Source of the DNA: Propionibacteriaceae bacterium | Lineage (GTDB): Bacteria > Actinomycetota > Actinomycetes > Propionibacteriales > Propionibacteriaceae | Length of the DNA stretch: 38,886 nt | Direction of reading: 5' to 3' | NCBI GenBank assembly: GCA_025965155.1 | Contig: JAOPXN010000018.1 | Location: forward strand, 1-38,886 | Shown here: positions 1 through 38,886 of the stretch, in pieces | Numbering within the stretch: position 1 is the stretch's first letter | Layout of the letters: the number at the start of each line of letters is the position of its first letter | The notes under the pieces: model-generated | What the model was told of the DNA's origin: nothing | Databases searched by the model: none | The model's input: the letters and a program-made list of their open reading frames with translations, nothing else | Made by a program: the position numbers and the translations under genes

Positions 1-134
1 GCTGGGCGCCCACCGGCACCGCCGACGAGACCCGCACCTACCAGATCACCTACACCGTCAGCAGCACCGCACCAGACACCACCCAGAACGGCACCGCCGC
101 CCTCGGCCTCACCTGGGAAGCCCAGAACAGCTGA
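1..134 (+). CDS. C-terminal end of an exported TasA/camelysin-like protein (partial)
   Basis: The first 134 bases read open in one frame to a TGA at 132-134, giving about 43 residues that end in GLTWEAQNS. The tail is rich in Thr and alternates polar and hydrophobic residues (RTYQITYTV, then NGTAALGLTWEAQ), as in the last strands of a secreted beta-sandwich. The ending resembles the C-termini of actinobacterial camelysin/TasA-like fibre proteins, but too little is present to be sure of the family. The start lies outside the window. It converges on the FG-GAP gene at 201. Confidence 0.45.
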   Translation, partial: WAPTGTADETRTYQITYTVSSTAPDTTQNGTAALGLTWEAQNS

Positions 135-137
135 CGT

Positions 138-156
138 TCAGCCATCGGTCGGCTGA
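138..156 (+). terminator. Weak hairpin after the partial gene
   Basis: TCAGCC (138-143) pairs with GGCTGA (151-156) around a 7-nt loop, four bases after the stop codon. There is no T-tract, so this is at best a weak terminator between convergent genes. Confidence 0.3.
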
Positions 157-200
157 CGCGCACATTGAGAGCAGCGTGCGCCGGCTCGGGCGGGAGCAGC

Positions 201-1724
201 TCAGTCCGCCGGGGAGGCGAACACGGTGCCGTACCGCATCCCGGCCACGGCCCCTCTGCTGAACCCGACCGACGGCCGGAACCGACCTGCGACCAGCACG
301 TCGTTGGCGTTGGTGCGGCTGCCGACGGCGGTCGACTCCACGATCCCGGCGTTGGCCACGCTGCCACGGTCCTCTCCCGGGACGCCGACGAAGGCGCGGT
401 CGCCGAGCTCGTCGTCATGGTCGTCCCGGATCCGGCCAAGCCCCAGCGCGCTGCCGAGCCGGTCGCCCGCCTCGGGGGTGCCGGCTAGCACGGTGTTCTG
501 GTCGTCAGACCGGACCGGACATGAACTCGCGGCGGTGAGCGGCAGTACGAGGACGGTGCCCGCGTCGGCCCGGTTGGTGCCTGCCACCCGGATGTCTTCA
601 CCGGGAGCGCCGACCACCGCCTGCGTCACCCCCTCGACGCAGCCGACATTCCGGCCGATCAGGACCGCAGCACCGAGCTGGTCCCCGGCCTCGGCCACCC
701 CCGGGATGCCGCGCGAGTCCTGGGTGATACCCGCCACCGGTACCGCGAACTTCTGATTCCATGGCTGGTCGAACGTCTGCAGCATGCCGGCGTCGCGGCG
801 GGTGCCCACGTCCTCACCGGGCACCCCGGCCACGACGTGCCCGAAGAAGGCGGTCACCGCCGCACCGAACCGGTCATCCGCTTCCGGCTTCCCCTCGACG
901 CCGGCCGTGGCCTGCGTCCAGCTCGTCGCACCGTCGAAGCCCGGGGCAGCGTCCTGCACGGCCAGCATGGTGACGGCACCGGCGTCGCGAAGCGAGCCGA
1001 TGTCCTCGTCCGGTACACCGACCAGCAAGCCAGCACGGCTGGCGGCCAGCACCGCTCCGAAATGGTCGCCGGCCTCCGGCACCCCAGGCACGCCAGGAGT
1101 GGCCTGGCTCAGCGTCTCCACGGTGTTCACCTGGACCGTGCCGTCCAGGGTGGTCACCGCGAAGTGGGTAACCGAACCGGCCCCTGCCACGGCGCCCGGA
1201 CTGTCGTACGGCGAGCCGACCCACAGGTCGAAGCCGGGCAGCTGTGGATTCTCCGCGATCGCGATCGAGGACCCGAACCGATCGGCGGGTGTCGCGCCGC
1301 CCGCCAAGGTGAGCCGGCCGGTCGTGCGGAAGCCACCCGGGGAGCCGGACACCAGGTGCACCCGGCCCGCGTCATCAAGAGTGCCGGGCGCCCCGATGAT
1401 GAGGTCGTCGCAGCCGTCGGCGTCGAGATCGGCCAGCGCGACGGCGGCGCCGAAGCGGTCGCCGGGCTCCGATTCCGGGTATCCCGCCGCCGACTTCGTC
1501 AGCGACTGGCTGGGCGCCGAGGTCAGCCGCAGGTCCACCGCACCCCGGCCGCCGTCCCAGCCGGGCAGGCCCACCACGAGGTCGGAGAGGGCGTCGCCGT
1601 CCACGTCGCCAACGACCGGCGTATCGGTCTGGCAGATTGGCTCAGCCGCTGCCGCCAGGTGCGCGGGCGTCAGCACGGCCGCGCCGAACGCCACGGTCAA
1701 CAAGAAGGTCGCTCGCTTACGCAT
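201..1724 (-). CDS. Secreted FG-GAP / integrin-alpha-like beta-propeller protein
   Basis: A 507-residue protein with a signal peptide (MRKRATFLLTVAFGAAVL, cleavage probably after AAA near residue 27). The mature part is built from FG-GAP repeats. The motif D-x-F/L-G-(A/S)-A recurs (DRFGAAVA, DRFGSSIA, DHFGAVLA, DRFGAAVT, DQLGAAVL, DRLGSALG), each followed by a segment such as VGVPGED or IGAPGTLDD. This is the pattern of a seven-bladed, calcium-binding beta-propeller like the integrin alpha N-terminus, and the DVDGDALSDL stretch near residue 40 is a typical calcium loop. No catalytic domain is visible, so a surface-binding or adhesive role is inferred. The ATG is preceded by GAGGAGC at good spacing. 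It is divergent from the beta-helix gene at 1973 across a repeat-rich promoter region. Confidence 0.85.
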   Translation of the reverse strand: MRKRATFLLTVAFGAAVLTPAHLAAAAEPICQTDTPVVGDVDGDALSDLVVGLPGWDGGRGAVDLRLTSAPSQSLTKSAAGYPESEPGDRFGAAVALADLDADGCDDLIIGAPGTLDDAGRVHLVSGSPGGFRTTGRLTLAGGATPADRFGSSIAIAENPQLPGFDLWVGSPYDSPGAVAGAGSVTHFAVTTLDGTVQVNTVETLSQATPGVPGVPEAGDHFGAVLAASRAGLLVGVPDEDIGSLRDAGAVTMLAVQDAAPGFDGATSWTQATAGVEGKPEADDRFGAAVTAFFGHVVAGVPGEDVGTRRDAGMLQTFDQPWNQKFAVPVAGITQDSRGIPGVAEAGDQLGAAVLIGRNVGCVEGVTQAVVGAPGEDIRVAGTNRADAGTVLVLPLTAASSCPVRSDDQNTVLAGTPEAGDRLGSALGLGRIRDDHDDELGDRAFVGVPGEDRGSVANAGIVESTAVGSRTNANDVLVAGRFRPSVGFSRGAVAGMRYGTVFASPAD

Positions 1725-1767
1725 GCCGTTGCTCCTCGTCGTCGAGGTCGGTGGACGCTCCGGGTGA

Positions 1768-1890
1768 GGCTCAGCCTATCCGGGACCGGCCGACGGGTCC
1801 TGAGCCCGTTCGTTGACGCTGAGCCTCCAGCGCTACGTTGAGCCTCTTGCTGCGGGCTCAGCGTGGGAGGAAAGGGCTCAGCATGGCTCA
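1768..1890. repeat. Cluster of TGAGCC/GGCTCA boxes, three phased at 19 bp
   Basis: The divergent intergenic region holds seven copies of the hexamer TGAGCC or its complement in 123 bp. TGAGCC starts at 1801, 1820 and 1839, exactly 19 bp apart. The reverse form GGCTCA starts at 1768, 1855, 1875 and 1885. The last copies lie in a direct repeat GGGCTCAGC(G/A)TGG with 20-bp spacing (1854-1866 and 1874-1886). Two-turn spacing suggests a multi-site regulator-binding array serving the genes at 1724 (-) and 1973 (+). Confidence 0.5.
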
Positions 1891-1972
1891 CAAGCCGACT
1901 ACTAGGGCTACGCTCGAGATGCGTACTGCCTCGACTACTACGGTGGGGGCCCGGTACCGGTAGGAGTGCCTC

Positions 1973-3325
1973 ATGTTCAGATGGCGTCCGGCTAGGTACG
2001 ACTTGGGCTCGCAGGAACTGCCATCCTCCTCATCCAGGAGGTCACGGAAAAGGTCAGCGGGAAGGGTGGCCTGCACGGCGGTGGTTATCGCGCTCATGGT
2101 GGGAAGTTCCGCCGCTGTCGGAGCGGCAAGCGCGCAGGCGAGCACGCTGAGGTGCGGCGACACCATCACCACCGACACGACGTTGACCCACGACCTTCTC
2201 AACTGCCCGGCGAACGGTCTGGTGATCGGCGCTGACGACGTCACGCTCGACCTCAACGGCCACACGATCGACGGCATCCTGGGGGCTGGGTGTGCTGGGA
2301 TGCCGGAGGGCGAGGACTGCAGAATCGGGGTGGACAACCGCGGCGGCTTCAGCCGGCTGACAGTCAGGGGCGGAACTATCCGGCAGTTCGTCTTCGGCGT
2401 CGAGACACTCCGTGGTGCCGGCAATGCTCTGCGCCACTTGTCGGTCTCACAGATCGTCGGGACCGGAATCGTTGTCGGGAACTCGGCCGATGCGGTGATC
2501 GAGAAGAACTCCCTGTCCGATACCCGCGCGGGCGGGATCGTGCTGTACGGGTCCCGTCGTGCTGCAATCGCGGGGAACTCCGTGACCGGAGGCTTCGGGC
2601 CCGGCATCTACCTGGTCCGCACCGAGCGCACCCGGATCCAGGGCAACCGGGTCACGGCCAAGGAGGACGGGATCGGGGTCGGGTTCGGCAGCTCGCACAA
2701 CACGGTTCGAGGAAATGTGGTCGTCCGCACGGGCATGGCAATCGACCTCGGTGGTGAGAACCTGGGCGGTGCCGTGGCCCGGGGCAACCGGGTCGAGCGC
2801 AATCTTCTCGTCACGAACGCAGACGGAATCGTCGTCCGGCACGCTGCCGACAGCATCATCGACCGCAACAGGGTCTCCGGCACCGGCTTCTTCGGAGACC
2901 CGAACGCCGGCGGCCACGGCATCTTCCTCGACGGCCCGGTGAACAGCGTCGTCCGCCGCAACGAACTCACCGGCGGGCGTGGCCCGGCCCTTGTCGTGAC
3001 CTGGTTCGAGTCGCCGGAGGCGGCCAGGGACACCAGGCTGTTGCGCAACGTCGTCCAGAGCAATCTGCGCGACGGCATCGTGGTGGAGGGCGGTGTGATC
3101 CGAACCTCGGTCGTACGCAACACCGCCAACAACAACGGCGAGGACGGCATCGACATCGACGACGGCATCGACCGCCCCGTGTCAAAGACGACCGTCACCC
3201 GCAACACCGCTAATGACAACGGTGACCTCGGCATCGAAGCCGTCGGCAGTGTCACGGACGGCGGCGGCAACCGGGCCCGCGGCAACGGCCGCCCGGCGCA
3301 ATGCACCAACGTGCGGTGCAGCTAG
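1973..3325 (+). CDS. Secreted right-handed parallel beta-helix protein
   Basis: A 450-residue protein. After a basic N-terminus (RRSRKRS, residues 21-27) comes a hydrophobic export segment ending in an AQA-type cleavage site near residue 55. The mature protein begins STLRCGDTIT and soon reads VTLDLNGHTIDG, a motif typical of PbH1/NosD-type beta-helix proteins. The rest is short repeated coils with the N-x-V/I ladder (GNSVTGG, GNRVTAK, GNVVVRT, RNELTGG, RNTANNNG). Such folds occur in polysaccharide lyases and hydrolases but also in non-enzymatic surface proteins. No lyase active site can be assigned by eye. The ATG has GGTAGGAG about seven bases upstream. It converges on the pectin methylesterase gene, which suggests but does not prove a role with plant polysaccharide. 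Confidence 0.8.
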   Translation: MFRWRPARYDLGSQELPSSSSRRSRKRSAGRVACTAVVIALMVGSSAAVGAASAQASTLRCGDTITTDTTLTHDLLNCPANGLVIGADDVTLDLNGHTIDGILGAGCAGMPEGEDCRIGVDNRGGFSRLTVRGGTIRQFVFGVETLRGAGNALRHLSVSQIVGTGIVVGNSADAVIEKNSLSDTRAGGIVLYGSRRAAIAGNSVTGGFGPGIYLVRTERTRIQGNRVTAKEDGIGVGFGSSHNTVRGNVVVRTGMAIDLGGENLGGAVARGNRVERNLLVTNADGIVVRHAADSIIDRNRVSGTGFFGDPNAGGHGIFLDGPVNSVVRRNELTGGRGPALVVTWFESPEAARDTRLLRNVVQSNLRDGIVVEGGVIRTSVVRNTANNNGEDGIDIDDGIDRPVSKTTVTRNTANDNGDLGIEAVGSVTDGGGNRARGNGRPAQCTNVRCS

Positions 3326-3392
3326 CACCATCAGGCTTAGCGGACGACCTTCCGCATCACCGAGCGCGGCTGACCACCACTGCACAACAAAA

Positions 3393-3423
3393 TGGCTCTC
3401 CCGGCCTGTCGCTGGGAGAGCCA
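3393..3423 (-). terminator. Intrinsic terminator between convergent genes
   Basis: TGGCTCTCCC (3393-3402) and GGGAGAGCCA (3414-3423) form a perfect 10-bp stem with an 11-nt loop. On the minus strand the stem is followed by TTTTGTTG, so it is a classic intrinsic terminator for the pectin methylesterase gene ending at 3441. It may also work for the beta-helix gene from the other side. Confidence 0.85.
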
Positions 3424-3440
3424 CTCAGGTGGTGCTGGTC

Positions 3441-6400
3441 CTACTGGAGAGGGTTCCAGTTGTCGGTGCCAGCGAGGTACTTCTCCGGTGTGGCCTGGGC
3501 CGCCTGGGCCTCGGTCAGCTGCGGCCGGTTGGCGTTGACTCCTGCACCTGGACCGGTGTTGTTGTACTCGAAGAACCGGCCGTCCGTCCACAGGTTGGGT
3601 GACATGTCGGCCCACGGCTGGGTGCCGCGGATGGCAGCGGACAGGTCGGTGTTGCGGACGGTGACCTGACCGCGGGAGTTGTAGACGACTCCGTTCTTGG
3701 CGTACCCGTCGGTCCAGCCCCGCCACGGACGACCGAGCGAGAAGGTGTTCGGCGCTGCGTTGCTGGTGATCTTGCTGTCGATGATCAAGAAGCCGTTGGG
3801 GTTCTTATCCGACGTGCTGGCGGCAGTGATGTAGCCGTTGTTGGAGCTGCTGCCGCGGGTCAGCGCGTGGATTGTGGTGCGCTGGAACACGGCGGTGCCG
3901 CGTCCGAAGATGAAGTCCACGTCGCCTTCGATGTAGCTGTTGACGAAGTAGGACCGGGCGATTATCGGGGCGTCGGGTGAGTCGGCCAACAGGGTGTCCT
4001 GGTTGCCGAGCAGCCGGACGTTGTCGAACACGAGCCGGTCACCGGTCGTCTTCAACGCGACAGCCTGCTCGTTGCTGACCTTCAGCTCCTTGTACGAGTT
4101 TTCAATTGTGACGTCCTTGACGGTGACGTTGCTGCCGCTAACCAGGACACTCTGGCTGCCTCCCGTTCCATAGACCGCGCCGGTGGCCGGGTTGATCGTC
4201 AGTGCTGCATTGTCATATGTGAATACAACATCCTTGGCGTTGCCGGTGGTGCCGATAACTGTCACGTAGTTCTTGGAGAGGTTCATCATCTCCTTGTACG
4301 TACCGGGCTTGACCGCGATGACGGTGCGCTTCGCAGCGGTTCCGACAGGTGCAGCGTTCAGGGCTGCCTGAACGGTCGTGTACTGACCGGTTCCGTCGGC
4401 GGCAACGAGGATGTCGTGCGCCGGCAGCGGCACCCCGGCCGGCGTGGCGGTGACTGCGGCAGACGCCGGCGACTCGTTGCCGGTCTTGTCCACCGCGGTC
4501 AGCACGTAGCTGTACGCGGTGCCGTTGGCGGCGCTGCGGTCGGCGTAGGTGGTGGCCGTCAGCAGGCTGGGGTTCAGCTTGTTAGCGCCGGTCAGCGCGA
4601 CGGAGGTGCTGGTCGACCGGTACAGGTTGTATCCAGCCAGGTCGTCCTCGCCGCTGGCCTTCCAGGACAAGGAGATGCTGCTGTCGGCCGGGTCACCAGC
4701 CAGGTCGGCCGGGGCGTCCGGGGCTGTGCTGTCCGCGGGCGGCGGCGGTGGGGTCTGGCCGGTGGGGTTCCAGCCGTCGGCTCCGGCCAGGTAGGTCCAC
4801 TTCGTGTACTTCAGCGCTTCCCGGTCGCTCAGCTGCGGCCGGTCTGCGTTCACCCCGGCGCCCGCACCCGTGTTGGCGTACTCGAAGAACCGGGCGTTGC
4901 GCCACAAGGACGCAGACATGTCCGTCCACGGCACGGTCTTGATGGCCGCGGGCAGCTCGGTGTTGCGGATCACGACCTGGGCGATGGCGTTCACGTCGTT
5001 GCTGGGCTGCCATGGTCGGCCAAGGTGGAACGAGCCCGCGGGGGCATCGCTGACGATGGTGCTGTCGGTGATCAGATAGCCGTAGGTGAGGCTCTTGTCG
5101 GTGCTGGCCGCCGTGACGTAGCCATTGTTCGACGTGCTGCCGCGGGTGGCGGCCTTCAGGGTGGTCTGGTCGAATACCACCGTGCCGCGGCCGAAGATGA
5201 AGTCGACGTCACCCTCGATGTAGGAGCGGGTGTAGTACGACCGAGCCACGGCGCCGGCCTTGGGCGAGTCGGCGTACAGGGTGTCTTGGTCGCCGAGCAG
5301 CCGGACGTTGTCGAACACCAGCCGGTCACCGGTCGTCTTCAGCGCGACGGCCTGCTCGCTGCCCGTCCCTGTCTCGACGTAGGAGTTCTCGATCGTCAGG
5401 TTCTTGGTGGTGACGTTATTCGCCTTGATCAGCACCGAGGCGCTGCCGCTGGTGCCGTAGACGCCGGTGCCGTCGGGTTTGGGAGTTCCGGCGGCGTTGT
5501 CGTAGGTGATCACGACGTCGCTGGCGTTGTCGGTGGCGCCGGTCAATGTGACGTTCGGCTTGTCCACGGTCAGCAGCTCGCGATAAGTGCCCGGCTTGAT
5601 GCCGATCACGAACGGCGTCGTCGCATTGGCCGGGGCGGCGGCCAGGGCGGCGGCGACGGTGGTGTAGTCACCGCTGCCGTCCTGAGCCACGGTCAGGTCC
5701 GCGCCGAGCACGGGTGCCTTCTCCACCAGCCGAGTGCCGTCCACGGTGCCGTGCGCGGACTCGTTGCCAGCCTGGTCGACTGCGGTGACCCGGTAGAACA
5801 GCTTGGTTCCAGCGGTGGCGGTGGTGTCGCTGAAGGTGGAGGCCGTCAGCGGGTTCGCGGTCAGCTTGGTGAAGGTCCCCGACTCGGAGTCCGACCGGTA
5901 GACCAGATAGCCCGCCAGGTCGACCTCAGACTGGTCGGCCCAGTCGATGCTGACCTCGGTCATGGTGCCGACGGCGGTCAGGCCCGACGGCACGGCGGGG
6001 GCAGTGGTATCGGCGAGGGCAGCCACGGCGTCAGCAGAGCGAGCGGACTCGTTGCCGACCTTGTCCACGGCCGTGACCGCGTAGCGGTAGGCGGCGGCGT
6101 CGGCCACCGAGGCGTCGGTATAGGAGGATCCGGTCAGCACGCTCGTGGTGAGCTTGACCGCGGTGGCCGTATCCGCGCCGTCGAGCCACCGGTACACGTG
6201 GTACCCGGCCAGGTCAGCCTCCGCGGAGGCGGTCCAGGTCAGATCGATGCTGGTCTTGCCGCCCGCCGCAGAGAGACCGGTGACTGCGGCCGGAGCGACG
6301 GTGTCCGCCGGCACGAAGGCGATGCTGGTTGCAGGGGACGTGTTCCCGCTGAGGTCGATGGCGCTGACCTTGTAGTAGACCGCGCCGGCCGGGGCGCTGG

Positions 6401-8132
6401 TGTCGACGTAGCCGGAGCCGGTGAGCGGGCTGGCAGTGAGCGTGGTGTAGGTCCCGCCCGAGGTGGTGGCGCGGCTGACGACGTAGCCGGCCAGATCCGT
6501 CTCGGTGTTGTCGGCCCAGTCCAGCGTGACGCCCTCGTCGGCTGGGGCGACGGTCAGGGTGTTCGGAGCGGCCGGCGCCGCCCGGTCCTTGCGGAGGCCG
6601 CTCACCGACACGGCGACAGACTCGTTGCCAGTCCTGTCCACCGCGGTGACCCGGTAGAAGGAGGTCACGCCGGCGGGTGCCGTGGTGTCGCTGTAGTCCG
6701 AGGATGTACGTGGCGTGGCGGTCAGCTTGGTGTACTCGCCATCGACCCTGACGGACCGGTACACAAGGTAGCCGGCCAGGTCGGACTCGGTGTTGGAGGC
6801 CCAATCGAGCTTGACCCGCGAGGTGTCTCCGCTCGTGGTCATGCCCTTGATGGCTGCCGGAGCAGTGAGGTCGGGCGGCAGCACCGCGACGCTGGCCGCG
6901 GAGGAGGTGTTGCCGGACACGTCGATCGCGCTGACCTTGTAGTAGTACGCGACTCCGACGGACGCGGTGGCGTCAACGAAGGTCGACTCCGTGATCGGCG
7001 CCTCGGACAGTTTGGTGTAGGTGCCACCGGCGGTGGTGGCGCGGGTGATCACGTAGCCAGCCAAGTCGGTCTCGGTGTTGTCGGCCCAGTCCAGCGTGTT
7101 GCCGTTCTCGGTGCGGGTGCCGGCCAGGCCCTTGACTGCCGCCGGCGCCACGCCGTCCTTGCGGGTGGCGGACGCAGACACGGCCGCCGACTCGTTGCCC
7201 GTTTTGTCGACGGCGGTGACGCGGTAGAAAGACGCGACGCCGACGGGTGCGGTGGTGTCGCTGTAGTCCGAGGAAGTACGCGGGGTGGCGGTCAGCTTGG
7301 TGAAGTCGCCGTCAACCGTGGCCCCGCGGTAGACGTGGTAGCCGGCCAGGTCGGACTCGTTGTTGGAGGACCAGTCCAGCTTGATCCGCGAGGTGTCGGC
7401 GCTCGCGGTGATCCCGGCCACCGACTTGGGCGCGGTCACATCCGGCGGCAGCACGGCAACGCTTGTCGCCGAGGAGGAGTTGCCGCTGAAGTCGACCGCG
7501 CTGACCTTGTAGTAGTAGGAGCCCCCGCGGGTGGCGGCCTTGTCCTCGTAGGTGGAGGCGCTGATCGGGCTGGTGGTCAGCTTGATGTAACTGCCGCCGG
7601 CGCTGGTGGCTCGCGAGACGACGTAGCCCGCCAGGTCGGCCTCCGTGCCGTCCGCCCACTCCAGCGTGACGCTCGAGTCGGCCTGGGTGCCGCTCAGGCC
7701 CTTGACCGCGGCTGGCTTGGTGGCGTCCTTGCGGGTGCCGGCGGCGGCGGCGACCGCGGACTCGTTGCCGGTCTTGTCGACCGCTGTGACCTTGTAGTAC
7801 GACGGGAAGCCGGCCGGGGCTGTGGCGTCGGAGTAGTCCGAGCTCGTTCGCGGGGCGGTTGTCAGCTTGGCGTACTCGCCGTCCAGCGTGTTGGACCGGT
7901 AGACCAGGTAGCCAGCCAGGTCGGACTCGCTGTTGCTGGACCAGTCGAGCTTGACCTTGGACTTATCGGCGCTGGTCTTCATCCCCTTCACGGCGGCGGG
8001 CGCCGTGGTATCGGCGGCCGAGGCCGGCCCGACGCTGACCGCGAGCGTCGCAAGTGAGACGAGCAATGCGATCGAACCACGACGAGCGGCCGACCATGAA
8101 CGCGCAGAAGGCGCGCCAAAAACCTCAAGCAT
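3441..8132 (-). CDS. Secreted modular pectin methylesterase: nine FN3 modules, two catalytic domains
   Basis: A 1563-residue exported enzyme expected to remove methyl esters from homogalacturonan outside the cell. Residues 1-40 are a signal peptide. Eight FN3-like modules of about 95 residues follow (41-803), then pectinesterase domain 1 (CE8, about 804-1115), a Pro-rich linker, a ninth FN3 module (1134-1232) and pectinesterase domain 2 (about 1237-1563). Both catalytic domains keep the family residues. Domain 1 has Q927 (EQAVAL), D950 (QDTL), D977 (DFIFG) and R1039 (LGRPW). Domain 2 has Q1356, D1379, D1406 and R1468 in the same motifs. The first six FN3 modules alternate between two subtypes (A-B-A-B-A-B). 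No cell-wall sorting signal is visible at the C-terminus. The start has GGGGGAA 10 nt upstream and a structured leader. Confidence 0.93.
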   Translation of the reverse strand: MLEVFGAPSARSWSAARRGSIALLVSLATLAVSVGPASAADTTAPAAVKGMKTSADKSKVKLDWSSNSESDLAGYLVYRSNTLDGEYAKLTTAPRTSSDYSDATAPAGFPSYYKVTAVDKTGNESAVAAAAGTRKDATKPAAVKGLSGTQADSSVTLEWADGTEADLAGYVVSRATSAGGSYIKLTTSPISASTYEDKAATRGGSYYYKVSAVDFSGNSSSATSVAVLPPDVTAPKSVAGITASADTSRIKLDWSSNNESDLAGYHVYRGATVDGDFTKLTATPRTSSDYSDTTAPVGVASFYRVTAVDKTGNESAAVSASATRKDGVAPAAVKGLAGTRTENGNTLDWADNTETDLAGYVITRATTAGGTYTKLSEAPITESTFVDATASVGVAYYYKVSAIDVSGNTSSAASVAVLPPDLTAPAAIKGMTTSGDTSRVKLDWASNTESDLAGYLVYRSVRVDGEYTKLTATPRTSSDYSDTTAPAGVTSFYRVTAVDRTGNESVAVSVSGLRKDRAAPAAPNTLTVAPADEGVTLDWADNTETDLAGYVVSRATTSGGTYTTLTASPLTGSGYVDTSAPAGAVYYKVSAIDLSGNTSPATSIAFVPADTVAPAAVTGLSAAGGKTSIDLTWTASAEADLAGYHVYRWLDGADTATAVKLTTSVLTGSSYTDASVADAAAYRYAVTAVDKVGNESARSADAVAALADTTAPAVPSGLTAVGTMTEVSIDWADQSEVDLAGYLVYRSDSESGTFTKLTANPLTASTFSDTTATAGTKLFYRVTAVDQAGNESAHGTVDGTRLVEKAPVLGADLTVAQDGSGDYTTVAAALAAAPANATTPFVIGIKPGTYRELLTVDKPNVTLTGATDNASDVVITYDNAAGTPKPDGTGVYGTSGSASVLIKANNVTTKNLTIENSYVETGTGSEQAVALKTTGDRLVFDNVRLLGDQDTLYADSPKAGAVARSYYTRSYIEGDVDFIFGRGTVVFDQTTLKAATRGSTSNNGYVTAASTDKSLTYGYLITDSTIVSDAPAGSFHLGRPWQPSNDVNAIAQVVIRNTELPAAIKTVPWTDMSASLWRNARFFEYANTGAGAGVNADRPQLSDREALKYTKWTYLAGADGWNPTGQTPPPPPADSTAPDAPADLAGDPADSSISLSWKASGEDDLAGYNLYRSTSTSVALTGANKLNPSLLTATTYADRSAANGTAYSYVLTAVDKTGNESPASAAVTATPAGVPLPAHDILVAADGTGQYTTVQAALNAAPVGTAAKRTVIAVKPGTYKEMMNLSKNYVTVIGTTGNAKDVVFTYDNAALTINPATGAVYGTGGSQSVLVSGSNVTVKDVTIENSYKELKVSNEQAVALKTTGDRLVFDNVRLLGNQDTLLADSPDAPIIARSYFVNSYIEGDVDFIFGRGTAVFQRTTIHALTRGSSSNNGYITAASTSDKNPNGFLIIDSKITSNAAPNTFSLGRPWRGWTDGYAKNGVVYNSRGQVTVRNTDLSAAIRGTQPWADMSPNLWTDGRFFEYNNTGPGAGVNANRPQLTEAQAAQATPEKYLAGTDNWNPLQ

Positions 8133-8163
8133 AAATGCGTATTCCCCCGAATGGATCCCCAGA

Positions 8164-8186
8164 CGAAGCAGCCCTCCGCTACTTCG
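8164..8186 (-). promoter_or_regulatory. Leader hairpin of the pectin methylesterase mRNA with GGAGG in its loop
   Basis: On the minus strand CGAAGTAGC pairs with GCTGCTTCG (one U-G pair) around the loop GGAGG. A second hairpin lies just upstream in the RNA (GGCC-GAGCC, loop, GGCTC, CT bulge, GGCC). Together they fill most of the roughly 90-nt leader. I do not recognise a known riboswitch class. Confidence 0.4.
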
Positions 8187-8228
8187 ATGCCGGCCAGGAG
8201 CCCTTCAGGCTCGGCCAGCGATACCTAA

Positions 8229-8258
8229 ATGTTACTCGACCGATACTTCGACTCGCAA
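8229..8258 (-). promoter_or_regulatory. Candidate promoter of the pectin methylesterase gene
   Basis: Read on the minus strand, TTGCGA (8258-8253) and TAACAT (8234-8229) are 18 bp apart. This would start transcription near 8222, giving a leader of about 90 nt. Confidence 0.45.
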
Positions 8259-8469
8259 CTTCTGAGCGCGAAAGTAACTGACCTCACAGCCACCACGGCG
8301 AGCGTCGGTCGACATCACCGGCTCAAGGCCAAGAAGCCGTCCGGGCGCACTGAGGTTTTCCGGGCATCCGCCCTCTTCGTGGGGAGGCCACGCCGGGGCA
8401 GAGTTCGCCCCTGGCGACCCGCCGGTGAGAGGGCTACCGTGAAGTGTTAGAACGACGCAGGGGGCGGCG

Positions 8470-9150
8470 ATGAGTACGGCTGGTGACCGCGAACGCGACA
8501 CGGGCGCTACGGCGAGCGTCGAAGGATCCGATCTCAAGCTGGAGGCGGTGGTCATCCCCGTCTCGGACGTCGACCGCGCAAAGAACTTCTACGGGAGCCT
8601 CGGATGGCGGCTCGACGCCGACTTCGGTTCCGATAACGGCTTCCGAGTCATCCAGTTCACACCGCCCGGCTCGGGCTGCTCGGTGCAGTTCGGCGCGAAC
8701 GTCACGTCGGCCGAGCCCGGCTCTGCCCAGGGCCTCTACCTGGTTGTCTCGGATATCGACGCTGCGCGCGACGGGTTGGCTGCCCTCGGTGCCGAGGTCA
8801 GCGAGGTGTTTCACCCAGCAGCGCCAGGCGCTCAGTTCCAGCCCGCTGGCAGCAGCGGTCGGGTGAGTGGGCGCGCACCGGATCAAGCCAGCTATGGTTC
8901 CTTCGCCACGTTCAGTGACCCGGACGGCAATGGTTGGCTGCTGCAGGAGATCACGACCCGGCTGCCTGGCCGGGTCGACCCGGCTGAGACCGTATTCGCT
9001 TCCACCGGAGAGCTGGCGGATGCGCTGCGGCGGGCGGAGGCCGCGCACGGCGAGCACGAGAAGCGCACCGGCGAGGCAGACGCGAACTGGCCCGCCTGGT
9101 ACGCCGACTACATGGTGCGCGAGCGGGCCGGCGCGGAACTGCCCTTATGA
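8470..9150 (+). CDS. VOC-superfamily (glyoxalase/dioxygenase-like) protein
   Basis: A 226-residue cytoplasmic protein. Residues about 23-158 form a glyoxalase/VOC module with the usual landmarks: LEAVVIPVSDVDRAKNFYGS at the start, a middle strand LYLVVSDIDAAR, and the closing FSDPDGNGWLLQEI. A tail of about 60 residues, rich in charge and ending in NWPAWYADYMVRE, is a C-terminal extension shared by a subset of actinobacterial VOC proteins. The substrate cannot be predicted. The metal-binding positions are only partly clear by eye. The ATG follows an AGGGGGCGGCG ribosome-binding site. Its stop overlaps a 33-codon reading frame (ATGA). Confidence 0.85.
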   Translation: MSTAGDRERDTGATASVEGSDLKLEAVVIPVSDVDRAKNFYGSLGWRLDADFGSDNGFRVIQFTPPGSGCSVQFGANVTSAEPGSAQGLYLVVSDIDAARDGLAALGAEVSEVFHPAAPGAQFQPAGSSGRVSGRAPDQASYGSFATFSDPDGNGWLLQEITTRLPGRVDPAETVFASTGELADALRRAEAAHGEHEKRTGEADANWPAWYADYMVRERAGAELPL

Positions 9151-9248
9151 GCGGCGTGCCGCATCTGCTCGGGCAGGTCCTCGACGTGGTCTCGGCGGCG
9201 TCCGTGTGCCGGATCGAGTCCTATCAGCAGGCACGCGCGTCGTTGTAA
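9147..9248 (+). CDS. Possible small protein overlapping the VOC gene stop
   Basis: An ATG overlaps the VOC stop codon (ATGA) and opens a 33-residue frame that begins MSGVPHLLGQVLDVVSAAS. The overlap would allow translational coupling. I recognise no family. It could equally be the remnant of a longer lost gene, or chance. Confidence 0.25.
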   Translation: MSGVPHLLGQVLDVVSAASVCRIESYQQARASL

Positions 9249-9316
9249 GGGACGCAATCCGGTCTTTCGTAAAGCACGCAGTTCACCGGCGCGGGTTCGA
9301 TCCAGCGGCGCGGCGT

Positions 9317-9322
9317 TAGCCT
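9317..9322 (+). promoter_or_regulatory. Candidate -10 box for a leaderless transcript
   Basis: TAGCCT fits the actinobacterial TANNNT -10 consensus. Counting seven bases on places +1 at the G of the GTG start codon at 9329, which has no ribosome-binding site. Confidence 0.4.
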
Positions 9323-9328
9323 TTCCGC

Positions 9329-10375
9329 GTGACCACGTTTGCGTTGATCGGCAGCGGCTGGCGGGCGAGGATGTACCTCAAAGTGGCGCAGGATCTGGGC
9401 ACGGTCCGCTGCGGCGGGGTGGTTGTGCGAACTCCGCGCAGCCTTGATCTGCCAACCTTCACGTCACTGGATGCCTGCCTGCGTGAGGTTCAGGTCGACT
9501 TCGTGCTTACGGCTACGCCCTGGCTTTTGACGCCACGCTTCATCGCCGATGCCGTTGACCGGGGGCTGCCGGTGCTGGCCGAGACCCCGGCCGCCCCAGA
9601 CCTCGACGGGCTTCGCGCGCTGTGGTCGGCGGTAGGCGGCTCCGGTCTGGTCCAGGTCGCCGAGCAGTACCTGATGATGCCTTCGCACGCGGCCCGGGCA
9701 GCGCTGGTGGCCACCGGCGCCGTCGGCACCCCAACCCAGGTGCAGGTCTCCTCCACGCAGCAGTATCACGCCGTTTCGCTGATCCGCGGCCTCCTCGGCG
9801 CCGGTCGGGGTCCGGTTTCAGTCCGCGCCACCCGGTTCATTGCGCCTCTGATCCATCCGCTGAGCCGTACCGGCTGGACCGGCGACGAGGAGCCACACCC
9901 GACGACCACGACGATCGCGACTCTGGACTTCCACGACGGACGCTCAGGCGTGTACGACTTCACCGAGCAGCAGACGCGCAACCAGCTGCGGTTTCGTCGG
10001 CTGACCGTGCGCGGGTCGGCGGGGGAACTGCACGACGATGAGGTGGTGCGGATGACCGGCCCGCGCACGCTCGTTCGGACGCCGCTGGTGCGCCGACAGA
10101 CCGGGCACGACCTGGACCTGATCGGCTACGACACCGAGCACATCACTTTCGGCTCCGAGGTGCTGTATCGCAACCCCTATCCGGGTCGTCGCTGGATGGA
10201 CGAGGAGATCGCCATGGCGACTTTGCTGGAGCGGATGGCGGACTGGGTGCACGGGGAGGGGGCCGAGCCGTACCCGCTGGCCGAGGGGGCGCAGGATCAA
10301 CGTCTCGCGCTGGCCATCGAAGAGTCAGCCGACCGCGATACGACGGTGGCCACCACTCGGGAGGCCTGGAGCTGA
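9329..10375 (+). CDS. Gfo/Idh/MocA-family NAD(P)-dependent oxidoreductase
   Basis: A 348-residue cytoplasmic protein. The N-terminus FALIGSGWRARMY is a Rossmann dinucleotide-binding start, and the next strands (FVLTATPWLL, then PVLAETPAAP) follow the Gfo/Idh/MocA plan. In this family an EKP motif usually supplies a lysine close to the cofactor and substrate. Here residues 85-87 read ETP, so that lysine is absent. The C-terminal part (about 125-330) is the expected alpha/beta substrate and oligomerisation domain. The substrate is unknown; sugars, inositols and related compounds are typical. The GTG start lacks a ribosome-binding site, and a TAGCCT -10 box suggests a leaderless mRNA. The neighbouring genes do not indicate a pathway. 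Confidence 0.85.
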   Translation: MTTFALIGSGWRARMYLKVAQDLGTVRCGGVVVRTPRSLDLPTFTSLDACLREVQVDFVLTATPWLLTPRFIADAVDRGLPVLAETPAAPDLDGLRALWSAVGGSGLVQVAEQYLMMPSHAARAALVATGAVGTPTQVQVSSTQQYHAVSLIRGLLGAGRGPVSVRATRFIAPLIHPLSRTGWTGDEEPHPTTTTIATLDFHDGRSGVYDFTEQQTRNQLRFRRLTVRGSAGELHDDEVVRMTGPRTLVRTPLVRRQTGHDLDLIGYDTEHITFGSEVLYRNPYPGRRWMDEEIAMATLLERMADWVHGEGAEPYPLAEGAQDQRLALAIEESADRDTTVATTREAWS

Positions 10376-10411
10376 GCCTCGGTGTTCCGGGCTAGTCAGG
10401 AGCAATTAACT

Positions 10412-10487
10412 TGGTATCCCCAACGGGATTCGAACCCGCGCTGCCGCCTTGAAAGGGCGGTGTCCTAGGCCGCTAGACGATGGGGAC
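10412..10487 (-). tRNA. tRNA-Glu (anticodon TTC)
   Basis: On the minus strand the sequence begins GTCCCCATCGTCTAGCGG and has the anticodon stem-loop CCGCCCTTTCAAGGCGG (anticodon TTC), the T arm GCGGGTTCGAATCCCG, and a 3' acceptor arm ending GGGGAT-A. The seven acceptor pairs form, with one G-U. The CCA end is encoded in the DNA (10412-10414). Confidence 0.96.
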
Positions 10488-10498
10488 TCCGACCCGAA

Positions 10499-10527
10499 AC
10501 TATAGGGCTCCGCACCAGTGTGACCAA
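10499..10527 (-). promoter_or_regulatory. Promoter of tRNA-Glu
   Basis: On the minus strand TTGGTC (10527-10522) and TATAGT (10504-10499) are exactly 17 bp apart. The predicted start near 10492 is about five bases before the mature tRNA. Confidence 0.7.
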
Positions 10528-10563
10528 ACTGACGCAGTCGCGCGGACTGGCTGGCACTCAATT

Positions 10564-10589
10564 CTCTTGTCTGCTAGCCGTCACAAGAG
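10564..10589. promoter_or_regulatory. Inverted repeat upstream of the 10629 gene
   Basis: CTCTTGT (10564-10570) and ACAAGAG (10583-10589) are perfect inverted 7-mers separated by 12 bp, about 40 bp before the next start codon. This could be an operator or an mRNA hairpin. Confidence 0.35.
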
Positions 10590-10628
10590 GACTATTAAGT
10601 CACTCGCACCACATGTCAGGAGGCCGTC

Positions 10629-11159
10629 ATGGATTCCTTTCACTCGCGATCCATCGAGGTTGCACCGCTGCAGTCGCAGGGATCGCTCTACGGTTTCATG
10701 ATCATCGGCCGCTGGCCACAAGACACTGTCGAATGGGCGAAGTTCTTGGTCCTCGCCGTGCAGATGGCTGCGGTACCCGGGCTGCTGCCGATGACCACGG
10801 TGTTCCGCGTCCGGGAGGAAGTGCTGGACGATCCGCAGCCCGGAGCCGTCGGACTCGTGGTCGCCGAGGGCCAGCTGATGGGTGACCACCCCCTGCTGCC
10901 AGGACAGTTCGCCCATCCTCAGCCGCCTGGCCTGCTGGTGCTGCACCCGCCGTCGAGCACACTGTCATCGTTGCCGGAGTACGAGGTGGCCTCCGGCTGC
11001 GTCTTCTTACCCGGCCTGCCACACCTGGGGTTGGACCATCGGGCGGCCTGGGTTGAGGCCGACATCGAAGGCACCGTCACCCATCTGGTCAGCCGCGCCG
11101 GCATCGATCCGCAGGGGAATGCCGACACGGCCGCACTCGCCATGCTGATGGCGGCCTGA
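10629..11159 (+). CDS. Conserved-looking protein of unknown function (176 aa)
   Basis: I do not recognise this protein. It has no signal peptide. The N-terminal third has a mildly hydrophobic stretch (FMIIGRWPQDTVEWAKFLVLAV), and the middle is rich in Pro, Leu and Gly (LLPGQFAHPQPPGLLVLHPP). The C-terminus includes a gradual acidic segment (AAWVEADIEGTVTHLV). The ATG follows a strong AGGAGG at ideal spacing, and the start fits the codon use of its neighbours, so the gene is very likely real. It converges almost directly on the SH3-repeat gene, with only four bases between the two stops, and is preceded by an inverted repeat at 10564-10589. Confidence 0.7.
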   Translation: MDSFHSRSIEVAPLQSQGSLYGFMIIGRWPQDTVEWAKFLVLAVQMAAVPGLLPMTTVFRVREEVLDDPQPGAVGLVVAEGQLMGDHPLLPGQFAHPQPPGLLVLHPPSSTLSSLPEYEVASGCVFLPGLPHLGLDHRAAWVEADIEGTVTHLVSRAGIDPQGNADTAALAMLMAA

Positions 11160-11163
11160 CCGC

Positions 11164-12492
11164 TCAGCGGACCACCGTGATGTGCACGTGGTTCTTGTGG
11201 TTGGCGGAGTCGCCGCCGCGGTCGGCCATGTAGCGCCAGCCTTCACCGGACCGCCGTACGTTCCAGATGTGCTGGTTCCAGATGATGTACTGGATGCCCA
11301 GCCTCGCCTGGTTGGCCTGCGCCCAGGCCGCGATCCTGGTGCCGAGCGCCCTGCCGGACGCCGAGGTGTAGTTGGGGATCATCAGGTCCAGGGCCAGACC
11401 ACTGGGATGGTCCGGGATTGCGTCCGGGCGGACCCCGTAATAGGTGCGCACCTGCGGCCAGGCGGCCATCGCGGCGCGGTGCACCTTGATCGCGTTCACC
11501 TGCAGCCCCCGCTCCACCGCGTACGAGCCGATGGTGCCGGCGGACACGATGGTCCCCGGCCTCTTGGTCGACAGGTACCTGGCCGTCACCCATCGCACCG
11601 TGCGGTTGAAGACGATCTGTGCCCGCCCGCCGCCGGTCACCCCGGTGATGCTGAGTGCGGTACCTCTGGGAACCTCGGCTACCGTCCGTGCGCTGCTGGT
11701 ACTGCTGGAACGAATGTCGAGGGCGGTGGTCGCATAGCGCGTACCCACCACCCGGGGTAGGGCTGGTGTGCTGGGCTTGCTGGATGCCTGGTTGGACAGG
11801 TAGGCAGCGGTTACCCAGCGGGCCGCACCCCCGTAGATGATCTGCGCACGACCGTTTTGAGTAGTGCCGGTAACGGCGAGCCTGGTGCCCTTCTTGACCT
11901 CGGTCACCACCTTGAAGTCGCTGCCCGACGTGGTTCGGACGAACAGGTCGGCTGTCGCGTAGCGGATGCCGCTGGCCCGGGGCAGCCCGGACGCCGAGCT
12001 GGCGAGGTACTGCGTGCTCAGCCAGCCTCGTGCTGTGCCGTAGCTGACCTCGGCGTACCCGCGCGCGGTCTTGCCGGTGAGGGCCACCCGCGCACCGTCC
12101 CCGACGACCATGATCGCCGGGTAGGACAGGCCCGGTCCCTTGCGGAGGTTCAGTGCCGAGGTGGTCACCCTGACGCGGCCGGAGTTGACCTGGCTCGGCG
12201 CCGGGAGGCTTCTGCCCCGGGCGAGGTACTTCGTGGCGATGTACGCGGTACTCCCGACGAACCTGATCTTGGTCCAGCCATTGCTGCTGGTCAGCGCGGT
12301 TACTGTCTGTCCGCGGTAGAGCCCGCCGACGATAGCGTTCCTGGTGCTCGGTCCGGAGCGGATGTTGACGCCTTCCATGGCCGTCATCTGGGTGTCTGCG
12401 GTAGCGGTCTGGATCCCCGTCAGGCCGACCACCACACCTGCCGATGCGAGGAGGGCAGTTATCGATCTGACTGCCCGAATGGTGTTGCTCAT
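11164..12492 (-). CDS. Secreted SH3-repeat protein with peptidase-like C-terminal domain
   Basis: A 442-residue exported protein. After a signal peptide (cleavage near TATA-DT, about residue 33) come four bacterial SH3 (SH3b) modules, recognised by VNIRSGPST, LNLRKGPGL, LFVRTTSGS and LDIRSSSTS, each followed by a W(V/L)(S/T)xxYL ending. The last 110 residues match the ARB_07466-like C-terminal domain, related to VanY/M15 D,D-peptidases. Putative zinc ligands are H362 and D369 (DHPSGLALD) and the H435/H437 pair (NHVHI). A role in binding and perhaps cutting peptidoglycan is inferred. I chose the ATG at 12492 because AGGAGGAA lies six bases upstream. An upstream in-frame start would add 25 residues that do not look like a signal peptide. 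Confidence 0.85.
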   Translation of the reverse strand: MSNTIRAVRSITALLASAGVVVGLTGIQTATADTQMTAMEGVNIRSGPSTRNAIVGGLYRGQTVTALTSSNGWTKIRFVGSTAYIATKYLARGRSLPAPSQVNSGRVRVTTSALNLRKGPGLSYPAIMVVGDGARVALTGKTARGYAEVSYGTARGWLSTQYLASSASGLPRASGIRYATADLFVRTTSGSDFKVVTEVKKGTRLAVTGTTQNGRAQIIYGGAARWVTAAYLSNQASSKPSTPALPRVVGTRYATTALDIRSSSTSSARTVAEVPRGTALSITGVTGGGRAQIVFNRTVRWVTARYLSTKRPGTIVSAGTIGSYAVERGLQVNAIKVHRAAMAAWPQVRTYYGVRPDAIPDHPSGLALDLMIPNYTSASGRALGTRIAAWAQANQARLGIQYIIWNQHIWNVRRSGEGWRYMADRGGDSANHKNHVHITVVR

Positions 12493-12526
12493 GCGCGTTC
12501 CTCCTTGACGGCCTTCCCGGACCGTG

Positions 12527-12544
12527 TTTTCTGCATACAGAAAA
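12527..12544. promoter_or_regulatory. Perfect palindrome in the leader of the SH3-repeat gene
   Basis: TTTTCTG-CATA-CAGAAAA is a perfect 7-bp inverted repeat with a 4-base centre, 35-52 bp upstream of the start codon. It may be a regulator-binding site or a leader hairpin. I do not recognise a known consensus. Confidence 0.45.
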
Positions 12545-12684
12545 GCGGGTCGTCTACTTCCCCCCAATCACGCAAGTAACAACAACCTCAAACTTCCCAG
12601 GACTCTAACGGCGCCACACTGGTTACGGCAAGACGTGAGTACGGATTTGCTCAGGTTTTCAAGCGGACACGCCGAAGCACGGCA

Positions 12685-12708
12685 ATAAATTACAATGATG
12701 TGATTTAT
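12685..12708. promoter_or_regulatory. AT-rich inverted repeat
   Basis: ATAAAT (12685-12690) and ATTTAT (12703-12708) flank 12 bp in an unusually AT-rich patch of the divergent region between the SH3-repeat and metallopeptidase genes. It is a candidate operator only. Confidence 0.3.
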
Positions 12709-12745
12709 CGGCCGGCATGCCTCGTGGTCGGCTCCGGGCGCCGGT

Positions 12746-12751
12746 TAAGCT
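12746..12751 (+). promoter_or_regulatory. Candidate -10 box before a leaderless 8-codon frame
   Basis: TAAGCT fits TANNNT. Seven bases beyond it is the A of ATG at 12758, so transcription could begin at the start codon. Confidence 0.35.
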
Positions 12752-12757
12752 GTGGCC

Positions 12758-12784
12758 ATGCAGCGCATGGGTCGCCGCCCGTGA
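12758..12784 (+). CDS. Possible 8-residue leader peptide MQRMGRRP
   Basis: An ATG at 12758, where transcription is predicted to begin, opens the eight-codon frame MQRMGRRP. Its TGA (12782-12784) overlaps the GTG start (12781) of the metallopeptidase gene as GTGA. A leaderless minigene would deliver ribosomes to a start with no ribosome-binding site. This is inference from position and overlap. Confidence 0.35.
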   Translation: MQRMGRRP

Positions 12785-13131
12785 TCGAGATGGCGGCCGA
12801 AGAGTTCGAACAGCTGGTCGGGCAGGCGCTGGACCAGATCCCACCGCAGCTGGCCAACCTGATCGAGAACTGTGTGGTGTTGGTGGAGGACGACCCCCCA
12901 CCGGAGGAGCCGGATCTGCTGGGTCTCTACGATGGGGTGCCGTTGACCGAGCGCGGCACCGGGTACGCGGGCGTACTCCCGGACCGGATCTTCGTGTTCC
13001 GGAATCCGACACTCGCCATCTGCAGCACGGTCGACGACGTGGTCGACGAGGTGCATATCACCGTTGTGCACGAGATCGCGCACCACTTCGGCATTGACGA
13101 CGAGCGGCTGCACGAGCTCGGCTACGCCTGA
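12781..13131 (+). CDS. Small zincin-type metallopeptidase (PF06262-like)
   Basis: A 116-residue protein with the zinc-protease motif HEIAH at residues 97-101 (VVHEIAHHFGIDDERLHELGY). It has the usual front of the family of small actinobacterial metallopeptidases, EEFEQLVGQALDQIPPQLA. The family is commonly annotated as metallopeptidase family protein, but its substrates are unknown. There is no signal peptide, so it is probably cytosolic. The GTG at 12781 is preferred because family members begin just here (VIEMAAEEF); the ATG at 12790 is possible. No ribosome-binding site precedes it, but a tiny upstream frame overlaps its start. It is followed by a strong terminator and converges on the alcohol dehydrogenase gene. 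Confidence 0.88.
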   Translation: MIEMAAEEFEQLVGQALDQIPPQLANLIENCVVLVEDDPPPEEPDLLGLYDGVPLTERGTGYAGVLPDRIFVFRNPTLAICSTVDDVVDEVHITVVHEIAHHFGIDDERLHELGYA

Positions 13132-13149
13132 GCGGTGCAGCTGGCCAGG

Positions 13150-13176
13150 CTGCCGCGCGAACGAGCCGCGCGGCAG
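13150..13176. terminator. Bidirectional hairpin terminator
   Basis: CTGCCGCGCG (13150-13159) and CGCGCGGCAG (13167-13176) form a perfect GC-rich 10-bp stem with the 7-nt loop AACGAGC. It sits between the convergent stops at 13131 and 13197. There is no T-tract, as is common in actinobacteria. Confidence 0.75.
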
Positions 13177-13196
13177 GCTGACACCTTCGCCGGAGC

Positions 13197-14246
13197 TCAG
13201 TTGCGCAGCGAGTCGATGTCGATCACGAAGCGGAACCGTACGTCGCTGGCGACCACCCGGTCGTACGCCTCGTTGATCTGCTCGGCGTCGATGGTCTCGA
13301 TCTCGCTCGCCAGGCCATGCTGGGCGGCGAAGTCGAGCATCTCCTGGGTCTCCGCGATGCCGCCGATCATGGAGCCGGCCAGGCTGACCCGCGGGTTGAT
13401 CAAGGAACCGGCCTTGACGTCCATCGGGTGCTCGGGCAGCCCGACCTCCACCAGAGTGCCATTGCGGGCCAGCAGCTTGAGGTACGTGTCCAGGTTGAGG
13501 TTCGCCGACACGGTGTTGATGATCAAGTCGAACGAGCGGTGACAGGCAGGGAAGGTCTCCGGGTCGGAGGTGGCGTAATAGTGCGTCGCCCCCATCCGCA
13601 GACCGTCCTGCTTCTTCGACAGGCTTTGGCTCAGTACGGTCACCTCGGCGCCCATCGCGGCGGCGAACTTGACGGCCATGTGGCCGAGTCCGCCGAGCCC
13701 GATCACGGCAACGCGCTTGCCGGTGCCGGCTCCCCAGTGCTTCAGTGGTGAGTAGACCGTGATGCCCGCGCACAGCAGGGGTGCGGCGACGTCAAGATCG
13801 AGATTGTCCGGAATCCGCAGCACGTAGTTCTCGTCCACCACGATTGCGGTGCTGTAGCCACCCTGGGTGATGTCACCGTCGCGGCCCCGGTCGTTGTAGG
13901 TCCCCACCATTCCCTGCTCGCAGTACTGCTCCTCGCCGTCGGCGCAGGCATCACACTGGCGGCAGGAGTCGACCATGACACCGACGCCGACCCGGTCACC
14001 GACCGCGAAGCTGGCCACCGACCCACCGACCGCGGTGACGACGCCCGAGATCTCGTGGCCCGGGGTCAACGGGTAGTGGGCTTCGCCCCACTCGTCGCGG
14101 ACAGTGTGAATATCGGAGTGGCAGATTCCCGCGAAGGCGATGTCGATGGCGACGTCGTGCGGACCGACGGCTCGCCGGCTCACGGTGGTCTTCTCGAGCG
14201 GAGCCTTTGCCGAAGGTGCCGCGTAGGCGACTGCAGTTGTGGTCAT
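13197..14246 (-). CDS. Zinc-dependent NADP-preferring alcohol dehydrogenase (AdhC/YahK type)
   Basis: A 349-residue medium-chain dehydrogenase/reductase that interconverts alcohols and aldehydes. Catalytic zinc ligands are C42 (GICHSD), H64 and E65 (PGHE), and C159 (APLLCAG). The four structural-zinc cysteines are C95, C98, C101 and C109. The Rossmann glycines are in [13 protein letters not shown], and the following strand ends in LSQSLSKK, where Ser and Lys residues suit NADP(H). Overall it matches the cinnamyl-alcohol-dehydrogenase-like AdhC group of mycobacteria and relatives. The start has only a weak GGAT site. It lies 44 bp after the second DUF202 gene and is probably the last gene of the five-gene minus-strand operon. 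Confidence 0.9.
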
Positions 14247-14290
14247 GGAATGGATCCTATTGGTTCGGTGGTGGGCCGAAATCGGTGTGC

Positions 14291-14614
14291 TCAGCGGCTC
14301 AGGGCGTACACCAGCGCTCCGATCCCGGTCACGACGAGCAGCGCGGTGACTCCGAGGTGTGCGCGCGCGTCGGCCAGCGGGGCGGCCGTGTGTAGCCTCT
14401 CCTGGTTGGTGGAGTATCGGCGCAGCGTCAGCCAGCCAAGCAGCGCAGTGATGGTGACCGCGGCGCAGCCGACGACGAGTGCGAGCAGCAGCGAGGCCGA
14501 GCTCAGCAGCCTGGCCACCACCAGTCCGCAGACCAGTCCCGACAAGGTTGTGCGCTGCCAGGCCAGCTGGGTTCTCTCGTTCTGCAGTCCCGGATCCCAG
14601 ACGCCCGGGCTCAC
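14291..14614 (-). CDS. DUF202 small membrane protein
   Basis: A 107-residue protein of the DUF202 family (PF02656), with the hallmark start [16 protein letters not shown] followed by about three membrane segments ([52 protein letters not shown]). Function is unknown; the family recurs as tandem pairs of inner-membrane proteins. Its GTG start overlaps the stop of the preceding DUF202 gene (GTGA), so the two are translationally coupled. Confidence 0.88.
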
Positions 14615-14997
14615 CGGAGTCCGACCACGACCGCGGCGATCACGGCAACCAAGATCAGGCCGCCGGTGAGGACGGCCAGCAGAGCTGAGGAGGCCAGCGG
14701 CCGGTTGAGCCGCATCGCCCGCTCGTTCCTGGCCCAGCGGGTCAGCCCGCCGATTCCACAGGTCAGACCGCAGACCACCAAGACGATGGCAGCCAGCTGC
14801 GCCTCTGCGCCGATTGTGGGCTTCAGGTCAGCCACGGCGGCGATGGCGACCCCGGCGGCCAGGAACCCCAGCCCGGTGCGGATCCAGGCCAGGAAGGTTC
14901 GTTCGTTGGCGAAGGAGAACCGGGGGTCAGGCTCGCTTCCGGTCCCGTACACACTGCGGGGCCAGCGCCGATCCCGCTCGGGAGGTGAGTCGGTCAC
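14611..14997 (-). CDS. DUF202 (YidH-like) membrane protein
   Basis: A 128-residue protein. After a polar N-terminus it has the DUF202 signature [21 protein letters not shown], then three membrane segments ([53 protein letters not shown]). It pairs with the next DUF202 gene, an arrangement common in bacteria. The GTG at 14997 is chosen because it overlaps the EamA gene stop (GTGA), and because the frame further upstream runs inside the EamA gene and is not coding. The two members differ in sequence, suggesting a heteromeric membrane protein; this is inference. Confidence 0.88.
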
Positions 14998-15881
14998 CTC
15001 AGTGATGGTAATGCGACCCGGCGCCGAAGCCGCAGGGATTGGCCCATCACCACCGAGACGCAGACCAGCACGGCGCCGAGGATCTGCCAGCTGTTGAGCG
15101 CCTGGTCCAGCACCACCCAGCCGAGGACGGCCGCCACCACCGGATTGAGCAGACCCAGGAACGTCACCGAAGCTGCCGGTAGCCGCTTCAGCGCCCAGAA
15201 CCAGATCGCGTACGCGGCGATGCCGCTGACCGCAACCAGATAAACCAGCCCGGCAACATTGCGAGTGCTGAGCTGGCTCGGCAGCCCCTCCAGGGCCAGG
15301 GTGAAAGGCAGCAAGGTCAGACCGCCGAGCAGGAACAGCCATCCGGTGAACCCGGGCGCGCTCATCCCGGGAGGGTGTCCCCATCGCTTGGTCAGGACCG
15401 TCGCGATGCCCATCATCACTACGCAGGTGACCATCGCCAGCACACCCCAGAGGTCCAGGGCGGCGGTTGAGCGTAAGACCAGCAACGAAACGCCCAGCAC
15501 ACCTATCAGACCGGCCACGATCTGGACCGGTCTGATCTTCATTCCGAGCCAGGGCACCGACAAGATCACCACGATGATGGGCGTCAGTGAGTTGATCACC
15601 GACGCGACCCCGCCCGGCAGCCGGTACGCGGCCACGAAGTGCAGCGGGAAGAATGCCGAGCAGTAGAGCACCGACAGCAGAGCGAACCGTAGCCGCCAGC
15701 CAGGAGGTGGAAGCCGGGTGCCGATGATCAGCACCAGCCCGGTCGGCAGTGCACGCATGGTCGCAGCAAGCATCGGTCGATCCGGCGGAAGGAACTGTGT
15801 CGTCAGCAGGTACGTGGTGCCGAAGATGACCGGTGACACGACGGCCAGGTAGGCCCAGCGGCGGTCGTTCAGCCGGCTCAC
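14994..15881 (-). CDS. EamA-family (drug/metabolite transporter) permease
   Basis: A 295-residue integral membrane protein with about ten hydrophobic helices in two EamA repeats. The second begins near FTGWLFLLGGLTLLPF and contains the typical AVSGIAAYAIWFWALKRL and LGWVVLDQALNSWQILGAVL segments. Members export amino acids or metabolites; the substrate cannot be told. The GTG start lies 37 bp after the apical-domain gene and has no obvious ribosome-binding site. Its stop overlaps the next gene (GTGA). Confidence 0.88.
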   Translation of the reverse strand: MSRLNDRRWAYLAVVSPVIFGTTYLLTTQFLPPDRPMLAATMRALPTGLVLIIGTRLPPPGWRLRFALLSVLYCSAFFPLHFVAAYRLPGGVASVINSLTPIIVVILSVPWLGMKIRPVQIVAGLIGVLGVSLLVLRSTAALDLWGVLAMVTCVVMMGIATVLTKRWGHPPGMSAPGFTGWLFLLGGLTLLPFTLALEGLPSQLSTRNVAGLVYLVAVSGIAAYAIWFWALKRLPAASVTFLGLLNPVVAAVLGWVVLDQALNSWQILGAVLVCVSVVMGQSLRLRRRVALPSLR

Positions 15882-15918
15882 GGGCGCGCCGATGGGGAAT
15901 GGTCTTCAGCGGCGCGCA

Positions 15919-16662
15919 TCAGGCGGAACCGGTGGGTTGGTCGCTGGCGGCTTCGGAGGGCGCGGGGGTGTGGTGCTCGTCGGCGATGAGGTGACTGCTG
16001 CTCCGGTCACTGACCCAGACGCCGGTCCGGCCCAGGTGCGTCGGCAGCACATACCCCGACTGCAGGTCCGACCGGTTCAGCCGCGCGGCGCCGGTGGCCT
16101 CCTCGATCGCCGCGAGGTCCGCCGGATCGGTCGCGACCACGGCGAGCAGTCTCATCAGTCCGCGGATCTGGTTGACCTCCAAGGTGGCCAGCACCTCCGG
16201 CGCCAGCTCCGGCGCGACCAGGACCAGCGGCGTTCGGCTCATGATGATCTTTTCTAGCACCGGCAGCAGCTCCCGTACCGAATCGACGCGCTCGGCGCAG
16301 AGCAGCACCCGTGGCCCGGTCAGCACCGCCCAGCCGGAGGCACGGTCGGTGACGAAGTCGCGGGAGGCGTACCCGACCTCGACTGTGGTCGTGGTCGGCG
16401 CCGCAATCTCCTCGGTGAGCGTCCGTCGCTCCGCTGCGGTCAGCACGGCAGCCGGCTCGGCCGGGGCGCGCCGTGCCTGCAGCTCGGACAGGTAGTGCGG
16501 CGTGGCCGCGTCGGGGCGGAACTGCGGGATGGTTCGCTGCGGGGCGGCGAGCATCTCCCGCGCTGCCCGCTGGTTCTTGCGCCGGTCGGACAGCGCACCG
16601 AAGACGATGACGGCCAGGCCCACCACCACGATGGCGACCAGCCCGACAGTCCACGGGTCCAT
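15919..16662 (-). CDS. Membrane-anchored stand-alone GroEL apical-domain-like protein
   Basis: A 247-residue protein. Residues 4-24 are one membrane helix (GLVAIVVVGLAVIVFG within it), followed by a basic stop (DRRKNQR) and a polar linker to about 90. Residues about 97-226 read like the GroEL substrate-binding apical domain in unbroken order: GYASRDF at 97 (GroEL GYLSPYF), RELLPVLE at 130 (REMLPVLE), LATLEVNQIRG at 158 (LATLVVNTMRG), AVVATDPADLAAIEEATGA, then LGRTGVWVSDRSSSHLI at 210 (LGQAKRVVINKDTTTII). The equatorial ATPase and intermediate domains are absent. The expected topology puts the domain in the cytoplasm, because the residues flanking the C-terminal side of the helix are basic. 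The ATG at 16662 has only a weak site (TGAAG). It is divergent from the DUF1992 gene and first in the operon leading to EamA, DUF202 and alcohol dehydrogenase genes. A client-binding or tethering role is inference. Confidence 0.8.
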   Translation of the reverse strand: MDPWTVGLVAIVVVGLAVIVFGALSDRRKNQRAAREMLAAPQRTIPQFRPDAATPHYLSELQARRAPAEPAAVLTAAERRTLTEEIAAPTTTTVEVGYASRDFVTDRASGWAVLTGPRVLLCAERVDSVRELLPVLEKIIMSRTPLVLVAPELAPEVLATLEVNQIRGLMRLLAVVATDPADLAAIEEATGAARLNRSDLQSGYVLPTHLGRTGVWVSDRSSSHLIADEHHTPAPSEAASDQPTGSA

Positions 16663-16745
16663 GGACTTCAGCCTGCCACACGGGGATCTCAAGCTGGCCT
16701 GGCTCAGCCGCATCGTTCACCGTGTCCGGTGCTGGGGCCGCGATT

Positions 16746-16751
16746 TACGAT
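16746..16751 (+). promoter_or_regulatory. -10 box of a near-leaderless DUF1992 transcript
   Basis: TACGAT matches TANNNT and predicts +1 at 16758, one base before the GTG start at 16759. No ribosome-binding site is present. Confidence 0.45.
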
Positions 16752-16758
16752 AGTTGGC

Positions 16759-17151
16759 GTGACTCCGTTCGAATCCTGGATCGACCGTCAGATCCGTGAG
16801 GCGCAGGAGCGCGGCGAGTTCGACAACCTTTCCGGAGCCGGCAAGCCGATCAAGGGCTTGAACGGCCGCGACGACGAGAACTGGTGGGTCAAGAACCTGA
16901 TGGAGCGGGAGAACCTCAAGCCGATGCTGCCTGGATCGCTTGCGCTCCGAAAGGAGGTCGAGGACCTACCGACCACGGTCGCCGATATCCGTATCGAGGA
17001 GCACGTCCGGGAGGTCGCGGAGGACCTGAACCACCGGATTCGGGACTCCCGCCGGCGCAAAGTGGATGGCCCGGCGCTCTTCATCAACACCGTCGACGTT
17101 GACGCCGTGGTCGAGCAGTGGCGTCATCAGCGTGAGGATCGGGCGGACTAA
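16759..17151 (+). CDS. DUF1992 / DnaJ-C28 conserved-domain protein
   Basis: A 130-residue cytoplasmic protein that begins MTPFESWIDRQIREAQERGE and continues FDNLSGAGKPI. This is the diagnostic start of the DnaJ homologue subfamily C member 28 conserved domain (PF09350, as in E. coli YhdN). The middle (ENWWVKNLMERENLKPMLPG) and the helical C-terminus also fit. It has no J domain, and the biochemical role is unknown. The start is the GTG at 16759, because family members begin here and upstream sequence overlaps the divergent promoter. It is probably leaderless. It diverges from the apical-domain gene. Confidence 0.9.
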   Translation: MTPFESWIDRQIREAQERGEFDNLSGAGKPIKGLNGRDDENWWVKNLMERENLKPMLPGSLALRKEVEDLPTTVADIRIEEHVREVAEDLNHRIRDSRRRKVDGPALFINTVDVDAVVEQWRHQREDRAD

Positions 17152-17172
17152 CAGGATCTGACCGGCGACTTG

Positions 17173-17187
17173 GGACCACTATGGTCC
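17173..17187. terminator. Short hairpin between convergent genes
   Basis: GGACCA and TGGTCC pair with a 3-nt loop between the stops at 17151 and 17194. It is short and lacks a T-tract. Confidence 0.35.
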
Positions 17188-17193
17188 GCGCCA

Positions 17194-18891
17194 CTATGCG
17201 GCCGCAGCGTCTGCCTGCTGGAGGGCGAGCCATGCCTCCCGGCGTCGCCGCTGCTCCACCGGGTCGGGCACTGGAGCCGCTGCCAGCAACCGGCGAGTGT
17301 ACGGATGGGTCGGCGCCGTGAGTGTCTGGTCCGTCGGACCCTCCTCGACGACGCTGCCGCGGTACATCACAGCCACCCGCGACGTCACCTCACCGACCAC
17401 GGCCAGGTCGTGGCTGATGAACAGGCAGGCAAACCCGAAGTCGGCCTGCAGCCGGCCGAAAAGGGCCAAGATCCTGGCCTGCACGGAGACGTCGAGAGCG
17501 CTGGTCGGTTCGTCGGCGATCAGTAGGTCCGGGTTGGTGGAGATGGCCCGGGCGATTGCCACGCGCTGACGCTGACCGCCGGACAGCTCGTGTGGCAGCC
17601 TGCCCGCCAGCGCACGGTCGAGCTGGACCGCGTCCAGCAGCTCGAGGACCCGGGCATGTCGCTGCGCAGCGGACAGCTGTTGGTGCAGGTCCAGCGGCTC
17701 GCCGATGCTGCGTTCGATGGTGTGCCGGGGGTTGAGGCTGGACGCAGGATCCTGGAAGACGATACCGAGCTTGGCGCGTACCTCCCGGAGAGTGCGGCGC
17801 GACGCCTCGGACAGGTCGACGCCGGCGAGCACGGCGCGGCCGGAGGCGAGCTGAACCAGACCAGCCAAGGCTCGTCCGACGGTTGACTTGCCCGATCCCG
17901 ACTCGCCGACCAGGCCGACCACCTCGCCGGGCGCGATGTGGAGGGTCACGGATTCGGCTGCGCGGACCTGGTGGCGCCCACGGCCTCGGTAGATGATCGT
18001 GGCGTCCTCGACAGCAGCGGCAACTCCTTGCCTGGCGGGGTGCCGAACGTGAGCCGGCGCTGGCTCGGCGATCCTCAGCGACGGTAGTCGCGGCACCGCC
18101 GCCAGCAGCGCCTTGGTGTAGTCATGCTGCGGTGCCTTGAACACACTTAGCACATCCGCACGCTCGACGATCTGGCCGTCGCGCATCACAGCTACGTCAT
18201 CGGCGATGTCTGCTACCACTCCCATGTCGTGGGTGATCAGCAGCACGGCCATGCCGAGGCGGTCCTTCAGATCCCGAAGCAGGGCAAGAATCTCCGCCTG
18301 CACTGTCACGTCGAGGGCTGTGGTTGGCTCATCGGCGATCAGCGCCTGTGGGTTGTTGCTGATGGCCATGGCGATCATGGCGCGCTGCAGCTGGCCACCG
18401 GACAGCTCGTGCGGGAAGGACCGCGCCACCCGCGCCGGGTCCGTCACAGCTACCAAGTCGAGCAGTTCGTGCACCCGCCGTCTGGCGGCGGGGCGGTCCA
18501 GCCCCCGGTGGTGTGCGAGCAGCGATTCGGCGATCTGGTCACCAATGGTGAAGACAGGGTTCAACGCGCCCATCGGCTCTTGGAAGACGGTGCCGATCAA
18601 GCCGCCACGGACCCTGCGCAGCCGCTCCGCAGGCGCGCTCAGCAGCTCCTCGGACCCCAGCCGGACGCTGCCCTCGATCTGCGCCGTGTTCGGCAGCAGC
18701 CTCAACGTGGCCATCGCGGTGACGCTCTTGCCGGAGCCGGACTCGCCGACCAGCGCGAGAACGCGCCCGCGTTCCAGCGTGAAGCCGACGTGGTGGACGA
18801 CCTCACGGGGGGCGGCGCGACCGCCCTGGGTGGTGAAGGAGATTGAGAGGTCCGTCACCTGCAGGACGGTCGGCTCGGCTGGTGCGCTCAC
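17194..18891 (-). CDS. Fused double ATPase of a Dpp/Opp-type ABC importer
   Basis: A 565-residue protein joining two ABC ATPases, equivalent to DppD and DppF. Half 1 (about 9-265) has Walker A GESGSGKS (49-56), signature ELSGGQLQR and Walker B ADEPTTALD. Half 2 (about 290-550) has GESGSGKST, ELSGGQRQR and ADEPTSALD. Each half carries the oligopeptide-type C-terminal extension (HDYTKALLAAVP; HPYTRRLLAAAPVP). It would power the permease pair encoded upstream in the operon. The start is the GTG at 18891, which overlaps the binding-protein stop (GTGA). A longer in-frame reading would lie inside the binding-protein gene. Confidence 0.93.
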   Translation of the reverse strand: MSAPAEPTVLQVTDLSISFTTQGGRAAPREVVHHVGFTLERGRVLALVGESGSGKSVTAMATLRLLPNTAQIEGSVRLGSEELLSAPAERLRRVRGGLIGTVFQEPMGALNPVFTIGDQIAESLLAHHRGLDRPAARRRVHELLDLVAVTDPARVARSFPHELSGGQLQRAMIAMAISNNPQALIADEPTTALDVTVQAEILALLRDLKDRLGMAVLLITHDMGVVADIADDVAVMRDGQIVERADVLSVFKAPQHDYTKALLAAVPRLPSLRIAEPAPAHVRHPARQGVAAAVEDATIIYRGRGRHQVRAAESVTLHIAPGEVVGLVGESGSGKSTVGRALAGLVQLASGRAVLAGVDLSEASRRTLREVRAKLGIVFQDPASSLNPRHTIERSIGEPLDLHQQLSAAQRHARVLELLDAVQLDRALAGRLPHELSGGQRQRVAIARAISTNPDLLIADEPTSALDVSVQARILALFGRLQADFGFACLFISHDLAVVGEVTSRVAVMYRGSVVEEGPTDQTLTAPTHPYTRRLLAAAPVPDPVEQRRRREAWLALQQADAAAA

Positions 18892-20558
18892 TGGGCCAGG
18901 GTCACCTTCAGGTAGTTGGGGTAGGCGGGGAAGGCGCCGATGAAGAAGTTCCGCACATTCGACCCGCGCAGGAACGAGTTCTTGGTGTAGGTCAGCGGGA
19001 TGACGGGGGCGTCCTGCATGATCATCTTGTCCGCCGTGGCCCATAGCTTCGCCGACTCCGCCGGGTCGACGGTGCCGGTCGCTTTCTTGATCAACGCGTC
19101 CACTTCCGGGTTGGAGTAGCGGGAGATGTTGTAGTTGCCGCCACCGATCTGGCGGGAGTCGAACAGTGGCTGGATGTTGGCGTTGGGGCTGGGGAAGTCC
19201 GGCTGCCAGCTCCCCAGGTAAAGGTCGTAGTTGGTGTCGTTGCCGGTGACGGATGCCGTGACGGTGTTTGCGTCCAGCGGTTTCAAGGTGATCTTCACCC
19301 CTGCCTTGGCGAACCCCTGCTGGAGGGCCTGAGCCTGGGCCAGCGTGCTGGAGTCGTTGGCCACCACCAGAGTCAGGTTGAGGTCATTGGCATGTCCGGC
19401 TGCGGCGAGCATCTCTTTGGCCTTGGCTGGGTCGCCCGACGGCTCGGCGGGGTACAGGTCGTACGGTTCCCGGCCGGGGATCCCCGGAGTGATCAAGGTG
19501 GTGGCAGGCTCCCCGGCGATGGTGCCGCCGGCGGCGACCAGGTAGGCCTGCCGGTCGGCTGCGTACTCCAGCGCCCTGCGCACCTTGACGTCCTTCAGCG
19601 CGCCGCGCTGGGTGTTGAACGCCAGGTAGGACAGGGCGCCGGGCCCGGAGGTGGCCAGCCGGTCCTTGACGTTCGGGTTGGACTGCGCCTGGGCCAGCTG
19701 CGCCGCCGGGACGAACTGCGCGCCGAAGGAGTTCTTCGCCTCGCCGCTGTCGGCGATCAGCGACTGCGCCGCGACGGTGGTGTCCTGGCTCAGCTTGAAG
19801 TTGATCTGGTCCGGGCCGGCGGTTCGGACGGAGTCGGTGGCTGGGTCCCAGCTCGGGTTACGGCTGAGGTTGAGCGAAACGCCCTGGGTGTAGGACTGCA
19901 CCTGGTAGGGCCCCGAGGCCTCCGGCTTCTGGCCGTAGGTGTTCGGATTGTCCTTGGCCTTGGGCACCGGTGAGAAGGCGGGCATCGAAGCGATCCAGGG
20001 CCAGTCGCCGTACGGGGTGTTCAGCTTGAACACGATCGTCTTCTGGTCCGGCGTCTGGATCGAGGCCAGCTGGTCACCGGAGTACGGGCCCTTGTAGGAG
20101 TCGGCGCCCGCCAGCAGTGACTTGTGGTAGCCCAGGCCACCGGACAGCTCCGGCGCGAAGGACCGCTCCAGCCCGTACTTGATGTCGGTCGTGGTGATGG
20201 GGGTGCCGTCGGCGTACTTCAGGTTGTCCTTCAGGGTGTAGGTCCAGGTCTTCCCGCCGTCGCTTTCGGTGCCGGTGTCGGTGGCGAGGTCGGGGACCAC
20301 CTGAGCCGGTTGATTCGGGGCAACCTCCCAGGTGGTGAGGCGCCTGTTCACCAGGCCGAGCGAGGTGATCGCCAGGCTTTGGCTCTTGGCCGGGTCGAAG
20401 CTGATCTCCGTCTGCGAGGTCAGGATCGTCAGCGTGCCGCCCTTGGTGGGGGGCGCGGACTGGGACGAGGAGCCGGGGTTGGCGGGGTTGGCGTTGCAGC
20501 CGGTCAGCATTAGTGCCGCAGCGGCAAGCACAACGCCCATGCCTCTCAGACGGTTCAT
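18888..20558 (-). CDS. Family-5 solute-binding lipoprotein of the Dpp/Opp-type importer
   Basis: A 556-residue lipoprotein. Its N-terminus MNRLRGMGVVLAAAALMLTG ends in a lipobox with Cys21. The mature protein has SBP_bac_5 landmarks: LTSQTEISFDPAKS, the conserved LKDNLKYADGTPITTTDIKYG block, VRRALEYAADRQ and a closing YTKNSFLRGSNVRN. Family 5 proteins bind peptides but also plant oligosaccharides, and the setting beside a sugar locus makes an oligosaccharide possible. The ATG at 20558 follows AAAGGAC. It lies 43 bp after the DppB-type gene and overlaps the ATPase gene by GTGA. Confidence 0.92.
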   Translation of the reverse strand: MNRLRGMGVVLAAAALMLTGCNANPANPGSSSQSAPPTKGGTLTILTSQTEISFDPAKSQSLAITSLGLVNRRLTTWEVAPNQPAQVVPDLATDTGTESDGGKTWTYTLKDNLKYADGTPITTTDIKYGLERSFAPELSGGLGYHKSLLAGADSYKGPYSGDQLASIQTPDQKTIVFKLNTPYGDWPWIASMPAFSPVPKAKDNPNTYGQKPEASGPYQVQSYTQGVSLNLSRNPSWDPATDSVRTAGPDQINFKLSQDTTVAAQSLIADSGEAKNSFGAQFVPAAQLAQAQSNPNVKDRLATSGPGALSYLAFNTQRGALKDVKVRRALEYAADRQAYLVAAGGTIAGEPATTLITPGIPGREPYDLYPAEPSGDPAKAKEMLAAAGHANDLNLTLVVANDSSTLAQAQALQQGFAKAGVKITLKPLDANTVTASVTGNDTNYDLYLGSWQPDFPSPNANIQPLFDSRQIGGGNYNISRYSNPEVDALIKKATGTVDPAESAKLWATADKMIMQDAPVIPLTYTKNSFLRGSNVRNFFIGAFPAYPNYLKVTLAQ

Positions 20559-20601
20559 ATCGGTGTCCTTTCTGTGCGTTATGTCGGTACCGGGGGAAGG
20601 G

Positions 20602-21603
20602 TCATCGGGTCCCGGTTCGGGCCCGAGGGTCAAGGACGCCGTAGCTGACGTCGACGACGAAGTTAGCGAGGATGATCACGAAGGCAGAGAACAAGGTGAC
20701 ACCGACGATCACCGGCAGGTCGAGGTTGCCGACGGCGTCGAGCAGCAGAGCCCCCAGGCCCTGCATGGAGAAGACCTTTTCGGTGATCACGGCGCCGCCG
20801 AGCAGGCCGCCCAGGTCCAGACCGAACACCGTGGCTACCGGGATCAGCACGTTGCGGAGCGCGTGCCGGCCGATGGTACGGGTCTCGCTGAGGCCCTTCG
20901 CTCGGGCGGTGCGGATGTAGTCCTCGGTCATCACTTCCAGCATCTGGCCCCGGGTCAGCCTGGTGTAGATGGCGGCGTTGATGAAGGCCAGTACGCACCA
21001 CGGCAGGATCAGATGCCACAACCAGTCGACCGGACTCTCCGTCAGCGGCACGTACCCGCCGATCGGGACCATGTTCAAGGTGAAGCCGAAGAGCAGGATG
21101 CCGAGCAGCCCGACCAGGTACGCGGGTGCGGAGACGCCGGCCATCGAGATCGACATCAACAGGCGGTCGATCGCGGTGCCGCGGCGCAGTGCCGAGATGA
21201 CGCCGGTGGAGACCCCGAGCACAAGCCACAAGATGGCGGCGCCGATGGCAATGGAGAAGGTCACCGGGATCCGATCGAGGATAAGCTGGGTCACCGGGGT
21301 GGAGAGCCGGAACGAGTATCCGAAGCAGGGGGCGCTGCAATCGATGGCTGCGGGGCCTGCACCGAAGGTCCGCCCGAAGAAAATGCCGCGGGTGTACTGC
21401 AGGAACTGCTGCCACCACGGGTGGTCGTAGCCCATAAAGGTTTTCGCCTGCGCCAGCCGGTCCGGAGTGCACGGCCGGCCGCAGGACAGCTGGGCCGGAT
21501 TACTCGGCAGCACGTAGAAGATCGCGTAGGTGATGAAGGTAATGATCAACAGCACGATGATCATGCCGATCAGGCGACCTCCGAGGAAGCGTGCGACTCT
21601 CAT
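20602..21603 (-). CDS. DppB-type ABC permease
   Basis: A 333-residue membrane protein with six predicted helices, starting with the conserved RVARFLGGRLIGMIIVLLII. It has the BPD_transp_1 region and the EAA-like loop around EDYIRTARAKGLSETRTIGRHALRN. A cysteine-containing external loop (LSCGRPCTPDRL and DCSAPCFGYSF) lies between helices 1 and 2. Its ATG overlaps the DppC stop (ATGA). Confidence 0.92.
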   Translation of the reverse strand: MRVARFLGGRLIGMIIVLLIITFITYAIFYVLPSNPAQLSCGRPCTPDRLAQAKTFMGYDHPWWQQFLQYTRGIFFGRTFGAGPAAIDCSAPCFGYSFRLSTPVTQLILDRIPVTFSIAIGAAILWLVLGVSTGVISALRRGTAIDRLLMSISMAGVSAPAYLVGLLGILLFGFTLNMVPIGGYVPLTESPVDWLWHLILPWCVLAFINAAIYTRLTRGQMLEVMTEDYIRTARAKGLSETRTIGRHALRNVLIPVATVFGLDLGGLLGGAVITEKVFSMQGLGALLLDAVGNLDLPVIVGVTLFSAFVIILANFVVDVSYGVLDPRARTGTR

Positions 21604-22535
21604 CGACCGGCACCTTCGCTTCGCGGGTCCAGGGCGTCGCGCAAGCCGTCACCGGCCAGGTTGAAGGCGAGTGTCACCAGGAACAGGGCTGCACCAGGGA
21701 AGAAGAGGAACATCGGGTCGGTCTGGACCCAGTTGATCGCCTCCCCGATGGAGCGGCCCCAGGCTGGTGTCGGTGGGGGGACACCGACGCCGAGGAACGA
21801 CAGTGCCGCCTCGGCCCCGATCTTGCCGGGGATGGAGATGGTGGCGAAGACGATGATGGTGGCGGCCAGGTTGGGCAGAATCTGGCGGAACAGCAGGTGC
21901 GTCGCGCTCGCGCCGGCCGCCAGCGAGGCGACGACGTAGTTCCGCTGCTTCAGCACCAACGTCTGGCCGCGGACCACCCGCGCAATGGCCGGCCAGCCGA
22001 AGAAGCCGATCACGACGATGATCAGCAGGGACTTGGGGAACCAAGGGGGGATGATGGCACCGACGGCGATCATGAAGATCAGACCCGGGAAGCCGAAGAC
22101 GACGTCGGTGGCGCGGCTGAGCACTCGGTCGGCCCAGCCGCCGAAGTAACCGGCCACGATGCCGATCAGGACTCCGAGAACGACGGAGACAACCGTGGCC
22201 GCGACGCCCACCAGGAGCGAGGTTCGGGCGCCGTAGATGACGACGGCGAACAGGTCGCGTCCGGTCAGCGGCTCGACCCCGAACCAGTGCTCGCGGCTGA
22301 TGCCGCCGCCGAAGCCCCGCGGAGCGCCGGTGTCGTCCAGCGCGGCGAGGTCGTACTCGTACGGGCCGTAGCCGCTGATGGCGGTGATCAGTGGTGCAAA
22401 GACGGCGGCTAGGACGAAGACCAGCACCACCACCAGGCCGAAGACCGCCCCCCGGTCAGCGGACAGGCGACGGGCCACTTGCCGCGCTCCGCTCGACGGC
22501 TCCAGGGCCGGCTCGGTTGCGATGACACTGGCCAC
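21600..22535 (-). CDS. DppC-type ABC permease
   Basis: A 311-residue membrane protein with six helices. The N-terminal soluble part is followed by RGAVFGLVVVLVFVLAAVFAP, then the HWFGVEPLTGRDLFAVVIYGAR segment typical of DppC/OppC. The EAA-like loop is at QRNYVVASLAAGASATHLLFRQILPN. I prefer the GTG at 22535 because GGAGGCGGGAG lies just upstream and it gives a normal family length; an in-frame ATG at 22670 would add 45 low-complexity residues. This is the first gene of the operon DppC, DppB, binding protein, ATPase. Its promoter lies in the region shared with the sugar operon. Confidence 0.9.
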   Translation of the reverse strand: MASVIATEPALEPSSGARQVARRLSADRGAVFGLVVVLVFVLAAVFAPLITAISGYGPYEYDLAALDDTGAPRGFGGGISREHWFGVEPLTGRDLFAVVIYGARTSLLVGVAATVVSVVLGVLIGIVAGYFGGWADRVLSRATDVVFGFPGLIFMIAVGAIIPPWFPKSLLIIVVIGFFGWPAIARVVRGQTLVLKQRNYVVASLAAGASATHLLFRQILPNLAATIIVFATISIPGKIGAEAALSFLGVGVPPPTPAWGRSIGEAINWVQTDPMFLFFPGAALFLVTLAFNLAGDGLRDALDPRSEGAGR

Positions 22536-22675
22536 CTGTTCTCCCGCCTCCTCCGCTGCCGCGCGAGACGCCGTTGAGGCATCCGCCCACGGTGGGGTCC
22601 GCCGGTATCGGGCCCGTGGTGGACGGTACCCAGGACCGGAGCCCGGTAAGCAACCCGCCGATGAGCGCACTGCCC

Positions 22676-22704
22676 TTGCAACGTTGTAGTGTTATCGCTA
22701 ACAT
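22676..22704 (+). promoter_or_regulatory. Promoter of the sugar-utilisation operon
   Basis: TTGCAA (22676-22681) and TAACAT (22699-22704) have an ideal 17-bp spacer. Transcription would start near 22711, leaving a leader of about 98 nt before the gene at 22809. Confidence 0.65.
22690..22703. promoter_or_regulatory. LacI-family operator
   Basis: TGTTATCGCTAACA is a near-perfect palindrome (TGTTA/TAACA arms, central CG) of the kind bound by LacI/GalR regulators. It covers the end of the spacer and most of the -10 box, so binding should block transcription. The LacI gene at 29717 is the obvious candidate. Lying between divergent operons, it may also affect the Dpp-type operon. Confidence 0.8.
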
Positions 22705-22746
22705 TTCGCCCGAGAGCACCGCTGGCTGCTCCCCTCAATCTCAGAC

Positions 22747-22798
22747 ATCTCGGGCCCTCAGGGCCGGAGGTCACTTATCTCGGCCCAAGGGCCAGAGG
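22747..22798 (+). promoter_or_regulatory. Two tandem related hairpins in the sugar-operon leader
   Basis: Two copies of ATCTCGG..CCC..AGGGCC..AGG begin at 22747 and 22777. The first folds as CTC-GGCCC, loop TCA, GGGCC-GAG with one G-G mismatch. The second folds as GGCCC/GGGCC with closing CTC/GAG. The 3' arm of the second runs into the GAGGAAGG ribosome-binding site of the 22809 gene, so folding could limit translation. Not a riboswitch class I know. Confidence 0.5.
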
Positions 22799-22808
22799 AA
22801 GGTCAAAG

Positions 22809-24197
22809 ATGACTGGCAACAACAACCCATGGACCGCGGGCTCTCCGATGACGCGGCGCCGACTACTGAACGCCTTTGCCGTGGCGGGCGGTCTCGGGCT
22901 TGCTTCACCGTTGCTGTCGGCCTGTGTGCCGGGCTCGTCCGGCGGCGGCGAGGAGAAGCTCGCCCCCAGCCCGAGCGCCGCCGCGAGCGGGACGGTCACA
23001 CTGTGGATGCGCGATGACGACCTGCTCAAGGTCTTCAAGACGGTGATCCCGGCCTTCAACAAGAAGTACCCCGACGTCAAGGTCAACATGGTCGGCGTTG
23101 ATATCGCCACCAAGCTCCCTCCGACCCTGATCAGCGGCACCGGGGTGCCGGACGGCTCCTTCTACGAGGATGTCAACATCGGCGCCCAGGCGGCGCACCT
23201 GTTCGACCTGACCGATCTGATGGCACCGCACGCGGCTGACACCCTTCAGTTCAAGCTCGACGTTGCGACCTATGACCAAAAGCTCGTCGCCGTTCCGTGG
23301 GACACCGACCCGGGCATGCTCTATTACCGCGAGAGCGTGCTGTCCGACGCCGGCGTCGACCCGGCCAGCCTCACCACGTTCGACTCCCTTCTGGATGGCG
23401 CGCGGACGATCAAGGAGAAGTTCCCCAAGGCGCAGCCGATCCCCTTGGAGCAGGACGCCAACCTGGGCATGCAGTGGTTGATGATGATGATCAACCAGCA
23501 GCAGGGAACCGGTCTGGTGGACGCGAACGGCGCACTGACCATCGACACCGACGCCTTCCGGCGCGCGCTGACCTGGATCAAGACGGTGGCCGACGAGGAG
23601 CTCGGTGCCCGGTCCAAGTTCGCCAGCACCGGCCACGTCGCCCAGCTCGACGACGGCACCATCTCGCTGGTCCCCTGGGCGATCTGGTTCAACTTCCTGC
23701 CACAGACCGGCCTGAAGACCACCAAGGGCGACTGGCGAGTCGGGCTGCTTCCCGCCTGGGAAGAGGGCGGTGCCCGGTCCGGCGTCATGGGCGGTAGCTC
23801 GTTCGTCATCCCGAAGAAGGCCAAGAATCCCGAGCTCGCCTGGCTGTTCTACGAGTTCGCCATGTATGACCCGGCCGGCTACGGCACCGTCTACGGACCG
23901 AACGACACCTACCCGAACGGCCTGAACACGGCGCTGCCGTCGGTCAAGGCTGCGCTGGAGGGTCCGCCGCTGTTCAAGCCGGTGGCCGCACTGGGCAACC
24001 AGGACCTGTGGTCGATCGACACCGAGGCCGCGAAGGCTATCCCGCCGGGCTACCGGATCCCCTCCTGGTTCAACAGTGCCGCTGCCTATCTGGGCGTCAA
24101 CATGCAGAAGATGATCGACGGCAAGGCCAGTGTTGATGAAGTGATCAACGTCTCCGTGGAGCAGATCACCAAGAACCTGGTCGACCGCCAGCGATGA
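22809..24197 (+). CDS. Sugar-binding lipoprotein of a CUT1 ABC transporter
   Basis: A 462-residue extracellular solute-binding protein (family 1, SBP_bac_1). The N-terminus has a twin-arginine motif (MTRRRLLNAFAV, Arg 16-18) and a lipobox LLSAC with Cys39, so it is likely a Tat-exported lipoprotein. Mature landmarks include TVTLWMRDDD, FNKKYPDVKVNMVGV, VPWDTDPGMLYYRESVL and the late GGSSFVIPKKAKNPELAWLF. The sugar is not readable from sequence; arabino-oligosaccharides are inferred from the GH51 gene downstream. The ATG follows GAGGAAGG. It is the first gene of an operon repressed, by inference, through the operator at 22690. Its stop overlaps the next gene (ATGA). Confidence 0.92.
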   Translation: MTGNNNPWTAGSPMTRRRLLNAFAVAGGLGLASPLLSACVPGSSGGGEEKLAPSPSAAASGTVTLWMRDDDLLKVFKTVIPAFNKKYPDVKVNMVGVDIATKLPPTLISGTGVPDGSFYEDVNIGAQAAHLFDLTDLMAPHAADTLQFKLDVATYDQKLVAVPWDTDPGMLYYRESVLSDAGVDPASLTTFDSLLDGARTIKEKFPKAQPIPLEQDANLGMQWLMMMINQQQGTGLVDANGALTIDTDAFRRALTWIKTVADEELGARSKFASTGHVAQLDDGTISLVPWAIWFNFLPQTGLKTTKGDWRVGLLPAWEEGGARSGVMGGSSFVIPKKAKNPELAWLFYEFAMYDPAGYGTVYGPNDTYPNGLNTALPSVKAALEGPPLFKPVAALGNQDLWSIDTEAAKAIPPGYRIPSWFNSAAAYLGVNMQKMIDGKASVDEVINVSVEQITKNLVDRQR

Positions 24198-25120
24198 CCT
24201 CCACCTCGGTCGTGGACCCGGCGGTGGAGCGCGCCGCCGGGTCGGTCCTGCCCAACCGTCGACCGTCCCGACGAGGCTGGGTGGGCTACGCGCTGATTGC
24301 GCCGTTCTTCATCCTCTTCGCGGCCTTCGGCGCCTACCCGCTGATCTTCGCCATTCAGCTCAGCTTCACCGACTGGCGTGGATCCGGCAGCGTGAACTGG
24401 ATCGGTCTGTCCAACTACACCTACCTGTTGACCAATCTGGAGTTCTGGGGCTCGTTGGCGAACTCTGGAGTGATGTGGCTGCTGATCGTTCCGATCCAGA
24501 CCATCGCAGCCGTGGCCGTGGCGGCGTTGCTGTCCCGGTCGAACCTGCGGTTCACCAAGGTGCTGCGGACGGTGGTGATCTTGCCGTATGTGACGCCGAT
24601 GGCGGCCATGGCGCAGGCGTTCATCCTGCTCTTCGACACCAACTTCGGCGTCACCAACTATCTCCTGGGATTTCTCGGCATGGAGCCGATCGGCTGGCTG
24701 ACGACCACCTTCTGGTCCAAACCGACGATCGCGCTGTTTGTGCTGTGGAAGACCAGCGGCTTCGCCCTGATCATCATGCTGGCCGCTGTCCAGCAGATCC
24801 CAGGCGAGGTGTACGAGGCGGCGGCCATTGACGGTGCCAACCGGGTACGTACCTTCTTCTTGATCACTGTGCCACTGGTGCGGAGATCGGTGGCGTTCTT
24901 TGTCGTCGTATCGACGCTAGGCATCTCACAGATGTTCCTGGAGCCGTACGTCTTGACCAAGGGTGGACCGTACACCAGCTCGAAGACGTCGGGACTGTAT
25001 CTGTACGACCACATCGGCGCCTCGGATCTTGGCACCGGTGCGGCAAACTCGTTCCTGCTGGTGATCTTGGTCCTGATCCTTTCCCTGGCAGCAACCAAAC
25101 TACTGAGATCGGAGGACTGA
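24194..25120 (+). CDS. CUT1 sugar ABC permease (MalF/UgpA-like)
   Basis: A 308-residue membrane protein with six helices, the first in GYALIAPFFILFAAFGAYPL. The EAA loop for ATPase docking is EVYEAAAIDGANRVRTFFLI followed by TVPLVRRS. Its ATG overlaps the binding-protein stop, and the next permease starts one base after its stop. It would work with the 25122 permease and an ATPase encoded elsewhere. Confidence 0.93.
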   Translation: MTSTSVVDPAVERAAGSVLPNRRPSRRGWVGYALIAPFFILFAAFGAYPLIFAIQLSFTDWRGSGSVNWIGLSNYTYLLTNLEFWGSLANSGVMWLLIVPIQTIAAVAVAALLSRSNLRFTKVLRTVVILPYVTPMAAMAQAFILLFDTNFGVTNYLLGFLGMEPIGWLTTTFWSKPTIALFVLWKTSGFALIIMLAAVQQIPGEVYEAAAIDGANRVRTFFLITVPLVRRSVAFFVVVSTLGISQMFLEPYVLTKGGPYTSSKTSGLYLYDHIGASDLGTGAANSFLLVILVLILSLAATKLLRSED

Positions 25121-25121
25121 G

Positions 25122-26012
25122 ATGGCAGTTCAGACCATGCCGGTGTCCAGCCGGCCGGAGACATCCGTCCCGGTCCGGACCCGCCGCGGGATTGGCGTGC
25201 TGCTTATCCTGGCCACGATGGCGGTGTTCCTCTTCCCGATGTGGTGGATGGTCATCAACTCGCTGCGTCCGGGCGCATCCATCCTCAATGATCCCTTGGG
25301 CTTCGACCCGCGCGACTTCAGCCTCAACAACTGGCGCGGCATGCTGGCCAACATCCCCATCATCCAGGCGCTGGGCAACACGGCCGTCGTCGTGGTGCTG
25401 AAGGGGGCGTTGACGATGATCTTCTGCCCGCTCGCCGGGTACGGCTTCGCGAAGTTCGACTTCCCGCTGAAGAAGCAGCTGTTCACCTTCGTCCTGATCA
25501 CCTTGATGCTGCCGACCCTGGTGCTGATCATCCCGCTGCTGGTCCAGATGGGCGAGCTGGGATGGATCAACACTTTCAAGGCGCTGGTGCTGCCGGGCGC
25601 GATCGACGCGTTCAGCGTGTTCTGGATGCGTCAGGTGATCAGCGAGGTTCCCGACGAGCTGCTCGACGCCGCCAAGATCGACGGCGCAGGCATTCTGCGG
25701 ACGTTCTACTCGGTCGTCGTGCCGGTGATCCGGCCCGGTCTGGCCGCACTCGCAGTGCTCAGCCTGTTCAACATCTACAACGACCTGGTGTGGCCGATCG
25801 TCGCGATCAACGACGAGCGACACCAGACTCTGGCCGTGCTGCTGGCCAGCCTGGCCACCAACGTGACCGGGGCGCAGACCTCGGCCAGCAGTGCGGACCT
25901 GTGGGGGCAGCTGCTTGCTGCCAGCACGTTCGCCACCATCCCGACGGTGATCATCTTCATCGTCCTCCAACGCCATTTCATCCGCGGGCTGCTCGCGGGT
26001 AGTACTCGCTGA
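25122..26012 (+). CDS. CUT1 sugar ABC permease (MalG/UgpE-like)
   Basis: A 296-residue membrane protein with six helices, beginning in GVLLILATMAVFLFPMWWMV. The EAA motif is ELLDAAKIDGAGILRTFYSV, then VVPVIRPGL, and it ends in the usual LQRHFIRGLLAGSTR. GGAGG lies seven bases before the ATG. No ATP-binding subunit follows, as in actinobacterial systems that share a common MsiK-type ATPase. Confidence 0.93.
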   Translation: MAVQTMPVSSRPETSVPVRTRRGIGVLLILATMAVFLFPMWWMVINSLRPGASILNDPLGFDPRDFSLNNWRGMLANIPIIQALGNTAVVVVLKGALTMIFCPLAGYGFAKFDFPLKKQLFTFVLITLMLPTLVLIIPLLVQMGELGWINTFKALVLPGAIDAFSVFWMRQVISEVPDELLDAAKIDGAGILRTFYSVVVPVIRPGLAALAVLSLFNIYNDLVWPIVAINDERHQTLAVLLASLATNVTGAQTSASSADLWGQLLAASTFATIPTVIIFIVLQRHFIRGLLAGSTR

Positions 26013-26044
26013 GCGCACGCGCCAGCCAACAAGGAGCCTTGACC

Positions 26045-27589
26045 ATGACTTCCACCTCATCCTCCGCCAGCCCCGTGGCGCAGGTGACCCTGCACACCGC
26101 CTTCCACCGTGGCAGCATCGACCGCCGCCTGTTCGGCTCGTTCGTTGAGCACATGGGCCGCTGCGTCTACACCGGCGTATACGAACCGGACCACAGCACC
26201 GCCGACCCGTGGGGCTTCCGCAAGGACGTCGCCGAGCTCGTCGAGGAGCTGGGCGTCAGCCTGGTTCGGTACCCGGGCGGCAACTTCGTCTCCGGCTACG
26301 ACTGGCTGGACGGCGTCGGCCCGGTGGCGGACCGGCCCCGCCGGCTCGATCTTGCCTGGCGGTCCATCGAGACCAACGAGGTAGGACCGGACGAGTTCCT
26401 GCCGTGGGCGCGGCGACTCAACCTGGAGCCGATGATGGCGGTCAACCTCGGGACCAAGGGTGTGGCCGAGGCCGCCGCGCTGGTGGAGTACTGCAACGTG
26501 GAGAGCGGCACCCACTACGCCGACCTACGACGGGCCAACGGCACCGAAGACCCGCATGCGATCAAGCTCTGGTGCCTCGGCAACGAGATGGATGGTGAGT
26601 GGCAGATCGGCCACAAGGACGCCGACGACTACGGCAAGCTGGCGGCCGAGGCCGGCAAGGCCATGCGGCTGGTGGACCCCAGCATCGAGCTGGTGGCCTG
26701 CGGCAGCTCGAACCGGGAGATGGATACCTTCGGCGAGTGGGAGCGGACAGTCCTGGAGCACACCTGGGATGTGGCTGACTACCTGTCCATGCATGCCTAC
26801 TACGACGGCCGTCAGACCCGGGAGGACTTCTTGGCCTCCGGGTTCCGGATGGACCGCTTCATCAGCGACGTCATCGCCACCGCCGACGCGGTGGGTGCCC
26901 GCCGCCGGTCCGACAAGGTCATGAAGATCTCCTTCGACGAGTGGAACGTCTGGTCGTCGCGGCCCGATGCCCCGGTCGACCTGCAGAGCGCCATCTCCAC
27001 CCAGCCGAAAATCTCCGAGGATCCTTACCAGGCGTTGGACGCGGTGGTGGTCGGCGACCTGTTGATCAGCCTGCTCAACCACTCCGACCGGGTCACGGTG
27101 GCCTGTCTCTCGCTGCTGGTGAACGTGAGCGCGCCCATCATGACCGAGCCGGGTGGGGGAGTCAGCCGGCAGACAACGTTCCATCCGATGGCGACGACTG
27201 CACGGTTGGCGCAGGGCACATCGCTGGTGGCGGCTGTCGACTGCGGCCAGGTCAGCACCCCTGCTCACGGCGACATTCCTGCACTCGGAGTCGCCGCCAG
27301 CCATGACGCGGCGACAGACACTGTGTCGGTGTTCCTGGTGAACCGGAGCGACGCTGAGCTTGGCGTGTCGGTGATCATCTCCGATGCCGCGGCGGCGACC
27401 GTGCTGTCCGCCGTGACGGTCCGCTCGACCGGGTCGGACGCCGACTACGTCGCTCCGGGTGCCGACAGTGCGGCTCCGCAGCGGCTGGATGACTGCCGGA
27501 TCGTCGACGGGCGGCTCGTTGCGACACTCCAGCCGGGAAGCTGGTCAGCTGTCGCTCTCAGCGTGGGTGCTGGCGCCGGCCGAGCATGA
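26045..27589 (+). CDS. Intracellular alpha-L-arabinofuranosidase, GH51
   Basis: A 514-residue enzyme that removes terminal alpha-L-arabinofuranosyl residues from arabino-oligosaccharides. The N-terminus FGSFVEHMGRCVYTGVYEP is a GH51 hallmark, and LVRYPGGNFVSGYDW follows. The acid/base is E181 in LWCLGNEMDGEW and the nucleophile E299 in KISFDEWNVW. The C-terminal beta-sandwich closes the protein. There is no signal peptide, so it acts on imported sugars. The ATG at 26045 is chosen because AGGAG lies eight bases upstream; the TTG six bases earlier is too close. The stop overlaps the GH2 gene (ATGA), so the two are translationally coupled. Confidence 0.93.
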   Translation: MTSTSSSASPVAQVTLHTAFHRGSIDRRLFGSFVEHMGRCVYTGVYEPDHSTADPWGFRKDVAELVEELGVSLVRYPGGNFVSGYDWLDGVGPVADRPRRLDLAWRSIETNEVGPDEFLPWARRLNLEPMMAVNLGTKGVAEAAALVEYCNVESGTHYADLRRANGTEDPHAIKLWCLGNEMDGEWQIGHKDADDYGKLAAEAGKAMRLVDPSIELVACGSSNREMDTFGEWERTVLEHTWDVADYLSMHAYYDGRQTREDFLASGFRMDRFISDVIATADAVGARRRSDKVMKISFDEWNVWSSRPDAPVDLQSAISTQPKISEDPYQALDAVVVGDLLISLLNHSDRVTVACLSLLVNVSAPIMTEPGGGVSRQTTFHPMATTARLAQGTSLVAAVDCGQVSTPAHGDIPALGVAASHDAATDTVSVFLVNRSDAELGVSVIISDAAAATVLSAVTVRSTGSDADYVAPGADSAAPQRLDDCRIVDGRLVATLQPGSWSAVALSVGAGAGRA

Positions 27590-29661
27590 TCAGGTCGGCG
27601 GGCGACAACCACCCCCGACCGGACCACCGGCGGGACACCCCGTGGTGGTCACTCGACGGAGTGTGGGAGCTCCTCCCTGACAAGGGGTTCACGGTGGACA
27701 CGCTGCCGACCGGGCAGGGTTGCCCGATCCTTGTCCCGTACGCATGGGAGACGGCTGCCTCCGGGGTCCAGCAGCACTGGTTGGAGCGGGCCTGGTACCG
27801 GCGAACGATCGACGCGCCGGACCTGTCCGAAGGCGACCGGCTGGTGCTGCACTTCGGTGCGGTCCATCACGCGGCGCAGGTGTTTGTCGACGGGGCGCTG
27901 GTTAGCACCCATGTCGGTGGCCAGACCCCGTTCGAGGTCGACATCACCGACACCGTCGGCACTGCCGGCCGGATCACTCTGGTAGTCCGGGTGGACGCTC
28001 CGATCGACAAGGGGGAGCTGCCGCACGGCAAGCAGCGGAGCGTCCCGGCCGACCCGTACGACGTCTGCTCGTTCACTCCGTGCAGTGGTATCTGGCAGAG
28101 CGTCTGGCTGGAGCAGCGGCCTGCCACGTACCTGCGGACCGTCGGACTGATCCCGCTGCCCGACCTGACCGGCTTCCGGGTCCGAGCGGTGGTGGACGGC
28201 CCCGCGGGCGGCGACGTGCGTGCGCACGCGCGGATCCTCGGCTCCGGCGAGGCGACCGAATGCGACCTGTCGGGACTCGGGCTGCTTTCGATCGAGGGGC
28301 CGCGGCTGTGGTCGCCCCGCGATCCCCATCTGTACGAGGTCGAGGTCGAGCTGCGCCGCTCGGGGGTGCTGATCGACCGGCTGGTCTGCGTCGGTGGCCT
28401 CCGCACCGTTAGCACCTCCGGAGCGCACCTGCTGCTGAACGGCGAGCGGGTGTATCTCCGCGGTGTTCTCGACCAGGGCTACTGGCCGGAGTCGGGATGG
28501 ACGGCGCCCAGCGAACAGGCCCTCCTGGCGGACCTCCAGGCCGCCCGGAACGCCGGCTTCACCATGGTGCGTAAACACCTGAAGCTGGAGGATCCGCGCT
28601 GGCTGCACCACGCCGATCGGATCGGCATGCTGGTGTGGGAGGAACCCGCCAGCACCAGCCGGTTCAGCGCCGCGTCGGTGGCCGCTTTCGAGAGCCAGAT
28701 CCCGGCGATGGTGGAACGCGACCTGAACCATCCGAGCATCATCATCTGGGGCCTGTACAACGAGGAGTGGGGACTGGACTGGGACGTCGCCAACGACCCG
28801 GCCAAGCAGCAGGCTCTCCGCGACGCCTACGACCTGACCAAGTCGCTGGACGACACCCGGCCAGTGATCGACAACTCCGGCTGGTCACATGTCCGCACCG
28901 ACCTCACCGACTGGCACGTGTACTCACCCGACCACCGGGTGTGGACAGGTGAGCTGGAGGACCTGGCCTCCGGCGGCCAGCGTGGCTTTGTTGTTGATCT
29001 TGGTCGCGGCGGTTTGGTTCGCAAGTATGTGAACGCCGACGCGTCTTCCTTCCATGGCACCCCCAGCCTGAACAGCGAGTACGGGACGGGGTCGACCAGC
29101 GCCGAGCGGGCATGGACGATGCGATGGCAGACCCAGGAGATGCGCCGCAGCAACGAGCTGAACGGCTACGTCTACACAGAGTTGTATGACATCGAGCACG
29201 AAACCGTCGGCGTTCTGACCGACCATCGGGCGGCGAAGGACACGCTGGGGCTGGTTCCCGCGGACTGCCATAGCGACACAGTGATCATCGTGGATCTGGC
29301 GCCGTTTGCTCCGGGCTGCGATCTGATCACCGACGCGGCAGGAGAGTTGATGCTGACCCTCCGGCTGTCCCATCACGGTCAGACAGCCATCGCGGCTGAG
29401 GTACGCGGAGGTTGGACAAAACCGTTGTCGTCCACTCTGCCAGCTCAAGCCGACCAAACCGCCGCGATGACCGCAAAGCCGTTTGTCCTGTCCGAGCCGA
29501 TCCGCTGGTCGGACCGGCTTCCGGACGGGCTCGAGCACGCCCGCCTCCACCTGTGGATCCTCGGCCCCACCGGTGATCAACTGGCCCGCACCGTGCTGGA
29601 CGTCTGTCGCGGTTCATCGGCCGCGGTCGCAGGCCGGGCCGACGACAGCCTGTCGATATAG
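27586..29661 (+). CDS. GH2-family beta-glycosidase
   Basis: A 691-residue glycoside hydrolase with the GH2 layout: an N-terminal jelly-roll sugar-binding domain (about 20-180, with WYRRTI and VFVDGALVSTHVGGQTPFEVDI), an Ig-like domain (about 185-275), a TIM barrel (about 280-560) and a C-terminal beta domain. The acid/base is E393 in LYNEEWG, preceded by the conserved NHPSIIIWG. The nucleophile is probably E498 in LNSEYG. Members are beta-galactosidases, glucuronidases, mannosidases and others, and specificity cannot be assigned. No signal peptide is seen. It is coupled by ATGA overlap to the GH51 gene, which suggests the two enzymes act on the same imported oligosaccharide. Confidence 0.9.
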   Translation: MIRSAGDNHPRPDHRRDTPWWSLDGVWELLPDKGFTVDTLPTGQGCPILVPYAWETAASGVQQHWLERAWYRRTIDAPDLSEGDRLVLHFGAVHHAAQVFVDGALVSTHVGGQTPFEVDITDTVGTAGRITLVVRVDAPIDKGELPHGKQRSVPADPYDVCSFTPCSGIWQSVWLEQRPATYLRTVGLIPLPDLTGFRVRAVVDGPAGGDVRAHARILGSGEATECDLSGLGLLSIEGPRLWSPRDPHLYEVEVELRRSGVLIDRLVCVGGLRTVSTSGAHLLLNGERVYLRGVLDQGYWPESGWTAPSEQALLADLQAARNAGFTMVRKHLKLEDPRWLHHADRIGMLVWEEPASTSRFSAASVAAFESQIPAMVERDLNHPSIIIWGLYNEEWGLDWDVANDPAKQQALRDAYDLTKSLDDTRPVIDNSGWSHVRTDLTDWHVYSPDHRVWTGELEDLASGGQRGFVVDLGRGGLVRKYVNADASSFHGTPSLNSEYGTGSTSAERAWTMRWQTQEMRRSNELNGYVYTELYDIEHETVGVLTDHRAAKDTLGLVPADCHSDTVIIVDLAPFAPGCDLITDAAGELMLTLRLSHHGQTAIAAEVRGGWTKPLSSTLPAQADQTAAMTAKPFVLSEPIRWSDRLPDGLEHARLHLWILGPTGDQLARTVLDVCRGSSAAVAGRADDSLSI

Positions 29662-29716
29662 TGAGCCGGAGCAGGCCGGACGCCGGCCTCCCCGACGCGG
29701 CAGGCATGGTGCGACG

Positions 29717-30787
29717 ATGACCCCGACCCCAGGGCAGGCGGTGAGCATCGCCGACGTCGCCCGACTTGCCAAGGTCTCCACCATGACCGTGTCCCGTGTC
29801 CTCAACGAGACCGGACCGGTCAGCCAGCGGACCCGCGCGGCGGTGCTCGAAGCGGTCGCTGCGCTGAACTACCGTCCCAACCCGGCGGCGCGAACTCTGA
29901 GCACCGGCCGGTCCAAAACGATCGGCGTGATCACCCTCGAAGGGTTCGTCGAGGGTCCGACTTCCACGCTGGCGGGGATCGAGCAGGACGCTCGAGAGCT
30001 CGGCTACTCCGTCAGCGTGTCCATCCTGCAACGACCGACGCCGGAGTCCATCGCGGCGGCCGTCGACAACCTGCGGTCGCAGTCGGTGGCCGGCATCGTC
30101 CTCAGTGCACCTCACATAGGCCTCGACGACTCGCTGATCCCGGATTCCACCGTGCCGATGGTGGCGGTCGAAGGTATGCACGGGCGGTCCCCGGTCGTGG
30201 CCGTGGACCAGCATCGAGGCGCGTCGTTGGCTACCGAGCATCTGGTCGGTCTTGGTCACGTACGCATCGGCCATATCGCCGGGCCCGACGACCGGTTCGA
30301 GGCGCTGGAACGGGAGGCCGGCTGGCGGGACACCCTTGCCGCGTCGGGCCTGGAGCCCGGCCCGCTGTCGCGGGGCGACTGGTCCCCACGGTCCGGGTAC
30401 GAACTGGCGGAGCAGCTGCTCGAGTCGGGTGCCACTGCGGTCTTCTGCGCTAATGACCTGATGGCTCTGGGCGTCCTGCGGCTGATGGCGGAGCGCGGGG
30501 TCGACGTGCCCGGTGACCTGAGCGTGGTCGGCTTCGACGACATCTCCGAGGCGGGCTATCTGACCCCGTCGCTGACGACCGTGCACTACGACTTCTACCA
30601 GCTCGGGCGGCGGACCCTGGAGCGGCTGATGGCTGACATTGGTGGGGCCGCGGGGGTGGAAGAGGGCAGTCGGATCTTGATGCAGCCGTCGCTGGTCATC
30701 CGGGAGAGCTCGGGTGCCCGAAGAGCGACTCGGCGGCGGAAGCCAGGCAGCGGGCCAGCAAGCCGTCAGCGTGAAGGGGCCGGATGA
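29717..30787 (+). CDS. LacI-family transcriptional regulator of the sugar locus
   Basis: A 356-residue repressor. The DNA-binding helix-turn-helix is VSIADVARLAKVSTMTVSRV (9-28), with the hinge NYRPNPAARTLSTGRSKTIG. The ligand-binding domain resembles a periplasmic binding protein, with FCANDLMALGVLRLMAERGV and the late DLSVVGFDDI. It is encoded 55 bp after the GH2 gene at the end of the sugar operon. The palindrome at 22690 is its likely operator, with a sugar of the pathway as inducer. The ATG at 29717 is chosen because the helix-turn-helix follows at the normal distance. Its 3' end overlaps the tail of a convergent pseudogene by 22 bp. Confidence 0.92.
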   Translation: MTPTPGQAVSIADVARLAKVSTMTVSRVLNETGPVSQRTRAAVLEAVAALNYRPNPAARTLSTGRSKTIGVITLEGFVEGPTSTLAGIEQDARELGYSVSVSILQRPTPESIAAAVDNLRSQSVAGIVLSAPHIGLDDSLIPDSTVPMVAVEGMHGRSPVVAVDQHRGASLATEHLVGLGHVRIGHIAGPDDRFEALEREAGWRDTLAASGLEPGPLSRGDWSPRSGYELAEQLLESGATAVFCANDLMALGVLRLMAERGVDVPGDLSVVGFDDISEAGYLTPSLTTVHYDFYQLGRRTLERLMADIGGAAGVEEGSRILMQPSLVIRESSGARRATRRRKPGSGPASRQREGAG

Positions 30788-31178
30788 TCCGGCCGGAGGA
30801 TTTCGGGCATCTCCACCGCGGTCTGCTCGAGGTCCCGATCGACAGCGTTCGCGATCATGGCCCGATAGGCAGGGTCGCCGGCCGCAGCGGTGCGGCGGAT
30901 CCCTTCTGCGGACGCCCGAACCCGCTGCTGAACCGTGGCGATAAAGGTTGCGATATCACCGCTCCAGCCATACGCGGAGAGGAACATCCGGAGCCGTCGT
31001 TCACGATCTTCGAATGCGGTGAAGCCTTCGGACGCGACCACATGGCGTGCGGTAACGGCACCCAGCCGTGCACGGCGTGCACGGCTGGAGTTCACGGACC
31101 CGTACGTCGCCGGACGGTGCCGTCAACCAGAACTGCGCCGCCGGTGTTGCCGCCGTCCGGCTGCACTTGGTCACTCAC
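30766..31178 (-). pseudogene. Broken aminoglycoside-phosphotransferase-like gene
   Basis: Two ends of an APH-like phosphotransferase survive. From a GTG at 31178, with GAGGA upstream, the frame reads VSDQVQPDGGNTGGAVLVDG then TVRRRTGP. It meets a TGA where relatives have Trp (TGPWTPAVHAL) and continues TPAVHA. In a different frame comes the C-terminus, from about FTAFEDRERRLRMFLSAYGW through VQQRVRASAEGIRRTAAAGD to PAYRAMIANAVDRDLEQTAV, ending at 30766. The whole kinase core (HGD and DFG-like motifs) is missing. The gene is therefore inactivated by a nonsense codon, a large internal deletion and a frame change. Confidence 0.75.
31062..31088. repeat. Perfect inverted repeat at the pseudogene deletion junction
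   Basis: CCAGCCGTGCA and TGCACGGCTGG are perfect 11-bp inverted arms around CGGCG. It lies where the N-terminal and C-terminal APH fragments meet. Confidence 0.7.
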
Positions 31179-31308
31179 TTGATCATCCTCACATGGGCCA
31201 TTCCAACAGATCTTTGAGTGGTGGGACCGGTAAGTGCACGACTCGCTGAATATTCGACACGCCGAAATTGGACAAAATTTGCTTTAACATGCAACCTTTC
31301 TTCTACAG

Positions 31309-31358
31309 GTGAGGCGCGCCGGGGGTGGCAACCACTTGTTCCCAACCCGTTGCCTCAC
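31309..31358 (+). promoter_or_regulatory. Structured leader of the CHAP-lectin gene
   Basis: GTGAGGC (31309-31315) pairs with GCCTCAC (31352-31358), enclosing a smaller GTGG-CAA-CCAC hairpin (31325-31335). The outer stem ends two bases before the AGGAG ribosome-binding site (31360-31364). An AT-rich segment with TAACAT (about 31285) upstream probably holds the promoter. No known riboswitch class is recognised. Confidence 0.45.
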
Positions 31359-31370
31359 TAGGAGCCTTTC

Positions 31371-32843
31371 GTGCGCCCTGCTGGCTCGCGCGCCCGCGCC
31401 CGCTCGTTTCGGTCCCTGATGACCGTCCTCGCCCTGTCCCTCGCGGTGCTGGTCAGCGGCACCGGCCTTGCCGCTGCCGGTCCGGTGATCGCAACCGTCC
31501 TCACCATCAAGGCGCCGGCCTCGGTCGCCGCAGGTAAGTCCGCCAAGATCAGCGGCACCCTGTCCACCGGTGCCTCCAAGCTGGCCGCGGCGCCCGTCGC
31601 CCTCCGCTGGCGTACCGTCGGAACCTCCACCTGGAAGGGATCCGCCGTGGCCACGACCTCAAGCAAGGGCGTCTGGTCGGCAAAGGTCCCGGTCACGGTG
31701 AACACGGAGTTTCAAGCACAGTTCGCGGGTACCGCCGCCACACCGGCGAGCACCAGCGCCGTCGTGACCACGTCCGCGGTGCAGTCGATCAAGGTCACCA
31801 CAGTGTCGCCGATCCGGCCGGCCATCGGTCAGGTCCTCACCGTGACCGGTACCGCCTCGGCAGCTCTGCGTGGCCGGACCGTCAGCCTCCAGCGCAGCCG
31901 GTTCGGCACCTGGACCACCGTCGCGAAGAGCGCCGTCTCGGCTGAGGGAACCTATACGGCAAAGATCCGGGTGGCCGACGCGTCGGCGTACGTGCTGCGG
32001 GTCCGCAGTGGCGCGACCAAGTCGATCAGCCGTGCCACCAGCGTCACCCGGACCGTCTATGTCGCGGTGACCGCGACCCTCGGCACCGGCAAAAAGCTGG
32101 CCGGTCGCCGGGTGCTGACCTCACCCAACGGGCTGTACAACGCCACCATGCAACGCGACGGCAACCTGTCGGTCAAGAACAGCACCGGCGCCACCCTGTG
32201 GTCATCCGGTACCGCCGGCAAAGGCGCTGCGTTGACCATGGGCGTCGACGGCAACCTCGTCCTCGCCGCCAAAGCAGGAGAACTGTGGTCCACTAAGACT
32301 GCGGGCAGCGCCGCCGTGCTGGTGATGCAGAATGACGGCAACCTGGTGGTGTTCAACCGGGGCAAGTCCCTCTGGTCCTCAACCAAGGGCACCACCGCCC
32401 GAGTGCGGCCCGCCGCCTGCTGGTCGCTCACGTTCGACTGCATCAGCTTCAGCAGCTACAAGCCGAGCATCAGCTACTGGGCCATGTACGCCGGTCACAA
32501 CTGCACCAACTACGTCGCCTACCGCATGATCAGCAAGGGTGTGACCAAGTCACCGTGGGGGCTCCCCGGCGGCTCTGCCTGGCAGTGGCGCGCCAACGCT
32601 AAGAAGGTGAAGATCAAGGTCGACACCAACCCGACCGTCGGGTCCGTCATCCAGTGGAACCGCAACACCAACGGTGGTGGCCGCAGCGGTCACGTCGCCT
32701 ACGTGGAGCGAGTAACCGACACCTCGATCTTGATCAGCGAGGACAGCTGGAGCGGCAACAGCGCGGTCCGGACCATTCGCCGCGACAGTGCGACGTTCGC
32801 CAGCGCACGCTTCATCCACATCAAGGACTCCGGTAGCGCGTAG
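31371..32843 (+). CDS. Secreted CHAP-domain peptidoglycan hydrolase with bulb-type lectin domain
   Basis: A 490-residue exported protein. Residues 1-36 are a signal peptide. Two Ig-like or Big-type beta modules follow (about 40-130 and 135-225), then a bulb-type mannose-binding lectin domain (about 230-340) with NATMQRDGNLSV, LTMGVDGNLVL and LVMQNDGNLVVF (QxDGNLVxY-like sites). The C-terminal CHAP domain (about 360-485) has Cys378 in HNCTNYVAY and His441 in SGHVAYVE, the expected catalytic pair. CHAP enzymes cut peptidoglycan as amidases or endopeptidases, here presumably outside the cell. The GTG start follows AGGAG and a strong leader hairpin. It converges closely on the monooxygenase gene. 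Confidence 0.88.
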   Translation: MRPAGSRARARSFRSLMTVLALSLAVLVSGTGLAAAGPVIATVLTIKAPASVAAGKSAKISGTLSTGASKLAAAPVALRWRTVGTSTWKGSAVATTSSKGVWSAKVPVTVNTEFQAQFAGTAATPASTSAVVTTSAVQSIKVTTVSPIRPAIGQVLTVTGTASAALRGRTVSLQRSRFGTWTTVAKSAVSAEGTYTAKIRVADASAYVLRVRSGATKSISRATSVTRTVYVAVTATLGTGKKLAGRRVLTSPNGLYNATMQRDGNLSVKNSTGATLWSSGTAGKGAALTMGVDGNLVLAAKAGELWSTKTAGSAAVLVMQNDGNLVVFNRGKSLWSSTKGTTARVRPAACWSLTFDCISFSSYKPSISYWAMYAGHNCTNYVAYRMISKGVTKSPWGLPGGSAWQWRANAKKVKIKVDTNPTVGSVIQWNRNTNGGGRSGHVAYVERVTDTSILISEDSWSGNSAVRTIRRDSATFASARFIHIKDSGSA

Positions 32844-32867
32844 CGGGCAGTCCCGGGCGAGCTCAGC

Positions 32868-34370
32868 TCAGGTGCGTGGCTGAGTCGACTCCGCCCTGAT
32901 CTCCGTGTCGGTTGCGTGACCGAAACGGACCCCATCGGTCACGGGGCCGCGCCGCATCAGCCCAATGTCGCGTACGTAGTTCTGGTACAGCCGCCACGGA
33001 GCGGCCGGTCCCTGCTTCGGCATGGAGGCCGCGTTGCGCTGGACGTACCCGGACTTCAGGTCCACCAGGGGAGTTAGCTCGTCCGGGTTGTCGATCTCGG
33101 GTCTCACCGGTGTGACTATCTGGTAGCAGCGTCGGTCCATGTGGTCCAGAAGCCGGCAGACGTAGGTCGCGACCAGGTCGGCCTTGAGGGTCCAGGACGC
33201 GTTGGAGTAGCCGATGGTCAACGCGAAGTTCGGCACGTCGGACAGCATCGTCCCCTTGTAAACAAGGGTGTCGGACAGGTTGATCAACCTGCCGTCGACC
33301 TCCAGAGTGACGCCGCCAACCGCGATCATGTCCAGGCCGGTGGCGGTGACGATGATGTCGGCTTTCAGCTGCTCGCCGGAGGCGAGTGCGATACCGGACT
33401 CGGTGAATGTCTCGATCTCGCCGGTCACGATGTCGGCGGTGCCGTTGCGGATGGCCCGGAACAGGTCCCCGTCGGGCACGATGCAGAGGCGCTGATCCCA
33501 CGGGTTGTATCGCGGCGCAAGATGCGTGTCGACGTCGAAGTCGGGTGGCAGCTGCTCGACCGCCTTCCGCCGAAGGTAGGCCTTCATCATCTCGGGCCGG
33601 CGGCGGCTGAGCTGGAAGAATCCCAGCTGGAACAGCACGTTCTTCCAGCGAGTAAGCCAGTACGCCAGCCGGCTCGGCAGCCGACGCCGCAGCCCCTTAG
33701 CGAGTGGATCACCGGAAGGCAGCGAAACGATGTAGCTGGGGGAGCGTTGCACCATGGTGACGTGCGCTGCCCGTTGGGCCAGCGCGGGGAGCAGAGTCAC
33801 CGCCGTCGCACCGCTACCGATCACCACGACCCGCTTGCCGGCGTAGTCAAGGTCATCCGGCCAGTGCTGCGGATGGACGATCGGCCCCGAGAACTTCTCG
33901 GCGCCCGGGAACGTCGGACTGTAGCCCCGGTCGTAGCGGTAGTAGCCCGAGCATGCCCACAGGAACGAGCAGGTCAGTGTCACCGTTTGGTTGACGTCGT
34001 CTCGGTGAGCGGTCACCGTCCAGCGTGCGGCCGCGGTGGACCACTCGGCCTTGACTACGCGGTGATGGAACCGGATCTTGTCCTCGACACCCTGGTCGCG
34101 GGCGGTGTCGCGGAGGTATTCCAAGATGGCGGCGCCGTCGGCGATGGCCTTCTGCCCGGTCCACGGTCGGAACGAGTATCCCAGCGTGAACATGTCTGAG
34201 TCCGACCGTACGCCGGGGTAGCGGAACAGGTCCCACGTCCCGCCGAGGGCATCCCGGGCTTCAAGGATGGCGACGGACTTGCCTGGCCGCCGCCGCTGCA
34301 GATGACTGGCGGCACCGATTCCGGACAGGCCAGCCCCGACGATCAGCACGTCTAGATGTTCAACGGTCAC
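32868..34370 (-). CDS. Baeyer-Villiger flavin monooxygenase, EthA-like
   Basis: A 500-residue FAD- and NADPH-dependent monooxygenase. It has the FAD Rossmann motif VGAGLSGIG (residues 11-19), the Baeyer-Villiger fingerprint FSGPIVHPQHWP (160-171) and a second Rossmann motif VIGSGATAV (183-191). Long stretches follow mycobacterial EthA nearly word for word (GGTWDLFRYPGVRSDSDM, NPWDQRLCIVPDGDLFRAIR, YSNASWTLKADLV), and the length is close to EthA (489). EthA-type enzymes oxidise ketones and activate thioamide drugs; the natural substrate here is unknown. The GTG start has a weak AAAGAC site. No EthR-like repressor is adjacent; upstream on the same strand is a histidine kinase gene 100 bp away. 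Confidence 0.92.
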   Translation of the reverse strand: MTVEHLDVLIVGAGLSGIGAASHLQRRRPGKSVAILEARDALGGTWDLFRYPGVRSDSDMFTLGYSFRPWTGQKAIADGAAILEYLRDTARDQGVEDKIRFHHRVVKAEWSTAAARWTVTAHRDDVNQTVTLTCSFLWACSGYYRYDRGYSPTFPGAEKFSGPIVHPQHWPDDLDYAGKRVVVIGSGATAVTLLPALAQRAAHVTMVQRSPSYIVSLPSGDPLAKGLRRRLPSRLAYWLTRWKNVLFQLGFFQLSRRRPEMMKAYLRRKAVEQLPPDFDVDTHLAPRYNPWDQRLCIVPDGDLFRAIRNGTADIVTGEIETFTESGIALASGEQLKADIIVTATGLDMIAVGGVTLEVDGRLINLSDTLVYKGTMLSDVPNFALTIGYSNASWTLKADLVATYVCRLLDHMDRRCYQIVTPVRPEIDNPDELTPLVDLKSGYVQRNAASMPKQGPAAPWRLYQNYVRDIGLMRRGPVTDGVRFGHATDTEIRAESTQPRT

Positions 34371-34470
34371 TGGATGGTCTTTCGTCTCGGCGACGTCCGG
34401 ATTTCACGCTACCTGACTGCGCTGAGCCTGGGGCGGGTGGCGTATGCCAGCGCAGTTGGGGTGGATGGCG

Positions 34471-35940
34471 CTAGATGCCGGGCGCAGAGGTTGTGGGAAC
34501 CCGTAGCTGCCAGTGGGTTCCGGCTCCCGGCGCTGACGCCACGCGGAGCTGGCCGTTGGCGTAAGTCGTTGCGTCGGCCATGAGCCTGAGCCCGAAATGT
34601 CCGGCTTTTGGCGATCGAAGCTGCTCCTCGGGGTCGAAGCCGATTCCGTTGTCGATCACGTCCAGCACCATTTCGTTGCCCTCGGCGGCCAGCTCGATGT
34701 CTACCGCGGTTGCTGCCGAATGACGTGCCACGTTGCGTAAGCATTCCTGGGCCACCTGGAACACCAGCCGTTCACTATCGTTGCTGAGTCCGGTGGAGTG
34801 GCCCAAACCGCTGAGTCGCACCTCGATGTGGCGGGCTCTGAGACTTGCCACGAGGTCACCCAGGGCGTTCTCGAGTCCGGTGGCGTCCAGGGTCGGCGGG
34901 TAGATGTCGACGAGCAGCGTGCGGAGCCCGCCGATGCTGGTTCGGACCGTGTTTGCCGCCTGCCGCACCCCGTCGGCGATCCGGTCGCGCCCGTCGGCCT
35001 CTGCTCGCGCGGCAGCGGCGGATACAACGAAGGAAGCAGCGACGAGTTCCTGCACCACGCCGTCATGCAGTGTTGCGGCGATCCGTCGCCGCTCTTCGGC
35101 TGACGCGTCGACCGCCCGCTTGAGCAGTATCTCGCGCTGATCCTTTGACCGGTTCAGCCGCTGCAACAGCCGCCACACCACCGGAAGCAGTAACAAGCTC
35201 AACATCAGCAGGCTACCAATCGTAATGCTGGCGAAGCCTCGCCACAGCTCGCTGGCGCGGGCAACCACGGTGCTGTAGGGAGAGTAGATCTCCATCACCA
35301 ACGCTTGACCATCGGGCGTGTACACCGGTCGGTACACCTCAAGCAATTTGCCGTTCCCGCGCTCATAGGCGTTCTCCGGCTCCTGGAGATCTGTCACCTC
35401 CGCCCGGAGCGCGGGGTGGGCTATGACGGCCTTGTGATCATCGCTGAGTGGAAAAGACTTGCCTACCAGGACCGGGTCGTTGGAGTACACCACAAGTCCA
35501 TCGGCCGTCCATAGCTTCACCCGGATAATGGAGTCACCGACAAGGTGGCTGCGTACGGCCGCGTCTAGCCGGGCAACCGCATGCGGCTCCTGGTCGACAA
35601 TGCCATTGCGCAACGCCGGCTGAACGACCGTGGTCGCGAGCATGTCGCCCAGATGAGCCGCATCACCGACCGCCTGATGTTCGGCCATCTGCCGGCTGGC
35701 GATAGCGCCGAACAATGCCACCGCCACCACCACGAGAACGGTCATCGCGATGATTTGGATATAGATTCGTGTCGGCCGCAGCGGAGGTTCAGCCAGCACC
35801 GGGGCAGGGCTCAAGGACAAGTTGGTCCAACGCCGAGTTGGATCAGTCGCGGGTTCCTCGGCGTCGGTCTCCAAGAGTCCAGTTGTGACGATCTCCTGTT
35901 CGACGGAGCCAAGCCGATGTCGAGGGGGTGTGGAGCTCAT
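34471..35940 (-). CDS. NarL-type membrane sensor histidine kinase
   Basis: A 489-residue sensor kinase. A cytoplasmic N-terminus leads to TM1 (IQIIAMTVLVVVAVALFGAI). An external sensor domain follows (about 85-235; RVKLWTADGLVVYSNDPVLV, LRAEVTDLQEPENAYERGNG), then TM2 (ASITIGSLLMLSLLLLPVVW). The HisKA_3 helix has the phospho-acceptor H292 in RRRIAATLHDGVVQE. The HATPase has an N box (ECLRNVARHS), G1 (DNGIGFDPEE) and G2 (GHFGLRLMAD). I prefer the ATG at 35940 with AGGTGG upstream; in-frame ATGs at 36063 and 36081 would add up to 47 residues. No full response regulator is adjacent. A receiver-only gene lies at 37189 on the other strand beside a decayed copy of this sensor domain. Confidence 0.88.
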   Translation of the reverse strand: MSSTPPRHRLGSVEQEIVTTGLLETDAEEPATDPTRRWTNLSLSPAPVLAEPPLRPTRIYIQIIAMTVLVVVAVALFGAIASRQMAEHQAVGDAAHLGDMLATTVVQPALRNGIVDQEPHAVARLDAAVRSHLVGDSIIRVKLWTADGLVVYSNDPVLVGKSFPLSDDHKAVIAHPALRAEVTDLQEPENAYERGNGKLLEVYRPVYTPDGQALVMEIYSPYSTVVARASELWRGFASITIGSLLMLSLLLLPVVWRLLQRLNRSKDQREILLKRAVDASAEERRRIAATLHDGVVQELVAASFVVSAAAARAEADGRDRIADGVRQAANTVRTSIGGLRTLLVDIYPPTLDATGLENALGDLVASLRARHIEVRLSGLGHSTGLSNDSERLVFQVAQECLRNVARHSAATAVDIELAAEGNEMVLDVIDNGIGFDPEEQLRSPKAGHFGLRLMADATTYANGQLRVASAPGAGTHWQLRVPTTSAPGI

Positions 35941-36447
35941 GCTGGCCACCTGAGTTGAGGTGTCGGCCTGGTCATGCCGTCGTCGAGGTGGGTAGGGCCG
36001 ATCCGAACGCCGTGGCAGCGTCTGGCTGCCAGGCTTCAACATCTCACGCGGCCACAATTCCATTACTCCCCCGCATATCAAGCACCTACAGACCGCGGTC
36101 GCGGCGGCGCGAGCCGCTCGGTGGCCGCGCCGCCCGACCTTGCCAGTCCATCGCAGCTTGGCTGGTCATCTTTAGCCCAATCAAGCTGCGCAACTGCCCC
36201 ATCCACCAGTGCTTCCAGGTTGCTCCGACCTTGACCGGCACGGCACCCCAGCACAGGGGGTGCGTCTCGACCCAAAAGAGGGGATGGGAGGTGATTTTTC
36301 ATACCGCGGCGTCCGCGGGCACGGCCTAAGCATCACTGCAAAGGCGATTGCGGCGGTACTAGGACTGATGAGTCATTGCGGCTAGTTCTCCGCTGCGCCG
36401 ATTCTGAACGTACAGGTGGAAACCACGCACAGAGAGTAGGAATCACA
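35941..36447. other. Intergenic region between the kinase and the small secreted protein
   Basis: I see no convincing gene here, apart from the possible 47-codon upstream extension of the kinase (to 36081). Two CCGCGG hexamers flank CGT at 36304-36318, and ATTGCGGC is directly repeated at 36347 and 36375. The 150 bp before 36448 should hold the promoter of the small secreted protein, but no strong -35/-10 pair stands out. Confidence 0.4.
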
Positions 36448-36849
36448 ATGAGCGGAAAGTTAGTACGTAGCGTAGGAGTGGCCACAGCGGCGATGTTGGC
36501 GATGGGGTCGGCTGCTTTGTTGGCGGCTCCGGCTGAGGCCAAGGGCAGCGATGGACGGGTCGAGAAGCGGGGTACCTGCAGCAAGGGCGGTACGTGGAAG
36601 CTCAAGGCCAAGCACGACGACAACCGGATCGAGTGGGAGTTCGAAGTGGACACCAACAGAGTCGGCCAGAAGTGGTCGGTCAAGGTCACCGACAACAAGA
36701 CTCGGGTCTTCACCGGAACTCGTACCACGACCGCCCCGAGCGGGTCATTCTCGGTCGAGAAGAAGACGGCAAACCGCGCCGGCAAGGACGTGATCAAGGC
36801 TCGTGCGACTCGCGGCAAGAACGTCTGCGCTGGCACCGTCTCCGTCTGA
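36448..36849 (+). CDS. Small secreted protein of unknown function
   Basis: A 133-residue exported protein with a clear signal peptide ending in AEA at residue 31. The 100-residue mature part is rich in Lys, Arg and Thr and looks like all-beta structure: RGTCSKGGTWKLKAK, then IEWEFEVDTN, VGQKWSVKVTDN, TTAPSGSFSVEKK and a final CAGTV. Cys44 and Cys127, near the two ends, could form a disulfide. I recall similar unnamed actinobacterial proteins sharing the CSxGSxWKLK...EFEVD pattern, but no function is known. The ATG at 36448 follows AGGA and gives a proper signal peptide. It lies between the kinase and the receiver gene, so a link to that signalling system is possible. Confidence 0.82.
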   Translation: MSGKLVRSVGVATAAMLAMGSAALLAAPAEAKGSDGRVEKRGTCSKGGTWKLKAKHDDNRIEWEFEVDTNRVGQKWSVKVTDNKTRVFTGTRTTTAPSGSFSVEKKTANRAGKDVIKARATRGKNVCAGTVSV

Positions 36850-36952
36850 CCGGGCTGGACGTGCCTCCCCGGGACCAGCGAACCATCTCGCTAGCTGATG
36901 GACACCATGAAGCGCACCACCATGGTGCTGGTTCCGGGGTGCGCCGCCCTAA

Positions 36953-37192
36953 CATGCTGCTGGCCGTGCCTGCCCCGTCTTCGGCGACGTCGTGGTGAGG
37001 TTCTGGACCGCAGCTGGCACGATGGTGCTCGCCGACGAGACCCGACTGGTGGGCGCATCGTTCCCGCTGAGTAAGGTCGGGCTGTGGTTGATGGCCAACC
37101 GGATCTTCCGCGCGGAGGTGACGGACCTGCAGGACCTGGAGAAACGCTTCGAGGGCGGTCCGGGAAGCCTGCTGGAGGTTCCCACAGCATGA
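36953..37192 (+). pseudogene. Decayed sensor-domain fragment of a histidine kinase
   Basis: An open stretch of about 79 codons has no convincing start, but from about 36980 it reads VFGDVVVRFWTAAGTMVLAD, ETRLVGASFPLSK and FRAEVTDLQDLEKRFEGG. It matches the sensor region of the kinase at 34471 (VKLWTADGLVVYSND, LVGKSFPLSD, LRAEVTDLQEPENAYERG) from end to end. Membrane helices, the phospho-acceptor region and the ATPase domain are all missing. Its stop TGA overlaps the receiver gene start (ATGA). GTG codons at 36992 and 36995 could still start a 66-residue peptide. Confidence 0.7.
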
Positions 37193-37557
37193 CCACGGTT
37201 CTGCTTGTCGACGACCATCACATGATCCGGGCCGGGTTGGCAGCACTCATTGGCGCCGCCGACGATCTGGAGGTGGTCGGCGAGGCCTCCGACGGTGAGC
37301 TGGCGGTCGCGCGAGCCCTTACTGTCCGCCCGGACGTGGTCTTGATGGACCTGTCGATGCCCGTCTTGGACGGCGTGGAGGCAACTCGCCGGATTCTGGC
37401 CGAGCTGCCCGCCACCCGCGTCATCATTCTCTCCGCGGACACGCAACGTGCCGACGATGCGTTGGCCGCCGGCGCGGTCGGCTATCTACTGAAGGAAGGT
37501 GATCCCCGCGACCTGCTCGCCGCGCTCCGGTCCGCCGTCCGAGGTACGTCACAGTAA
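37189..37557 (+). CDS. Receiver-only NarL-type response regulator
   Basis: A 122-residue protein made of one receiver domain with all key residues: D8 and D9 (LLVDDH), the phosphorylation site D54 (VVLMDLSMPVLDG), S82 (IILSAD) and K102 (YLLKEGDP). It is closest to NarL/LuxR-type regulators, which are about 210 residues with a C-terminal helix-turn-helix. Here the protein stops at VRGTSQ, just where the linker to that domain should begin, and no helix-turn-helix is seen in the 86 bp downstream. Either it is truncated or it works as a single-domain regulator. The start overlaps the decayed sensor fragment by ATGA. The kinase at 34471 is the only candidate partner in the window. Confidence 0.85.
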   Translation: MTTVLLVDDHHMIRAGLAALIGAADDLEVVGEASDGELAVARALTVRPDVVLMDLSMPVLDGVEATRRILAELPATRVIILSADTQRADDALAAGAVGYLLKEGDPRDLLAALRSAVRGTSQ

Positions 37558-37619
37558 ACCGCACCGGCATTGCTACTGACAGCGGCTTCGCAGACACCGC
37601 GGCCGAAGTACCCCGGACA

Positions 37620-37639
37620 CCTGATCGGCGAAGATCAGG
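37620..37639. terminator. Hairpin between the receiver and DHFR-like genes
   Basis: CCTGATC (37620-37626) and GATCAGG (37633-37639) form a perfect 7-bp stem with a 6-nt loop between convergent stops at 37557 and 37644. No T-tract. Confidence 0.5.
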
Positions 37640-37643
37640 CAGC

Positions 37644-38219
37644 TCAGCTCGCCGCTCCGGTGCTACCCGGCGGGCCGTCGAGCACGGTGGGCACGTACTG
37701 CAACAGTTGGAGCCCCCCTTCGAAGGTGCGGCTCTCGACCAGGTCGAGCCGGAGGTCGGGATATCCGTCGTAGATCCGATCTTGGCCGGTGGCACCGGTG
37801 ATCACCGGGAAGATGACGACCTGGAAGCGATCGACCAACTCGGCCGCAATCAGCGATCGACACAGGCTCACACTGCCTAGCGTCCGCAGTTCGATGCGGC
37901 TGTCCTCCTTCATCGCTCGCACGGCTTCCACCGCGTCTCCCGTCACCAGTCCCGTGTTGGCCCATGCCAGCGGCTCGGTCAGGGTCGAGGAGAAGACCAC
38001 CTTCGACATCGGGGTCAGCTCGTCGACTCCTTCTTCGCCGCTCGCGGCGAAGGCTGACATCAGCCGGTAGGTCGTCGCACCCATCAAGATCGTGTGCTCG
38101 GGCTGTTCGCCGAGCCAGCCGAAATACTCAGCGCTCTCCATGCCCCACCAACCCGGCCAGCCCTCGGCGGCTCCGTAGCCGTCGAGCGAGGTGATGAAGT
38201 CGATCATGAGTGTTCCCAT
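37644..38219 (-). CDS. Dihydrofolate-reductase/RibD-C-like protein
   Basis: A 191-residue cytoplasmic protein of the RibD C-terminal/DHFR-like superfamily. The start MGTLMIDFITSLDGYGAAEG is typical, followed by the nucleotide-contact region HTILMGATTYRLM, SKVVFSSTL, and the late strand VDRFQVVIFPVITG. Such proteins are often annotated as dihydrofolate reductase family, but their substrates are mostly unknown, and this is not a canonical folate enzyme. The ATG at 38219 follows GGAGG at good spacing; an upstream in-frame start would add 25 residues without support. A second member of the family lies 123 bp upstream on the same strand. Confidence 0.88.
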   Translation of the reverse strand: MGTLMIDFITSLDGYGAAEGWPGWWGMESAEYFGWLGEQPEHTILMGATTYRLMSAFAASGEEGVDELTPMSKVVFSSTLTEPLAWANTGLVTGDAVEAVRAMKEDSRIELRTLGSVSLCRSLIAAELVDRFQVVIFPVITGATGQDRIYDGYPDLRLDLVESRTFEGGLQLLQYVPTVLDGPPGSTGAAS

Positions 38220-38342
38220 CAGATCCTCCGTTTCCTTCCTGAGGCAAACCGGGCCGTCCTCCATTAACTGACCGATGCGGCGCCCTGAACTCATCGGGCT
38301 TCACCCCGGTTCGGCGCGGCGCTGGTGACTCCGACGGCGGTG

Positions 38343-38825
38343 TCAGTCCGACACGTCGCGGGCGCGCCCGTAGCGCTCGTAGATGACGCGCAAGCCGAAC
38401 GTCCTGGTCTCGATCAGGTCTAGCCGGATGTCTTCGGTGACCGGCGGCAGGAAGGGCGTGCCGCCACCGACGAGGATCGGATTGCGGAACATGCGGAACT
38501 CGTCGACGAGGCCGAGCTCGATCGCTGCCGCGGCCAGGTCGGCGCCGCCGATTGAGACGACCTTGTCGGTCGCGTCAAGCGCCGCAGCGGCCTCCTCGGC
38601 CACCGACGACTCGGCGAGCCGGGCGTTACCCTGAACGTTGTCGAGCGTGCGGCTGCAGACGACCTTCGGGATAGCGCACCAGACGTCGGCGAACGCGGCC
38701 CCGAGCTCGCGGATCTGCGCTAGGTGGAAACGAAACTGCTCCTCGTTAGGGACCGTCCACCCGAACGCGCCCTCGCGGTCGGCGATGAAGCCGTCGACCG
38801 AGACGCCCATAGAGTAGATCAGCAT
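38343..38825 (-). CDS. DHFR/RibD-C-like protein with an internal deletion
   Basis: A 160-residue member of the same superfamily as its neighbour. The start MLIYSMGVSVDGFIADREGA and the end (LVDEFRMFRNPILVGGGTPF, LIETRTFGLRVIYERYGR) are intact. Between FHLAQIRELGA and FADVWCAIPKVVCSRTLD about 35 residues that relatives use for the next strand and helix (the YGRRLYE... region) are missing without a frameshift. Activity is therefore doubtful. I prefer the ATG at 38825; an in-frame GTG at 38837 is possible. Confidence 0.8.
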   Translation of the reverse strand: MLIYSMGVSVDGFIADREGAFGWTVPNEEQFRFHLAQIRELGAAFADVWCAIPKVVCSRTLDNVQGNARLAESSVAEEAAAALDATDKVVSIGGADLAAAAIELGLVDEFRMFRNPILVGGGTPFLPPVTEDIRLDLIETRTFGLRVIYERYGRARDVSD

Positions 38826-38886
38826 GGCTTCAAGCACCTCGCCCAGGAGCGACTGATGATGATCGCGATGACGCTCACCATTGAGG

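Follow-up and report, generated by a model that had tools for sequence, protein, structure and literature searches.

The window, the whole stretch of 38,886 nucleotides that was analysed from contig JAOPXN010000018.1 of a Propionibacteriaceae bacterium, carries at positions 15919..16662 on the minus strand a gene for a protein of 247 amino acids, followed by its stop codon within the same interval. The gene was recognised from its open reading frame, from NCBIfam, PDB phmmer and fold-search matches, and from orthologues, and its product is called here the lone apical protein. The ATG at 16662 was taken as the start codon; an upstream ATG at 16713 would lengthen the frame, and relatives align from an MDPW-type start instead. 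The G+C contents of the three codon positions were 73/52/89%, as expected for a coding gene in G+C-rich DNA, which indicated that the frame is a real gene. Downstream lie an EamA-family transporter gene (14994..15881, minus strand), a pair of DUF202 membrane protein genes (14611..14995, minus strand, start uncertain, PF02656 E=1.7e-16; and 14291..14614, minus strand, PF02656 E=2.2e-13), a Zincin_1 metallopeptidase-like gene (12700..13131, plus strand, PF06262 E=7.2e-33) and a gene for a bacterial SH3-repeat protein (11164..12567, minus strand, PF08239 E=9.7e-35). On the other side, a divergent gene with a DUF1992 / DnaJ-C28 conserved domain was found at 16759..17151 on the plus strand (PF09350 E=6.2e-22).

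The NCBIfam GroEL model NF000592 matched the protein with E=7.7e-19 over 171-277 of 524 model positions (score 67.5 against a cut-off of 397). The best PDB phmmer match (E=8e-15) aligned residues 72-179 with 129-236 of 1sjp, whose title is M. tuberculosis chaperonin 60.2, and many solved GroELs were matched from residue 72 onward. The Pfam matches, DUF4381 in the membrane part as the best (E=0.021) and Cpn60_TCP1 (E=0.14), fell short of their cut-offs, so that Pfam alone would miss the kinship with GroEL; the cut-offs of DUF4381 (15.5 against 27.2 bits) and of the Rv0361-type membrane protein model (13.8 against 37 bits) were not reached. Two intact groELs lie on other contigs of the window's genome. 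The lone protein was identical to them at 47/137 and 46/137 positions over residues 92-228, while the two GroELs agreed with each other at 99/137 positions of the same stretch. Judged by these alignments, the similarity to the GroEL domain is far above chance. A phage gene and a defence gene were also considered and rejected: PHROGs gave a phage GroEL at 8.3e-08 plus one match at 0.41, and the sole PADLOC match, AbiEii (E=0.011 over residues 16-100), was taken as chance.

Residues of the lone protein were converted to GroEL numbering with an offset of 101, obtained from the match of residues 72-179 on 173-280 of 548-residue GroEL chains. The apical domain covers residues 91-231 (15970..16392, minus strand), equivalent to GroEL 192-336. 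In the model and the alignment, residues 129-142 (16237..16278, minus strand) correspond to GroEL helix H, with L133 and L136 at L234 and L237, and residues 155-166 (16165..16200, minus strand) to helix I, with L158, E162, V163 and N164 at L259, V263, V264 and N265; helices H and I of GroEL are residues 234-243 and 256-268 according to PMC4973282. All of the 50 matches listed per fold search were GroEL-type chaperonins or their apical domains, which excluded another fold. A lone GroEL apical domain had been proposed in an earlier note on this DNA, with a model that fails to superpose or profiles favouring another fold as the grounds for giving the idea up; both favoured GroEL. Homology to the GroEL apical domain (GroEL 191-336) is thus fully supported by the profile matches and the predicted model.

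The absence of the other chaperonin domains, also part of that proposal, was borne out. The equatorial ATPase domain is missing from a protein of 247 amino acids whose NCBIfam match is confined to the interval given above, and independence from ATP would follow from this, as the note had supposed. The intermediate (hinge) domain is represented by a short similarity only, which begins at residue 72 (GroEL ~173) inside the intermediate-domain stretch; the predicted model has a helix at 76-87, and among the 50 structural matches listed, one started at model residue 80 and the other 49 no earlier than 82. The apical match held, and the far limit of the proposed comparison, GroEL 375, was replaced by GroEL 336, where the domain ends near residue 231. 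A stand-alone apical fold lacking the ATPase was predicted for both the window protein and a distant member of the family.

The N-terminus of the window protein consists of the tip MDPW, free of K or R, then a hydrophobic segment and then a K/R-rich stretch. A membrane helix was predicted at about residues 5-24 (16591..16650, minus strand) from hydropathy and from a model helix at 3-38. Among 88 distinct sequences, a hydrophobic N-terminal segment was present in all (mean hydropathy at least 1.79), no K or R preceded it in 86 and one in 2, and 2-7 K/R followed within 15 residues in 88/88. D26, just past the helix, was kept in 87/88, and the K/R cluster then follows. By the positive-inside rule, K/R behind the hydrophobic segment predicts a cytoplasmic apical domain, so the domain probably lies on the cytoplasmic side of the membrane. 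The anchor suggested by the earlier note therefore stands as a prediction, and likewise by prediction only, the protein is not a soluble monomer. The juxtamembrane linker (residues 27-90; 16393..16584, minus strand) holds a conserved P-x-Y motif at residues 55-57 (16492-16500, minus strand), with P55 in 83/88 and Y57 in 85/88.

A survey of genomes for the gene and its neighbours, as the note had recommended, covered the bacterial family of the window with 198 genomes, alignment A1 serving as query at a threshold of E<=1e-29. That family is likely Propionibacteriaceae, given that the ribosomal protein L17 of one genome from a genus within it is closest to PDB 8crx, of Cutibacterium acnes. The lone gene was detected in 131/198 genomes, 102/141 good assemblies and 21/29 genera; 67/198 genomes, including 39/141 good ones, gave no match at this threshold. 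The threshold was chosen to exclude full GroELs, whose best matches were 8.2e-28 in the family and 3.1e-29 in a class sample, and the count is slightly low because a member in genome G085 at E 2.5e-28 (L067 among the 88) was scored as a miss. In a phylum sample, the window's own genome was the sole match among 396 at 1e-29, worse-scoring diverged members being beyond the scope of this search. Extra matches occurred in 15 genomes outside the family; those listed at E<=0.001 begin at model position 76 or later, so that the membrane helix is absent, and they were read as GroELs or contig-edge pieces. A single-protein search matched 56/57 genomes, but it also picks up full GroELs and so gives no count of the lone gene, and a single-protein scan of genome contigs returned one locus, aligned to residues 72-177 only.

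The comparison set of 88 distinct sequences is smaller than the number of genomes with the gene. It was derived from 93 distinct sequences by dropping the GroELs L088, L097 and L098 and the wrong-start rows L139 and L143, and rows were trimmed to 250 aa for residue counts. The dN/dS values of the 25 closest pairs, by a simple counting method, were 0.11-0.42, a sign of purifying selection on the lone gene. This selection and the two intact groELs on other contigs ruled out a decaying or frameshifted groEL; the lone proteins are a conserved family and not a broken groEL. The stable position of the gene and its single copy in 130/131 genomes indicated vertical inheritance. Only genome G360 has two copies (G360:C93:102-770 and G360:C71:1956-2582, with E 1.7e-79 and 6.3e-42), the first far above other members listed for its genus; the double copy reflects either contamination or transfer. 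Locus L019 has an open frame of 375 aa that runs through both the apical gene and a DUF202 gene, owing either to a fusion or to a sequencing error. In a tree whose GroELs were actinobacterial only and which included one mistranslated row, a supported branch kept 20 lone proteins together; these two features and the long lone branches made the tree unusable for the origin of the family.

The gene neighbourhood was compared at 61 loci, some of them cut short by the end of a contig (L133, L135 and L155 span ~6 kb), and no constant operon partner was found across them. The most constant neighbour was the SH3-repeat gene, present within 6 kb in 56/61 loci and downstream on the same strand in 54. 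In most of 13 loci inspected a separate upstream stretch seems to precede it, which makes this a shared position and not proof of an operon. The DUF1992/DnaJ-C28 gene, whose presence had been correctly reported in the earlier note, adjoins 7/61 loci and is a neighbour in the window's lineage only; the functional meaning attached to it was not sustained, and a chaperone partnership with it was ruled out by these numbers. The DUF202 pair was downstream in 9/61 loci and the EamA-family gene present in 2/61. The Zincin_1 gene occurred within 6 kb in 27/61 loci, mostly on the opposite strand. At the Zincin_1 loci of eight genomes (four from other families of the order, four from the same family) the lone gene was absent, and one of these, G085 (L182), carries it elsewhere. 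At L137, L149, L151 and L159, tRNA-Lys was found on one flank and tRNA-Glu, tRNA-Asp and tRNA-Phe on the other, and in the outgroup genome L174 these four tRNAs surround the Zincin_1 gene. The SH3-repeat protein of the window (11164-12567) has four bacterial SH3 repeats, and its C-terminal part matched the 'LysM domain-containing protein' in PDB 9flh (E=1.5e-13) and has an HxxGxAxD/HxH pattern known from M15-type zinc peptidases. At L137, L149 and L151, the stretch that separates the SH3 gene from the apical gene contains repeats of the type AACCTCAA(C/G), 13-20 nt apart, possibly a regulator site before the SH3 gene.

The binding face was compared at eight groove positions (Y199, Y203, F204, L234, L237, L259, V263 and V264), which we take, after the earlier note's list, to represent the substrate groove of GroEL. 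The window protein keeps six of the eight, exactly as the note had read them: Y98, F103, L133, L136, L158 and V163 are equivalent to Y199, F204, L234, L237, L259 and V264, and D102 and E162 replace Y203 and V263. Across the family, the L234 equivalent was L in 69/88 and another large hydrophobic residue in 18, that of L237 L in 67/88 and I/V in 17, that of F204 F in 76/88 and L in 10, and that of L259 L in 57/88. The equivalent of Y203 was D in 33, A in 16, R in 11, G in 9 and E in 8 of 88 sequences, and that of V263 A in 31, E in 26 and R in 8. Bulky hydrophobics over the eight positions averaged 5.14 in the lone family against 7.86 in 35 GroELs (the top match of each sampled genome and both from the window's genome), and at least one charge was present at these positions in 72/88 lone sequences against 0/35 GroELs. 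Mean entropy was 1.78 bits at the groove positions and 2.04 bits at other positions near-invariant in GroEL, with one faulty GroEL row; the groove being scarcely better conserved, its hydrophobics may be kept for packing and not for binding.

The upstream region of the lone gene also differed from that of groEL. The CIRCE operator was found before 34/35 groELs with 1-3 mismatches (up to 1000 nt scanned), whereas none was found in the ~360 nt before the 88 lone genes, where the best site had 7 mismatches against a best of 6 in shuffled sequence. The missing CIRCE argued against co-regulation with groE, and the lone gene is probably outside an HrcA-type regulon. The HAIR scan was uninformative for lone genes and groELs alike, and a promoter/terminator scan gave no matches.

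The closest parallel is with engineered minichaperones (GroEL 191-345; Thermus 192-336), whose domain limits are nearly identical and which likewise have no ATPase. Those are soluble monomeric laboratory fragments, whereas the lone protein is natural, predicted to be membrane-anchored and partly charged in its groove. Such fragments are also somewhat active when expressed in E. coli. Compared with the apical domain (191-336) of GroEL/Cpn60 itself, the lone protein has a predicted membrane helix and no equatorial or intermediate domains, and its family differs in the Y203/V263 equivalents, the D-L-Q-A-G-Y and W216 sites and the absence of CIRCE. Variant chaperonins (the actinobacterial second GroEL; chlamydial GroEL2/GroEL3) have divergent apical domains too (NF038369 match 3.1e-13) but are full-length. 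The minichaperone GroEL 191-345 is monomeric and refolds rhodanese and cyclophilin A without ATP, as described in PMC9138447. No natural stand-alone bacterial apical domain appeared among the titles and abstract openings listed from open full-text papers on apical domains or minichaperones, which leaves most subscription papers and all bioRxiv preprints outside; within that scope, minichaperones are known as laboratory fragments and no version made by an organism was reported. With a conserved, apparently membrane-tethered natural version in two thirds of the family genomes (131/198), it becomes possible to test what a lone apical domain is good for, and the alignment of 88 sequences reveals what selection retains of the GroEL binding face in the absence of ring, lid and ATP.

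Our leading explanation, to which we give a probability of about 0.45, is that the protein is a natural ring-less relative of the minichaperones, an ATP-free module at the membrane that grips a dedicated partner. In an ancestor of the bacterial family, a groEL apical domain (~GroEL 191-336) would have lost its ATPase and hinge domains, gained a single membrane helix in front of it and then been passed on mainly vertically. With the helix oriented N-out/C-in, the domain would hang at the cytoplasmic face of the membrane and work as a binding module without ATP. The groove between the H- and I-equivalent helices, less hydrophobic than in GroEL and partly charged, might grip a short segment, and the partner would be one particular protein of the membrane or envelope, or the tail of such a protein, and not unfolded chains in general; both the use of the groove and the specialised ligand are conjectural. 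That such a membrane-resident domain, without ring or ATP, is dedicated to a segment of a membrane protein as its chaperone or its receptor is put forward tentatively. A bolder variant would have the P-x-Y linker motif act as a tethered self-ligand, occupying the groove until a client displaces it.

It is rather doubtful that the fold was kept as a scaffold while the groove ceased to be a binding site, another face or the P-x-Y linker mediating assembly with other envelope proteins. For this speak the family-specific sites D199 (80/88), G203 (85/88), W216 (77/88) and R130 (80/88), which are rare or absent at the corresponding GroEL positions. The candidate face D199-L-x-A-G-Y, W216 and R130 is among the best-conserved sites, as are Y57, P55 and G203, and several near-invariant GroEL positions vary freely in the lone family. 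Reuse has a precedent in the CCT-gamma apical-like domain of PIKfyve/Fab1, which also stands outside a chaperonin (PMC8758139) but belongs to the type II chaperonin lineage and to a eukaryotic lipid kinase of 2098 residues. Against reuse, the hydrophobics at 133 and 136 and N164 are nearly universal, which packing could also explain.

A general holdase, as raised in the earlier note, would serve many membrane proteins, unfolded or nascent, by binding without ATP the hydrophobic stretches that they expose on the inner side of the membrane. The domain almost exactly matches the minichaperone core, six of eight groove residues are retained in the window protein, and apical domains on their own, with no need of ATP, refold rhodanese and keep proteins from aggregating (PMC9138447 and PMC4973282). 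This role is weakly disfavoured because the groove is partly charged and the groE operator absent, and we regard it as unlikely. At the Y203 and V263 equivalents most sequences have a polar, charged or small residue, a third of the family genomes lack the gene at the threshold used, and a single tethered domain has none of the avidity of a ring.

Binding of the GroES mobile loop, by which the protein would recruit or sequester GroES at the membrane and so modulate GroEL, is improbable. According to PMC3514286, the IVL tripeptide of GroES contacts L234, L237 and V264 of GroEL, and the N265A substitution prevents the binding of GroES while leaving that of substrate intact. The relevant positions are among the better kept, N265 being N (N164) in 88/88 and V264 being V (38) or A (46) in 84/88. 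The same positions may be structural, however, V264 is replaced by Ala in over half of the sequences, and one apical domain by itself, lacking seven-fold avidity, should have a weak hold on GroES. A decaying groEL fragment or an annotation artefact without function is hardly credible, since the fast divergence and the third of family genomes without the gene at the threshold are outweighed by the dN/dS values, the same architecture in 88/88 sequences and the same downstream neighbour in 54/61 loci, and this selection and synteny contradict it.

Elsewhere in the window, an unusually long protein of 1563 aa with a pectinesterase domain is encoded at 3441-8132 on the minus strand. The product of 31371-32843 on the plus strand, which has a CHAP domain and a B-lectin match slightly below the cut-off, is likely a cell-wall hydrolase.
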